Shown here: piece by piece, positions 1-53,792 of the stretch
How the letters are laid out: each line of letters opens with the position of its first letter
How positions within the stretch are numbered: position 1 is the stretch's first letter
NCBI GenBank assembly: GCA_944324475.1
Contig: CALUWK010000008.1
Coordinates: forward strand, 1 to 53,792
Direction of reading: 5' to 3'
Length of the DNA: 53,792 nucleotides
DNA from: Candidatus Gastranaerophilales bacterium
GTDB taxonomy: Bacteria > Cyanobacteriota > Vampirovibrionia > Gastranaerophilales > Gastranaerophilaceae
Translations under genes and position numbers: made by a program
Notes under the pieces: generated by a model
Databases searched by the model: none
Told to the model about the DNA's origin: nothing
The model's input: the letters and a program-made list of their open reading frames with translations, nothing else

Positions 1-157
1 CGGCGGATTTAGATGTTTTTTAGGATGTCTGCGGCGGTGAAAATAAACCTGCAGCAGCAAATAAAATCTGTATTTAATTATAAATATAATATTAAGTATT
101 CTATAAATACCAATAACACTTATTATATCAAGCAAGGAAGTAAATCTAAAATGAGTC
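1..157. other. Left-edge AT-rich non-coding stretch
   Basis: No convincing gene is seen. The first 60 bases are more GC-rich, with CGGCGG twice and CTGCAGCAG, and could be the tail of something that lies outside the window. The rest is AT-rich. Open frames here are short and have no ribosome binding site. Confidence 0.4.
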
Positions 158-195
158 TTATAAGCCCAACGAGCTACCAAACTGCTCCATCCCAA
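158..195 (-). pseudogene. 5' half of an initiator-type tRNA (tRNA-fMet-like fragment)
   Basis: Read on the minus strand, this contains a perfect D-arm (GAGCAGTTTGGTAGCTC, 171-187) preceded by GGGATG and followed by GTTGGGCTTATAA. That is nearly the D-arm and 5' anticodon arm of bacterial initiator tRNA. The position of the CAT anticodon reads TAT. The next bases (GACTC) do not pair with the 5' anticodon stem, and no T-arm or 3' acceptor strand follows in the remaining 157 bases. It is therefore a half tRNA or the 5' exon of an interrupted one. It starts directly after the stop codon of the neighbouring minus-strand gene. Similarity to tRNA is seen; identity as fMet-derived is inferred. Confidence 0.55.
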
Positions 196-732
196 TCAAA
201 TAACTTTATCATAAGCCACATAGCATACATCATCACAAACCAAAGGTTCAAACTCAATATCTATATCAATATTCAACTTTTTGTCATCATATCTTATTCC
301 AGTTAAATTATCATAAAATTCCGTCTCCAATTTAAAATTCACACATGAAAAATCAGACAAGGTTAAATACCCAAATGCAACTCCCTCAGGAAGAACCAAA
401 GAACAATTTTCATCAGAAGAAAGCTCAAATTTTATACTCTGCCCGAAAGTATCTGAAGAACTCCTTAAATCAACAACCACAACTAAAATACTACCAAAAA
501 GCACAGTTAATAATTTAGAAGCAGGACTAACATTCTTCTGAACATACAATCCTCTAAAAGTTCTAAATTCAGAATAAAAAAGATAATCTTTCTTAAAATT
601 AACATCTACTTCATGCTTTATAAAAGCACTACTGTCAAAAAAAACTTCTTTATATCCGCAATTATCGGCAATGTTTTTATTATAAACTAAAAAAGCCCCG
701 TCTAATTCTAATTTCAATAATTCAAAATCCAT
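196..732 (-). CDS. RmlC-like cupin, probably lacking epimerase activity
   Basis: The central part follows the dTDP-4-dehydrorhamnose 3,5-epimerase (RmlC) pattern in order: FRGLYVQ, then a lysine and VVVVDLRSSSDTFGQ, LPEGVAFGYLTLSD, and a terminal GIRYDD. In true RmlC the first motif is RGLHxQ and its histidine is the catalytic base; here it is tyrosine. The second catalytic residue, a tyrosine in the YKxTxYY region, appears as phenylalanine (NFKLETEFYD). The fold is probably kept and epimerisation probably lost, leaving a sugar-binding or structural role. ATG at 732 is preferred over an upstream TTG because GGAG lies 6 bases before it. It is divergent from a glycosyltransferase, which suits a link to surface sugars. 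Family is fairly sure; loss of activity is inference. Confidence 0.65.
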   Translation of the reverse strand: MDFELLKLELDGAFLVYNKNIADNCGYKEVFFDSSAFIKHEVDVNFKKDYLFYSEFRTFRGLYVQKNVSPASKLLTVLFGSILVVVVDLRSSSDTFGQSIKFELSSDENCSLVLPEGVAFGYLTLSDFSCVNFKLETEFYDNLTGIRYDDKKLNIDIDIEFEPLVCDDVCYVAYDKVI

Positions 733-797
733 CCTCAACTCCAAGCTTATATGTAATACTCTACATCAAAAATACATACATGTAAATTATTACAAAA

Positions 798-817
798 AAG
801 TTAAAATAAGTTAAAAT
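798..817. repeat. Tandem 10-bp direct repeat upstream of GT2 gene
   Basis: AAGTTAAAAT occurs twice back to back, ending 6 bases before the GT2 start codon. A period of one helical turn is typical of response-regulator sites, but in such AT-rich DNA this may be chance. Confidence 0.3.
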
Positions 818-823
818 TATTTA

Positions 824-1813
824 ATGAAAAAAATATCTGTAATTATACCAACATATAACAGTGAAAATTATCTTGAAAAATGTATTGAATCGGTTGTTAA
901 TCAAACATTGAAAGAGATTGAAATAATTATAATAAACGACTGCTCGCAAGATAATTCTTTAAAAATTATCAATAAATTTGCACAAAAGGACAAAAGAATA
1001 AAAATAATCAACAACACAAAAAATTTAGGATACGGGAAGAGTGTTAATTTAGGTATAAAAAATTCTAACAATGATTTTATTTCAATAGTTGAATCCGATG
1101 ACTCAATCGAACCTAACATGCTAGAAACGCTCCTAAAAGAATCAACAAAACAAGATTATGATATAATAAAATCAGACTTCAATTATATTGTGAAAAATAA
1201 AACAATCAAAGCAAATTCATTTAAAAATTTTAACTTAAACACATCATCAAACATATTTAACAACCCTGAAATTCTTACAATAAAACCAAGTGTCTGGTCT
1301 GCAATATACAAAAAAGAATTTTTAAATAGAAACAATATTTTTTTTAACGAAACACAAAAAGCAAGTTTTCAAGATACATCATTCCAATTTAAATGTTTTT
1401 ATTTTGCAAAAAAATACAAATTAATCAACAAAGCCTTATACAACTACAAAACCGATAATCCTAGCTCAAGCATAAATTCATCTGACAAAGTTTTTGAACT
1501 TATTGATGAATTTAAAACAATTAACAATTTCTTTAAACCGCAAACTAATGAAATAGCCTCACAAAAACTACTTTTTGAATTAAAAGCGTATTTATGGAAT
1601 TATAAAAGAATAAAAAATAAATACAATAAAATTTTTTTAAAAGAAGTTTCAAAAATGTTTAAAGAATACGATTTTAAACCTTTTTTTAAAAATAAAAAAA
1701 TACCATTAAAAGAAAAAATCAAAGCAAAACTAATAATAGAAAATTCTAATTTATCACTTACAATTTTCAGCACGTATAAATTTTTATCGAGGAAAAAATG
1801 GAAAACAAAATAA
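824..1813 (+). CDS. Family 2 glycosyltransferase
   Basis: GT-A fold glycosyltransferase expected to transfer a sugar from a nucleotide-sugar donor in surface polysaccharide synthesis. The N-terminus has VIIPTYN (residues 6-12), the ND donor-binding pair at 38-39 and the metal-binding ESDD at 90-93. A basic C-terminal part with no clear membrane helix follows. The length of 329 residues is normal for GT2 enzymes of the WcaA type. It shares a 16-base overlap with the next gene, so the two are probably co-transcribed. The acceptor cannot be told from sequence. No obvious Shine-Dalgarno precedes the ATG. Confidence 0.85.
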   Translation: MKKISVIIPTYNSENYLEKCIESVVNQTLKEIEIIIINDCSQDNSLKIINKFAQKDKRIKIINNTKNLGYGKSVNLGIKNSNNDFISIVESDDSIEPNMLETLLKESTKQDYDIIKSDFNYIVKNKTIKANSFKNFNLNTSSNIFNNPEILTIKPSVWSAIYKKEFLNRNNIFFNETQKASFQDTSFQFKCFYFAKKYKLINKALYNYKTDNPSSSINSSDKVFELIDEFKTINNFFKPQTNEIASQKLLFELKAYLWNYKRIKNKYNKIFLKEVSKMFKEYDFKPFFKNKKIPLKEKIKAKLIIENSNLSLTIFSTYKFLSRKKWKTK

Positions 1814-2394
1814 AAAATATATGCATTTTTGCAAGCTCATCATCAACAGTTCCAAATATATACTTCAAAGATGCATATAATTTAGGAATTGAAATTGCAA
1901 ACAACGGATACAATATTGTCTATGGAGGTTCAAATTTAGGATTAATGGGCGAAATAACAAGCGCAGCAAGACTAAGAGGTAGTGAAATTACCGGCGTCAT
2001 GCCACAAAAATTATATGATTTTGGAATTAATCCTGGCGAGTGCACAAAATTTATTCTAACAAAAGGCATGCGAGAAAGAAAAGCAAAAATGGATGAAATT
2101 TCTGAGGCAATAATTGCCCTAGCAGGGGGTTTTGGAACATTAGAAGAATTATCTGAAATGCTTGTTCAGAAACAACTGGGCTACAACAATAAGCCCATAG
2201 TCATCTTAAATACCAACAACTACTATAAAAATCTAATAAATTTTTTCGATGATATAATAAATGAAAATTTTGCTCCAGAAATTACCAAATCCATATACTA
2301 TATCGCAAATACTCCAAAAGATGCCGTTGAATACATAAAAAATTATAAATTCGAACAAAAAAATTATTTGGATAAAAAAATAACATTAAAATAA
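1798..2394 (+). CDS. LOG family (TIGR00730-type) nucleotide 5'-monophosphate phosphoribohydrolase-like protein
   Basis: Rossmann-like LOG/YvdD family protein. Family members cleave the ribose-5-phosphate bond of nucleotides such as AMP or cytokinin ribotides. Seen: GGSNLGLMG (43-51), the RERK stretch (92-95) and the signature as AGGFGTLEE (109-117), where the family usually has PGGxGTxxE, so the leading proline is alanine. The length of 198 residues is typical. Start ATG overlaps the GT2 gene by 16 bases and has GAGG five bases upstream. The substrate is unknown; cytokinin production should not be assumed. Confidence 0.85.
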   Translation: MENKIKNICIFASSSSTVPNIYFKDAYNLGIEIANNGYNIVYGGSNLGLMGEITSAARLRGSEITGVMPQKLYDFGINPGECTKFILTKGMRERKAKMDEISEAIIALAGGFGTLEELSEMLVQKQLGYNNKPIVILNTNNYYKNLINFFDDIINENFAPEITKSIYYIANTPKDAVEYIKNYKFEQKNYLDKKITLK

Positions 2395-2395
2395 T

Positions 2396-2489
2396 TAACA
2401 AATTTGCATTAAACAAAAACCAAGGTTATAATTTCATTAAACTAACCTTTAGGTTAATTTAAAATTAGCAAATTTGTTACATAATGTAA
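2396..2489. repeat. Inverted repeats in intergenic region
   Basis: A perfect 12-bp inverted repeat, TAACAAATTTGC (2396-2407) and GCAAATTTGTTA (2468-2479), encloses about 60 bases that also contain the small hairpin AACCTTTAGGTT. The right arm runs into the palindrome TTACATAATGTAA (2477-2489), which lies 25 bases before the next start codon and could be an operator. Function is unknown. Confidence 0.4.
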
Positions 2490-2513
2490 ATAAGGATAAG
2501 ACTTAGGGAATAT

Positions 2514-2840
2514 ATGCTGGATAAAATTTTAAACAATAATTCAGAATCTATTACGCAAAGTCAAAGCTTGGATAGAGTTAAAGGGGTAACGACCAACCCC
2601 TTTGAAGAAGTTGGAAACGGTTTTTTTGTCGATGAATCCGACATTTCATCAGCTGCAATTCATAAATATCAACGTGAAATGGATATTAAAAAATTCAGCG
2701 AAATACTAAAAGAAACTGACGAAAAGACTTCAACAGAACTAGTTTTAAAACAAGCATTTGAAGGAAATTTGTCAATAGACAATGATGATTTAATATCAGA
2801 ACTTTTAAATAATAAAGATTTCTTAAATGATATTACATAA
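2514..2840 (+). CDS. Small acidic protein of unknown function
   Basis: 108 residues, hydrophilic and acidic, with no signal peptide, membrane helix or cysteine. No family is recognised. An AGGGA ribosome binding site lies just upstream of the ATG. Its last 14 bases overlap the start of the cysteine-cluster gene, so translation of the two is probably coupled. The second half (about residues 45-108) has helical character with charged repeats. A role in flagellar or secretion regulation would be a guess. Confidence 0.6.
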   Translation: MLDKILNNNSESITQSQSLDRVKGVTTNPFEEVGNGFFVDESDISSAAIHKYQREMDIKKFSEILKETDEKTSTELVLKQAFEGNLSIDNDDLISELLNNKDFLNDIT

Positions 2841-3297
2841 AAAAATATTCGAAAAACTAAAAAAATATTATCATTTAAGAATACTTAAACGAAAATACTT
2901 TAGGTACGGCAAATGTCGTATGTGTGGTGGTTGTTGCGAAAATATTTATATAAAACACAAAAACAAAACTATAAAAACAAAAGAAGAATTCGAAAAAATT
3001 AAACAAAAAGATAACTACTCATTTTATCAGCACATAACTCCCATAAGCAAAGATGAATTTGGCTTAATTTTTGCTTGTGATAAATTTGATAAAGAAAAGA
3101 AATTATGCAAAGAACATAAAAAAAGACCATCGATTTGTAAAAATTACCCTTCAGAAGAAATCTTCAAAATGGGCGCACAACTAAAAGACAACTGCGGATA
3201 TTACTTTGAACCAATAGAAAAATTTAGCGAAGTTTTTAAAAAAACTTTAAAAAAGCCAATAAAAAATTTCAGCAATCCAGAAGAAAACAAATACTAA
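2827..3297 (+). CDS. YkgJ family cysteine-cluster protein
   Basis: Belongs to the YkgJ/UPF0153 CxxCxxCC proteins, thought to bind zinc or an iron-sulfur cluster. Seen: CRMCGGCC (C30, C33, C36, C37), then C84, C94 and C104 in a KRPSICKNYP context, and C123, which is the usual eight-cysteine set for the family. A basic N-terminal helix of about 28 residues precedes it. Start ATG lies inside the end of the previous gene. Its stop overlaps the convergent folP stop by 4 bases. Biochemical function is unknown for the family. Confidence 0.8.
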   Translation: MILHKKIFEKLKKYYHLRILKRKYFRYGKCRMCGGCCENIYIKHKNKTIKTKEEFEKIKQKDNYSFYQHITPISKDEFGLIFACDKFDKEKKLCKEHKKRPSICKNYPSEEIFKMGAQLKDNCGYYFEPIEKFSEVFKKTLKKPIKNFSNPEENKY

Positions 3298-4445
3298 AAG
3301 AGTCTTTGATGTAGCTTAAGAGCCTGAGATGTCAATTCAACGTTATGAACTCTAATATAATCAACATCATTTTGCATTAAATAAAAAGCACTTAAAGCAG
3401 AAACAAAATCAGCATCTTTCGGTTCTTTTGTATTAATAACATCCCGCATAAAACGTTTTCTTGATACACCTGCCAAAAGAGGAAAACCCATAGATTTAAA
3501 CTCATTAATTCTTTTTAATAATTCAAAATTTTGACTTAAACTTTTTGCAAATCCAAATCCAACATCAATTATCACATCCTTCTTATTCAACCCCGCTTGA
3601 ATTGCAAGTTGAACCTTACTATAAATTTCAGAAAATACTTCATCAACAACATTATCATAATAAGTAAGATTATCCATTGTTTTCGCATCACCCCTCGAGT
3701 GCATGATAACAAGTTTTTTTCTTTCTTTAGCACAAATTTTTGCAAATTCAATATTTGATAAAAAACTAACATCATTAATTATGTCGGCACCTGCCTCAAT
3801 AGCAGCTTTTGCACAAGCAAGAGTCATAGTATCCACACTTATTTCTATATAAGGAAATGCAGTCTTAAGGGCCGTAACGACAGGAACAACTTTTTCTATT
3901 TCATATACAACAGAAACCAAATCAGAATAAGGCTTTGTAGATTGTGCGCCAATATCGATTATGTCGGCACCAGCTTCTATCATATCAATAGCATGATTTA
4001 TAGCCTTTTCAATTTCAACAAATTCCCCTCCGTCCGAAAAAGAATTTGGAGTCATATTTAAAATCCCCATTATTCTTGTCTTAGATTTCTCGGATAATTC
4101 TAGTTCAATTTTTTCAAAAATAACATCAGACAACTTGGATAGTGAAAAAGGTTGAGAAGCCAATTTTTTAGCAACTAAAGTCAGTTGAGCAATGGTTCCT
4201 GACAAAATACAATCTGAAAAACTAACCGAACAATCAATAACACCCCTATTTACTGCACAATCACAATCACAAGAAAGCGCAGTTTGCTTAATAATAGACG
4301 CCTGGGAAGGAGTAACATCAAAAATTTTAACCGAAAAAAACAAATGTTTTTCTATAGCCTGCTCAATATAACCTTCATCGAACCCAACTGATGAAATTTC
4401 CTCTTTTATAAATTTTTTTAAAACAGTCTTTGATAAAAATTGCAT
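3294..4445 (-). CDS. folP: Dihydropteroate synthase with N-terminal extension
   Basis: Condenses 6-hydroxymethyl-dihydropterin diphosphate with p-aminobenzoate in folate synthesis; folK for the preceding step is at 31.9 kb. The TIM-barrel domain begins near residue 125 with MGILNMTPNSFSDGG. Key residues known from E. coli FolP are present: the Asn of that motif, Asp in IIDIG, Asn in IINDVS, Asp in IIDVGFGF, Lys in SRKRF, Arg and His in RVHNV. Several usually fixed neighbours differ: GGESTRP is GAQSTKP, and DPGFGFGK is DVGFGFAK. The 125-residue N-terminal domain, with a CDCDC cluster, is not in E. coli FolP. ATG at 4445 is chosen; an in-frame TTG at 4460 is possible, and neither has a clear ribosome binding site. 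Confidence 0.9.
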   Translation of the reverse strand: MQFLSKTVLKKFIKEEISSVGFDEGYIEQAIEKHLFFSVKIFDVTPSQASIIKQTALSCDCDCAVNRGVIDCSVSFSDCILSGTIAQLTLVAKKLASQPFSLSKLSDVIFEKIELELSEKSKTRIMGILNMTPNSFSDGGEFVEIEKAINHAIDMIEAGADIIDIGAQSTKPYSDLVSVVYEIEKVVPVVTALKTAFPYIEISVDTMTLACAKAAIEAGADIINDVSFLSNIEFAKICAKERKKLVIMHSRGDAKTMDNLTYYDNVVDEVFSEIYSKVQLAIQAGLNKKDVIIDVGFGFAKSLSQNFELLKRINEFKSMGFPLLAGVSRKRFMRDVINTKEPKDADFVSALSAFYLMQNDVDYIRVHNVELTSQALKLHQRLF

Positions 4446-4519
4446 TTTTTTGTTCAACAAATATAATTAGAATACATATATTAATAAATTAAGCATAACA
4501 TTAAGTCAAGGAGAATAAA

Positions 4520-4798
4520 ATGGCAAAAACTAAATTAAAAATCGAATCACGCGAAGAAAGCAAAAATCCTCGTCAATTAAGAGCAGCGGGAAATATGCCA
4601 GGGTCTTTGTACGGAAAAAATATGGAAGCTAAAAGCATCCAAATCAATACTCATGAATTTGAAATGGCACACAGAAACAACAAAGATGGCGAATGGGAAC
4701 TAAGTCTCGGCAAAGAAAAATACAATGCAAAAATACAAGAGCTACAAATTAATTACGCAACAAATGAATATCTTAATGTAGAATTTACGGTTATATAA
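4520..4798 (+). CDS. rplY: 50S ribosomal protein L25, short form
   Basis: Binds 5S rRNA in the large ribosomal subunit. The N-terminal pattern, an ESREESKNPRQLRAAGNMPGSLYG-like stretch (residues 9-32), matches the L25 signature of an arginine-rich segment followed by G-x-x-P-x-x-x-YG. With 92 residues it corresponds to the short E. coli form and lacks the C-terminal CTC domain found in many bacteria. AAGGAG lies 6 bases before the ATG. It ends one base before the convergent gene at 4799. Confidence 0.8.
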   Translation: MAKTKLKIESREESKNPRQLRAAGNMPGSLYGKNMEAKSIQINTHEFEMAHRNNKDGEWELSLGKEKYNAKIQELQINYATNEYLNVEFTVI

Positions 4799-5092
4799 TT
4801 AATTTTCAGGTTGCTCAGACTCCTCAATAAACGAGGCAGAAAAAACATCCTGAGAATTTAAACTATCAATAAAATGATTGTATCTTTCCATTCTCAGCTT
4901 TAGCCAACTTAGAATGGTATTGGATCCAAAAATTTTAACAACACGAACAGGTGCAAAACAATTTCTGTTCGTGTTATATTTTTCTTCCATAAAAGTCTGA
5001 CACTTGCAATTTAATTCCTCTATTAAATCATACAAAGTTCTCAACCACGCACCCTGAACCGAAAGTTCGTCTACCTTGTATTCAAGAATCAT
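4799..5092 (-). CDS. Small protein of unknown function
   Basis: About 97 residues, mostly helical, with two cysteines in a NCKC pair and aromatic residues. No signal peptide or membrane segment. ATG at 5092 is preferred over an upstream TTG (5116) because AGGTGG sits just before it. No family is recognised. It is divergent from uvrC and directly abuts the end of rplY. Confidence 0.5.
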   Translation of the reverse strand: MILEYKVDELSVQGAWLRTLYDLIEELNCKCQTFMEEKYNTNRNCFAPVRVVKIFGSNTILSWLKLRMERYNHFIDSLNSQDVFSASFIEESEQPEN

Positions 5093-5198
5093 ATTCCACC
5101 TGTCTTTCCATGACAATCTATACTAGCTTGCAACTTAGTATTACCATTCCACAAAATTGGAATTTATAACATTTTTAAAATATGTTAATATTACTCCT

Positions 5199-6881
5199 AT
5201 GAACTCGAGTAAAAAACAATATAGTAAATCCATTCTAGAACAAGTCGCTTTGATGCCAAAACTTCCTGGCTGTTATCAATATTTCGACAAAGATAACAAT
5301 ATTATATACATAGGAAAAGCAAAAAATTTATTCAACAGAGTAAATAGCTATTTTGTAGGAAAAAAAGACTCTCCAAAACTACAAATTATGGTTCCGCAAA
5401 TAAAAAGGATTGAATGCATAGTCGTAAATTCCGAAATTGAAGCATTAATCTTAGAAAACGAACTTATAAAAAAACACAAACCAAAATACAATGTACTTTT
5501 AAAAGACGACAAAAAATTTCCGTACTTTTTGATTACAAAAGAAGATTACCCTAAAATTACTATAGTAAGAAAAGCAAATAAAAACTCGCTCAAAGGTAAA
5601 TACTATGGACCATACACGGATTCAAAAGCCATGTATGCGACACTCGAAGTAATAAATAAAATTTTTCCCCTAAAAAAATGTACAACACCAAAATATAAAT
5701 CAAGACCTTGTCTTTATTATGACATAGGACAATGTTGTGCACCATGCCAAAATAAAATCAGTCCAGATGAATACAAAAAAATAATAAAAAATGTAGAATT
5801 ATTCTTATCTGGAAAAAGAAAAGAATTAATTAAAAAACTAAAAGAAGAAATGCAAAAAGCAAGTAAAAGCTCAAACTTTGAAAAAGCATTGCTTTTAAGA
5901 AACAGTATACGTGACATAGAAAAAACAATGGAAAAACAAAATATAGTCTTTAAAACATCAAATGCAAACCAAGACTATATCGGAATAACGACTTCATCAA
6001 ATCTCATATCCATAAGTATTTTACAAGTCAGACAAGGCAGATTAATAAACAAAAAAGATTTTTCTTTCTCTCAAATATTATCCAATGAAACTGACTTTGA
6101 TGAGATAATTGAAAGCACTTTAAGAGAATACTATATGATGCTAAATGATGAACAACTGCCAACAAAAATTGTTATTTTAAACACATTTAAAAATATAGAA
6201 CTATATAAGAAATGGCTATCTTTAAGGTTAAAAAAAGAAGTAAAAATAATAAAAGCAACTTCAAAAACCGATAAAGAAATGCTCAAACTGGCACAAAAAA
6301 ACTCCGAATTTAATATCAATCAACTAAAATTAAAAGAACTTTCAAATATTCAAAACGACTACAATGAAATTGGTGCATATCTGCAAGAAAAATTAAAACT
6401 CAAAAATTTCCCACACACTATTGAATGCTACGATATATCTCACATACAAGGCACAAACACAGTAGCATCCGGAGTATATTTTGAAAATGGACAACCAAAA
6501 AAATCAAAATACAGAAAATATAAACTAAAAACAATAAAAAATGGAGAAGTTGATGATTTTAAATCTATGCAAGAAATTTTATCAAGAAGATTTAAAAGAA
6601 TTAAAAATAAAGAAATCGAAGCACCCGATTTAATTATAATAGATGGTGGCAAAGGACAATTATCGAGCGTAATCAAAATAATGAAAGAATACAATTTAAA
6701 ACTAAATATTGTCTCTATTGCAAAAAGAGAAGAAGAAATATTTTTACCAAACCAATCCAAACCGATAATTTTTGCAATAAATTCACCAGCACTTCATCTA
6801 CTTCAAAGAATAAGAGACGAAGCACACAGATTTGCAATAACTTTTCATAGACAATTAAGGAGTAAATCAATGTTGAACTAA
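5199..6881 (+). CDS. uvrC: Excinuclease ABC subunit C lacking the C-terminal HhH domain
   Basis: Makes both incisions in UvrABC excision repair. Order of domains: GIY-YIG nuclease (LPGCYQYF and IYIGKAKNLFNR near the N-terminus), UVR domain (about 200-240, with FEKALLLRNSI) that contacts UvrB, and the RNase H-like endonuclease with catalytic DISH, DGGKGQ and RDEAHRF. The protein stops 14 residues after RDEAHRFAITFHR. Typical UvrC continues for about 60 residues with a tandem helix-hairpin-helix DNA-binding domain, absent here in any frame before the tRNA. ATG at 5199 is favoured over an upstream TTG at 5157 because family similarity begins after it. uvrB is 2.6 kb downstream on the other strand. 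Confidence 0.92.
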   Translation: MNSSKKQYSKSILEQVALMPKLPGCYQYFDKDNNIIYIGKAKNLFNRVNSYFVGKKDSPKLQIMVPQIKRIECIVVNSEIEALILENELIKKHKPKYNVLLKDDKKFPYFLITKEDYPKITIVRKANKNSLKGKYYGPYTDSKAMYATLEVINKIFPLKKCTTPKYKSRPCLYYDIGQCCAPCQNKISPDEYKKIIKNVELFLSGKRKELIKKLKEEMQKASKSSNFEKALLLRNSIRDIEKTMEKQNIVFKTSNANQDYIGITTSSNLISISILQVRQGRLINKKDFSFSQILSNETDFDEIIESTLREYYMMLNDEQLPTKIVILNTFKNIELYKKWLSLRLKKEVKIIKATSKTDKEMLKLAQKNSEFNINQLKLKELSNIQNDYNEIGAYLQEKLKLKNFPHTIECYDISHIQGTNTVASGVYFENGQPKKSKYRKYKLKTIKNGEVDDFKSMQEILSRRFKRIKNKEIEAPDLIIIDGGKGQLSSVIKIMKEYNLKLNIVSIAKREEEIFLPNQSKPIIFAINSPALHLLQRIRDEAHRFAITFHRQLRSKSMLN

Positions 6882-6934
6882 TACACACTGTTACTTGACA
6901 ACAAATTATTTATCTAATAACATAAAAAGTGTTC

Positions 6935-7005
6935 GGCGACATGGCCAAGTGGTAAGGCAGGAGCCTGCAAAGCTCTTATCCCCAGTTCGAATCTGGGTGT
7001 CGCCT
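6935..7005 (+). tRNA. tRNA-Cys (GCA)
   Basis: Acceptor strands GGCGACA (6935-6941) and TGTCGCC (6998-7004) pair perfectly. The anticodon loop CTGCAAA gives anticodon GCA, and the T-arm CCCAG-TTCGAAT-CTGGG is intact. Discriminator base 73 is T, the known identity element for cysteine. CCA is not encoded; a run of T follows and may end transcription. Confidence 0.95.
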
Positions 7006-7011
7006 TTTTGT

Positions 7012-8406
7012 TTATGCAACTTTAGAATTATTCATTATTTCTTCTTCATCAGCAGCAACAATTTCTGCGGGATATCCAGCATGGTGCAATTTTTCAAGAA
7101 GCCAATCTGAACTGTATTCAACAAAATTCTTATTATCATCATCAGTATCAACACAAACAAATATCATATTTCCGTCCGCATCGTACTTATAGTCAACTAT
7201 GGTAATTTCATGACCGCTTATAATTTCATTAGGTTTACCATCAACTTCTGGATTATAATATCTTGAAGACACGCGGCCTGACGTTTCATTTGTTAAAACA
7301 TAACCTATAATAACATCATCACCATTATCTATTGTATCTTTAATATGTTTTTTCATTTTATCAAACGAACAATTATATCCCAAAAGATTTTGATTATCGT
7401 CAATCTTTTGGTATACAAGAGAAGTGATTTCCTTATTTTTAATTAACGACTCTACAAAAGTTTTCTCTATTTCAATTAACCCCTGAGAATTTGAATTAAA
7501 CTTACCTTTTCTAGCATCAATTAATGAATTATAAGTATTTTGAGAACCAAGTTGCATTATAGCACTTTGAACAAGTACGTTTGCAACATTTCTTTCCCCG
7601 TCATCCCAATATTTATCTTGGATTTTCGCTCTAATGTATGCATTATTATCAGTGTTAACTTTAATTCTTACTTTATTGAAATTGAAATCGACAATTTGCG
7701 CCTCAAGGAGATTTAATATATTTATAGCTTCCAAAGTATTTTTAGAAATTGAAGATAAATCAACATCCAAATACAAAACTTTCTTTTCACTGGAAAGATT
7801 TGAAACCCAACGAGCATACTCAGCAGGATATTTATCCGCTAAATTAACTTCATTAGAAGCAGCAGCGCAAGTACCAGATGCAGTAACATCCATCAATGAA
7901 GGATTAATTTTAACAGGGTTGTCATTTGGCAAAAAAGAAAGTATGCGTTCCTTTTCTTGATAAGGAATATCACCAAAAGTTTGACTTACAACTCTTGGAT
8001 TAACCAAAACATCTAAAACATTTGAAATTAAATTTCTTTGATCTAAATCATAAGCACGCTTTTTTGTTGCAATAGAATATAAATTATCCAATGTAGTAGT
8101 GTTATCATTTTTGGAACGAGACAACAATTTACCATTTTTAAGTAACAATTCTAACTGCTTAGCACAACTGAGACCTTCGGCGTTATTGCTTATCGGATAA
8201 TTTGACATAAAAGTCAATAAATAAATATATTTCTGCCTATCAAGAGCATTCAATGATGTATTTAAAATTAAAGGACTAGAAACAAAAGGTTTTGTTTGAA
8301 AAGTAGAGGTCGGAACAAAAGAATTCAAAGAAGGTTCATCAGTATTTCTATAAGCAGAAATACCATTAACATTTGGCACACTATTTAAGCCTACTGCTTG
8401 AACCAT
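7012..8406 (-). CDS. Protein of unknown function with possible papain-like cysteine peptidase domain
   Basis: 464 residues, no signal peptide or membrane helix. The N-terminal 40 residues are low-complexity and rich in Asn, Ser and Pro. The middle has an SGTCAAAS motif near residue 180. The C-terminal part reads IIGYVLTNE, then SGHEITIVDYKYD and a VCVDTDDD stretch, which is the Cys...His...Asp order and local texture of papain-like and C39-type folds. I cannot confirm a catalytic triad; the match rests on these motifs only. It ends 6 bases after the convergent tRNA-Cys. The start is ATG with no strong ribosome binding site. If active, it would be a cytoplasmic or non-classically exported peptidase. 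Confidence 0.6.
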   Translation of the reverse strand: MVQAVGLNSVPNVNGISAYRNTDEPSLNSFVPTSTFQTKPFVSSPLILNTSLNALDRQKYIYLLTFMSNYPISNNAEGLSCAKQLELLLKNGKLLSRSKNDNTTTLDNLYSIATKKRAYDLDQRNLISNVLDVLVNPRVVSQTFGDIPYQEKERILSFLPNDNPVKINPSLMDVTASGTCAAASNEVNLADKYPAEYARWVSNLSSEKKVLYLDVDLSSISKNTLEAINILNLLEAQIVDFNFNKVRIKVNTDNNAYIRAKIQDKYWDDGERNVANVLVQSAIMQLGSQNTYNSLIDARKGKFNSNSQGLIEIEKTFVESLIKNKEITSLVYQKIDDNQNLLGYNCSFDKMKKHIKDTIDNGDDVIIGYVLTNETSGRVSSRYYNPEVDGKPNEIISGHEITIVDYKYDADGNMIFVCVDTDDDNKNFVEYSSDWLLEKLHHAGYPAEIVAADEEEIMNNSKVA

Positions 8407-8473
8407 GAAAAAAACCTTTCTATAATATATAAAAATTTAAAAATAAAAAAAATTGATATTTTTTAACATAATA

Positions 8474-8503
8474 TTAACAAATATCACAATTTTAATATAC
8501 AAT
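8474..8503 (+). promoter_or_regulatory. Likely sigma-70 promoter of kdsD
   Basis: TTAACA (8474-8479), an 18-base spacer and TACAAT (8498-8503), 22 bases before the start codon. Reasonable spacing, moderate consensus. Confidence 0.4.
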
Positions 8504-8525
8504 TAAAATAAATAGGGGGCTAAAA

Positions 8526-9500
8526 ATGCAAATGGTTGAAAAACTTCAAAATGCAGACATAATAAATGCAATTAAAACTATTGATATTGAAGTTGAAGCA
8601 ATAAATGAACTTAAAAATTCACTTGACGAAAATCTTACAAAAGCATTAAACTTAATTGAAAATTCAAAAGGCAGAATTATTCTTTCGGGCATGGGAAAAT
8701 CAGGTCATATTGCAAAAAAAATTGCCGCCTCTCTTGCATCAACTGGCACGCCATCATTTTTTATACATCCTGCAGAAGCAAGCCACGGCGATCTTGGCAT
8801 GGTAACAAATGACGATGTTATCATTGCAATTTCAAATAGTGGTGAATCAAAAGAATTAATAGATATTCTAAACTATTCAAAAAGATTTGGAATAAAACTT
8901 ATTGCAATAACCAAAAATCCCGAAAGTTCACTAGCAAAAGCGGGAGATGTAGTTCTTAAACTACCCAACGCAAAAGAAGCTTGCCCTCTTGGACTTGCTC
9001 CGACATCTTCTACAACAGCAACACTTGTTCTGGGGGATGTTATAACAACAGGCATGATTGAAAGAAAAGGTTTTTCAAAAACACAATTCAATGAAAGACA
9101 TCCCGGAGGAAAACTTGGCTCAATTCTGCAAAAAGTAAAAGACATAATGCATACGGGAGATGAAATGCCGATTTTAAATGAAAATTCCGGCATAAATGAA
9201 ATAATACTTGAAATGACTTCAAAAAGACTGGGTTGCGTTGGTTTTGTTAATCAAAACAAAGAATTAACAGGAATGTTCACGGATGGTGATTTACGAAGAT
9301 GCATTAGTCAAGACTTAAAAAATGTTAAAGCTACAGATATAATGACCAAAAATCCCATAACAATTAAAAAAGACATTTTTGCAACCGAAGCCATTAAGAT
9401 TTTAAACGAAAAGAAAATCACAAACATATTTATAACAGAAGATAAAAAACCCATAGGCGTGCTGCACATACACGATTTACTTCAAAAAGGTATAGCATAA
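8526..9500 (+). CDS. kdsD: D-arabinose 5-phosphate isomerase, KpsF/GutQ family
   Basis: Converts ribulose 5-phosphate to arabinose 5-phosphate, the first step to Kdo, so the organism should make LPS or a Kdo-containing surface glycan. An N-terminal SIS domain carries SGMGKSGHIAKK (about 55-66), HPAEASHGDLGMV, SNSGES and the HPGGKLG segment of the family. Two CBS domains fill about residues 205-324. The length of 324 matches the family. GGGGG lies 7 bases before the ATG. It converges on uvrB with a one-base gap. Confidence 0.92.
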   Translation: MQMVEKLQNADIINAIKTIDIEVEAINELKNSLDENLTKALNLIENSKGRIILSGMGKSGHIAKKIAASLASTGTPSFFIHPAEASHGDLGMVTNDDVIIAISNSGESKELIDILNYSKRFGIKLIAITKNPESSLAKAGDVVLKLPNAKEACPLGLAPTSSTTATLVLGDVITTGMIERKGFSKTQFNERHPGGKLGSILQKVKDIMHTGDEMPILNENSGINEIILEMTSKRLGCVGFVNQNKELTGMFTDGDLRRCISQDLKNVKATDIMTKNPITIKKDIFATEAIKILNEKKITNIFITEDKKPIGVLHIHDLLQKGIA

Positions 9501-9501
9501 A

Positions 9502-11487
9502 TCAAAGAAGGCTCTTTATTCGTTTTATCTCATCTCTTATTTGAATTGCTCTTTCAAAATCCAATAGCTTTGCAGCTTTATGCATATCTTTTTCAAGTTT
9601 ATCAAGTAATTTTGGTAAATCTTTTTTATCAACATTATATTCAACCATTTGTTCAGCAACAATATCTTCAACACTTCTATAGCTTTGAACAAGCTGTAAA
9701 AGATTATTTTGTATAGATTTTTTTATGGTCTTTGGAACAACGTTATTCTTTTTATTAAATTCAATCTGTAAAGCTCGACGCCTTTTTGTTTCTTCAATAG
9801 CAATATTCATTGAATCAGTTATTTTATCAGCATACATAATAACTCTACCGTTAACATTTCTTGCACTTCGGCCTATTGTTTGAATTAAAGAAGTCTCACA
9901 TCTTAAAAAACCTTCTTTATCGGCATCCATTATTGCAACAAGTGAAACCTCAGGAATATCAAGCCCTTCACGCAATAAATTTACACCAACCAATATATCA
10001 AATTCGCCTAATCTTAAGTCTCTCAATATTTCAACTCTTTCAAGTGACTTAATTTCACTATGCAAATATCGAACCTTTAGTCCTTGATTTTGCAAGTAAT
10101 TTGTAAGTTCCTCCGCCATTTTTTTAGTAAGTGTGGTAACTAATACTTTATCTCTTTTTTCAATCGTTTTATTTATTTCACAGATTAAATCCTTAACCTG
10201 ACAAATAGTCGGGCGAACATCAATTTCAGGATCCAAAAGTCCGGTGGGTCTGATAATCTGCTCAACTATTTGTTGACTTTCTTTTCTTTCAAATTCTGCA
10301 GGAGTAGCAGAAATAAATATTTTTTGTTTGATTTTTTTATAAAATTCATCAAAAGTTAAAGGGCGATTATCTTTTGCACATGGCAATCTAAAACCATAAT
10401 CAACCAAAATATTTTTTCTAGCACGGTCACCAAAATACATACCTCTTAATTGAGGTAAAGTAACATGCGATTCATCAATAACAACTAAAAAATCGTCACC
10501 AAAATAATCCAATAATGTAGCAGGAGGAGTTCCTTTTTTTCTCCTTTCGATTATTCTTGAATAATTTTCAATTCCAGAACAATAGCCCATTTCCTTAATC
10601 ATCTCACAATCATAATTAACCCTTTGCGCAAGTCTTTGAGCTTCTACAATTTTATTTTCATTTTTTAATTCAACTAATCTTTGGTTTAATTCTTCTTTAA
10701 TTAAAGAAATGGTTTCATCAATATTTTCATCATAAGAAAGATAATGAACAGCAGGATATATGACAATTTCATTGGGATTATCCAAAATTTCGCCCGTTAG
10801 CGCATCAATTCTCGTTATTTTTTCAATTTCATCACCAAAAAAAGAAATACGATTTATAATTTTTTCATAACTTGGCATAATCTCAACAACATCACCCCTG
10901 GCACGAAAAGTAGAACGTGATAATTCAACATCATTTCTATCATATCTAACTCCAACCAAATAAGTTAACAAATCTTTTCTCGATATTTCCTGACCAACAC
11001 AAAGTGTAACAGTTCCTTTAAAATAATTTTCAGGTAAACCCAAACCATATATACAACTAACAGAAGCAACAACAATGACGTCATTCCGTTCATATAAACT
11101 TCGTGTTGTATTATGACGCAATCTATCTATTTCATCATTAATTGATGCAGATTTTTCTATATAAGTATCAGTTCTTGGAATATATGCTTCAGGTTGATAA
11201 TAATCATAGTAAGAAATGAAATATTCAACCGCATTATTTGGAAAAAACTCTTTAAACTCGTTATATAATTGAGCAGCCAGAGTTTTATTATGTGCAATAA
11301 CAAGAGTCGGTTTTTGAACATTTTGTATAACATTTGCAATTGTATATGTTTTACCCGAACCAGTAACACCAAGGAGAGTCTGGGAGCACATCCCGCTTAT
11401 TATACCATCAGTTAACTGCTTAATCGCCTTTGGTTGATCGCCTGAAGGCTTATAACTAGAAATAAGTTCAAACTTGTTAAATTTCAT
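9502..11487 (-). CDS. uvrB: Excinuclease ABC subunit B
   Basis: Helicase-like damage-verification subunit of UvrABC. Walker A GVTGSGKT is at 40-47. The beta-hairpin region [16 protein letters not shown] (motif II), SATPAE, and helicase motifs [15 protein letters not shown] and QTIGRSARN follow in order. The C-terminal UVR domain (about 620-655, [13 protein letters not shown]) binds UvrC. The length of 661 is standard. It has its own upstream space of about 35 bases after proC and may be co-transcribed with proC. Confidence 0.97.
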
Positions 11488-11522
11488 AAATAAATATTAA
11501 CTTAATCAATTTTTAAAAACAA

Positions 11523-12326
11523 TTATCCAAGTTCAATAGCCTTTTTTGTTGTTTTCTCAATCACATCAAAAAAGACACTCGAAATATCCGAACTATTTAA
11601 AATATTATTTCCAACCTCAGTACAACCTCCAGGAGTGGTAACATTTCTAATTAAAACATCGGCATTATAATTATTTTCAATCAACATTTTAGCACTACCA
11701 AGAGCAGTTTGAGCAGACAAAAGCATAGCCTCGTCATAATTCAAACCAAGTTGACAAGCAGCAAGAGCAAAATCTCTAATTAATTTAAAATAAAAAGCAG
11801 GTCCTGAACCTGATAAAGCAGTAATTACATCAATTTTATCTTCAGTTGTACGAATTACTTTGCCACAATTTTTCATAAAACTTAAAGCAAAATTAGTATC
11901 ATCTTCCAAAACACCCTCACCGACACATACAGCACTCATTGCTTCATTCACCAAAGCAGGAGTATTTGGCATAATCCTAATAATTTTTATGTTATCTATA
12001 TATGATTTATACTTTTGAATTTTAACACCTGCTAAAATTGACATTATCAAATTATTATTATACTTCACCTTGATAATTTTCATAACTTCATCCAACTTAA
12101 ATGGCTTTACAGCAAGCAAAATAGTATCACAATTCATTACAATATCATCAATGCTCGAAACAACATTAAAACCGAATTTATCTGATAACACTTTAGAAAC
12201 ATCCAAATTTATGTCATACAAAAAAATATTTTCCGAATTAACAAAATTATTTCTGTACACACCAGTTAATATACTTGTTGCCATTTTTCCACAACCTATA
12301 ACTCCAAGCTTAACATTTGATTTCAT
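11523..12326 (-). CDS. proC: Pyrroline-5-carboxylate reductase
   Basis: Last step of proline synthesis, NAD(P)H-dependent. The N-terminal Rossmann motif GVIGCGKMA (residues 8-16) is clear. The C-terminal dimer and active-site region carries ALSGSGPAFYF and the signature TTPGGCTEVG. The length of 267 is normal. It is divergent from rpmH and lies upstream of uvrB on the same strand, with 35 bases between them. Confidence 0.93.
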   Translation of the reverse strand: MKSNVKLGVIGCGKMATSILTGVYRNNFVNSENIFLYDINLDVSKVLSDKFGFNVVSSIDDIVMNCDTILLAVKPFKLDEVMKIIKVKYNNNLIMSILAGVKIQKYKSYIDNIKIIRIMPNTPALVNEAMSAVCVGEGVLEDDTNFALSFMKNCGKVIRTTEDKIDVITALSGSGPAFYFKLIRDFALAACQLGLNYDEAMLLSAQTALGSAKMLIENNYNADVLIRNVTTPGGCTEVGNNILNSSDISSVFFDVIEKTTKKAIELG

Positions 12327-12330
12327 AACC

Positions 12331-12359
12331 TTGACACCTCATTTTTTCCAATATAATAT
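12331..12359 (+). promoter_or_regulatory. Sigma-70 promoter of rpmH-rnpA
   Basis: TTGACA (12331-12336) with TAATAT (12354-12359) at a 17-base spacer; an overlapping TATAAT (12352-12357) gives 15 bases. It sits between divergent proC and rpmH. Confidence 0.6.
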
Positions 12360-12418
12360 AGTAAATACTGACATTATTACAATGTCAAGCTCAAAATTTA
12401 TCACAAGGAGAAAATAAA

Positions 12419-12571
12419 ATGCGTCGTACTTTAGAAGGTACAAAAAGAAAAAGGCAAAACGTAAGCGGTTTCAGGGCAAGAATGGCTACTAAAAACGGAA
12501 GACGAGTTATAAATGCAAGACGCGCAAAAGGTCGCCATAAGGTAGCAATAACAGCTAAGAATCGTGCTTAA
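12419..12571 (+). CDS. rpmH: 50S ribosomal protein L34
   Basis: 50 residues starting [15 protein letters not shown] and containing the invariant [14 protein letters not shown] core of L34, followed by a basic tail. AAGGAG lies 7 bases before the ATG. The last codons overlap the GTG start of rnpA by 8 bases, the classical rpmH-rnpA arrangement. Confidence 0.97.
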
Positions 12572-12932
12572 AAAAGAAAATCGACTAAAAGCAAAAAGTG
12601 CTTTTGTAGCAACATACAATAATAAAAATGTTGCATCTGACAATTTAATGGTATTGTATGCAGGAAAATTAAAAACAGACAAAAACTGCCCCACCAGGGT
12701 AGGTTTTGTTGTTTCTAAAAAAATTCACAAAAGAGCTACAAAAAGAAATCGTATCAAAAGATTAATGAGAGAAAGTATCAGATTATTTATTAAAAATAAC
12801 GAAATTCCAATAATAAATAACTACAAAAGCTTAATATTTATAGCAAAAGAAGAAATTTTAAACAAAAACATAGAAGAAATTAATAATTCAATTTTAATAT
12901 TACTAAACAAAATAGCAAATAAATATATTTAG
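12564..12932 (+). CDS. rnpA: Ribonuclease P protein component
   Basis: Protein subunit that helps RNase P RNA cleave tRNA 5' leaders. The N-terminus is MLKKENRLK, and the RNR signature region [16 protein letters not shown] lies near residues 56-71. The length of 122 is typical. Start is GTG inside the end of rpmH. The usual followers yidD and yidC are not here; a P-loop kinase gene follows instead. Confidence 0.93.
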
Positions 12933-12951
12933 AGATATTATATAGAGTACT

Positions 12952-13818
12952 ATGAATGCTTTAGTTAAAAATTTACTCGAAAATCAAACAAAAGTAAAAA
13001 TTCAAAAACCAAATTGCAAGACGCGTTCAGGCAGGTCATTGCTTGCTTTTTATCTACAAACAAAATTTAAACAAATAATTAACCATGATAAAAAATCGAA
13101 CAAACAAATGATTATAAATTATAAAAAAGATTTTTTAGATAACTTTACGGAAAGATTAATAAATTATCCCGAAAATAAAATCTTAATAGCACTTTCCGGT
13201 GAATCGGCAAGTGGCAAATCTACAATATGCAAAAAAATTACAGAATGCATAAAAAAACTTAATTTACCCATTACAATACTTGCTGCCGATAATTATTTTA
13301 AAGATATATCGCACCTTATTCAAAAATATGGTAACTTTGATTTATTAAGGGATGCTGGATATGACATTGATTCACCTCAGAATTTTGATTTGAACCTGCT
13401 AAAAAAAGATATATTGCAGCTACAAAAAGGCATAGATATAATGTCTCCAGAATATTTAGTAAACGGTACAGGAAAATCAAAACCAAAATCAATTCCGGTA
13501 AAATCTCAAAAAATTATAATTGTTGAAGGCATGTGCTCAATATATAACGAAGTTTCAGATATTTTTGATATAAAAGTTTATATAGAGCTTGATGACACAG
13601 AAAGAAAACGTCGCTTTTTAAAAAGAGCAAAGCTTCGTAATCAAAACGAAGAAAATGCTCTAAAACACTGGGAATACATAAAAAAAGCTGGACAAAAATA
13701 TTTAATTCCAAACAAAGAAAATTGTGACATCATAATTAATGGCGAATGTGATTTAGAATATTTTTCTCACATGGTTGAATATATCAACTTAATTACAAAT
13801 AATTTTTATGAAGAATAA
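12952..13818 (+). CDS. Uridine kinase-like P-loop kinase with N-terminal extension
   Basis: Walker A GESASGKST is at 83-91. It is followed by ADNYFKD, the FDLN segment and IIIVEGMCSIYN (Walker B region), then a lid-like DTERKRRFLKRAKLR stretch. This order fits the uridine kinase/phosphoribulokinase family, which phosphorylates uridine, pantothenate or ribulose 5-phosphate. A basic extension of about 78 residues precedes the kinase domain and is unusual. It follows rnpA by 19 bases and may belong to the same transcript. The substrate cannot be assigned from sequence; uridine is the default guess. Confidence 0.8.
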   Translation: MNALVKNLLENQTKVKIQKPNCKTRSGRSLLAFYLQTKFKQIINHDKKSNKQMIINYKKDFLDNFTERLINYPENKILIALSGESASGKSTICKKITECIKKLNLPITILAADNYFKDISHLIQKYGNFDLLRDAGYDIDSPQNFDLNLLKKDILQLQKGIDIMSPEYLVNGTGKSKPKSIPVKSQKIIIVEGMCSIYNEVSDIFDIKVYIELDDTERKRRFLKRAKLRNQNEENALKHWEYIKKAGQKYLIPNKENCDIIINGECDLEYFSHMVEYINLITNNFYEE

Positions 13819-13873
13819 TTATTTACCTCTTTTATGTAATATGTAAAGTTTTGTAAATTTTTCTAAATATGCC

Positions 13874-13918
13874 GAAATTAAACAATCTATATATACTTTA
13901 TATATATGTGAACTATAT
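13874..13918 (+). promoter_or_regulatory. Divergent copy of the shared leader motif, upstream of paralogue 1
   Basis: TTTAT (13897-13901), five bases, then TGTGAACTATAT. This resembles the TTTAT-N5-TGTAGGGA motif at three downstream genes but lacks the GGG. GAAATT lies 17 bases upstream of TTTAT. The motif is about 50 bases before the start codon, as in the other copies. Confidence 0.35.
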
Positions 13919-13959
13919 TGGTCGAAAGTTCGTAACTACAAAAAATCGAGGTAAATGAA

Positions 13960-14430
13960 ATGGGCTGGGTAACTCTAACCTTAAGAAAATTAACCTTGAG
14001 AAGCGAAGTAAACAGTCTTGAACTTCGCGATTTGCAAATGTCCCGACAAATTCGAGGCATACAGAGAAATTTGTCCTACGAACAATCGGTTTACAATAAA
14101 CTAAAAACACAAGAATTGAATGAAGCAAAAAAAACATATTTAGAAATAAGAGATGGAGAAAGACCATCGGTAAGCTCAAGTGAATATGCAGAATGGCAAT
14201 TAAAATATTCAGCAGCAAACGAAGATTATCAAGATCAAAAACAAAACATTAATAACTACTATGATGACATATTAAATGAGCTTGAAGAAGCTGCAACAGA
14301 TGAAGAAACAAGAATTCAAGAAGAACAAACAACCGTAGAAGCGCAACTCGAAGCAATGAGATCCGAAATGGAAAGCGTCGGAGAACAGATAAGTTCAGAC
14401 ATTGAAAGTTCTAAACTAAACTTAAAATAA
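13960..14430 (+). CDS. MGW-family coiled-coil protein, paralogue 1
   Basis: First of three genes here whose products start with the identical decapeptide MGWVTLTLRK. After it come ELRDLQMSRQIRGIQR (about 21-36, matching LRDLQISREKRQLAR in the others), a variable middle of about 70 residues, and an acidic helical C-terminus. The latter contains EEAATDEETRIQEEQTTVEAQLEAM and ends in SSDIESSKLNLK. No signal peptide, membrane helix or cysteine. Heptad-like spacing suggests coiled coils. No named family is recognised. GAGG lies 8 bases before the ATG. It converges directly on the next gene with no terminator. Membership of the family is clear; function is unknown. Confidence 0.8.
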   Translation: MGWVTLTLRKLTLRSEVNSLELRDLQMSRQIRGIQRNLSYEQSVYNKLKTQELNEAKKTYLEIRDGERPSVSSSEYAEWQLKYSAANEDYQDQKQNINNYYDDILNELEEAATDEETRIQEEQTTVEAQLEAMRSEMESVGEQISSDIESSKLNLK

Positions 14431-14949
14431 TTAACCAATAAAACACTTATAAGCGTTTAAAACTTTATCAGCTTCCTTTATCAAAGTTAAATAATCAGAA
14501 TTATTATATACAGTTATATCAAACTTGGAATAATTATCTAAATCAACTTCAGTAATATCATTATTATTAACAATAACTCCACGCCTAGATCTATTATGAT
14601 AATCAGATTCTACTCTAATTAAAAATGCACCCGCCTTTTTAAAAAAATCAGCTTCATATCTAAGCCTTATATCAGGAACAATTATTTTATCATAACCCAA
14701 TAATTTATTAATCCAATAATTCTTATCAATATTTCTGCCCCAATTTCCAAGCTCAATCAGGTCATTTCTGTATAAATGCTTATTTTTTAGAATTTCATCA
14801 AAAGCAATGTTTTTTCTTTTGGAATATTCTAATTTTATAGCATCACCTAGACCAACTCTTCTATAATCAACAAGTTTACTTAAAAGGATTTTAGCAAGGG
14901 TGTCCTTACCACTATATTGCTTTCCAGAAATTACCAATATATGTTTCAT
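14431..14949 (-). CDS. Phosphomevalonate kinase-like (animal-type fold) P-loop kinase
   Basis: The order of motifs resembles the animal-type phosphomevalonate kinase family: ISGKQYSGKDTLA (P-loop, residues 7-19), a GDAIKLEYSK segment, RNDLIELGNWGRNIDKNYW, VPDIRLRYEADFF, and a DNYSKFDITVYNN end. That enzyme makes mevalonate diphosphate in animals. In bacteria the same NMP-kinase-like fold also occurs in phage-type deoxynucleotide monophosphate kinases, so the substrate is open. No other mevalonate gene is in the window. ATG at 14949 aligns with family N-termini; an upstream ATG at 14982 would add 11 residues. It lies between two MGW-family genes on the opposite strand. Confidence 0.7.
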   Translation of the reverse strand: MKHILVISGKQYSGKDTLAKILLSKLVDYRRVGLGDAIKLEYSKRKNIAFDEILKNKHLYRNDLIELGNWGRNIDKNYWINKLLGYDKIIVPDIRLRYEADFFKKAGAFLIRVESDYHNRSRRGVIVNNNDITEVDLDNYSKFDITVYNNSDYLTLIKEADKVLNAYKCFIG

Positions 14950-15022
14950 AGTTGAATTATAGAAAAAAAATATAGCAGGCATAATATATATTAAAAAATA
15001 TTAAGTAAATTTTAAATTTTTA

Positions 15023-15067
15023 TCAATTTATCTTAAAAAAACAACTTTATATTCATGTAGGGAATAT
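15023..15067 (+). promoter_or_regulatory. Shared leader/promoter motif, copy A
   Basis: TTTAT (15046-15050), five bases, TGTAGGGAATAT (15056-15067). TCAATT lies 17 bases upstream of TTTAT, at the same distance as GCAATT and GCAATA in copies B and C. ACACACAAATT follows, also found after copy B. The motif is 44 bases before the 15100 start codon. Confidence 0.5.
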
Positions 15068-15099
15068 GTCACACACAAATTAGGGGGTATTGTATATTT

Positions 15100-15351
15100 A
15101 TGGGATTGCAAAGGAATGGCAATCGCAAAAAAAGCGATTGTAAAAGAAATGTTGTCTCTAGATTGCTTGAACTAACACATTCAAGGAATTTTAGAAAATT
15201 TGAGACATTGTATGAAATTATTGGCACGAAAAACGAAAACAACGATACAAAAAATCGTTATTTAGAAGACGAGCTTAATTTGTACAAAGAAGAAATTTTG
15301 TTTGACTTTAGCCTTTTAAGCAAAAAAAGTGCGATTATTTCATTGTGCTAA
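15100..15351 (+). CDS. Small protein of unknown function, or structured RNA
   Basis: An 83-residue frame with a basic N-terminus (MGLQRNGNRKKSD) and a more hydrophobic end. It is preceded by the same leader motif as the MGW-family genes and by AGGGGG about 12 bases before the ATG. It does not start with the family decapeptide. Two hairpins with 7-base loops lie inside it (15120-15140 and 15241-15259), which is unusual for coding DNA, so the transcript may be mainly a structured RNA. The product is unlike anything I recognise. Confidence 0.35.
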   Translation: MGLQRNGNRKKSDCKRNVVSRLLELTHSRNFRKFETLYEIIGTKNENNDTKNRYLEDELNLYKEEILFDFSLLSKKSAIISLC

Positions 15352-15512
15352 ATTAACAAAAATAATAAAATGAACTAATAAAGCAAAATCTCTTTCATTT
15401 TGCCGTTTTGCAATTTGTCGGCAAACAGCCTTTTTAAAGAGTCTTTGTTAAGTTTTGTAACGCAAAAAATTTAAAAGAAGCAATTTTTTAAAACAAAAAT
15501 TGTTTATTAAAG
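15352..15512 (+). other. Structured non-coding region between small ORF and paralogue 2
   Basis: Several inverted repeats follow each other: GCAAAAT/ATTTTGC with a 7-base loop (15383-15403); TTTGCCG/CGGCAAA (15399-15425), which shares bases with the former so the two exclude each other; TTTTG/CAAAA near 15453-15467; and CAATTTTT/AAAAATTG (15481-15502). The mutually exclusive pair followed by TTTTT could be a switchable terminator, but the T-run is short. No open frame is supported here. Confidence 0.35.
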
Positions 15513-15525
15513 TGTAGGGAATTTT
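15480..15525 (+). promoter_or_regulatory. Shared leader/promoter motif, copy B
   Basis: GCAATT (15480-15485), 17 bases, TTTAT (15503-15507), five bases, TGTAGGGAATTTT (15513-15525). It lies 94 bases before paralogue 2. ACACACAAATT follows downstream as in copy A. Confidence 0.5.
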
Positions 15526-15606
15526 AAATTAAGTTTATCTTACACACAAATTTTCCGTTACACGATTTTACACGAGAACAATTTAAAGGGAGAAAGAGGT
15601 TTTACT

Positions 15607-16140
15607 ATGGGATGGGTTACACTTACATTAAGAAAAAGGGAGCTTAAACAATCTCACGCCTATTATCAATTAAGAGATTTACAAATTTCGCGTGAAAAAA
15701 GACAACTAGCAAGACAAAAGCAATATCAAACAGCATCTGTTCAATATGAACAAGAACAAAGACTTGCACCAATTAAAGACAATTACAGAGTAAACAGACA
15801 AAGCATTATGGATCAAATTTCAGCGTTAAGAGAAGAAGAAAAGAACGCTGGCATAGATGAAAACGGACAAAAAGTCACTGACAATAGCGGACAAATAAGT
15901 GATTTACAATTACAACTATCAAATCTTCAATTAGAATACACTGAAGATGTTAACAATGAAAAAACATTCTTCGAAGATGAACTTGCAATGATAGAAGAAG
16001 AAGCAAGTGATCAAGAAACGCAACTTGATATGGAACAAACAGAAGTAGAAGCACAAATGGAAGCAATAAGTCAAGAAATACAATCAGTAAGCGAAGCAGT
16101 AAGTACTGAAATACAAAATTCTACAATAAAATTAGCTTAA
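15607..16140 (+). CDS. MGW-family coiled-coil protein, paralogue 2
   Basis: 177 residues. Begins MGWVTLTLRKRELKQSH, then QLRDLQISREKRQLARQK (about 21-38), a Gln-rich helical middle, and an acidic C-terminus with NNEKTFFEDELAMIEEEASD, MEQTEVEAQMEAISQEIQSV and the final STIKLA. Nearly the same C-terminus is present in paralogue 3. No signal peptide, cysteine or membrane segment. GAGG precedes the ATG by 7 bases in a purine-rich leader (GGGAGAAAGAGG), which is also conserved before paralogue 3. A strong intrinsic terminator follows at 16181. This leader-gene-terminator layout suggests a monocistronic, well-expressed gene. Function is unknown. Confidence 0.85.
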   Translation: MGWVTLTLRKRELKQSHAYYQLRDLQISREKRQLARQKQYQTASVQYEQEQRLAPIKDNYRVNRQSIMDQISALREEEKNAGIDENGQKVTDNSGQISDLQLQLSNLQLEYTEDVNNEKTFFEDELAMIEEEASDQETQLDMEQTEVEAQMEAISQEIQSVSEAVSTEIQNSTIKLA

Positions 16141-16180
16141 AAAATAACTAAGTAAAACCAAATAATAATAGTGTAACTTA

Positions 16181-16206
16181 AAGTGCCAAAATTGGCACTT
16201 TTTTAT
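16181..16206 (+). terminator. Intrinsic terminator after paralogue 2
   Basis: Perfect palindrome AAGTGCCAAAATTGGCACTT (16181-16200) followed by TTTTTA. It overlaps the end of the convergent gene and may work in one direction only. Confidence 0.8.
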
Positions 16207-17567
16207 TTTTTAATTTGTTCTTTCAACTTATACGCAGCAGTTAAAATAGGATCTATTGAACTTGAATAAGGTGGAGCATAAGCTAAATCTAAATGCAACA
16301 ACTCATCTACAGTTAACCTTGCTTTCAGGGCAGATGTTATTGTATTAATTCTTTGAGCCACATTTCCGACACATCCTATACTTTGTGCGCCCAAAATTTC
16401 ACCGCTTCTTTTATCGGCAACAATTTTTAAAGTCACTTCATTTGATGATGGCATATAGCTTGCCTTATCTTTTTTTGTAATAGTAGCACTTATCGGTTCA
16501 AGATTAACCTTTTTTGAGTACTCAAAAGCATCTTGCAATGTTAATCCTGTCTTTGAGATTGTATAATCAAAAAAACGAGTTATAACAGAACTTAATATTC
16601 CGTCAAAAACTTCAAAATCCTTGCTGCAAGTTGCATTAATTGCAGCAACCCTGCCTTCTTTATTGGCTATAGTTCCTAAACCCAAATAAGCTGGTTCTCT
16701 TGTAACTATATCATACTTTTGAGTGCAGTCACCGCAGGCAAAAATATTTTTTATATTTGTCCTCATTCTGTTATCTACTTGAATAGCACCAGTTACTCCA
16801 AGTTTTATACCTGCTTTTTTTGCAATATCAACATTGGCAGAAGCACCTGTCGCTAAAACACAAAAATCAGCGAAAAACTCTTTATTAGATTCCATAATTA
16901 TACTCTTGAAATTATTTTCACTGTCGACAGTAATTTTTACAGCTCTTTCATTATAAAAAGTCTGCAATTTTGAATTACACTTTGAAATTATTGCATCTTG
17001 AATCAATTTTGAAAAATCTTCATCAAAATCAGATGCAATACGATTTTTTGCTTCTATAATTATAACTTCGAGCCCATTTTTTATAAAAGCTTCTGCTAAT
17101 TCAATACCAATATAACCTGCACCAAGCAAGATAACTGATTTTGAATTTAACATCTTTTCCCTTATTTTTACACCCGATTCAAGACTTCTCAATGTAAAAA
17201 CATTATTAGCAGATATATTTTCAATCTTGGGTATATTAACATCTGCTCCTAATGCTAAAATTAATTCATCGTAAAAAATATGATTACCATTTATTAACAC
17301 ACAATTCTGTTCCGGATATATCTCTTCCAGTTTATGATTTAAGAAGACTGGTATTCCCATATTTAAAAAATCTTGAGGAGTCCTTATAATCAATTTATTT
17401 ATATCATCAACAGAACCTTCAATATAATATGGCAAACCACATAAAGAAATAGCAATATTGTCATCTCTTGTATATAGCTCAACATGATTTTCAGGGTTCA
17501 ATCTTTTTGATTTGGAAGCAGCCTTAGCACCCGCAGCACCTCCGCCTATAATTACAATTTTTTTCAT
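16203..17567 (-). CDS. CoA-disulfide reductase / NADH oxidase-like flavoprotein
   Basis: FAD- and NAD(P)H-dependent enzyme of the CoADR/NOX/Npx group. Seen: the FAD-binding IIGGGAAGAKAA at the N-terminus, the redox-active cysteine in ISLCGLPYY at residue 43 (the family position), a second Rossmann motif GAGYIGIELAEAF near 155, and the FAD-binding IFACGDC. The C-terminal dimerisation domain carries LDLAYAPPYSSSIDP. Members reduce CoA disulfide, O2 or peroxide, so a role in thiol or oxygen defence fits a strict or microaerophilic gut organism. ATG at 17567 is preferred over a TTG at 17585. It is divergent from rsmD. Confidence 0.88.
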   Translation of the reverse strand: MKKIVIIGGGAAGAKAASKSKRLNPENHVELYTRDDNIAISLCGLPYYIEGSVDDINKLIIRTPQDFLNMGIPVFLNHKLEEIYPEQNCVLINGNHIFYDELILALGADVNIPKIENISANNVFTLRSLESGVKIREKMLNSKSVILLGAGYIGIELAEAFIKNGLEVIIIEAKNRIASDFDEDFSKLIQDAIISKCNSKLQTFYNERAVKITVDSENNFKSIIMESNKEFFADFCVLATGASANVDIAKKAGIKLGVTGAIQVDNRMRTNIKNIFACGDCTQKYDIVTREPAYLGLGTIANKEGRVAAINATCSKDFEVFDGILSSVITRFFDYTISKTGLTLQDAFEYSKKVNLEPISATITKKDKASYMPSSNEVTLKIVADKRSGEILGAQSIGCVGNVAQRINTITSALKARLTVDELLHLDLAYAPPYSSSIDPILTAAYKLKEQIKK

Positions 17568-17599
17568 GATAAATTTATGATACAAAAAGGAGAGAAAAA

Positions 17600-18136
17600 T
17601 TGTATCTGACAGGTGGACAATATAAAGGTACCAAAATTAATGTAAAAAATAACATAAAACCAACTTTATCAAAAGTTAGACAAAGCGTTTTTAACATAAT
17701 TATGCCATATTGTAATGAAGGAGATTTTTTTCTTGATATGTTCGCAGGAAGCGGAATTATGGGTCTCGAAGCACTATCTAGAGGTTTTAGAGTAAAAGAA
17801 ATTGAAATAAACGCTAAAAATGGAGATTTAATCAAAGAAAATTATACAAAAATTAAACAAAAACCTAATTTAACAATAACTGATGCCCTTTTATATAAAA
17901 CAAACGAAAAATATCAAATTATATACATAGATCCACCTTGGCAAAAAGACTATTCTCCAATAATAAAAAAAGCCCATGAACTGCTAAACAAAGACGGTAT
18001 TATAATAATTGAATATGATTGCACAAATAAAATAGACACCAAAAAAATTATAACCGAAAACAATTTGACTCTTAATAGCTTTAAATCCAAGAAATACGGA
18101 AGAGTTTGTCTTGAATTATTAAGTTTTGTAAACTAA
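17600..18136 (+). CDS. rsmD: 16S rRNA (guanine966-N2)-methyltransferase
   Basis: Methylates G966 of 16S rRNA with SAM. Family marks: KPTLSKVRQSVFNI (about 21-34), SAM-binding FLDMFAGSGIMGLEALSRG, and the catalytic IDPPW (near 113-117) of the N6/N2 type. The length of 178 is normal. The start is TTG with AAGGAG 7 bases upstream; no ATG near it would keep the N-terminal pattern. Confidence 0.9.
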   Translation: MYLTGGQYKGTKINVKNNIKPTLSKVRQSVFNIIMPYCNEGDFFLDMFAGSGIMGLEALSRGFRVKEIEINAKNGDLIKENYTKIKQKPNLTITDALLYKTNEKYQIIYIDPPWQKDYSPIIKKAHELLNKDGIIIIEYDCTNKIDTKKIITENNLTLNSFKSKKYGRVCLELLSFVN

Positions 18137-18149
18137 ATAAAATAAAATA

Positions 18150-18194
18150 GCAATAATTAAATAACAAAAAACTTTATTACAATGTAGGGATATT
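18150..18194 (+). promoter_or_regulatory. Shared leader/promoter motif, copy C
   Basis: GCAATA (18150-18155), 17 bases, TTTAT (18173-18177), five bases, TGTAGGGATATTT (18183-18195), 48 bases before paralogue 3. The AGAGAGAAAGAGG ribosome-binding leader that follows is close to that of paralogue 2. Confidence 0.5.
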
Positions 18195-18230
18195 TAATTA
18201 CACGTATCAAAGAGAGAAAGAGGTACTATT

Positions 18231-19076
18231 ATGGGGTGGGTAACACTTACATTGAGAAAAAGAGTTTTAAAACAGTCTCATGCCGAGTACCAAATGCGTG
18301 ATTTACAAATTTCACGTGAAAAGAGGCAACTGGCAAGAAGAAAACAGCAAGAGACTGCATCTATTCAATTAGAACAAAAAATGGCGCTTGCACCGTTAAA
18401 ACAAACGTACAATGAAACCATTGACGAACTTGAAAACAAAAGAAAAGAACTATCGAACTATTTAAGAATTGCGCAAGAATACGCAAATGGTAATTCTTCA
18501 GGCGATATAGCAATTTCAGGAAATATAGCAACCGTAAGAAATGATTTAAGCGGACAATATGCAGGCACAGCAAATGGACCATTTGTACTTACAATGAACA
18601 ATGGAACATCTAGAAATATAAAATTTGAAGAATTACAAGCAGACCAAACAGGAGAAAAAGTTTGGTATGAAGATGCAAACAAAAAGAAATATTATGAAAC
18701 ATCTGTTAACGACCTAGCCAGATACGATATATATGACTTTACAGAAATAATGTCAGAGTTCAACTTACCAGATATTTCATCAATAAATCAAGATAGCATC
18801 TCATCACTAGAAACACAAATTAATTCTGAAATATCAAATATTCAACTCGAGAAAGAAAACGCACAACTCGAATACACAGAAAACGTAAATAGCGAAAAAA
18901 CATTCTATGAAGATGAGCTTGCAATGCTTGAAGAAGATGTTAACGACGAAGAAACAATGCTCGATCTTGAACAATCAGATGTTGAATCACAAATGGAAGC
19001 AATAAGCCAAGAACTCCAGTCAGTAGGTGAAGCAGTAAGCTCTCAAATACAGAGTTCAACAATAAAATTGGCATAA
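18231..19076 (+). CDS. MGW-family coiled-coil protein, paralogue 3, with inserted middle domain
   Basis: 281 residues. N-terminus MGWVTLTLRKRVLKQSH and MRDLQISREKRQLARRK match paralogue 2. The C-terminus (about 205-281, with NSEKTFYEDELAMLEEDVND, SQMEAISQELQSV and final STIKLA) also matches. Between them is a segment of about 100 residues (roughly 82-180) absent from paralogue 2. It contains GNSSGDIAISGNIATVRNDL and KVWYEDANKKKYYET, looks beta-rich, and is likely a separate small domain. No signal peptide or cysteine. GAGG is 8 bases before the ATG, and a bidirectional terminator follows. Function is unknown; the layout suggests a scaffold whose middle part varies. Confidence 0.85.
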   Translation: MGWVTLTLRKRVLKQSHAEYQMRDLQISREKRQLARRKQQETASIQLEQKMALAPLKQTYNETIDELENKRKELSNYLRIAQEYANGNSSGDIAISGNIATVRNDLSGQYAGTANGPFVLTMNNGTSRNIKFEELQADQTGEKVWYEDANKKKYYETSVNDLARYDIYDFTEIMSEFNLPDISSINQDSISSLETQINSEISNIQLEKENAQLEYTENVNSEKTFYEDELAMLEEDVNDEETMLDLEQSDVESQMEAISQELQSVGEAVSSQIQSSTIKLA

Positions 19077-19125
19077 AATAAATTTATCTCAACTCTCTTT
19101 TAATTCATAAAACGTGTAAAAACAA

Positions 19126-19147
19126 GGCGGGATTTCCCGCCTTTTTT
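19126..19147. terminator. Bidirectional intrinsic terminator after paralogue 3
   Basis: GGCGGG-ATTT-CCCGCC (19126-19141) followed by TTTTTT, with an A-rich stretch on the other side, so it can serve both converging genes. It is one of the most GC-rich stems in the window. Confidence 0.85.
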
Positions 19148-19684
19148 CTATTTAAAAACCTTGTCGTCAGTATCAGTAGAACTTGTAGCATCATTAGAAG
19201 TATTTGTTTCGTAAAACATAGACATTTTTGTAGGATCAATTTTAGGGTATTTTTCCTTTACCTCTTTAATTTCTTCATTTATCCTATATGCATTTATCTC
19301 ACTTTGAGTCACTCTGCCGTCATGATTTGTGTCAATCTCATTAAAATTGGACAAAACAGTATCCAAAAGACTGGACATACTACCATTACTCGCACAAAGT
19401 TGAGATAATTCACTATAAGTCATACCTTGTGTTTGAAGCTTAGCAGTATAGCCACTTATATCTTCTTGGGAAATTGTACCATCGCCATCAATATCAATTT
19501 GGTTAAAATTATTCATCATATAACTTCTAAAAGATTGATTTACAGTATATTTAACATTCTCAGACGATGGATTTAAGAGATTATCCAAAGTTAAACCAGT
19601 ACCACCATTTAACATAAGCAAGTAATTAGAATTTAAACCAGAAATTGCGCCAGTGAACAAACTACTTCCTAATAATTTAGCCAT
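19148..19684 (-). CDS. EF-hand calcium-binding protein
   Basis: 178 residues with two canonical 12-residue EF-hand loops: DIDGDGTISQED (64-75) and DTNHDGRVTQSE (118-129). Each has acidic or Asn/Ser/Thr ligands at 1, 3, 5, 7 and 9 and Glu/Asp at 12. The N-terminal 40 residues are Gly/Leu/Asn-rich (GLNSNYLLMLNGGTG) without a charged signal-peptide start. The C-terminal tail is Ser/Thr/Asp-rich. It probably binds Ca2+; the target is unknown. It converges on MGW paralogue 3 through a shared terminator. Confidence 0.8.
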   Translation of the reverse strand: MAKLLGSSLFTGAISGLNSNYLLMLNGGTGLTLDNLLNPSSENVKYTVNQSFRSYMMNNFNQIDIDGDGTISQEDISGYTAKLQTQGMTYSELSQLCASNGSMSSLLDTVLSNFNEIDTNHDGRVTQSEINAYRINEEIKEVKEKYPKIDPTKMSMFYETNTSNDATSSTDTDDKVFK

Positions 19685-19858
19685 AAAAAATACCTCTTAA
19701 TACTCACTCAATATTTTAATGATTTTTTCGAAAAAGTAAAACCAATATATGTAGGATTTTTAAGAAATTTGAAAATTATAACCAAATACTTGTCAAGCAA
19801 CTTGTTTGTGCGAAAATTAATATATTGACAGATATTATTTAAAAAAAGGAATTTGATT

Positions 19859-21946
19859 ATGCCAAGAAAAACAGCATTGGATAAAATCCGCAATATTGGT
19901 ATAGCTGCTCACATCGATGCAGGTAAAACCACAACCACAGAACGTATTTTATTTTATACAGGTAAAACACATAAAATCGGAGAAACGCACGACGGTGCTG
20001 CCGTAACAGACTTTATGGAACAAGAAAAAGAACGTGGTATCACAATCCAATCTGCAGCAGTAACTGCGGAATGGAAAGGTCACCAAATTAATATTATAGA
20101 CACTCCGGGGCACGTTGATTTTACCATTGAAGTCGAACGTTCGCTTCGTGTACTTGATGGAGTTGTTGCAGTATTTTGTGCAGTAGGTGGTGTACAATCA
20201 CAATCTGAAACAGTATGGCGTCAAGCCAATAGGTACGAAGTACCAAGAATGGTCTTTGTTAACAAAATGGACAGAACTGGTGCAGACTTCTATAGGGTTG
20301 TTGACCAAATCAAAAACAGATTAGGGGCAAATGCTGTTCCTATACAACTTCCAATAGGATCAGAAGATCAATTCACAGGTTTAATAGACCTTATGACAAT
20401 GAAAGCAGAAATATACACAAATGATTTAGGAACAGATATAAAAGAAGTTGAAATTCCTCAAGAATTAGCAGAAAAAGCTCAACAATATCGTGATGAAATG
20501 GTAGAAGCTATTTCAGCGGAAGACGATGCTTTAATGGAAAAGTTCTTTGAAGATCCTTCAACAATAACGGTTGATGAACTTAAGGCAGCTCTAAGAAAAG
20601 CTGTTTGCAACAATAAAATTGTTCCTGTATGTTGTGGTACAGCATTTAAAAACAAAGGTGTTCAACTTTTATTGAATAACGTTGTAGACTATATGCCATC
20701 TCCCGTTGATGTTAAGGCAATTGAAGGCGAACTTGAAGACGGAACAAAAACAGAACGTCATTCATCTGATAGCGAACCATTTTCAGCATTAGCTTTCAAA
20801 GTCATGACAGACCCATTTGTTGGACGTTTAACATTCCTAAGAGTATATTCAGGTGTTATTACTTCCGGTTCTTATGTATTAAACTCAACTAACGGAAAAA
20901 AAGAACGTATCTCCAGATTAGTTAGAATGTATGCAGACCAAAGACTTGAAGAACAAGAAGTATACGCAGGGGATATTTGCGCAGCAGTTGGTTTAAAAGA
21001 TACAACAACAGGTGACACACTATGTGCAGAAAATGCTCCGATAATACTTGAAAAAATGAGCTTCCCTGAACCCGTTATATCAGTTGCAATAGAACCCAAA
21101 ACCAAAGCAGATCAAGATAAAATGGGAGTTGCGCTTCAAAAATTAGCAGAAGAAGATCCTTCATTCAGAGTTAAATCAGATGCAGAAACAGGCCAAACAA
21201 TCATATCTGGCATGGGTGAATTACATCTGGACATCATCGTTGACCGTATGCTAAGAGAATTCAAAGTTGAAGCAAATATAGGTAAACCACAGGTTGCATA
21301 TCGTGAAACGATTAGAGGAACGGCAGACCAAGACTCCAAATTTATACGTCAATCTGGTGGTAAAGGTCAATATGGTCATGTTAAAGTTAGAATCTCTCCT
21401 GCAGGTGAAAACGAAGGCTTTGTATTCGAAAACAAAATTGTTGGCGGTGCAATACCAAAAGAATACATTGAACCTGCAAGAAAAGGTATGGAAGAAGCGC
21501 TCGAGGGCGGTATTTTAGCTGGCTACCCCGTTATTGACGTAAAAGTTGAACTTTATGACGGATCTTTCCACGAAGTCGACTCATCAGAAATGGCATTCAA
21601 AATTGCAGGTTCCATGGCAATGAAAGAAGGCTGCAAAAAAGCTCAACCTTGCATATTGGAACCTATGATGAAAGTAGAAATTGAAATTCCCGATGAATTT
21701 ACGGGAACAATAATAGGCGATATTTCACGTCGTAGAGGTCGTATAGAAGGTCAAGAACCGTTAGGCAACACCGGAAATGTAATCGTGAGGGGTATTGTAC
21801 CTCTAGCAAATATGTTTGGTTATGCAACAGACCTTCGCTCCAACACACAAGGCCGAGGGACATTTTCTATGGAATTTTGCAAATATGAACAAGTACCTGC
21901 TAATATAGAAAAAGAAATTATCTCAAAATCAGCAACAGGTGCTTAA
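19859..21946 (+). CDS. fusA: Elongation factor G
   Basis: Ribosomal translocase. G1 [14 protein letters not shown] is near residues 17-30, followed by the switch [10 protein letters not shown] and NKMD motifs. Domains II-V follow to a total of 695 residues, the usual length. ATG at 19859 is used, with AAGGA 8 bases upstream; the TTG two codons earlier is too close to it. It stands alone rather than in the rpsL-rpsG-tufA operon and has its own terminator. Confidence 0.97.
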
Positions 21947-21961
21947 TAAAATACAATTATT

Positions 21962-21992
21962 AAAACAGCCTTCTTTCGAAGGCTGTTTTAAT
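21962..21992. terminator. Intrinsic terminator after fusA
   Basis: Stem AAAACAGCCTTC / GAAGGCTGTTTT with loop TTTC (21962-21989). The flanking A and T runs allow it to work on both strands, serving fusA and the convergent gene at 22006. Confidence 0.85.
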
Positions 21993-22005
21993 ATATAATA
22001 TAATC

Positions 22006-23043
22006 TTAATATCTAGAATCCATATCTATAACAGCTTTGTCTAAATAAGTATAAGATGTTTTTCCAGATCTGTTTGTCCTTTCGTCATAACCACCATAAA
22101 ACTTGGCTAAATTGCGACCTCTGTCATCTGCAAAAACCAAAACATTATTCGAGCGAGTCCTCATACGACCAGAATGAAAGTCAATATTTGCATCTTGCAA
22201 ATACCTTTTCATGCTATGTCCTCTGCTAGTAAACTTAGTATCATATAATTCAGGCACATCAAGAAAGAAATCGCCACGATAAGATTCAATGTCCCTATAT
22301 ACTCTAGGAGAAACAAATACCCTTGCGCCTAGCATTGCGCCATTAGCACCAGTATCGTATACAACTACTGAGTTAGCGCCAAGTGAGCCATCCTTATAAA
22401 ACCTTGGAGAATTAATAGTGATTGGACTATCAAAAGCTTTTGCAAGATCTCCATACATACCATCGCACACTTCAGGAATCATAACATGAACTGCCGAAGC
22501 TTCATGAGGTCCGTAATCATTAAATCTGACGTTATCATATACTATACCCTTTTTAAATGCATAAAACTCGTCTGCAGAAAGAAGTCTGTCATAATCATCA
22601 AAAACTTGGCCTACTGCAAGGCCATCAGGTGAATTAATGGCATGAACTGAACAATAATATGGAAAATTCTCAAAGAAATTATCTCTAAAATGTTTAAAAT
22701 CACGAATAGAACGTTCTCTTATGCTTTTTGCATAACCAACCGAATCCAAATATTGACAAACCGTATCTTCAGCAGGCAATACTCTATCTCTCAATCGTTC
22801 ATACTTATTAACACCAGCAGAATTTATCATGCCTCTTAAGCAACTAACGATATTATGTGATTTACGTGAAGAACTATAATCATAAAAATAGGAATCATCT
22901 TCTTCAGGAGAAGAACTCTTTTGTTGTTCTACTTGCATTCTTCTATTAAGCATATCTCTATACTTATCATATTCTGAATAAGAGTCATAGTTTCTTTTAA
23001 AAGAAATGCTATTTGATGTTATCATTTGAATTTTGTTAATCAT
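22006..23043 (-). CDS. Protein of unknown function (345 aa)
   Basis: No known family recognised. The first 65 residues are polar and Ser/Tyr/Asp-rich (with SISFKRNYDSYSEYDKYRD). The rest looks like a folded alpha/beta domain with FDDYDRLLSADEFYAFKKG, VVVYDTGANGAMLGARVFV and a conserved-looking RGHSMKRYLQDANIDFHSG segment. No signal peptide or membrane helix; two cysteines in the middle. GAGG lies 7 bases before the ATG. Position next to a strong bidirectional terminator suggests an independent unit. An exported effector or surface-associated role would be a guess. Confidence 0.65.
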   Translation of the reverse strand: MINKIQMITSNSISFKRNYDSYSEYDKYRDMLNRRMQVEQQKSSSPEEDDSYFYDYSSSRKSHNIVSCLRGMINSAGVNKYERLRDRVLPAEDTVCQYLDSVGYAKSIRERSIRDFKHFRDNFFENFPYYCSVHAINSPDGLAVGQVFDDYDRLLSADEFYAFKKGIVYDNVRFNDYGPHEASAVHVMIPEVCDGMYGDLAKAFDSPITINSPRFYKDGSLGANSVVVYDTGANGAMLGARVFVSPRVYRDIESYRGDFFLDVPELYDTKFTSRGHSMKRYLQDANIDFHSGRMRTRSNNVLVFADDRGRNLAKFYGGYDERTNRSGKTSYTYLDKAVIDMDSRY

Positions 23044-23111
23044 TTTATACCTCAGCTTTTTTTATTATTATTACACGATAACAAAACAACTGAGAAAAAA
23101 TAATTGCCTTT

Positions 23112-23137
23112 AAAAAAAATGACGCAATTAGCGTCAT
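23112..23137 (-). terminator. Intrinsic terminator of the 23190-23447 gene
   Basis: On the minus strand ATGACGC-TAATT-GCGTCAT (23119-23137) is followed by a run of T (complement of the A-run at 23112-23118). Confidence 0.7.
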
Positions 23138-23189
23138 CCTGTAAACCTACCTATAATCCCCCATTCCGACTAAATAATTATCGTAATAA

Positions 23190-23447
23190 TTATTTACAAA
23201 TACTTGTGATAAATGAAACAACATCAAAAAAACTTTCCTTGATAAAATCTCTGGCTAAAGTTTTTAAAGATGTTTTTTCAATAGCATCAAATGCATAATT
23301 AATAGGATCATCCGTAGCTTTAAATTTTGAAAGAATATTTTTTTCATCAATTTCGTTTAAATTAAACATAAGTTCCTCTTTTGAAATTCTCTCATCAAAA
23401 GGGTTTTGCATTTTACTTGTCATTTCAAAATTTCTTCTTTTGGACAT
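23190..23447 (-). CDS. Small protein of unknown function (85 aa)
   Basis: Hydrophilic and helical, starting MSKRRNFEMTSKMQNPFDER with acidic and Asn-rich middle parts. No membrane helix or signal peptide. GAGAGAG is about 10 bases before the ATG, and a good terminator follows, which supports a real gene. Divergent from the sigma factor cassette. No family recognised. Confidence 0.55.
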   Translation of the reverse strand: MSKRRNFEMTSKMQNPFDERISKEELMFNLNEIDEKNILSKFKATDDPINYAFDAIEKTSLKTLARDFIKESFFDVVSFITSICK

Positions 23448-23663
23448 TTTTATTAATCTCTCTCTTGATTTTTATTTGTTTTATATATAAATAAAGTATT
23501 TTTTAAATATAAAATTGCTACTTTTTTTAAATACTTAATATATAAAATTAGAAATAAAGCAAAAAAGCAACTATAGCTTAAAAAATAAATATTACAAAAT
23601 GTAACAAAAAAACTTTGAACAATAAAAATAAAAATTCGTTATAATATATAGAGAGGAAAAAAT
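23448..23663. promoter_or_regulatory. AT-rich divergent intergenic region; candidate promoter for the sigma cassette
   Basis: A TATAAT (23640-23645) lies 18 bases before the 23664 start, with TTGAAC (23615-23620) at a long 19-base spacer. A palindrome TTACA-AAA-TGTAA occurs near 23592-23604. The rest is AT-rich, with an imperfect repeat of AAGTATTT/AAATACTT. An autoregulated ECF promoter cannot be recognised with confidence. Confidence 0.35.
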
Positions 23664-23885
23664 ATGGATAAAATATCAAATTTAATACAAGAGGCAAAAC
23701 CACTATACAAAAGAAACAAAAGAAGAAAAACAATAGCAAAACTTATTTTTACAATAAGCGTACCGATGATGTTACTGGGAAGTGTTGCACAATTATATAC
23801 ACAAGGTGAAAATCTCTATTTCGCGCTTGAAACAAACAGCTTACAAACAGAACTTATGGAAAATGACTTTGCACTAGGACTATAA
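23664..23885 (+). CDS. Small single-pass membrane protein, candidate anti-sigma factor
   Basis: 73 residues: a basic N-terminal segment of about 25 residues (AKPLYKRNKRRKTIAK), one hydrophobic helix at about 26-45, and a short acidic C-terminal tail. The positive-inside rule puts the N-terminus in the cytoplasm. It is two bases upstream of a sigma factor gene. Small anti-sigma factors such as CnrY have the same build: a short cytoplasmic N-terminus plus one helix. No sequence similarity to CnrY is claimed; the role is inferred from size, topology and place. GAGG precedes the ATG. Confidence 0.6.
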   Translation: MDKISNLIQEAKPLYKRNKRRKTIAKLIFTISVPMMLLGSVAQLYTQGENLYFALETNSLQTELMENDFALGL

Positions 23886-23887
23886 AT

Positions 23888-24382
23888 TTGAAAGAAATTC
23901 TAAACAACAGTTTTAAAATAAAACAAATAATTAAAAAATTCACAGGAGAATACAACGAAGACCTCGAACAGGAGGTTTATATTAGAACACTTAAAAATAT
24001 AGACAAATATAAAGAGCAAAACAAATTTACACAATGGATCTGCACAATAACAGCCAATATATGCAGAGATTATCTTAAAAGTTCATATTTTAAGCACTCT
24101 AAAAATACAGATAATAACGAAGAAATACTAGAAAAAACAAGTTGCAATTTAACGCCAGAAATAATATATTCACAAAAAGAAAGACAAAAAATAATATTAA
24201 AAGCAGTAAATTCATTACCTAAAAAAATGAAAGAAGTAATAATTTTATACGAATTTGAAGACTATTCCTATGAAAAAATAGCAAAAAAACTTGGCGTTCC
24301 AACAGGAACAGTAAAATCAAGAATAAACAGTGCAAGAAAAATTCTTGAAGAAAAACTCAGTTTTTTAATAAAGGAAGATTAA
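23888..24382 (+). CDS. ECF-type RNA polymerase sigma factor
   Basis: 164 residues, region 2 and region 4 only. Region 2: EDLEQEVYIRTLKNIDKYKEQ, then FTQWICTITANICRDYLK. Region 4: LPKKMKEVIILYEFEDYSYE followed by the helix-turn-helix IAKKLGVPTGTVKSRINSARK. The start is TTG, with AGGA about 8 bases upstream inside the end of the 73-residue gene. Its stop overlaps the next ATG by one base. It should direct polymerase to envelope-stress-type promoters if held by the neighbouring membrane protein. Confidence 0.88.
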   Translation: MKEILNNSFKIKQIIKKFTGEYNEDLEQEVYIRTLKNIDKYKEQNKFTQWICTITANICRDYLKSSYFKHSKNTDNNEEILEKTSCNLTPEIIYSQKERQKIILKAVNSLPKKMKEVIILYEFEDYSYEKIAKKLGVPTGTVKSRINSARKILEEKLSFLIKED

Positions 24383-24870
24383 TGATGAAACAAATATTGA
24401 TAATTTTAACCATTATACTTTCGCTTAATTTTGTAACTTTTGCTAAAGATATAAATAATACAGACAATAATTCTTTCAAGCAGCAAAAGTACAGTGAATT
24501 TCAAATGCGACAAAAAAATTTTGATGCAATGCTGGATTCAAGACTGCACTTAACAGATGAACAAAAACAAAAGATAAATGAAAACAGAGTTCAATACAGA
24601 CAAGAATTGCAAAAAACAATAAAAAAAATGGAATATCTAGGTAAAAAAATAAAAAAAATATATCTGACAAAAACTTCCAAAATTCAAGCAGATATAGAAT
24701 CAACTCCTTTAAAACTTGAACTTGCAATGCTTAAACAAAAAGCAGACAAAATAAGAATAGAAAACAGAAAAAAATTTGAACAAATTCTTAACGACGACCA
24801 AAAAGCAGAATTTGAAAAAATCAAACAAGAATTTCATAACAAAAAAATAAAAAATAAAAATCGTAACTAA
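24382..24870 (+). CDS. Periplasmic CpxP/Spy-like (LTxxQ) protein
   Basis: A signal peptide (about 1-21, MMKQILIILTIILSLNFVTFA) is followed by a highly charged all-helical protein. The LTxxQ-type motif appears as LTDEQ at 57-61 and again as LNDDQ at 136-140, the two positions of the CpxP/Spy/CnrX fold. Members sense or buffer misfolded proteins or metals in the periplasm. There are only two histidines and one methionine-rich stretch, so metal sensing is not indicated. Translationally coupled to the sigma factor. Confidence 0.75.
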   Translation: MMKQILIILTIILSLNFVTFAKDINNTDNNSFKQQKYSEFQMRQKNFDAMLDSRLHLTDEQKQKINENRVQYRQELQKTIKKMEYLGKKIKKIYLTKTSKIQADIESTPLKLELAMLKQKADKIRIENRKKFEQILNDDQKAEFEKIKQEFHNKKIKNKNRN

Positions 24871-24872
24871 AT

Positions 24873-25256
24873 TTATTTTTTAGCAAAACACTTAATAAAA
24901 TTTGAATTCTTTATTCTATCTAAACACGAACTACAATTTTTACGAACGTTTGTAAAAATATTTTTATCTAAATTAGAAAAATATTTTTCTGCAACACCTT
25001 TTTTGCCTTTTATTAAACTAAAGACAGAAGCAGCGCTTAAAGCAAGTGCGCCAATCAAAATTGAAACCTTGGAAATATTTTCTTTTTGAGTTATATTTTT
25101 CTTCTCTTCATTTATAAAACTATCAAAATCATCTGCCTTATAATACCTTGTATCATATTGATTTCCAGTATTTATGTAGCCCATTAAAGAGCCGCCCATA
25201 CCGAGTAACTTGCGACCGCCAATATCAGCTACAGATTCAATATTATTGTTCACCAT
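24873..25256 (-). CDS. Membrane protein of unknown function (127 aa)
   Basis: Glycine-rich N-terminus (about 12-30, GGRKLLGMGGSLMGYINTG), an acidic/basic linker, one hydrophobic helix at about 65-82 (VSILIGALALSAASVFSLI), and a basic C-terminal part with four cysteines including NCSSC. No signal peptide cleavage site. No family recognised. It converges on the CpxP-like gene with a two-base gap. Confidence 0.5.
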   Translation of the reverse strand: MVNNNIESVADIGGRKLLGMGGSLMGYINTGNQYDTRYYKADDFDSFINEEKKNITQKENISKVSILIGALALSAASVFSLIKGKKGVAEKYFSNLDKNIFTNVRKNCSSCLDRIKNSNFIKCFAKK

Positions 25257-25322
25257 ATTTTAATAAAGTATTATTTTATTAAAAAATTGCCAATATAAAA
25301 GCTTTTTTGTTATAAAAATTAA

Positions 25323-26903
25323 ATGAAAAGAAATATCACTATTATTTCAATAATATTTTTAATTTTTACCATAATATTCTACGGCAAAACCGGAAACATG
25401 CTAATTGATTTTTCAAGAGAAGCATATATTCCATACCAAATTTTAAACAAAGAAAAACTAACCACAGATATATTTTTAATATATGGACCATTTGGATATA
25501 TTTTTAATTCAATTTTATACAAATTATTTAATGTAAACATTAATGTTTTAATTAATTTAAGTTACATTTTATCATTTTTTTCATTAATTATTTTTTACTT
25601 TATTTCTCAAAAATTTCTTGAAAAAAAAGAATCCGTAATTTTATCCATTCTTTTTATAAGTGCATCAATATTTTCAAATTCAACATTTTCATATACGCTG
25701 CCATACTCATATTCAACACTTTGGGCATATTTTGGTTCATATGTAGCATACTTTTTATACTTAAAAAATATGCAAAAAACATTATTTTTAACACTTGGCT
25801 TCATTGCAATAAACAAAATCGAGCTATTTATACCGCTTGCAATATTTTTTATTTCATTTGAGATTTTTGAAAAAAAATTAATAAACATAAAAAAAATATT
25901 TTTTATGTTTATTTTTCCCGCAATAATTACAATGTATTTTTTAATAGAAAAAATACCAATTAATAGCATATACACAAACCTCTTTTATATAAAAAAAATG
26001 ATTTCAACTAACGCCATAAATCACTTATATAAATCTATAGGGGTATATTTACAAAAAGAATATATATTGAATACTTCTATAATATTTCTAACAATAATAA
26101 CAATACTTACCTTATCTTATATTTTATATAAAAAAAAATACAAATATTTTTCTACAGCAATAATTTTTACAAGCCTATTATTTATTAATTTAAACAACCT
26201 TTTTAATTTAGTTATAATAGCAATATTTTTTATAAGTATATGCTTACATAAAAAACACAAACTAAATAAAATAGACCTAACATTAATAATCTTTTCAACA
26301 ATTCTTAATTTAAAATCAATAACAAAAATAAACCCATTATGCTACACAAATTTCGGATATATATTTGCCATTCTAACTCTATATGTACTTTTAAAAAAAA
26401 TTAGCGATAAAAAATGGCTATACAATTTCTTTCTAATTTTTACAATATTAATAACAATAATCAATTTTAAATACTATGCAAATAATCCAAAATTCAAAAC
26501 AAAAACCAACCAAAATATTCTGCTTAAAAAAAATGACAATGTATTATTTGATAAAACAAACGAATACATTTCAAAAAATATAAAACCAAATGAAAATTTT
26601 ATTGTTGTACCCGAAGGTCAACTTTTTAACCTAATACACAAAAAACCATGGAAATATTACAACTCAACTTTTACCCCACTAGACTTTGAAACTTTTGGAG
26701 AAGCAAACATTATAAAAAAACTAAAAGAAAATAAAACTGACTACATAATTTTTTACCCCAGAAACACTAAAGAATACGGAGCTCAAACAATTTGTTTTGA
26801 CTATGGAGTAAATTTTTGTACATATATTATGGATAATTATTATAGAGCAATTATAATAGAACATGGACACAAGGTACTAATATTTAAAATAAATGAAAAA
26901 TAA
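25323..26903 (+). CDS. Multi-pass membrane protein, GT-C glycosyltransferase-like
   Basis: 526 residues with about ten or more hydrophobic helices and a C-terminal extracytoplasmic domain of about 110 residues. An acidic DFSREAY motif in the first loop (about 29-35) followed by YGPFGYIFN recalls the Asp-containing first loop of ArnT/PMT-type GT-C enzymes, which move sugars from polyprenyl phosphates outside the membrane. Substrate unknown. The gene is especially AT-rich (runs of A/T, Ile/Lys/Asn-rich product), probably because of its hydrophobic composition. It overlaps rimO by 11 bases. O-antigen or protein glycosylation is inferred. Confidence 0.65.
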   Translation: MKRNITIISIIFLIFTIIFYGKTGNMLIDFSREAYIPYQILNKEKLTTDIFLIYGPFGYIFNSILYKLFNVNINVLINLSYILSFFSLIIFYFISQKFLEKKESVILSILFISASIFSNSTFSYTLPYSYSTLWAYFGSYVAYFLYLKNMQKTLFLTLGFIAINKIELFIPLAIFFISFEIFEKKLINIKKIFFMFIFPAIITMYFLIEKIPINSIYTNLFYIKKMISTNAINHLYKSIGVYLQKEYILNTSIIFLTIITILTLSYILYKKKYKYFSTAIIFTSLLFINLNNLFNLVIIAIFFISICLHKKHKLNKIDLTLIIFSTILNLKSITKINPLCYTNFGYIFAILTLYVLLKKISDKKWLYNFFLIFTILITIINFKYYANNPKFKTKTNQNILLKKNDNVLFDKTNEYISKNIKPNENFIVVPEGQLFNLIHKKPWKYYNSTFTPLDFETFGEANIIKKLKENKTDYIIFYPRNTKEYGAQTICFDYGVNFCTYIMDNYYRAIIIEHGHKVLIFKINEK

Positions 26904-28197
26904 AGAAACAATCGGAATATTACAATTTGGCTGCGCAAAAAATCTCATAGACCTTGAACTTATGCTAGGTATACTTGTTAAAAAAGGTTACAAATACAGT
27001 CTCGACTACGATAGCAAAAATATAAGAACCGTTATAATAAACACTTGTTCTTTTATAAATGATGCTGAAAAAGAAAGCATAAAAGCAATCATAAATATGA
27101 TTGAAAAAGGCAAAAGAATTATACTAACAGGGTGTCTGGTTCAAAAGTATAAAGAAGAATTAAAAAATCTGCTTCCCGAAGTTAAAAATTACATAGGAAC
27201 TTGCGATTATGAAAATATTGTGGAAGCAATTGAAAATAAAGAATATTATAATGTTTCAAATATACCAGAATATAATTACTGCGAAAACATTAAAAGAGAA
27301 CAAATTACAGTAGGTTCGTCAAGTTATATAAAAATTGCGGAAGGATGTTACTATAACTGCGGATATTGTGTTATACCCAATTTAAGAGGAAAATACAAAT
27401 CAAGAAAAATTGAAAATATAATAAATGAAGCACAAGAACTTGCAAACAAGGGAGTAAGTGAAGTAGTCTTAATTGCTCAAGATACGACAAGTTATGGTCT
27501 GGATTTATATCAAAAACCCATGCTTGCAACACTTTTAAAAGAATTAAACAAAATTGAAAATCTAAATTGGATAAGATTAATGTATGCATATCCGACAAAT
27601 TTTGACGAAGAATTAATGAAAACAATAAATAATCTAAATAAAGTAGTTAAATATATAGATATTCCTTTGCAACACTCAAATATAGAAGTATTAAAAAGAA
27701 TGAAAAGACCTGCGATTAATTATAGGGAATTTATAAAAAAAATAAGAAAAAATATAAAAAATGTAGCTATCAGAACAACATTTATAGTAGGCTATCCAGG
27801 AGAAACAGAAGAAGAATTTACAGATTTATATAACTTTATTAAGGATATGAAATTTGATAAAGTAGGAATCTTTACCTATTCAAGAGAGAAAAATACATAC
27901 GCATACAATCTTAAACCACAAATAAAACAAAGCATAAAAAACAAAAGAAAAAAAATATTAATGGAACTTCAAAAAAAAATTTCATTAAAAATTAATAAAA
28001 ACTACACAGAAAAAAATATTCAATGTATAATAGAAGAAATACATTCAAACAATATTGTTGTAGCAAGAAGCTATAAAGATGCACCTGAGGTGGATGGATT
28101 GGTATATATTAAAACAAAAAAATTTCTAACTCCCGGGGACATAGTAAATGTAAAAATTACTGATGCAACATGCTATGATTTATATGGAGTGATATAA
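26893..28197 (+). CDS. rimO: Ribosomal protein S12 methylthiotransferase
   Basis: Radical SAM enzyme that adds a methylthio group to an aspartate of ribosomal protein S12. N-terminal MTTase domain: FGCAKNLIDLELM with cysteines at the usual cluster positions (NTCSF, TGCLV). The radical SAM motif CYYNCGYC is near 155-162. A C-terminal TRAM-like domain follows from about 370. GCxKNxxDxE distinguishes RimO from MiaB. The length of 434 is normal. It overlaps the preceding membrane protein gene. Confidence 0.93.
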   Translation: MKNKETIGILQFGCAKNLIDLELMLGILVKKGYKYSLDYDSKNIRTVIINTCSFINDAEKESIKAIINMIEKGKRIILTGCLVQKYKEELKNLLPEVKNYIGTCDYENIVEAIENKEYYNVSNIPEYNYCENIKREQITVGSSSYIKIAEGCYYNCGYCVIPNLRGKYKSRKIENIINEAQELANKGVSEVVLIAQDTTSYGLDLYQKPMLATLLKELNKIENLNWIRLMYAYPTNFDEELMKTINNLNKVVKYIDIPLQHSNIEVLKRMKRPAINYREFIKKIRKNIKNVAIRTTFIVGYPGETEEEFTDLYNFIKDMKFDKVGIFTYSREKNTYAYNLKPQIKQSIKNKRKKILMELQKKISLKINKNYTEKNIQCIIEEIHSNNIVVARSYKDAPEVDGLVYIKTKKFLTPGDIVNVKITDATCYDLYGVI

Positions 28198-28241
28198 TTA
28201 AATAATAAACTTTTAAATATTTGTCTGTTCTAGGAATTGAT

Positions 28242-28640
28242 ATGAATAAAGAAATAAACAACAACCAACCTATAAATACTTCGCTTGCAATACTGCCAAT
28301 AAGCTCAGTTGCACAAGCTCTGAACATACATCAAAGAACCTTAAGAATATACGACAAAGAAGGAATTTTATCACCAAAAAGAACCGATAAAAACAGAAGA
28401 AATTACAGTATAGATGACTTGGAAAAAGCTAAATTAATTTTATTCTTAACGAGAAATTTAGCGCTAAATTTATCGGGTGTTAAAATAATTCTAAAAATTC
28501 TCGAAGAAAACAATATAGAACCAAAAAACTATATAAAATACATAGACAAAATTGCAAAAATGGCTAATATAAACACGAACGTGCAAGAAAATAACATAAA
28601 AAAAACTTCAAAAAGAGGTAGAAAATCTACCTTGAAATAG
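28242..28640 (+). CDS. MerR-family regulator, HspR-like
   Basis: A winged helix-turn-helix near the N-terminus reads ISSVAQALNIHQRTLRIYDK and EGILSPKRTDKNRRNYSIDD, then NLSGVKIILKILE, close to the HspR/GlnR subgroup. HspR represses dnaK-type heat-shock operons in actinobacteria and epsilonproteobacteria. No chaperone gene is next to it here. ATG at 28242 has AGGA 6 bases upstream and is chosen over a TTG at 28221. The basic tail (KKTSKRGRKSTLK) overlaps the convergent lipA gene by 14 bases. Confidence 0.8.
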   Translation: MNKEINNNQPINTSLAILPISSVAQALNIHQRTLRIYDKEGILSPKRTDKNRRNYSIDDLEKAKLILFLTRNLALNLSGVKIILKILEENNIEPKNYIKYIDKIAKMANINTNVQENNIKKTSKRGRKSTLK

Positions 28641-29502
28641 CTTGATAGGCTTCAAATGCCTTGTATGAACTTCTTGCAAGCGGATACACTACCGGATATA
28701 TGTCCGTCTCTGTGCTTATAAATTCTTCAATTATTTTATATTCCTCAAGAGTATAATACTTTTCAACCTCAAGATGTTTTTTAGACGGCTGAATATATTG
28801 GCCCACAGTTACAATATCTAAACCAACATTAGCTAAATCCAAAATCAAAGTCTTTAACTCGTCAAATGTTTCCCCAAGCCCCAACATAAAACCAGATTTT
28901 ATTTTTAAGCCACTTTTTTTCATATACGACAATACTTCTAAAGAACAATGATAATCCGCCATTTGACGAGCTATAGGATAAAGCCTTTTAACTGTTTCAA
29001 TATTATGATTAAAAACATTGGGACAAACATTTGCAATCCTACTTAAGGCAATTCTATCGCCCTTAAAATCGGGGGTCAATAGCTCAATTTTTACACCGTT
29101 ATTTAATTTCCTAACTTCATTAACAGTATTTACATAATGTATAGATCCAAAATCATGATTTTCTTTTAAATCATCTCTTGTAACAGAGGTTATAACACAA
29201 TATTTCAAACCAAGTTCAAACACTGCACGTGCAACATTATATGGTTCCTGCTCATCAATAGAAAGGGGTACTTTTTGTGAAATATTACAAAATGCACAAT
29301 TTCTACTACAAGTATCCCCGAGTATCAAAAAAGTTGCACTACCGCTATTATAACATTCACATTTATTTGGACATCTTGCGCTATCACAAACAGTATTTAA
29401 ATTATTTTTATTTAAAATCCTTCTTACCTTTTTATATTCATTGTCATCAACAGACGCAATTTTAGTCTTTAAATATTCAGGTAAACGATTTTTAACCAAC
29501 AT
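28627..29502 (-). CDS. lipA: Lipoyl synthase
   Basis: Radical SAM enzyme that inserts sulfur into octanoyl groups on lipoate-dependent proteins. The auxiliary cluster motif is CDSARCPNKCEC (near 38-49). The SAM motif is CSRNCAFC, followed by the TSVTRDDL and ELLTPDFKGD motifs. The length of 291 is typical. It is the last gene of a run with lpd; its start overlaps the lpd stop by 11 bases, a sensible pairing because Lpd reoxidises lipoyl groups. Confidence 0.94.
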   Translation of the reverse strand: MLVKNRLPEYLKTKIASVDDNEYKKVRRILNKNNLNTVCDSARCPNKCECYNSGSATFLILGDTCSRNCAFCNISQKVPLSIDEQEPYNVARAVFELGLKYCVITSVTRDDLKENHDFGSIHYVNTVNEVRKLNNGVKIELLTPDFKGDRIALSRIANVCPNVFNHNIETVKRLYPIARQMADYHCSLEVLSYMKKSGLKIKSGFMLGLGETFDELKTLILDLANVGLDIVTVGQYIQPSKKHLEVEKYYTLEEYKIIEEFISTETDIYPVVYPLARSSYKAFEAYQAISR

Positions 29503-30811
29503 TTCTTAATGCCTCTTTTATTAGTTCACTATAGGAAGGGTGAGGAAAAACCATCTTTTTAATATCATCTATTATAACATTATTATCAATAAAATAAGAT
29601 AATAAAGTAATTAAAGAAGATGCTTCCGGACAAACCAAATGAGCACCCTTAATTATATTATCTTTAATAATAAGTTTAATAAAACCACTTGAAGCTTCAT
29701 CACACCATGATTTTGCTATTGAAGATAACAAAACCTTAGATATAATATAGCCATCCTTATTACCAATATCTTGCTCAATCATTCCAACTGATGCAATTTC
29801 TGGAGTTAAGTAAATAACAGAAGGAATACTTTTAGTCACATTCATTTTACTTTTTTTTAATATTACATCCATAACACAAACGGCCTGAAAAGTAGCATTG
29901 TGAGCAAGCATTGTGCCACCAGTCGCATCACCTATTACAAATAAATTATCAAAATCAGTTCTAAAATCATCATAAATATTTAATTTATAATTTTCCTTAC
30001 AACCTAAAACACTAATTTTAGGCAAATTAACTTTTCTGCCTGCAGCAACAAGAATAATATCAGAACAAAATTTCTTACCCGATTTCAAAACAATTTCTCC
30101 ATCAATGTAACTTTGAATAAAATCATTTTTATAAAAATCAATACCACATTCCCTCAAAACGCGCTCTATTCTCTTTTGGATATCTATATCAAGCAATGGA
30201 GCGACAAAAGGAGCTTTTTCAACTAAAGATACAGAAGAACCTAAAAAAGAAAAAACTTGCGCCCATTCTAATCCCACAGCACCACTTCCAACAATAGTAA
30301 TCGATTTAGGTATCTGATTTAAATTAAAAAGATCATCCGATGAAATAATACATTTATTGTCAAATCTTAAATTTGAGAGTTCAATAGGTTTTGAACCACT
30401 TGAAATAATAATATTTTTTGCCTTATATACGTTATCATCACAAACAATAACAATCTCATTATCATCGATAAATAGCTCAGCATGAGATTTAACAAGAGTA
30501 ATATTTTTAGATAAGCCAGAATTCAAAATTTTTAGAAATTTCGAAACAATATTGTCTTTTCTTTTTAACATTAATTCGAAATTTATATCAGGTTCTTTAA
30601 TTAAATTAATACCTAATTTTGACGAATTAGATATTTCCTTATAAACTTTTGCACAATGAATTAAAGACTTAGTCGGAACACAACCAACATTCAAACAAGT
30701 TCCGCCAAGCTCATTTTCTTCAAAAGCAATAACATTCATTTTATTTTTAAGGGCTATATTCACTACTTCTAAGCCCGCAGGACCAAGTCCGATAACAGCT
30801 AAATCAAACAT
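29492..30811 (-). CDS. lpd: Dihydrolipoamide dehydrogenase
   Basis: E3 component of 2-oxoacid dehydrogenases or the glycine cleavage system. FAD-binding GLGPAGLEV is at the N-terminus. The redox disulfide is in GGTCLNVGCVPTKS, the NAD-binding motif is VGSGAVGLEWAQ, and the C-terminal catalytic pair is HPSYSE. The length of 439 is slightly short but complete. Lies between the HI0933-like gene and lipA on one transcript. The E1/E2 partners are not in the window. Confidence 0.9.
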   Translation of the reverse strand: MFDLAVIGLGPAGLEVVNIALKNKMNVIAFEENELGGTCLNVGCVPTKSLIHCAKVYKEISNSSKLGINLIKEPDINFELMLKRKDNIVSKFLKILNSGLSKNITLVKSHAELFIDDNEIVIVCDDNVYKAKNIIISSGSKPIELSNLRFDNKCIISSDDLFNLNQIPKSITIVGSGAVGLEWAQVFSFLGSSVSLVEKAPFVAPLLDIDIQKRIERVLRECGIDFYKNDFIQSYIDGEIVLKSGKKFCSDIILVAAGRKVNLPKISVLGCKENYKLNIYDDFRTDFDNLFVIGDATGGTMLAHNATFQAVCVMDVILKKSKMNVTKSIPSVIYLTPEIASVGMIEQDIGNKDGYIISKVLLSSIAKSWCDEASSGFIKLIIKDNIIKGAHLVCPEASSLITLLSYFIDNNVIIDDIKKMVFPHPSYSELIKEALRNVG

Positions 30812-30825
30812 AAAAACTCCAATAA

Positions 30826-31941
30826 TTATTTCTTTATTATAGAACTTACCACATCAAATGCAACACAATAAGCACTCGACCAACAATTTTGTAAATTAAA
30901 ACCTCCACAAAAGCCGTCAATATCTAATATTTCTCCACAAAACCACAAATTATCTTTTATTCTTGATTTACAATTCTTATCCAACTCGCAAAGATTAACT
31001 CCACCAGCTCTGACAATTTCTCCAAAAGACGAAGTTGAAATAACTTTTAAACTTAAGTTTGAATAGTTAATAACAGTTGATTTAGGTATTTCACACGCAT
31101 TTTTATCAAATTCAAGAACCAATTTTTTAGCTAAAGAACGTGGAATAAAATTGCATAAAAGATTACCTATTGATTTTTTTGGAAACTTTTTAACAAGTTC
31201 CAATAACTCATTTTCGTCAAATAATTTTATTTTAATATCATAAGGAAATTTTCTATAAGCATTAAGCGAAGAAATTTTAAATATCAAAGGACCAGAAACA
31301 CCATTTCTTGTAAAAATAAAATCACCATCAAGAGATTTAACGCTAACCCCCTCTAATGAAAAATTATTTTCAACAATTAAAGGGCAAAGAGCTTTTTTGA
31401 AATCGACCAAACTATGTCCAAAGCCTTTTATAATTTTATCTGTATTTCTAGACCCGCAACATACAATTATTTTATTATAAGAGCACAATTCAGATGAATT
31501 ATAAATTTCTTTTTTTATAAATTTTGCATTTTTAAAAGAGCGAAGAGCATCAAGCATCTTGTTTCGAACATCTGAAGCACTTTGTGACACAGGAAAGACT
31601 CTTTTGTCATCCTCAACATAAGTTTTTACTCCAATTGAATTAAAAAAATCTAAAGTTTCAAAAATGAAGTGTTTGAAAAAAACAGAATATAAAAACTTCT
31701 CACCTCTGGGATAATTAGAAGCAAATTCTTTTATATCAGGAATATAATTGGTTATATTACAACGTCCGTTCCCTGTCTTTAAGATAGTTTTCAAAGGTTC
31801 ATCTTTATCAAATATCTCTATAAAAAAATCAGAATAATTATTTTTTTTAAACAAATTTAAAATAGATAAAGCGCAGTATACACCGCTCGGTCCTGCACCA
31901 ACAATAGCTATCTTATTGCTTTTTGGGGATAATTGTACCAT
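30826..31941 (-). CDS. HI0933/YhiN-family flavoprotein
   Basis: FAD-binding oxidoreductase of unknown substrate. Seen: IAIVGAGPSGVYCA at the N-terminus, KTGNGRCNITN (the family-specific motif after the first strand), VFPVSQSASDVRNKM, and the C-terminal AGGVNLCELD and CGEILDIDGFCGGFNLQ stretches. ATG at 31941 is chosen because family similarity begins there; GGAGG lies 12 bases upstream, and an ATG at 31953 directly follows it. The start is inside the end of folK. Confidence 0.85.
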   Translation of the reverse strand: MVQLSPKSNKIAIVGAGPSGVYCALSILNLFKKNNYSDFFIEIFDKDEPLKTILKTGNGRCNITNYIPDIKEFASNYPRGEKFLYSVFFKHFIFETLDFFNSIGVKTYVEDDKRVFPVSQSASDVRNKMLDALRSFKNAKFIKKEIYNSSELCSYNKIIVCCGSRNTDKIIKGFGHSLVDFKKALCPLIVENNFSLEGVSVKSLDGDFIFTRNGVSGPLIFKISSLNAYRKFPYDIKIKLFDENELLELVKKFPKKSIGNLLCNFIPRSLAKKLVLEFDKNACEIPKSTVINYSNLSLKVISTSSFGEIVRAGGVNLCELDKNCKSRIKDNLWFCGEILDIDGFCGGFNLQNCWSSAYCVAFDVVSSIIKK

Positions 31942-32428
31942 ACAGAAAAACATCCTCCGGAAATTCAAGATCATCATATAACTCTGAAATAGTTTTTTTA
32001 AAAACAGGATGCAATAAATCAGATTTAACCTCTAACATAGGTACCAAGACAAATGCGCGCTTATGCATAAAAGGATGGGGAACAAACAAAACATTTTCAA
32101 TAGAAATAACTTCATCATCATACATTAAAATATCAATATCAATTTGTCTATTTGACCATCTTTTTTCAGAATCTCTATTTCTGCCAAGCTGTTTTTCAAC
32201 ATTTTGACAGACTTTAAGCAATTCCAATGGAGAAAGATTAGTATCTATGGCAACTGCAGCGTTTACAAACCAATTCAAATTTTTATCCCCCCATGGCTCA
32301 GTCTCATAAAAAGAAGATGATTTTACAATCTTAATCATATTAGTCATGCTCAAAAGACTGACTGCTTGTTGAATATTTGCAAGTCTGTCACCCACATTAG
32401 AACCCAAGGAAAGAAAAACTCTTGCCAT
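31913..32428 (-). CDS. folK: 2-amino-4-hydroxy-6-hydroxymethyldihydropteridine diphosphokinase
   Basis: Transfers diphosphate from ATP to hydroxymethyl-dihydropterin, giving the substrate for FolP. Seen: LSLGSNVGDR (residues 6-15), FYETEPWG, and the signature RWSNRQIDIDILMYDDE with the two catalytic aspartates, then VPHPFMHKRAFVL. The length of 171 is normal. First gene of the folK-HI0933-lpd-lipA run, divergent from ftsH. Confidence 0.94.
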   Translation of the reverse strand: MARVFLSLGSNVGDRLANIQQAVSLLSMTNMIKIVKSSSFYETEPWGDKNLNWFVNAAVAIDTNLSPLELLKVCQNVEKQLGRNRDSEKRWSNRQIDIDILMYDDEVISIENVLFVPHPFMHKRAFVLVPMLEVKSDLLHPVFKKTISELYDDLEFPEDVFLYGTIIPKKQ

Positions 32429-32454
32429 TTAATTTTTATATCCCATTAACATAA

Positions 32455-32483
32455 TTAACATTTTATAATTCTTTTGTTATAAT
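32455..32483 (+). promoter_or_regulatory. Sigma-70 promoter of ftsH
   Basis: TTAACA (32455-32460), exactly 17 bases, TATAAT (32478-32483), 35 bases before the start codon. Confidence 0.65.
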
Positions 32484-32518
32484 ATCAATATATTAATATC
32501 AGCTATAAAGAGGAGTTT

Positions 32519-34432
32519 ATGAACAAAAATCAATCAACCGGCATAATAATTATCGTCGCAATTATTTTAATTGCGCTTTTATCAATAGCTTTTGAAGGAC
32601 CGGCAACATCAACAACTGAAATTTCGTACAGTCAATTTTTAAATAAAGTTCAACTTGAACAAATAGAAAGCGTTACAATAGCAAAAGATACATTAACGGC
32701 AATTCCAAAGGAACAAAAAACAACTCAACAACAAACAAAAGAAATTCAAAGCAAAAACACGGTTAATGAAAACCCGATGCTCATAAACAATAAAATTTCA
32801 CAAAAAACACCAAAAATGCAATATAAAGTTCAAATACCTTACAACGACGAAGAATTGTATGAACTCTTAAAAGAAAAAAATGTGGAGATAAATATATCTA
32901 AGCCCCAAGACGGTTCATGGATGAGCATGGTCGGCTCAGTAATTATTCCAATTATTTTTATCACAATAATGATTGTACTGATACTAAAAGGAATTCAGCA
33001 AACAGGTTCATCTGCGCTCAATTTCGGAAAATCAAAAGCAAAAATGCTAGCAGATGACAAAATAAAAATAACTTTTAAGGATGTCGCAGGAATAGATGAA
33101 GAAAGACAAGAGCTTGAAGAAATAGTCGACTTCCTAAAAAATAGCGAAAAATATACAAAATTAGGAGCAAAAATTCCAAAGGGAGTACTTTTAGTAGGTG
33201 CACCAGGAACAGGTAAAACATTAATGGCAAAAGCTGTTGCAGGAGAAGCCGGAGTACCGTTTTTTTCAATTTCCGGTTCAGACTTTGTAGAAATGTTCGT
33301 TGGTGTTGGCGCAAGTCGTGTAAGAGACTTGTTTGAACAGGCAAAAAAACATCAACCTTGTATGATTTTTATTGATGAAATAGACGCAGTAGGACGCCAA
33401 AGAGGAGCAGGCATGGGAGGCGGACATGACGAAAGAGAACAAACATTAAATCAACTGCTTGTTGAAATGGATGGTTTTGACGAAAATACAAATATAATAG
33501 TTATTGCAGCCACAAATAGACCCGACATTTTAGATAGCGCTCTACTTCGTCCGGGTAGATTTGACAGACAAATCTACGTCAATGAACCCGATGTAAAAGG
33601 AAGAGAAGAAATTTTAAAAGTCCATGCAAAGAACAAAAAATTAGCAGATGACGTTGATTTAAAAGCTCTAGCTAAAAGAGTTCCGGGGTTTACGGGTGCC
33701 GATCTTAAAAATCTTTTGAATGAAGCAGCACTTTTGGCTGCAAGAAACGATGGCGAAAATATTACAATGAAGGATATTGATAAATCAATAGATAGAGTCA
33801 TAGCTGGTATAGAAAAGAAATCGACAGTTCTAACTCAAGAAGACAAAGAAAGAACAAGCTATCATGAAGCAGGTCATGCGGTTATTTTAAAGATGCTTGA
33901 AGACTGTGAAGAAGTACAAAAAATCTCTATTATTCCAAGAGGTAGAGCCTTAGGACTAACTTGGTACACACCAAAAGACGATTCAAAGCACCAAACAAAA
34001 AGAAAATTATTAGCACATATAACGGATTTATTAGGTGGTAGAGTCGCAGAAGAATTAATATACGGCGATAACATTTCAACGGGCGCATCAAATGATATGC
34101 AAAGGGCAACAAAATTAGCCAGAAACATGGTAACCCAATGGGGAATGAGCGAAAAAATGGGTAATATGACTTATGGCGAACCGCATGAGCATGTATTTAT
34201 GGGCAGAGATTTTGGTCAAACTAAGGATTACTCTGATCAAGTTGCTTACGAACTTGATCTTGAAATTAAAAAGATTATTGATGAAAAATACGAACTTGCT
34301 AAAAAAATTCTAACTGAAAATATGGATATACTAAAAGAATTAGCTATGTCACTGCTTGAACATGAAACAATTAATGCAGATGAATTTGATGTAATAATTG
34401 AGAAAGTAAAAGAAAGAAGAAATCAAGCATAA
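32519..34432 (+). CDS. ftsH: ATP-dependent zinc metalloprotease FtsH
   Basis: Membrane-anchored AAA+ protease that degrades misfolded membrane proteins and regulators. Two membrane helices (about 7-25 and 138-158) flank a periplasmic Gln/Thr-rich loop. Then come the AAA domain with [21 protein letters not shown] and the SRH region, and the zinc protease HEAGH. The length of 637 is standard. GAGGAG precedes the ATG. The next gene converges with a 10-base gap and no hairpin. Confidence 0.97.
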
Positions 34433-34442
34433 TAAAAACAAT

Positions 34443-36425
34443 TTAGTTATTATCATCATTTTCATCAACAGGGGGCTCAATATTTTGACTTGGTGGTGCT
34501 TGCATTAGATCATTTGTCAATTCAACCTCTAAATCGGATTTCGAAGGTATCTTAGGCATAATTTGAGCTTGGTGTTTTTGTTCCACTTTTCCTTCCTCTT
34601 GGGCTGTTTGATTATCATAAATTGCAAATTCAGCTTTAGTGCTATTTTCACTTGAATTATTATTATCACGGGTTCTAACAATAAACTTATATGTAGGCGA
34701 TGTTTCGGAAGTTTCCTCAGGATTTACTCCACTATCATGAAAAGCAATTAATATATCGTCATTACTATTTACGCTAAACATATTGGGCAAATAAGAGCCT
34801 TCAATTTCTCCCCTTAAAGAACTTAAAACGTAGTCACTATAGCCATTTGAGTATCTGGAAAGAATGATATAAGAAGCTTTTTTATTATCTTTATTTAAAT
34901 AAATATTATAATTCGAATAAGAGTCAATATTAATTACTTCAACACCCGGAAAAACAGAAGTTACATCCTGAGAAGACAAATTTTGCAAACTAAATTGACG
35001 CCCATTAAATATAATTTTAGAAATTGAAAGTTTATCTGCATTAAAAACATACAATGAACCATTTAACATAAACAACTTTCCGAATTTAGAAATATTTAAT
35101 TCCTGAACAAGAGAAAGCATATTGTTGTATATAAAAATTGTATTGTTATTATCGGGCTCACTAACAATAAAATCATTAACTTGAGCTTTATAATCCGAAT
35201 TATACTTTAACCAACAGGATTGAACAGAATTATATAAATACCTGAAAGAATACTCTGAATTTTTTGAAAATAAATTCTTTCGAAGCTCAGCAAAAATATC
35301 AGCAAAAGTATTATTTTCGACACTTTCATCAAAAGAATCTTTATAAATTTTATAGGGATAATCATTTTTAAAATTTTCTTCATCATATGCACGCTGCTTA
35401 TCTAAATAACTCATTATCAAAGGGCGAAAAGCAGAATCTTTTCTTGTTCTAATAAAATAATTATATGTATCTCTAAATTGCTTTTTCATTTCATGAGTAG
35501 TTGTCGCATATATCGAAGGAGTAAATATAAATCTCCTGAAATCTTCAAAAAGAATTTTCTCAGTCTCCTCTTTTACAAAAGAATTATCAGAAAACAAAAA
35601 CAACTTCTCAAAATCATAAATTTTATCTGCAAGCCTTTTTGGTTTCATATATAAATCCAAGCCCACACCAACAGGCGTATTATACTTTGCTATTAAAGAA
35701 ATATAATCTCTAAGAGAACTTGACAAATACTTTGAATACTTATTTTTAATAAATTTATTATCGGGAAAAAGATATATGGTATTGTAATTTGAAAAAGCCA
35801 TAACTCCGACAGGTTTAAGTTCTCTTGTTAATTTTGTAGCGCAATACTTAGCTTCTGAAGCAGTTTTAATTATATGGCAAGTATTATTTTGCATATTTTC
35901 ATTTGTAATATGAGGTAATTTACTCATCTCATTTAAATAAGATATAAAAATTCGCTCCTTCTTATCTGTGGGGTCATCTGAATATTTTAAATATATCAAA
36001 AGAAAATTTTCAACATCTTTCAAATTCTCAATAAACTCATCATAACTTGATGGCTCTTTTAGCTCCGGAATATTAGCAGGGTTAAGAGTTAAATTTTTAT
36101 AATTCAACTCAGATTTATAGCTATTATGCTTATTTAAAATAAAATACATAACTCCGCACAAAACGATAGAAACAATAATCATACAAATAACAATATTCAA
36201 CGCCAATGAATCTAAAAAACGATTTCTTAAATTAAAAGAAAAATTATTTTTATTCCTTAAATCTTTATAAAAGTATTTTAGGTCATCAACTTTAGTTTTT
36301 AAAAAATTTACATCCTTATCAGACCTTTCATCAGACGATATTCGAGAAAGTTTTGTACCACATCTGGAACAAAAAATATCTGCTTCACTATACTCAAAAC
36401 CACATTTTGGACATTTATTTTTCAT
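34443..36425 (-). CDS. Zinc-ribbon membrane protein with large extracytoplasmic domain
   Basis: About 660 residues. A zinc ribbon CPKC...CSRC (C5, C8, C19, C22) sits at the N-terminus in the cytoplasm. A membrane helix is at about 75-97, then a large Lys/Asn/Tyr-rich outer part, and a Pro/Gln-rich, acidic tail from about 590. Zinc ribbon plus one helix resembles YvbJ/TcaA-type envelope proteins, but the outer part shows nothing I recognise. ATG at 36425 has GGTGG upstream and overlaps the preceding gene by 11 bases; a TTG 15 bases earlier is less likely. Surface role inferred from topology. Confidence 0.7.
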   Translation of the reverse strand: MKNKCPKCGFEYSEADIFCSRCGTKLSRISSDERSDKDVNFLKTKVDDLKYFYKDLRNKNNFSFNLRNRFLDSLALNIVICMIIVSIVLCGVMYFILNKHNSYKSELNYKNLTLNPANIPELKEPSSYDEFIENLKDVENFLLIYLKYSDDPTDKKERIFISYLNEMSKLPHITNENMQNNTCHIIKTASEAKYCATKLTRELKPVGVMAFSNYNTIYLFPDNKFIKNKYSKYLSSSLRDYISLIAKYNTPVGVGLDLYMKPKRLADKIYDFEKLFLFSDNSFVKEETEKILFEDFRRFIFTPSIYATTTHEMKKQFRDTYNYFIRTRKDSAFRPLIMSYLDKQRAYDEENFKNDYPYKIYKDSFDESVENNTFADIFAELRKNLFSKNSEYSFRYLYNSVQSCWLKYNSDYKAQVNDFIVSEPDNNNTIFIYNNMLSLVQELNISKFGKLFMLNGSLYVFNADKLSISKIIFNGRQFSLQNLSSQDVTSVFPGVEVINIDSYSNYNIYLNKDNKKASYIILSRYSNGYSDYVLSSLRGEIEGSYLPNMFSVNSNDDILIAFHDSGVNPEETSETSPTYKFIVRTRDNNNSSENSTKAEFAIYDNQTAQEEGKVEQKHQAQIMPKIPSKSDLEVELTNDLMQAPPSQNIEPPVDENDDNN

Positions 36426-37923
36426 ATTCAAGTCCACCAACTATTTCTCTTGCCGTGTTTATACCTGTCAACATAGCTTCATCCATATTATTATAGCAAT
36501 GTCTGCCATTTCTGCCTATCAAATATAAATTATTGATTCTTTTTAAAAAATTATTTAAATTTTCAAGCTCAAAATAACTGCCCCAATATGCAGGATAAGC
36601 CTTTAATTCCCTTATAACACTTGATTTAATTATATTTTTTCTATTAAATAAATTATATTTTTCGCACTCAAAAGCAGCCAATTCAACAAATTTATCATCT
36701 GACAAATTCCAAAGCTCATCATTTTGATTTAAAAAATATTCAAGAGAAATTAAATAGTTTTTTCTAAAATCTCCCACCAAATAAGGAGACCAATTATTCA
36801 TAATTTGGATTCTTGAAGCAACTGCATCTTTTTCTTGAAGATAAATCCAACACTCAGGAGCAATATTATTAACAGTTTTGTATTCAGTTTTATTTTTTAA
36901 ATAAAAATCGTCCGTATAAAAACTTACAAGAACATAATCTCTATATGGCAGATTAACTCCAATCTGCTTAACGTCATAAGGTGCATCAATTCCTCTTATT
37001 AAATCAGAAATTGGAATAGAGGAGATAAAATAATTAGCCAAAATTTCATGAACACCTTTATCATTCCTATACCTTGCAGAAATTATCGTATTATCTTTGA
37101 GTGAAAAATCAACAAATTCAGAATTAAATATTATTTTTCCGCCATTATTTACTATATATTCAGCCATTTTTTCCCAAAGTTGAGAACAACCGTATTTTGG
37201 ATAATAAAATTCGTCAATTAATGAGGTTTCCTTTGAAAACTTTATAAAACTAAACTTTGAAACTAAAGCATTTAATATCGTTTTAAAAAGAGAAAGTTTT
37301 CTTATTCTCTGATGACCCCAGCAACTTGAAATTTCGCTTGCATCACGTCCCCAAACTTTTTTTGTATATGATTTAAAAAAAATATTATAAAGAACAAGAC
37401 CAAAACGATTGATTAAAAAATCTTGCAAACTCAAATCACTACGTTTTAAAAATATACTCTTTATATAACTTAATCCAGCAAAAAGAGAGGTTTTAAAGCC
37501 TAAATTAGACAATGTTTCTAGGTTAATTTTTATCGGGTATTGAAATGTTTTTCCATTATGGATAATTGTTGAATACCTCTTTCTAATTAACATTACATCA
37601 TCATACTTATTAGGATCTTTACCAATTTTTGGGTATTTTACGACTCTTTCGCAATATAAATCATCAACCGAAGGTGCATTTTGAACAGTTAAAAATTCAT
37701 CCCAAATACTTTGAATATATTTATTTTTTGTAAACAATCTATGTCCACCAATATCAACCCCCAAATTTCCATCATAAACAGTTCTTGAAAGTCCGCCAAC
37801 ACAATTTAATTTATCAATTATAATCGGGCAAATTCCGGAATTTTTTTTAATCAATTCATACGCTAAAGCAAGCCCAGAAGGGCCAGCACCAAATATTAAA
37901 GCTATTTTTTTATTTTTATCCAT
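36415..37923 (-). CDS. FAD-dependent UDP-galactopyranose mutase-like/amine oxidase-like protein
   Basis: Rossmann motif IFGAGPSGLALAYELI (about 10-25), then GGLSRTV, DIGGHRLFTKN and FKSYTKKVWGRDASEIS. This is the pattern of protoporphyrinogen-oxidase/UGM-like flavoproteins that are common in polysaccharide gene clusters. The C-terminus has YLIGRNGRHCYNNMDEAMLTG, matching the FAD-contact region of that group. 502 residues. It probably rearranges or oxidises a nucleotide sugar; the exact reaction is not known. Upstream of the zinc-ribbon gene with overlap, and one base after a small secreted-protein gene, so three genes likely form an operon. Confidence 0.8.
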   Translation of the reverse strand: MDKNKKIALIFGAGPSGLALAYELIKKNSGICPIIIDKLNCVGGLSRTVYDGNLGVDIGGHRLFTKNKYIQSIWDEFLTVQNAPSVDDLYCERVVKYPKIGKDPNKYDDVMLIRKRYSTIIHNGKTFQYPIKINLETLSNLGFKTSLFAGLSYIKSIFLKRSDLSLQDFLINRFGLVLYNIFFKSYTKKVWGRDASEISSCWGHQRIRKLSLFKTILNALVSKFSFIKFSKETSLIDEFYYPKYGCSQLWEKMAEYIVNNGGKIIFNSEFVDFSLKDNTIISARYRNDKGVHEILANYFISSIPISDLIRGIDAPYDVKQIGVNLPYRDYVLVSFYTDDFYLKNKTEYKTVNNIAPECWIYLQEKDAVASRIQIMNNWSPYLVGDFRKNYLISLEYFLNQNDELWNLSDDKFVELAAFECEKYNLFNRKNIIKSSVIRELKAYPAYWGSYFELENLNNFLKRINNLYLIGRNGRHCYNNMDEAMLTGINTAREIVGGLEYEK

Positions 37924-37924
37924 A

Positions 37925-38338
37925 TTATTTTAAAGTAATTGAAGGAATAACGGAACCACGCATAATGTTTTTAACTTCTCTATAACAAGTACCTACAACA
38001 GAATTATAGGTTACTGCTTCTAAATTCTTTGTTTTGTTTAAAGCAATATTATCATAATCGCCGTTAAGAGATATATATTCATCCAAAGAATAAAATCTAA
38101 TTCTAGCCGAAAATGGATGTATAACTCCTGATTGAACAGTAACAACCGTATAATAAGTATTATGAGAATTCTTATATTTTATATTGTAAAAATAATAATT
38201 GTCAGACTCAACAATACTATCTTTGTCTATAGCAACTGACCTTCCAAGAGGCGTAGTTAAATCAATCCAGTTTACAGCAAAAGCCTTGCAATAGACAAAC
38301 GACAATAAAAAAAATAAAAATATACTTTTTTTAAACAA
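37925..38338 (-). CDS. Small secreted protein of unknown function
   Basis: About 137 residues with a clear signal peptide (MFKKSIFLFFLLSFVYCKAFA, roughly 1-21) and a beta-rich mature part starting VNWIDLTTPLGRSVAIDKDS. The W...DxxSI...NYYFYNIKY texture resembles surface-adhesin-E-like or similar small periplasmic proteins, but only loosely. One Cys near the end. TTG at 38338 has AAGGAG 6 bases upstream, which decides the start; the longer frame would begin inside that site. First gene of the run with the UGM-like enzyme. Confidence 0.7.
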   Translation of the reverse strand: MFKKSIFLFFLLSFVYCKAFAVNWIDLTTPLGRSVAIDKDSIVESDNYYFYNIKYKNSHNTYYTVVTVQSGVIHPFSARIRFYSLDEYISLNGDYDNIALNKTKNLEAVTYNSVVGTCYREVKNIMRGSVIPSITLK

Positions 38339-38442
38339 TAGTTTCTCCTTACTCAACTATTAACATTGTATTTGAAGAAAATAAAATTGCAAAAAAAATT
38401 TAAAAAAGTTATAATTCAAACAATCTTTAAAAAGGAACTCAA

Positions 38443-39408
38443 ATGAATGAAATAATTATTTGCGCATTAATGTTTTTAACAGGTTTTTTTATTTCACTAA
38501 TAATTTTTAAGCAAAAAAGCTCAAAAGACGAACTAATATTAAACCTTAACGAGCTAAAAAAAACAATAGAGGATTATAAATTACAAAATATAATTAATTC
38601 CAAAGAAATATCCCAAACAATGCAAGAAGCATCAAAACTTGCAAAAACATTGACAACTAACCAAAACCTAAAAGGACAATATGGAGAAAATTGTCTAGAA
38701 AACATAATTAAAGTATGCTATCCAACCGAAAATGTTGACTACATAAAGCAAATTAATACCACAAACTCACAAAATAAGAAAATAAAACCTGATTTTTTAA
38801 TAAAATTACCAAACGAAAAATCAATTTTAATAGACTGCAAAGTCAACCTTGAAAAATACATAGAATACAAAAATGAAAATACTAAAAAAAATGAATTTAT
38901 AAAAGACTTAAATACAACAATCAACAATCTTTCAAATAAAAACTATGAAAGCGCAGAAAATATAAATCAACCAGATTTTATATTAATGTATATTCCACTG
39001 GAGCCTGTTATAACAGAAATTTACACGGATTCTGACTTTTTATCAATAATAAAGAATGCAAATGAAAAAAATATTATAATAGTTGGTAATTCATCAATTT
39101 TAACAACATTAAGACTAACTAAAATTCTCTGGAGCCAAGAAAAACAAGAAAAAAACATACAAAAAATAATAAACACAGCAGAAATAATATACGAACTAAT
39201 TGCAAAACATTCACAAAATCTTTATAAAATCAAACAGCAACTTAATGAAAATACGCAACAATTCAATAAAGAATTTGAAAATATAACAAAAGAAAATAAA
39301 CTTTTTAAAGCAGTAGAAGACCTCAGAAAATATGGAATCCAAACTTCAAACAAAAAACTTGGCAAAAAACTAGATGAAATAAAAATACATCAAGAATTTT
39401 TAAATTAA
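38443..39408 (+). CDS. rmuC: DNA recombination protein RmuC
   Basis: RmuC limits certain DNA inversions and has a PD-(D/E)XK-like nuclease core. A membrane helix (about 5-22) and a coiled coil precede the core. Seen: LKGQYGENCLENII, KPDFLIKLPNEKSILIDCKVN, PDFILMYIPLEP, NIIIVGNSSILTTLRLTKILW. These match the RmuC order, with D and D-x-K as likely catalytic residues. 321 residues, shorter than the E. coli protein because of a shorter coiled coil. Confidence 0.88.
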   Translation: MNEIIICALMFLTGFFISLIIFKQKSSKDELILNLNELKKTIEDYKLQNIINSKEISQTMQEASKLAKTLTTNQNLKGQYGENCLENIIKVCYPTENVDYIKQINTTNSQNKKIKPDFLIKLPNEKSILIDCKVNLEKYIEYKNENTKKNEFIKDLNTTINNLSNKNYESAENINQPDFILMYIPLEPVITEIYTDSDFLSIIKNANEKNIIIVGNSSILTTLRLTKILWSQEKQEKNIQKIINTAEIIYELIAKHSQNLYKIKQQLNENTQQFNKEFENITKENKLFKAVEDLRKYGIQTSNKKLGKKLDEIKIHQEFLN

Positions 39409-39471
39409 GTTATGTAAAACTTTTCATTATTTTAAATAAAATCCTCCATTTAGTGGATTAATATAAATGTA

Positions 39472-39681
39472 ATGGAAATAGTAAAATTACTAAAAGATTA
39501 TGCAAAAACCCCACAGGAGAGCAGCTTGACAGAATATTTTTCTCAAGAGTTTGACTCCACAATTTGTTGTGAAAAAATCAAAAATAAAGATTTTATGATT
39601 AAATACCTAAAACCCTTGAATGATTTTATAATACATACAACAGCGATGCCTTGCTGTGACACGAGAAGGCTTTTATTCTAA
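39472..39681 (+). CDS. Small protein of unknown function (69 aa)
   Basis: Hydrophilic, with four cysteines as two CC pairs (TICCEK and MPCCDT). No membrane helix. It overlaps the end of convergent rnhA by 9 bases. The ribosome binding site is weak (AATGTA before the ATG). The paired cysteines could bind a metal. No family recognised; it may be a real short gene or a chance frame. Confidence 0.4.
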   Translation: MEIVKLLKDYAKTPQESSLTEYFSQEFDSTICCEKIKNKDFMIKYLKPLNDFIIHTTAMPCCDTRRLLF

Positions 39682-40158
39682 AAAACCATTGTCATCAAAT
39701 AAATTTTTTGATAAGCGCGCTTGCACAGCTAATTTATCGCACAAATCGTTATATTTGTTTGAAGCATGACCTTTAACCCAAATAAATTCAATATTATGTA
39801 TTTTTCTTAATTCTAAAAATTTTTTCCACAAATCAATATTTTTAACAGGACTTGAAGTATTCAACTTCCAGTTTTTTAGTACCCAATTATCAAGCCAGCC
39901 TTGATTTATAGCATCAACAACATATTTTGAATCAGAATATAATTTTACATTACAAGGTTTTTTTAAAAGACTTAAAGAATCAACTACTGCCAAAAGCTCC
40001 ATGCGATTATTTGTCGTCATATTAAAACCTTTGGAAATTTTTTTTTCAAAAATTTTACCACTTAAACCTATATAACGTAAAATTGCACCATAACCTCCTT
40101 TTCCAGGATTATTTGCACATGCTCCGTCAGTATAGATTTCAACATCTGTATCAAACAT
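39673..40158 (-). CDS. rnhA: Ribonuclease HI
   Basis: Cuts RNA in RNA-DNA hybrids. All four acidic catalytic residues are visible: Asp in YTDGACANN, Glu in NRMELLAV, Asp in LYSDSKYV, and Asp in YNDLCDKLA. His in WVKGHASN is also present. 161 residues, normal length. A small Cys-rich frame runs into its 3' end on the other strand. Confidence 0.95.
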   Translation of the reverse strand: MFDTDVEIYTDGACANNPGKGGYGAILRYIGLSGKIFEKKISKGFNMTTNNRMELLAVVDSLSLLKKPCNVKLYSDSKYVVDAINQGWLDNWVLKNWKLNTSSPVKNIDLWKKFLELRKIHNIEFIWVKGHASNKYNDLCDKLAVQARLSKNLFDDNGFLE

Positions 40159-40270
40159 AAAAAAATGATAACATAAAACAACATTTCTTAATAACTGCTA
40201 TACATAAAACCATATTTGTGATTGAATTTTAAATGCAGCATTTACAACACAGAATGGAGAATAGCAACAA

Positions 40271-41308
40271 ATGATAATAGTAATGGAGCACAATGCAACA
40301 ATAGACCAACTAAATAAAGTCATAAAATATATTGAAGACAGAGGCCTGAAAGCTCAAGTCAACAATGGAGAACTTTTAAATGTAGTTGCTGTCATAGGAG
40401 ATAAAAAAGATTTAAATTCAGAAAATATAGCAGCACTTGAAGGTGTCAGAGAAGTAAAAAAAATTCAAGAACCATATAAACTCGTCTCAAGAATAGCGCA
40501 TCCAGAAGATACTATAATAAAATTCCCAAACGGAGTAAAAATCGGTGGCTTGGAAAGACCTGTGTTAATGGTGGGTCCTTGCTCAGTTGAAAAAGATTTC
40601 GAAGGACTCTTAAAGGTTGCCATTGCAGCAAAAGAAATGGGATGCCAATTTTTAAGAGGTGGCGCATTTAAGCCAAGAACGAGCCCATATGATTTTCAAG
40701 GCTTAGAAGAAAAAGGATTAGAATATCTTGCAAAAGCAAGAGAAAAAACAGGCTTGCTTGTTGTAACAGAAGTTATGGATACAATGGACATATCTCTTTT
40801 GTGTAAATACGCTGATGTACTTCAAGTGGGCGCAAGAAATATGCAAAATTTTAAATTACTAAAAGCGCTCGGCAGAATTAAAAAACCCGTCATGATAAAA
40901 AGAGGGCCTGCTGCAACAATTAAAGAATTTTTACTCGCAGCAGAATATGTCGTATCAAACGGAAATCCTAATGTTATTCTATGCGAAAGAGGAGTTAAAG
41001 GGTTTGATACTCAATTTTCAAGAAATGTACTCGATATAGCGGCAGTACCAATCATAAAAAAATATTCTCACTTGCCCGTTGTGGTAGACCCATCACATGG
41101 AACAGGAAAAAGATACTTAATAGAACCAATGGGAAAAGCAGCACTTGTCGCAGGAGCGCATGGTCTTATGTTTGAAGTACACCATGATCCGGACAATGCT
41201 ATGTGTGACGGTGCTCAAAGCTTAAACATAGAACAATTTAAAGAAGTGGCAAAAGCCCTAAATAAGCTAATTGGAAGAATAGACTACGATAATAAAAACA
41301 GTAAATAA
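40271..41308 (+). CDS. aroF: 3-deoxy-7-phosphoheptulonate synthase, type I-beta
   Basis: First step of the shikimate pathway, from PEP and erythrose 4-phosphate. An N-terminal ferredoxin-like domain (about 1-75) precedes the TIM barrel, which has [42 protein letters not shown]-like IKRGPAAT, and [10 protein letters not shown]. This is the AroF/AroA(Q)-related form of B. subtilis and Thermotoga. 345 residues. GGAG precedes the ATG by 11 bases. Followed by glyQ after 8 bases, probably one transcript. The gene symbol follows common usage for this subtype. Confidence 0.92.
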
Positions 41309-41316
41309 GGAGAAAA

Positions 41317-42192
41317 ATGGCTCTTACATTCCAAGAACTAATATTGAACTTATCAAAATACTGGTCTGACAACGGCTGTGTTATTCAACAGCCATATGAT
41401 ATTGAAAAAGGTGCCAGTACAATGAATCCTGCAACTTTTTTAAGAGCATTAGGTCCTGAACCATTTAATTGCGCAATGGTAGAGCCATGCAGGCGTCCGA
41501 CAGATGCAAGATACGGAGAAAATCCAAACAGACTTGGTCATTATTTTCAATATCAAGTAATCTTAAAACCTTCTCCTGACAATGCACAAGACATATATTT
41601 AAACTCTTTGAGTGCCATGGGAATAGATTTAAAAAGACACGATGTTCGTTTTGTTGAAGACAACTGGGAATCTCCAACACTAGGAGCAGCAGGAGTAGGT
41701 TGGGAAGTCTGGTTAGATGGAATGGAGATTACTCAATTTACATATTTTCAACAAGTTGGAGGAATAGAAGTAAAACCTGTGGTACTTGAAATTACATACG
41801 GACTAGAAAGAATAGCAATGTACCTTCAAAATAAAAACAGTGTTTTTGATATTAATTGGAATAAAGATTTAAAATATGGCGACATATACCTCCAAAATGA
41901 AATAGAACAATCAAAATACAATTTTGAAATTTCTTCTCCAGAAAGGCTTTTTGAATTATTTGATTTAGCCTCAAAAGAAGCACAAAACTGCATGGAAGCC
42001 AATATAGTACTTCCTGCCTATGACTGGGTATTGAAATGCTCGCATACATTCAATCTCCTTGATGCAAGAGGTGTTATAAGTAAAGATGAAAGAATTAACT
42101 ACATAGCAAGAGTTAGAACACTTGCGTCAAAAGTAGCAGAATTATACATAAATCAAAGAAAAGCGATGGGGTATCCTTTGATTAAAAAATAG
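41317..42192 (+). CDS. glyQ: Glycyl-tRNA synthetase alpha subunit
   Basis: Catalytic subunit of the bacterial tetrameric GlyRS. N-terminal [19 protein letters not shown], then [45 protein letters not shown], and [22 protein letters not shown] are all family signatures. 291 residues, normal. The beta subunit gene glyS, which usually follows directly, is not here; an APC permease gene follows 13 bases later. glyS must be elsewhere in the genome. Confidence 0.96.
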
Positions 42193-42205
42193 CAGAAAGA
42201 GGCAA

Positions 42206-43801
42206 ATGAACAACTTAGATGATTTTAAAGAAAATGAATTAGAAACAACAAATCTAGCTCAAACAAATGAACTTGGTATAGTTTCCAAGTTTGTAAAAAA
42301 CTTGCTCACTCTAAAAAACCCTGACAACATGATTGAAGATGCGCAATCAGCTGGTCTTAAAAAATCACTTGGTGCATTTGACCTAATAATACTTGGAGTT
42401 GGTGCAATTATAGGAAGTGGTATATTTACTGTTGTAGGAATTGCAGCGGCAGGCTCGTCCGAATCACTTGGTGCGGGGCCTGGATTAGTTATTTCAATGA
42501 TACTAGCATCAATGGCATGTGTATTTAGCGCATTATGTTATTCAGAATTTGCATCCATGATACCTGCAGCAGGCAGCGCCTACCTATATACCTATGCTAC
42601 AATGGGAGAATTTATGGCTTGGCTAATTGGCTGGGTTTTAATGCTTGAATACCTTGTGGGATATATTGCCGTGGTAAGCGCTTGGAGTGGTTATTTTATG
42701 CAGTTTATCAAAGGTTTTTCAAAATTCTTACCTGATTGCATTGTCAATCCACCCATTTATTTAATTCATGATTATTCAACCGTTAAAAATATGCTCGGCG
42801 ACAATATTGACAATGTTATACCACATTTTATAGGAATACCAGTTTGTGTAAACATCCCTGGAATTTGCATAACTCTATTTATTATAATGACACTTATCAA
42901 AGGCATGAAAGAATCGACCAAAATGGCAGGTTTAATGGTTGCAATTAAACTGGGGGTTGTGGGTCTATTTATTTTAACAGGAATGTTTTATATAAAACCT
43001 GAAAACTGGACACCTTTTGCGCCAAATGGTTTAAATGGAATATTTATGGGTGCTTTTATAATATTTTTTGCCTACATTGGTTTTGATGCTATTGCAACAG
43101 CAGCAGAAGAAACAAAAAATCCCCAAAAAAACCTACCCATAGGGATTATTGGCTCTCTTGGAGTGTGCACTATTGTATACGTACTAGTTGCTCTTGTTTT
43201 AACAGGAGTTGTCCCTATAGATAAAATCGACGTACAAGCCCCCATTGCAAGTGCAATGTCAATGGTAGGACAAAATTGGATTGCAGGGCTTATATCAATT
43301 GGCGCCCTAACAGGCTTAACATCGGTTTTACTGGTTTTAATGCTTGCTGGAACAAGAATTTTATACGCAATGAGCAGAGACGGATTTTTACCTAAAATAC
43401 TTCAAACACTGCATCCAAAATTTAAAACACCACATTTATTGACCATAATTGTTGGCATAATATGTATTTTAGGTTCGTTATTTTTAAATATATCAATAGC
43501 AGCAGAATTATGTAATTTTGGAACATTTGCATCATTTATTATAGTATGCGTGGCAGTTTTAATACTAAGAAAAACAGACCCTAAAAGGCCTAGACCCTTC
43601 AGAGTACCTTTTTCACCTTATTTACCATTAATGGGAATATTTTGTTGCGGAGGCTTAATGCTATATTCAATGCAATTTTTAAAAACTTCAAGAGTATTAT
43701 TTCCGGTCTGGGTAATCATTGGAATAGCTTTCTACTTTATGTACAGTTACAGACAACAAAGAAAACTACAAAAAGAAAACAATAAGGAAAATAATGCTTA
43801 A
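42206..43801 (+). CDS. APC-family amino acid permease 1
   Basis: Twelve or more membrane helices after an N-terminal cytoplasmic segment of about 50 residues. TM1 carries GVGAIIGSGIFTVVGIAA, the substrate-binding glycine-rich motif of APC transporters. FFAYIGFDAIATAAEETKNPQKNLP marks the cationic amino acid transporter (CAT/YfnA) subfamily. 531 residues. It probably imports amino acids; which ones cannot be told. It overlaps the next, homologous permease gene by 8 bases, so they form a tandem pair. Confidence 0.9.
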   Translation: MNNLDDFKENELETTNLAQTNELGIVSKFVKNLLTLKNPDNMIEDAQSAGLKKSLGAFDLIILGVGAIIGSGIFTVVGIAAAGSSESLGAGPGLVISMILASMACVFSALCYSEFASMIPAAGSAYLYTYATMGEFMAWLIGWVLMLEYLVGYIAVVSAWSGYFMQFIKGFSKFLPDCIVNPPIYLIHDYSTVKNMLGDNIDNVIPHFIGIPVCVNIPGICITLFIIMTLIKGMKESTKMAGLMVAIKLGVVGLFILTGMFYIKPENWTPFAPNGLNGIFMGAFIIFFAYIGFDAIATAAEETKNPQKNLPIGIIGSLGVCTIVYVLVALVLTGVVPIDKIDVQAPIASAMSMVGQNWIAGLISIGALTGLTSVLLVLMLAGTRILYAMSRDGFLPKILQTLHPKFKTPHLLTIIVGIICILGSLFLNISIAAELCNFGTFASFIIVCVAVLILRKTDPKRPRPFRVPFSPYLPLMGIFCCGGLMLYSMQFLKTSRVLFPVWVIIGIAFYFMYSYRQQRKLQKENNKENNA

Positions 43802-45296
43802 AAAAATTGCATCAAATCTTATAAACAGAAAAACTGCAGAAGAACTTTTACAAAGAGCAAAAACTGGTTCGCTTAAAAAAAGTTTAAATGCATTCGACCT
43901 TTTTATTATTGGAATAGGAGCTGTTGTAGGAACGGGAATTTTAACAATAATAGGTACAGCAATACAAGGTGGGCCAGAAAGTCTCGGTGCAGGACCTGCA
44001 ATAATTTTTTCAATGATACTAGCGGCCATTGCCTGTGTATTTTCAGCGCTTTGTTATAGTGAAGTCGCATCAATTATACCAGTATCCGGAAGCGTATATA
44101 CATACACCTATGCAACACTTGGTGAGTTTGCGTCTTGGATTGTCGGTTGGGTTCTGATGTTAAACTATGTGATAGGTAATATAACGGTTGGTAGCTCTTG
44201 GTGTGGCTATTTGACTCAACTTTTAAAAGGCTTTTCTTCTCATCTTCCCTCATTTATAATAAATTTTCCAATTTGGCTAAGGTCAGACTTTAGATCAATT
44301 TACGCAATGTGCGATAAATACGGACTAGATGTTCATGATAAAATGCCATTTATTTTTGGAACAATCCCGATAGCAATAAATTTACCTGTTGTAATTCTAA
44401 CCCTCATTTCAACTATAATTTTAATAAAAGGCATAAAAGAATCGACACGCTTTGCAACAATAATGGTTTGTTTAAATCTTTTAATGATTATATCTTTCAT
44501 AGTGATGGGCTCTTTTTACGTAAAACCGGAAAATTGGACACCTTTCGCCCCAAACGGACTTGAAGGGATACTAATGGGAGCATTCATAATATTTTTTGCA
44601 TACATAGGATTTGACGCTGTATCAACGGCGGCAGAAGAAACCAAAAATCCGCAAAAAGATTTGCCGGTGGCAATTCTTGGAACCCTATCCTTCTGTACAA
44701 TTTTATATATTCTAGTAGCTCTTGTATTAACAGGAATTTGTCCGATCTCATTAATTAATACACAAGCCCCAATTGCAGCTGCACTCCATATGATAAACAA
44801 AGACTACATGGCAGGATTCATCTCTATTGCTGCAGTTTGTGCTCTTGCATCTGTGTTTTTAATTTGCCATTTGGCATCTACAAGAATACTATACGCTATG
44901 AGCAGAGATAAATTTCTGCCAAGAGTTTTAAGAGCTATACACAAAAAATACAGAACACCACATATTATGACTTGGTGCGTAGGTTTAGTTATAATTTTTT
45001 GCAGTTTATTTATGGATTTAAATATATCCGCGGAGCTTTGTAACTACGGAACATTTACAGCATTTATTGCTATTTGTATATCAGTTATAGTATTAAGAAA
45101 AACTGAACCCAACCTAAACAGACCTTTTAGAGTACCTTTTGTACCTTTATTTCCGATTCTAGGCATCTTATGCTGCCTAGGACTTATGGTTTTTTCATTT
45201 AAACAACTAACATCCAGCGTGGCTATGTTTTTCACTTGGATTACCATTGGCATTGCTATATATGCAGGTTTTAGTTACAAAAACCTTAGAAGATAA
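43794..45296 (+). CDS. APC-family amino acid permease 2
   Basis: Homologue of the preceding gene. TM1 has GIGAVVGTGILTIIGTAIQGG where copy 1 has GIIGSGIF-type sequence, so the helix break motif is slightly changed (GTGIL). IFFAYIGFDAVSTAAEETKNPQKDLP is shared almost exactly. 500 residues, with a shorter N-terminal tail than copy 1. AAGGA precedes the ATG. Divergence of the TM1 motif suggests different substrates. It ends directly against the convergent flagellar gene. Confidence 0.9.
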   Translation: MLKKIASNLINRKTAEELLQRAKTGSLKKSLNAFDLFIIGIGAVVGTGILTIIGTAIQGGPESLGAGPAIIFSMILAAIACVFSALCYSEVASIIPVSGSVYTYTYATLGEFASWIVGWVLMLNYVIGNITVGSSWCGYLTQLLKGFSSHLPSFIINFPIWLRSDFRSIYAMCDKYGLDVHDKMPFIFGTIPIAINLPVVILTLISTIILIKGIKESTRFATIMVCLNLLMIISFIVMGSFYVKPENWTPFAPNGLEGILMGAFIIFFAYIGFDAVSTAAEETKNPQKDLPVAILGTLSFCTILYILVALVLTGICPISLINTQAPIAAALHMINKDYMAGFISIAAVCALASVFLICHLASTRILYAMSRDKFLPRVLRAIHKKYRTPHIMTWCVGLVIIFCSLFMDLNISAELCNYGTFTAFIAICISVIVLRKTEPNLNRPFRVPFVPLFPILGILCCLGLMVFSFKQLTSSVAMFFTWITIGIAIYAGFSYKNLRR

Positions 45297-45674
45297 CTAC
45301 TCATCCTTTATTTCAAATGTTGAAACAACCTTATTAGAAGCAGGCTCATAAGCATTTAAAATCTTCTTTGCCAGCTTAACGTTAGAAATTTCCTTTAAAA
45401 TGCTCTCCCTTAAAGACTTTACAAGTTCAATATTGTCCTTTTCTAAATCAATTAATTTTTTTCTAAAATCAACAAGCTCTGGACATTTCTTTATTTCGGT
45501 TATACGCGGTTTCTCAAATCTCAAAATTTTACGTTGCAATTTTTCCTTCTCTTGGATAGCATAATCAACCGCCTCCCAATCATTAGCCAAAATTAGCTTT
45601 TTAATATGCCCATTCATCTTTAAAAATTGTTCATACAAAAGCTTTAAATGATTAAAATCATTTATACTTAACAT
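45297..45674 (-). CDS. FliT/FlgN-like flagellar export chaperone
   Basis: 125 residues, all helical, with the length and charged-heptad character of FliT/FlgN. It directly follows fliS (7-base overlap), the place normally held by fliT, which chaperones the filament cap FliD. Sequence similarity alone would not prove this; the assignment rests mainly on context. Confidence 0.65.
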   Translation of the reverse strand: MLSINDFNHLKLLYEQFLKMNGHIKKLILANDWEAVDYAIQEKEKLQRKILRFEKPRITEIKKCPELVDFRKKLIDLEKDNIELVKSLRESILKEISNVKLAKKILNAYEPASNKVVSTFEIKDE

Positions 45675-46159
45675 TCTTCATCCTCATCTTCGTCTTCTTC
45701 ATCCTCATCTGAAGTATATTCACCTTCATCATCAGATTCATAGGTATCAAAAGAATTATAACTTTTAAATATTTCTTCTTTAGACTCCTGTTGAGAAATT
45801 AAAATTGCTTTTTCCCATGTAGCCTTTAAATTTTTTAAATATTTTAAAACCTCGTTTATAGGCTCAATTTCTTTTTTTATGTTAGCATGAATTAACCTTC
45901 TTATAAAATACTCATAAAGACTTGATAAATTCTCAGCAAGTTGAGGTGCAACTTCTCTATCTAATGAATTAATAAACTCTTGAATAATATTTTGAGCACC
46001 CATTAAATTATTATGTATAGCCTCAATCTCATTATTTTGCATAGCAATCTTGGCTTTATTTAAAAATTGAATAGCACCATCATATAACATAATCAAAATC
46101 TGTTCTCTAGAAGCAGTTTCTATACTTGACTTTTGATATTGTTTTACATATTGATTCAT
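45668..46159 (-). CDS. fliS: Flagellin export chaperone FliS
   Basis: Keeps flagellin unfolded for export. The signature is clear: YQKSSIETASREQILIMLYDGAIQFLNKAKIAM in the first 45 residues, then AQNIIQEFINSLDREVAPQLAENLSSLYEYFIRRL. An acidic tail (about 135-163, DEDEEDEDEDEEC-like) is added beyond the usual 130 residues. Its ATG directly follows the flaG-like stop, with AGGA 8 bases upstream inside that gene. Confidence 0.92.
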   Translation of the reverse strand: MNQYVKQYQKSSIETASREQILIMLYDGAIQFLNKAKIAMQNNEIEAIHNNLMGAQNIIQEFINSLDREVAPQLAENLSSLYEYFIRRLIHANIKKEIEPINEVLKYLKNLKATWEKAILISQQESKEEIFKSYNSFDTYESDDEGEYTSDEDEEDEDEDEEC

Positions 46160-46591
46160 CTAAAATTTCCTATTTATTATACCACCTTGGGAAAAAGACA
46201 AGAATTTAATAAAACTCGAAAGACTATCAGCATCTATTCTTTGAATAACTTTCTTTGTAATTTTTTCAATTATTAAAATCTCATCCGAATCCTCATCAAC
46301 GTCCAAAACATATTTATCACTCTGGGATAAATCATACTTTATAATATCATCATCCGGATTGCTATCATTTTCAACAACATTCTCATCCGAACTTTCTAAG
46401 GAATTATATTGTTTATTTAATTCCCTTTTTTCTTTTTCTCTCTCTTTATCTGGATCAACTTTCTGCCCTTGAGATAAACCATCAACAGGTCGCGAATTAT
46501 CAAGTGAAAACTTTGGAACCCTATTCAGTTCACTCGAATTATTCTCTGGAGTTATTCTAAGCTGATTTACGGAAATACCATCTAAGCCCAT
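46160..46591 (-). CDS. flaG: FlaG-family flagellar protein
   Basis: The C-terminal part (about 95-135) reads DKYVLDVDEDSDEILIIEKITKKVIQRIDADSL. This matches the FlaG pattern of a strand followed by VVKVVDxxTxEVIRQIP, known to affect filament length. The N-terminal 90 residues are polar and disordered. First gene of flaG-fliS-fliT; fliD, which usually lies between flaG and fliS, is missing. Divergent from the 46705 gene. Confidence 0.75.
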   Translation of the reverse strand: MGLDGISVNQLRITPENNSSELNRVPKFSLDNSRPVDGLSQGQKVDPDKEREKEKRELNKQYNSLESSDENVVENDSNPDDDIIKYDLSQSDKYVLDVDEDSDEILIIEKITKKVIQRIDADSLSSFIKFLSFSQGGIINRKF

Positions 46592-46704
46592 AATTTCTTC
46601 TTTCGTTAAATATTATAACTTATTTCACATTAATTTTAATAAATTATATAATGTATTTATAATAAAAATAAATTTGTATATAATTTATTAAAAGGGGAGT
46701 TTGG

Positions 46705-47457
46705 ATGCAAAAAATTTCGGAACTTTTTATACAAAATATAAAAAACCTGCCAATCTGGGTTAAGCAAGTAATAACCAAAGAAATTATGGAAGATTTAACA
46801 AAAAAACTTGAAGATTTCACCGAACTTGTGCAAATTGATGATTTATTTCAATCAATGTCACCAGCTTTAACTTTCAAAGGTAAAGAAGAACTTAATCAAA
46901 GAAAGCTTAATTTAAGCGAAAGCTATTATACCTTTTTACAAGATTTAGAAAATGGTTGCAATATGTTTGAAATAACTGTTAAAAATTTCTGGACACTTGC
47001 TGATACCGCTAAAATATTTTGCAGATTAATGGAAATGGAATACTTCAAAATTCCAGATTATCTAACTAACAAAAATATAACAATAGCCTTATTTATTGCA
47101 GGCAAAATAAAAACTGGAGAATTCCTAAAAAGAATAGGTAAAATTACAGTTCTGCAACTTGAACAAGCAATAAGATACCAAAAAGAACTAAACGAAGAAG
47201 GCAGGCACATTAAAATGGCCAGCATTCTAATTAAAATGGGATTTATAACCGACAAAGGTCTTGACAGTTTATTGTTATTAAAAGACGAAGCTAAAAAAAG
47301 ACTGCCTATCTCCATTGGTTTTAATTCAATAAAATATGACAATAAAGAAGATGAAGAAAATCAAATCATAAGAATGCAAAAAGAAATTTCAAGACTTGAA
47401 AATGAAAATATAATAATGAAAAAAAGATTAAAGAAAATGTTAAATATAAATGAATAA
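46705..47457 (+). CDS. MshEN-like domain protein with C-terminal coiled coil
   Basis: 250 residues. The region about 135-190 reads GEFLKRIGKITVLQLEQAIRYQKE and then KMASILIKMGFITDKGLDSLL. This is a double G-x-I-(T)-x-x-x-L-x-x-A motif like the N-terminal domain of PilB/MshE/GspE ATPases (MshEN, a cyclic-di-GMP binder in some). No ATPase domain follows; instead a coiled coil (about 218-245) ends the protein. The helical N-terminal 110 residues are unlike anything I know. GGGGAG precedes the ATG. It overlaps the asparaginase gene by 8 bases. Function uncertain. Confidence 0.6.
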   Translation: MQKISELFIQNIKNLPIWVKQVITKEIMEDLTKKLEDFTELVQIDDLFQSMSPALTFKGKEELNQRKLNLSESYYTFLQDLENGCNMFEITVKNFWTLADTAKIFCRLMEMEYFKIPDYLTNKNITIALFIAGKIKTGEFLKRIGKITVLQLEQAIRYQKELNEEGRHIKMASILIKMGFITDKGLDSLLLLKDEAKKRLPISIGFNSIKYDNKEDEENQIIRMQKEISRLENENIIMKKRLKKMLNINE

Positions 47458-48385
47458 CTCTCCCGAACTTCTTCTGAGTACAAAAAGGAATAATATAACA
47501 GACTGCGAATATTTTGGAAGCATATATCTTGCAGATAAAAACGGTACTTATAAATGCATTGGCAAAAATTCAGACAATATATTTTTTATGCGTTCACTTG
47601 CAAAACCGCTTCAAGCATCTATAATAGCCGACTACAACATTATAAATGACTACAATTTATCCGAAAAAGAAATAGCGATATTTTGCGCCTCACACTCAGG
47701 CAGCGAAAAACACGTTAAAATTATAAAAAATTTAGCAAAAAGACTAAAAATTAAAAATTCCGATTTTATATTAAAACCCGACGAACCATTGGATAAAAGA
47801 AAATTCAAAGGGAAAAAAACCAAATTTCAAAACAACTGCTCAGGAAAACACTTGATGATGCTCGCTATGTCAAAATACCTTGGCTACAATTTGAAAGACT
47901 ATACCTCATTCAACCACCCCATACAAAAATTAATTTATAATAAACAAACAGAACTTTCAGGCTACAAAAGCATGCACAAAACAAAAGACGGCTGTTCAAC
48001 CCCGCTTTGGGGATTAAGCGCAAAAAATATAATAAAAGCATACTTTACTTTTCTAAATGAAAAAAAATATAAAAAAATTATAAATTCTATACTAAATAAC
48101 CCCGATATCTATGGAGGACATAACCGACTTGATAGCGACATAATCAAAATTTCAAAGAAAAAACTTTTTGCAAAAGTAGGAGCAGGCGGTTTCGTACTTA
48201 TATATAATTTTAAAGAAGAAAAAATGCTTTTAATTAAACTAACTCAAAATAACAACCAAATAAGAAAATTGATTACCATATATATTTTAAATAAACTAAA
48301 TTGGATTAAGAATGAATTTGAACAATTTGAATATAATCAACAAAATGAAATAACTGCAAAATATTGTTACGAATTTAAAATTTAA
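47450..48385 (+). CDS. Asparaginase II family protein
   Basis: Belongs to the L-asparaginase II family first known from Rhizobium, which is unrelated to E. coli AnsA/AnsB. Seen: FFMRSLAKPLQASII (about 45-60), IAIFCASHSGSEKHVK, FQNNCSGKHLMMLAMSKYLG, HPIQKLIYN, DGCSTPLWGLS, and KVGAGGFVLIY. All are positions of the PF06089-type pattern. 311 residues, slightly short. It probably hydrolyses asparagine to aspartate and ammonia, which fits the amino-acid permeases nearby. Confidence 0.82.
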   Translation: MNNSPELLLSTKRNNITDCEYFGSIYLADKNGTYKCIGKNSDNIFFMRSLAKPLQASIIADYNIINDYNLSEKEIAIFCASHSGSEKHVKIIKNLAKRLKIKNSDFILKPDEPLDKRKFKGKKTKFQNNCSGKHLMMLAMSKYLGYNLKDYTSFNHPIQKLIYNKQTELSGYKSMHKTKDGCSTPLWGLSAKNIIKAYFTFLNEKKYKKIINSILNNPDIYGGHNRLDSDIIKISKKKLFAKVGAGGFVLIYNFKEEKMLLIKLTQNNNQIRKLITIYILNKLNWIKNEFEQFEYNQQNEITAKYCYEFKI

Positions 48386-48421
48386 ATAATCACAAACCAA
48401 AATTTCGGTTAAAATATACCT

Positions 48422-48874
48422 ATGGCAAATACTAAATATATGAATTTAAAAACAAGGGTACAAAAACAACAAAAGAAAAAGATTAGAAAAGTAAGATTTT
48501 ACCATTCCTTTCTTACTATTGTACTTTTGTTGTGCGTTTTTCAAATAAGTTATTCAGCATTATTAAATTTGGCTAAAATCGTTGTCTATCAAACTAAAAT
48601 CATAAAAGCGCAGGAGCTAAAAACACAAGCAGAAACAAGAAATAAAAATCTAAAAAACGAAATTAAAAATTTTTCATCTATGTATAAAGTAGAATCCATA
48701 GCAAGAAACAATTTAAAAATGGCTGCAAAAGATGAAGTTTTGATAATTATAAATCAACCGCAAGAGGAAGAAAAAGACACAAACAACACACAAGAAAATC
48801 CCTTTATAAAATTTTTAGAATCATTTGCAACCAAATTTAACAAAGACATTACACCTGATAAAATATCAGAATAA
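48422..48874 (+). CDS. FtsB/DivIC-like septum protein
   Basis: Bitopic protein: basic N-terminus (about 1-28, KKKIRKVRFYH), one membrane helix (about 30-50), a coiled coil (62-85) and a YKVESIARNNLKMAAKDEVLIII segment that matches the end of the FtsB/FtsL/DivIC domain. Such proteins link the early and late divisome in the periplasm. The tail of 45 residues is Asn/Glu-rich. No ribosome binding site of note. The member of the FtsL/FtsB/DivIC group cannot be fixed. Confidence 0.75.
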   Translation: MANTKYMNLKTRVQKQQKKKIRKVRFYHSFLTIVLLLCVFQISYSALLNLAKIVVYQTKIIKAQELKTQAETRNKNLKNEIKNFSSMYKVESIARNNLKMAAKDEVLIIINQPQEEEKDTNNTQENPFIKFLESFATKFNKDITPDKISE

Positions 48875-48876
48875 AA

Positions 48877-49011
48877 CTATTTAACAATTTTAATCTTTTC
48901 TTTTACATCACAAATATTATATATAGCAGAAACTGCAAGTCTGCGCCTTTTAAGCATACCTTTTAAAATTAATTCGTTACAATTAAAGTAATTTTTTTCT
49001 GCCTTAAACAT
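48877..49011 (-). CDS. Very small basic protein (44 aa)
   Basis: ATG at 49011 is preceded by GGTGG five bases upstream, a good ribosome binding site. The product begins MFKAEKNYFNCNELILKG, is followed by a KRRR stretch, and ends KIKIVK, with two cysteines. Its stop lies two bases from the end of the FtsB-like gene, the same tight convergent packing seen elsewhere in this window. No family recognised. Confidence 0.45.
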   Translation of the reverse strand: MFKAEKNYFNCNELILKGMLKRRRLAVSAIYNICDVKEKIKIVK

Positions 49012-49156
49012 TTATACCACCATAATTCTATAAATCTATAATCGACACAATCAAAACAAACTTTAATCTATAATGAAAAAAAACACTAAATGTAAAGTTA
49101 TATTAAAGAAAAAACAAAAAAAATAACAAAGCTATAATAAATTTATAAGGGAATTT
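49012..49156. promoter_or_regulatory. AT-rich region upstream of trmFO
   Basis: Mostly A/T with a purine-rich stretch of A before trmFO. A TATAAT (49132-49137) lies about 20 bases before the start codon with no good -35 at 17 bases. AAGGGA serves as the ribosome binding site. Nothing else is seen. Confidence 0.3.
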
Positions 49157-50488
49157 ATGACCAATATAAAAGTTATAGGAGCAGGACTTGCAGGTTCGGA
49201 AGCTGCAATATATCTGGCAGACAAAGGATATAATGTCGAATTAATTGAAATGCGACCAAAATACCAAACTGGGGCACACAAGACAGGCAATCCAGCCGAA
49301 TTCGTATGTTCCAACAGTCTTGGCTCATCAGATATATTAAATGCATCCGGTTTACTAAAAGAAGAAGCAGCAAAACTTGGCTCAACCTTAATGAAAGTTG
49401 CAAAAAAATACTCCGTACCATCCGGAAATTCACTTTCAGTTGACCGAAATGGTTTTTCAGAAGAAATAAAAAAAATATTAAAATCACACAAAAACATAAA
49501 CCTGATTACAGAAAAATATGAAAAAATTGATATAAATACACCAACAATAATAGCAACAGGACCACTAAGCGCTAAAGAATTAACACAAGATATAAAAATA
49601 AAATTTGGAGAAGATAATTTTCATTTTTTTGATGCAGTTGCACCAATAATAGAAAAAAAATCAATTAATTTTGAAAAAGCCTTCTATGCCACACGTTGGG
49701 ACAAAGGAAATGCAGACTTTATTAATTGTCCCATGACAAAAGATGAATATGAAAATTTTTATAAAATTTTAACTACGTCAAAAAGAGCACCTCTAAAGGA
49801 TTTTGAAGCTAATTATTTCGAAGGATGTATGCCAATAGAAGTAATGGCGTCAAGAGGCATAGATACCCTGCGTTATGGCCCCTTAAAACCGGTTGGAATA
49901 TTTGATAAAAGAATTAAAACAGAATTTAAAAAACATCAATTCTGGGCAGTTGTACAATTAAGACAAGATGATAAGCTTGCAAATTTGTATAACTTAGTAG
50001 GCTTTCAAACAAATTTAATTTGGAGTGATCAAAAAAAACTGATAAACTCAATCCCAGGGCTTGAAAACGCCAATATTGTAAGATATGGTGTTATGCATGC
50101 AAATACTTTTATTAATTCTCCAAAAATATTAAACTGTTACTTACAAACAAAAAAATATAAAAATATATTTTTTGCAGGACAACTGACAGGAGTAGAAGGA
50201 TACAGCGAAAGCATTTCAACAGGATTATTAAGCGCGATTAATATAGATAGATACCTAAAAAATATTGATATGATAAAATTATCAAATAAAACAATGCTTG
50301 GAGCATTAACAGAGTATATAACTTTTGAAGGGCACAAAAAATTCCAACCAATCAACTCAAACTGGGGAATTGTTGAGGAAATAAATTTTGATAAAAATAA
50401 AACCAAAGACAAAAAATATAAAAATCTAATTCGCTCTGAAAGAGCAATGGAAGAAATAACAAAAGTAACAGAAATAATGAGGGTATAA
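49157..50488 (+). CDS. trmFO: Folate- and FAD-dependent tRNA (uracil54-C5)-methyltransferase
   Basis: Makes ribothymidine at position 54 of tRNA with methylene-tetrahydrofolate. Seen: VIGAGLAGSEAAIYLAD (FAD motif), VELIEMRP, FVCSNSLGS, GLLKEEAAKLGS, VDRNGFSEEI, then FFAGQLTGVEGYSES near the end, all TrmFO signatures. 443 residues, normal. It links to the folate genes folP and folK in this window. One base separates it from pepA. Confidence 0.96.
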   Translation: MTNIKVIGAGLAGSEAAIYLADKGYNVELIEMRPKYQTGAHKTGNPAEFVCSNSLGSSDILNASGLLKEEAAKLGSTLMKVAKKYSVPSGNSLSVDRNGFSEEIKKILKSHKNINLITEKYEKIDINTPTIIATGPLSAKELTQDIKIKFGEDNFHFFDAVAPIIEKKSINFEKAFYATRWDKGNADFINCPMTKDEYENFYKILTTSKRAPLKDFEANYFEGCMPIEVMASRGIDTLRYGPLKPVGIFDKRIKTEFKKHQFWAVVQLRQDDKLANLYNLVGFQTNLIWSDQKKLINSIPGLENANIVRYGVMHANTFINSPKILNCYLQTKKYKNIFFAGQLTGVEGYSESISTGLLSAINIDRYLKNIDMIKLSNKTMLGALTEYITFEGHKKFQPINSNWGIVEEINFDKNKTKDKKYKNLIRSERAMEEITKVTEIMRV

Positions 50489-50489
50489 G

Positions 50490-51962
50490 ATGAGATTTGT
50501 AACAAAAAAAATTAAAGAACAAAATTCAGATACAATAATTTGCTTTATATTTGAAGACGATGACAAAAAAAGTGAAGTTCTAAAGTACGTAGATGAACTC
50601 TCCAACAGCGAAATAACCAAACAAATATATGAATATAAAACAATAACAGGCAAATTTCAAGAAACATTCAAATATTCAATTAACAAAAATATTAAAGTTT
50701 TAATCACAGGGCTTGGAAAGAAAAACGAATTTACAAAACAAAAATTCTCTCAGTGTGTTGCAAACGCTACAAGGATAGCTAAATCAATGTCAAAAAATCA
50801 GTCAATAGCAATAGAAGTAATAGAAAATTGTTGTCAAAATACCAACTTTGAAACAAAAGATATAACACAAATAACTATTACTGCAGCAAGAATAGGTTTA
50901 TATGAATTTAACAAATATATAAAAGAACAAAACAAAATTGAAACGCTTGAACTACTTAGCGCAAACACAAATCCTGAAATTGAAAAAGGAGCAGAAACAG
51001 GAGCTTTTATATCATTTGCCATGAAATTTGCAAAAGATTTAATTAATGAATCCGCGCAAATTGTAACACCCCTATATGTGGCAAATTTAGCAACAGAAAT
51101 TGCAAAAGAACACAAACTTGAAGCAAAAATATATAATAAAAATCAAATAAAAGAAATGAACATGAACGCTTTTTTGGCAGTTGCGCAAGGAAGTGTTAAT
51201 GAACCAATGTTTATTCATCTAACATATAAACCAAATACAACACCAAGAAAAAAAATTGCTCTAATTGGAAAAGGTATTACATTTGATGCAGGAGGTATGA
51301 ATATAAAACCAGCAAGTTCAATGTTAACCATGAAATCTGATATGGCAGGAGCAGCAAGCGTACTTGGGATAATACAAGCCATTGCAAAACTACAACCGGA
51401 TATAGAGCTCCATGTTATAAGTGCGTTATGCGAAAATATGACATCAGGTTCAGCATACAAACAAGGCGACATCTTAACTGCCATGAACGGAAAAACTATT
51501 GAAGTAGATAATACTGATGCAGAAGGAAGGATAACACTTGCCGATGCATTGTGCTATGCCGACAAAATAAACGCGGATGAAGTTATCGACATAGCTACAC
51601 TTACAGGCGCTGTAATTATAGCTCTAGGAAACAATATTACAGGCGTTATGGGCAATAATCAAAACCAAATAAACAATTTTAGAGAAATATCAGAAAGATT
51701 TTGCGAAAACACATGGCAAATGCCGATTTTAAACGAACTTAAAGACAATCTGAAATCAGAAATAGCAGATTTCAAAAATACTGGAGGAAAATTAGCAGGA
51801 ACATCAACCGCAGCTTGGTTTTTATCAAACTTCACAAAATCCAAATCATGGATGCATTTAGATATTGCAGGAACTGCATACCTTGAAAAAACAAACAAAG
51901 AAACACAACAAGGTCCAACTGGGGTTATGATAAGAACCTTAATAAACTACATTTTAAGTTAA
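50490..51962 (+). CDS. pepA: Leucyl aminopeptidase, M17 family
   Basis: Releases N-terminal amino acids with two metal ions. Seen: GKGITFDAGGMNIKP (metal-binding Lys and Asp), MKSDMAGAASVLG, the signature NTDAEGR, and AALTGA-type DIATLTGA. 490 residues with the usual N-terminal domain (about 1-170). GAGGG precedes the ATG. Probably co-transcribed with trmFO and with the small secreted protein 13 bases downstream. It fits a peptide and amino acid diet. Confidence 0.95.
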   Translation: MRFVTKKIKEQNSDTIICFIFEDDDKKSEVLKYVDELSNSEITKQIYEYKTITGKFQETFKYSINKNIKVLITGLGKKNEFTKQKFSQCVANATRIAKSMSKNQSIAIEVIENCCQNTNFETKDITQITITAARIGLYEFNKYIKEQNKIETLELLSANTNPEIEKGAETGAFISFAMKFAKDLINESAQIVTPLYVANLATEIAKEHKLEAKIYNKNQIKEMNMNAFLAVAQGSVNEPMFIHLTYKPNTTPRKKIALIGKGITFDAGGMNIKPASSMLTMKSDMAGAASVLGIIQAIAKLQPDIELHVISALCENMTSGSAYKQGDILTAMNGKTIEVDNTDAEGRITLADALCYADKINADEVIDIATLTGAVIIALGNNITGVMGNNQNQINNFREISERFCENTWQMPILNELKDNLKSEIADFKNTGGKLAGTSTAAWFLSNFTKSKSWMHLDIAGTAYLEKTNKETQQGPTGVMIRTLINYILS

Positions 51963-51975
51963 AAAAGGAGGAAGA

Positions 51976-52263
51976 ATGAAAAAGAAAATTACAACTTTGC
52001 TTACATTATTTATAATAATGACTTGCCAATTAAGCTTTGCAGCAGGCACACATGGTACAGACGGTCAAATCTCAGGAAGAAGCGTTGGTGCTTCAATATG
52101 TTCACTCCTAATTTGGCCAGGCATTGGTCAGGCTATTAACGGTCAATCAACAGAAAAAAACGTAACTCACGCTGTACTTGGCTTAACCGGAATCTTTAGA
52201 TTATGGTCATTTTATGACGCAATAATTGACAGACAAGGCGGAGTATGGCACAACAGAATTTAG
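51976..52263 (+). CDS. Small secreted or membrane protein of unknown function
   Basis: 95 residues with a signal peptide (about 1-22, ending SFAA). The mature part has a hydrophobic segment SICSLLIWPGIGQAINGQ, then a second one (HAVLGLTGIFRLWSFYDAI). The GIGQ(A/x)xxG-x(n)-W pattern recalls TM2- or DUF5683-type small membrane proteins. GGAGGA lies 5 bases before the ATG. A terminator follows. Exact function unknown. Confidence 0.7.
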   Translation: MKKKITTLLTLFIIMTCQLSFAAGTHGTDGQISGRSVGASICSLLIWPGIGQAINGQSTEKNVTHAVLGLTGIFRLWSFYDAIIDRQGGVWHNRI

Positions 52264-52293
52264 AAAAATAACTATATTACAAGACTGTATAAT

Positions 52294-52324
52294 AAAAAAG
52301 ACTCCCTAAAAAGGAGTCTTTTTT
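52294..52324. terminator. Bidirectional intrinsic terminator
   Basis: AAAAAAGACTCC (52294-52305), loop CTAAAAA, GGAGTC followed by TTTTTT (52313-52324). The A and T runs on both sides let it end both converging transcripts. Confidence 0.85.
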
Positions 52325-52340
52325 ACATTATAAACCAAAA

Positions 52341-53195
52341 TTAAAAGAAACTTGGCTTTTTAACACTTTGAGCACCTTGCATTGCTTCCCAATTTGCAGC
52401 CATAATTTTCTTAAAAGATTTTAAAGCAGTATCTTCAAGCTCACCAAGTTCTTCTGCATTAATTATTAATTCTCTTAAAGGAAGAAGTGCTCTTTGATCG
52501 CGAAGCACGCCAAGAGCAGCAGCAGCACCAGCTCTTACTAAATCATTTTCTTTTTCATTTTTCATAACATCAATTAACGCGGGGACCGCTTTTTTATCAT
52601 TCAATTTTCCTAAAGAAGTAACTGCGTATATTCGAACGTTTACCCACTCATCTTTTAACATTCCGATAATTTTATCCACGCATTTAGGATTTCCAATTTC
52701 ACCCAAAGCACGAGTAGCATCACACCTTACATTAACTTTCTCATGATCAAGTGACTCAATTAAAGCATCAGTCGCAACATCACCAATTTCAATTAAAGCT
52801 TCAGTCGCAGTAATACAAACTTGAGGATTCTCATCATTTAAAGCTTCAACCAAAGGTTCGACAACAATTTCACCGCCAAGACGACCAAGAGCTCTTGCAG
52901 CACGTACACGAACATCTACGTTTCTGTCAAGTCTTAAAGATTCAATCAAAGGGACAGTTGCATTTGTATCACCCAATTCACCGAGAGCGCGAGCAGCATA
53001 CAAACGAACAGAACCATTTTTATCATTCTTTAGAACTTCGATTAAAGGCTCAACAGCAGAAAAATCACCCATTTCACCAAGAATTCGTGCAGCATTATAA
53101 CGAACTTTTTCAGAATTAGAAGTCTTCAAATCTTTAACCAATTCCTCAAAAGATTTCTTAGCAGTTTTTTTTCGATTGTTCACACTAATTGTCAT
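52341..53195 (-). CDS. HEAT-repeat (PBS lyase-like) protein
   Basis: About 284 residues made of roughly eight HEAT-like repeats of about 31 residues, e.g. VRYNAARILGEMGDFSAVEPL, VRLYAARALGELGDTNATVPL and VRVRAARALGRLGGEIVVEPL. Such repeats form a curved scaffold for protein binding and also occur in cyanobacterial phycobilin lyases. No phycobiliprotein gene is present, so a scaffold role is more likely. ATG at 53195 has GGAGG 6 bases upstream; the longer frame to 53222 includes a cysteine-rich stretch that is unlikely to be translated. Confidence 0.85.
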   Translation of the reverse strand: MTISVNNRKKTAKKSFEELVKDLKTSNSEKVRYNAARILGEMGDFSAVEPLIEVLKNDKNGSVRLYAARALGELGDTNATVPLIESLRLDRNVDVRVRAARALGRLGGEIVVEPLVEALNDENPQVCITATEALIEIGDVATDALIESLDHEKVNVRCDATRALGEIGNPKCVDKIIGMLKDEWVNVRIYAVTSLGKLNDKKAVPALIDVMKNEKENDLVRAGAAAALGVLRDQRALLPLRELIINAEELGELEDTALKSFKKIMAANWEAMQGAQSVKKPSFF

Positions 53196-53560
53196 TGTTA
53201 TCCTCCAACAACATTTACACACTATTACCTATATATTAATAAAAAATATTTGAGCAAAATAATTGATAATTTTGTTGCTAATTTTAACTTATGTAACGAC
53301 TAACTTTTTAACGAAATTTATTTTTTACAATCATATTTATATACTTAAAATATTAATCTGAACACTTGCTTTGTTATATTATCATTTTTTTTAGTGTTTG
53401 TCTTACATTATTTGATTTAGAACATATTTTTTTATAATTATTTTACTAAACATACCGAACAATATTATAAAATCGTAATATTAATATTAACATTTCTTAA
53501 CATAATTTATCGTATTTTTTTATATTTGTGCATCATCAAACATTTGGCATGAAAAAAATA
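53196..53560. other. AT-rich intergenic stretch
   Basis: About 365 bases, very AT-rich. It should hold the promoter of the HEAT-repeat gene. No frame, hairpin or repeat that I can support is visible until the terminator-like stem at 53570. Confidence 0.4.
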
Positions 53561-53570
53561 GCAATAAAAA

Positions 53571-53590
53571 ACTCCTCAGACAATGAGGAG
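53571..53590 (-). terminator. Terminator-like stem after repeat copy 1
   Basis: CTCCTC/GAGGAG (53572-53577 and 53585-53590) followed on the minus strand by a T-run (complement of the A-run 53564-53570). The second repeat has an analogous stem, CTCTTCCG/CGGAAGAG (53749-53767), with matching changes on both arms. Confidence 0.6.
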
Positions 53591-53591
53591 T

Positions 53592-53616
53592 AAATGGTGC
53601 CCTGGGCCAGACTTGA
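53592..53616 (-). repeat. 25-bp tRNA 3'-end repeat, copy 1
   Basis: Identical to 53768-53792. On the minus strand it reads TCAAGTCTGGCCCAGGGCA then CCA: T-loop, 3' T-stem, 3' acceptor strand, discriminator and encoded CCA of a tRNA. No T-stem partner or tRNA body precedes it; instead a strong hairpin (53617-53660) begins directly at the T-loop edge. Confidence 0.6.
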
Positions 53617-53738
53617 CGAATGTTGTTTGTTTGCATATTGCAAACAATATACAACATTCGATACCTGTTTGCAGGTAAACCGCAGGTCTTAGCTTTTTAA
53701 TTTATTAAAAGCTTAGAGCTGCGTATGTGAAAGTCAGA
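53617..53738 (-). ncRNA. Highly structured segment joined to a tRNA 3' end; possible small RNA
   Basis: Three hairpins stand side by side: CGAATGTTGT/ACAACATTCG with inner TTGTTTGC/GCAAACAA (53617-53660); ACCTG-TTTG-CAGGT (53663-53676); and CGCAG/CTGCG enclosing AGCTTTTTAA/TTAAAAGCT (about 53681-53723). On the minus strand they lie between the terminator-like stem of copy 2 and the CCA end of copy 1. A transcript would therefore be about 145 nt with a tRNA-like 3' terminus. It is not tmRNA, RNase P RNA, SRP RNA or 6S RNA by any motif I can see. Confidence 0.4.
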
Positions 53739-53748
53739 CAATAAAAAA

Positions 53749-53767
53749 CTCTTCCGTAACGGAAGAG
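53749..53767 (-). terminator. Terminator after the edge tRNA
   Basis: CTCTTCCG-TAA-CGGAAGAG (53749-53767), followed on the minus strand by a T-run (complement of 53743-53748). It ends transcription of the tRNA that enters from the right edge. Confidence 0.7.
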
Positions 53768-53792
53768 AAATGGTGCCCTGGGCCAGACTTGA
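53768..53792 (-). tRNA. Partial tRNA 3' end at window edge (tRNA-Leu-like)
   Basis: The minus strand reads T-loop TTCAAGT-type sequence (start cut off), CTGGC, CCAGGGC, A and CCA. The acceptor strand predicts a gene starting GCCCTGG. CCA is encoded and a terminator follows. The T-arm and acceptor resemble tRNA-Leu, but the body is beyond the window, so the identity is a guess. It could also be a second copy of the repeat without a complete tRNA. Confidence 0.45.

What the first reader, a model, noticed from the sequence alone, without database searches (positions are those of the whole stretch)
13960..19076. Three paralogues sharing the decapeptide MGWVTLTLRK and an acidic coiled-coil C-terminus
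Three genes within 5.1 kb (13960, 15607, 18231) encode proteins with the same first ten residues, a shared LRDLQISREKRQLAR-type segment and a conserved C-terminus (EAQMEAISQEIQSV...IKLA), while the middle varies in length. No signal peptide, cysteine or known domain is visible. Two of the three have their own strong terminators and near-identical ribosome-binding leaders, which implies high expression. An exactly conserved N-terminus in otherwise variable proteins suggests an export, assembly or targeting signal. They may be building blocks of an undescribed structure. Function is inference.
Basis: partly seen in the sequence, partly recalled or inferred. Interest (0 to 1): 0.7.

Follow-up and report, generated by a model that had tools for sequence, protein, structure and literature searches.

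The report
Coiled-hairpin protein family with flagellin-like layout
Three neighbouring genes from an uncultured gut relative of cyanobacteria belong to a large undescribed family of long hairpin-shaped proteins with constant ends and a variable tip, preceded by their own type of promoter, and they may be exported by a second, non-swimming flagellum-like machine found in every genome of this order that was checked.

Summary
Three ORFs (13960-14430, 15607-16140, 18231-19076, +) share MGWVTLTLRK and a conserved C-terminus. A fourth paralogue lies elsewhere in the genome, beside an OmpR-type regulator gene. The "MGW" family (86 distinct proteins collected) was found only in Gastranaerophilales: all 27 congeners sampled and a few other genera. 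No Pfam, NCBIfam, PHROG or PDB sequence match.

New here:
(1) AlphaFold2 gives an antiparallel two-helix hairpin (pLDDT 95); the 281-aa paralogue adds a beta domain at the hairpin tip, a layout that aligns end to end with flagellins, at middling scores.
(2) MGW is a distant branch of a larger "MGLSASQ" superfamily with similar ends and a variable middle, present in 57 of 58 relatives, the same 57 that carry type III export genes.
(3) These genomes hold a second flagellum-type export set (FliF2, FlhA2), kept where flagellin is lost. MGW is kept in such genomes too.
(4) MGW genes share a specific promoter element with an OmpR-type repeat upstream, also found before a few small unknown genes.

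Best reading (0.42): signal-less, Cys-poor substrates or axial subunits of the second export system. Export itself is untested.

The parts
13960..14430 (+). MGW paralogue 1 (156 aa), MGWVTLTLRKLTLRSEVNSLELRDLQMSRQ...SSKLNLK
   Evidence: ORF; family match
15607..16140 (+). MGW paralogue 2 (177 aa), predicted two-helix hairpin, helices 2-80 and 94-176
   Evidence: ORF; AlphaFold2 mean pLDDT 94.8
18231..19076 (+). MGW paralogue 3 (281 aa), same hairpin with a beta domain inserted at the tip (strands between residues 93 and 169)
   Evidence: ORF; AlphaFold2 mean pLDDT 90.6
13874..13910 (+). Promoter-like element of paralogue 1 (GAAAT-N17-CTTTAT-N5-TGTG, 2 mismatches to consensus)
   Evidence: 35.4 bits with a matrix trained on relatives only
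15480..15516 (+). Promoter-like element of paralogue 2 (GCAAT-N17-GTTTAT-N5-TGTA)
   Evidence: 57.4 bits
18150..18186 (+). Promoter-like element of paralogue 3 (exact consensus GCAAT-N17-CTTTAT-N5-TGTA)
   Evidence: 52.3 bits
13844..13857 (+). OmpR/RpaB-type direct repeat TAAAGTTTTGTAAA, about 30 nt upstream of the promoter element
15448..15461 (+). OmpR/RpaB-type direct repeat TTAAGTTTTGTAAC, about 32 nt upstream of the promoter element
18119..18132 (+). OmpR/RpaB-type direct repeat TTAAGTTTTGTAAA, about 31 nt upstream of the promoter element (overlaps the end of the preceding ORF)
16180..16201 (+). Intrinsic terminator after paralogue 2
19124..19143 (+). Intrinsic terminator after paralogue 3
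15100..15351 (+). Small conserved ORF (83 aa), unknown, with the same promoter element at 15023-15059; similar ORFs in 6 loci
23190..23447 (-). Small conserved ORF (85 aa), unknown, with the same promoter element at 23482-23518 (-); coordinates derived from the site and the ORF length
24873..25256 (-). ORF of 127 aa with a hydrophobic stretch and no signal-like N-terminus, with the same promoter element at 25254-25290 (-)

Best explanation
The three genes encode paralogous, cysteine-free, signal-less proteins predicted to fold as a long antiparallel coiled hairpin. The conserved N- and C-terminal helices pair and both chain ends meet at one end of the rod; the variable part, in one paralogue a whole beta domain, sits at the opposite tip. 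They are the MGW branch of a larger superfamily found throughout Gastranaerophilales. The most likely function is as substrates of the order's second, flagellum-derived type III export system: the paired ends would serve export and packing in an extracellular filament, needle or cap and would display the variable tip, as flagellin and its relatives do. A dedicated promoter class, probably assisted by an OmpR-type regulator, switches the set on. Shown here: the family, the superfamily link, the predicted fold, the shared promoter element, the second FliF/FlhA set and its retention without flagellin. Inferred: export through that system, polymerisation, and the identity of the regulator.
For: Hairpin fold at pLDDT 94.8 and hairpin plus tip domain at 90.6. 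Paralogue 3 aligns from first to last residue with many flagellins and a hook-filament junction protein over about 200-209 residues, Z 8.1-8.8. Cys 0.22% against 1.34% in other ORFs; 74% of members have no Cys against 15% of size-matched ORFs. MGW and MGLSASQ families share register at both ends, and MGLSASQ ranks first of 28 families in profile comparison. The superfamily is present in the same 57 of 58 genomes as FHIPEP and FliF. A second FliF/FlhA set is retained in genomes without flagellin, and MGW is retained in G010, G027 and G029. MGLSASQ genes lie directly beside the second export operon in G011, beside fliF1 in G005 and beside flagellin in G014. Shared promoter element and OmpR-type repeat, 43 of 62 genes against 15.6 by shuffling.
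Against: MGW genes are not next to export genes. The promoter element was not found at the export operons. Only one genome without export genes was in the comparison, so co-occurrence is weak and confounded with ancestry. Fold-search scores are in the range the tool calls non-specific for helical proteins, and Foldseek gave nothing at E 1e-3 or better. Two MGLSASQ links are to the swimming flagellum, not to the second system. A quarter of members do have a cysteine. No type III signal could be tested.
Confidence: 0.42

Rival explanations
1. Intracellular coiled-coil proteins: a scaffold, cytoskeleton-like layer or stress-response assembly that never leaves the cell.
For: Long acidic coiled coils without signal are common in the cytoplasm; the best fold matches of the bare hairpin are generic intracellular coiled coils; the genes sit singly among housekeeping genes.
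Against: Strong Cys depletion, a beta domain displayed at the tip, variable middle with constant ends, and a superfamily whose distribution matches that of export genes.
Confidence: 0.27
2. Secreted effectors or translocators of the second export system that act on neighbouring cells or on the host, without forming a filament.
For: Several paralogues per genome with variable middles. Other genes with the same promoter element encode signal-less proteins with hydrophobic stretches, such as a 210-aa protein on C12, a 557-aa protein on C18 and, by a weaker site, a 291-aa protein on C1.
Against: Effectors usually conserve only a loose N-terminal signal, whereas here both ends are conserved and pair structurally. 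No enzymatic or toxin domain was found.
Confidence: 0.15
3. FliJ/YscO-like export components: cytoplasmic stalk or chaperone-escort proteins of the export ATPase.
For: FliJ and YscO are two-helix hairpins of similar length (established knowledge); YscO is among the non-significant Foldseek matches (4mh6, E 0.6), and V-ATPase stalk subunits appear for paralogue 3.
Against: No FliJ or YscO Pfam match at E up to 10. Several copies per genome under their own promoters, and members with large inserted domains, do not suit a stalk.
Confidence: 0.08
4. Accessory parts of the ordinary swimming flagellum.
For: Flagellin-like layout; most congeners have flagellin; MGLSASQ genes lie beside fliF1 in G005 and beside flagellin in G014.
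Against: G010 has no flagellin match and a single FliF yet keeps MGW genes; G027 has a single FliF and one flagellin-like gene and keeps several; G029 has no flagellin and keeps two.
Confidence: 0.08

Closest known systems
Flagellin and hook-associated proteins (FliC, FlgL)
   Same: Conserved N- and C-terminal helices that pair, a variable domain between them at the far end, Cys-poor, no signal peptide; end-to-end structural alignment of paralogue 3.
   Different: No Flagellin_N or Flagellin_C match among the reported Pfam hits; own genome has separate true flagellins; shortest members have no domain beyond the hairpin; retained where flagellin is lost.
MGLSASQ superfamily of Gastranaerophilales (undescribed; named here)
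   Same: Same position of the conserved N- and C-terminal residues, variable middle, several genes per genome.
   Different: Different N-terminal decapeptide (MGLSASQ instead of MGWVTL), often a longer middle, present in nearly all relatives, whereas MGW is centred on one genus.
FliJ/YscO export stalk proteins
   Same: Two-helix antiparallel hairpin of similar size.
   Different: No sequence match; multiple paralogues, with inserted domains.
RpaB/HLR1 regulation of cyanobacteria
   Same: Direct repeats upstream of MGW genes (for example TTAAGTTTTGTAAC) resemble published HLR1 sites such as TAACAAAACTTTATAA and TTAAGATATATTACAA (PMC6331805); an OmpR-type regulator gene lies beside MGW4.
   Different: The organism is not photosynthetic; binding is untested; naming the regulator RpaB rests on recollection of its sequence, not on a test.

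Membership tests
Flagellin | Sequence match to Flagellin_N/Flagellin_C | tested here: not met
   Not among Pfam hits at E up to 10 for any of the three proteins; the only flagellar hit was FliD_N at E 5.7
Flagellin | Paired terminal helices with a domain inserted between them | tested here: met
   AlphaFold2 models of paralogues 2 and 3; paralogue 2 has no inserted domain
Flagellin | Same fold as solved flagellins | tested here: inconclusive
   VIA-align Z 8.1-8.8 over about 200-209 residues, 5.9-6.4 A; Foldseek E not significant
Flagellin | Polymerises into a filament | not testable with these tools
   needs protein or cells
Type III export substrate | Export dependent on FlhA/FliPQR | not testable with these tools
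   needs a mutant or a binding assay
Type III export substrate | Occurs only with an export apparatus | tested here: inconclusive
   Superfamily and FHIPEP/FliF in the same 57 of 58 genomes, but only one negative genome
MGLSASQ superfamily | Shared conserved N- and C-terminal ends in register | tested here: met
   Ungapped identity peaks at offset 0 at both ends, with a second N-terminal peak at -7; MGLSASQ profile hits MGW members of other genera at 3.5e-6 to 6.6e-4; first of 28 families
FliJ/YscO | Sequence match to the family | tested here: not met
   Not among Pfam hits at E up to 10
FliJ/YscO | Hairpin fold | tested here: inconclusive
   4mh6 at Foldseek E 0.6 among generic coiled coils
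Phage structural protein | Match to viral families or presence in viral contigs | tested here: not met
   No PHROG better than E 0.075; no relative in viral contigs

The most novel reading that the evidence does not exclude
An order of gut bacteria carries, besides or instead of the swimming flagellum, a second flagellum-derived export machine that builds or secretes an undescribed superfamily of hairpin proteins with constant paired ends and variable tips, MGW being one branch, under a dedicated promoter class and an OmpR-type regulator.
Probability: 0.35. Interest if true: 0.85.

Novelty: new variant of a known kind. Interest (0 to 1): 0.62.

Why it matters
Earlier genome papers read the incomplete flagellar gene sets of these gut relatives of cyanobacteria as partial or lost flagella (PMC4040986, PMC3787301). 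Here an export set with FliF and FlhA is found in all 57 Gastranaerophilales genomes checked, including those without flagellin, and it gains candidate cargo: a large undescribed superfamily with a flagellin-like layout. If true, this would be a new appendage or secretion device in common animal-gut bacteria, with a recognisable promoter by which to find the rest of its gene set.

Tried and rejected
Phage origin: rejected. Known families: Pfam, NCBIfam, PHROGs and PDB sequences gave nothing significant. High expression judged by codon use: not supported for the set. Operon with neighbours: rejected, each gene is its own unit among housekeeping genes, although an EF-hand gene lies convergent to the third gene in many loci. 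My first mismatch search for the promoter had a spacing one base wrong and missed known sites; it was repeated correctly, where the 3-mismatch level is close to chance (239 matches against 153 in the reversed control), so mainly the 0-1 mismatch sites were used. A first HLR1-like pattern found only 25 of 62 MGW genes; a looser half-site pattern, chosen after seeing those results, gave 43 of 62 against 15.6 by shuffling. For paralogue 2, a bare hairpin, structural matches are to many unrelated coiled coils and flagellins are not in the list shown. No paper on a type III secretion system of this order was found in the open-licence library. Structure and fold were predicted for single chains only.
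Full report
WHAT IS THERE. The three ORFs are real and at the stated places. A search of the window's own genome adds a fourth paralogue on contig C43 (MGWITMSLRRSELQ..., 186 aa), directly upstream of an OmpR-type response regulator gene on the same strand. Among 58 genomes of the window's kin, all 27 congeners carry the family, and one other genus has a weak match. A named scan finds it only in records from Gastranaerophilales or unclassified gut MAGs, with names that point to goat, deer and other animal guts, including Candidatus Galligastranaerophilus. Of 127 genomes drawn from the class, 8 match at E up to 1e-6, all in the same family. No viral contig holds a relative. In all, 86 distinct proteins of 135-552 aa were collected, most of 155-190 aa.

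CONSERVATION. In 55 members, M1, W3, L6, R9 and E157 (numbering of paralogue 2) are invariant, with L8, K10, L13, Y111, E148, E152, S166, I169 and L176 nearly so. The decapeptide is therefore a pattern, and the C-terminus is conserved as well. The proteins have 0.22% Cys against 1.34% in other ORFs of the same loci, and 74% lack Cys against 15% of other ORFs of 150-300 aa. The first 40 residues are basic (+4 on average) and the last 60 acidic (-12).

STRUCTURE. AlphaFold2 with family alignments gives paralogue 2 as two helices, 2-80 and 94-176, mean pLDDT 94.8. Paralogue 3 is the same hairpin with a beta domain between the helices, mean pLDDT 90.6. Both chain ends thus meet at one end of the rod and the variable part is at the other. 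Foldseek against the PDB gives nothing at E 1e-3 or better. VIA-align lists many generic coiled coils; for paralogue 3 it also lists a consistent group of flagellins and a hook-filament junction chain aligned over about 200-209 residues from the first to the last residue, Z 8.1-8.8. By the tool's own warning such Z values can mean only a common arrangement, so this is an architectural resemblance, not membership.

LARGER SUPERFAMILY. The own genome also holds proteins that start MGLSASQ...LTARKSDLEYRAQQISQKR and end NIESSFKTFA (contigs C6 and C1). A search with the C6 protein hits 57 of 58 genomes, with several matches per genome, conserved ends and a middle of variable length. Profile comparison of MGW with 28 other families built from the same loci ranks this family first (score 40.5, the next 25.4). 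The MGLSASQ profile picks MGW members of other genera among its best non-member hits (E 3.5e-6 to 6.6e-4). Ungapped identity between the two families peaks at zero offset at the C-terminus (19% against roughly 5-11% at other offsets), and at offsets 0 and -7, one heptad, at the N-terminus (20-21% against roughly 4-12%). I regard common descent as well supported. A short ORF (MSIVTLLARQNLIARKND...) near the flagellar rod genes on C4 looks like another member, by eye only.

EXPORT SYSTEM. FHIPEP (FlhA/SctV) and YscJ/FliF are present in the same 57 genomes and absent in the one genome from outside the order. Most have two FliF proteins. G010, G027, G028, G029, G030, G033 and G047 have one, of the lower-scoring type; of these all but G027 have no flagellin match, and G034 has none either. 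In the own genome the second set is an operon of transglycosylase, FliE, FliF, an unassigned 317-aa protein, FliH and FlhA, separate from the FliF-FliG-FliH-ATPase operon on C17 and from a cluster on C15 that I read as FliP-FliQ-FliR-FlhB-FlhA by size and order. Soo et al. (PMC4040986) and Di Rienzi et al. (PMC3787301) described incomplete sets in this order as partial or lost flagella. Universal retention suggests a function of its own. MGW genes persist in G010, G027 and G029. Superfamily genes lie directly beside the second export operon in G011, beside fliF1 in G005 and beside flagellin in G014. MGW genes themselves do not lie near export genes.

REGULATION. Upstream of MGW genes lies an element GCAAT-N17-CTTTAT-N5-TGTAGGGA, mostly 74-144 nt before the start codon; a strict form is found in 47 of 61 genes of relatives. 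A weight matrix trained on relatives only finds all four own MGW genes and, in 540 kb of own-genome sequence (both strands), 15 sites above 20 bits, against none in a random control of the same size. Those own-genome loci were partly chosen by the motif, so the count is biased, although the scores are not. In relatives most of the non-MGW sites fall before a few small conserved ORFs. About 30 nt further upstream lies a direct repeat resembling the HLR1 sites of RpaB in cyanobacteria (sites listed in PMC6331805): 43 of 62 MGW genes, 15.6 expected by shuffling, 11 of 100 other genes. The pattern for this count was loosened after a first try, so it is exploratory. The element was not found before the export operons, so co-regulation of cargo and machine is not shown.

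MECHANISM. I commit, at 0.42, to the reading that MGW proteins are cargo of the second export system and probably pack through their paired ends into an extracellular structure with variable tips. Shown are the family, the predicted fold, the superfamily, the distribution of export genes and the promoter element; export, polymerisation and regulator binding are inferred. The main rival is an intracellular coiled-coil assembly (0.27). Effectors (0.15), FliJ-like stalk proteins (0.08) and flagellar accessory parts (0.08) follow.

NOVELTY. No family library or paper searched describes the family or a dedicated type III system in this order, with the limit that the paper library holds open-licence papers only. 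Because the layout follows that of known axial proteins, I rate it a new variant of a known kind; it would rise if export through a non-motile system were shown.

Noticed in passing
L186 (own C18, about 32351, -), L175 (own C64:3044, +), L228:3916 (+, genome G011): The same promoter element precedes a putative short RNA with a conserved core AAGACATAAATACCTCCCCCCTACAT and an intrinsic terminator; no Rfam match. Its CCCUACAU is complementary to the AUGUAGGG conserved at the presumed 5' ends of many MGW mRNAs.
   Followed up: partly
L010:3863-4423 and 2956-3702 (own C43): The fourth MGW gene lies directly upstream of an OmpR-type regulator gene; in a relative (L164) an MGW gene is likewise followed by a response regulator gene.
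   Followed up: partly
L051 (own C1:127000-146900) and relatives: A second flagellar-type FliE-FliF-FliH-FlhA operon is kept in genomes that lack flagellin.
   Followed up: partly
L052:9241-10692 (own C1): A 483-aa protein matches only the C-terminal (cytoplasmic) half of FlhA (FHIPEP 321-656, E 2e-46); similar partial matches occur in most relatives.
   Followed up: no
window 19148-19684 (-): An EF-hand protein gene converges on the third MGW gene; it lies in 19 of the 41 loci compared, often in the same place.
   Followed up: no
L213:2634-3266, L215:5846-7519, L198:1565-2440 (own C12, C18, C1): Signal-less proteins with hydrophobic stretches follow the same promoter element (the C1 site is weaker); none has a Pfam match over its cut-off.
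   Followed up: partly
L139, L144, L149: Tandem or repeated MGW copies with the same lengths and near-identical upstream regions in three genomes: recent duplication, unless an assembly artefact.
   Followed up: no
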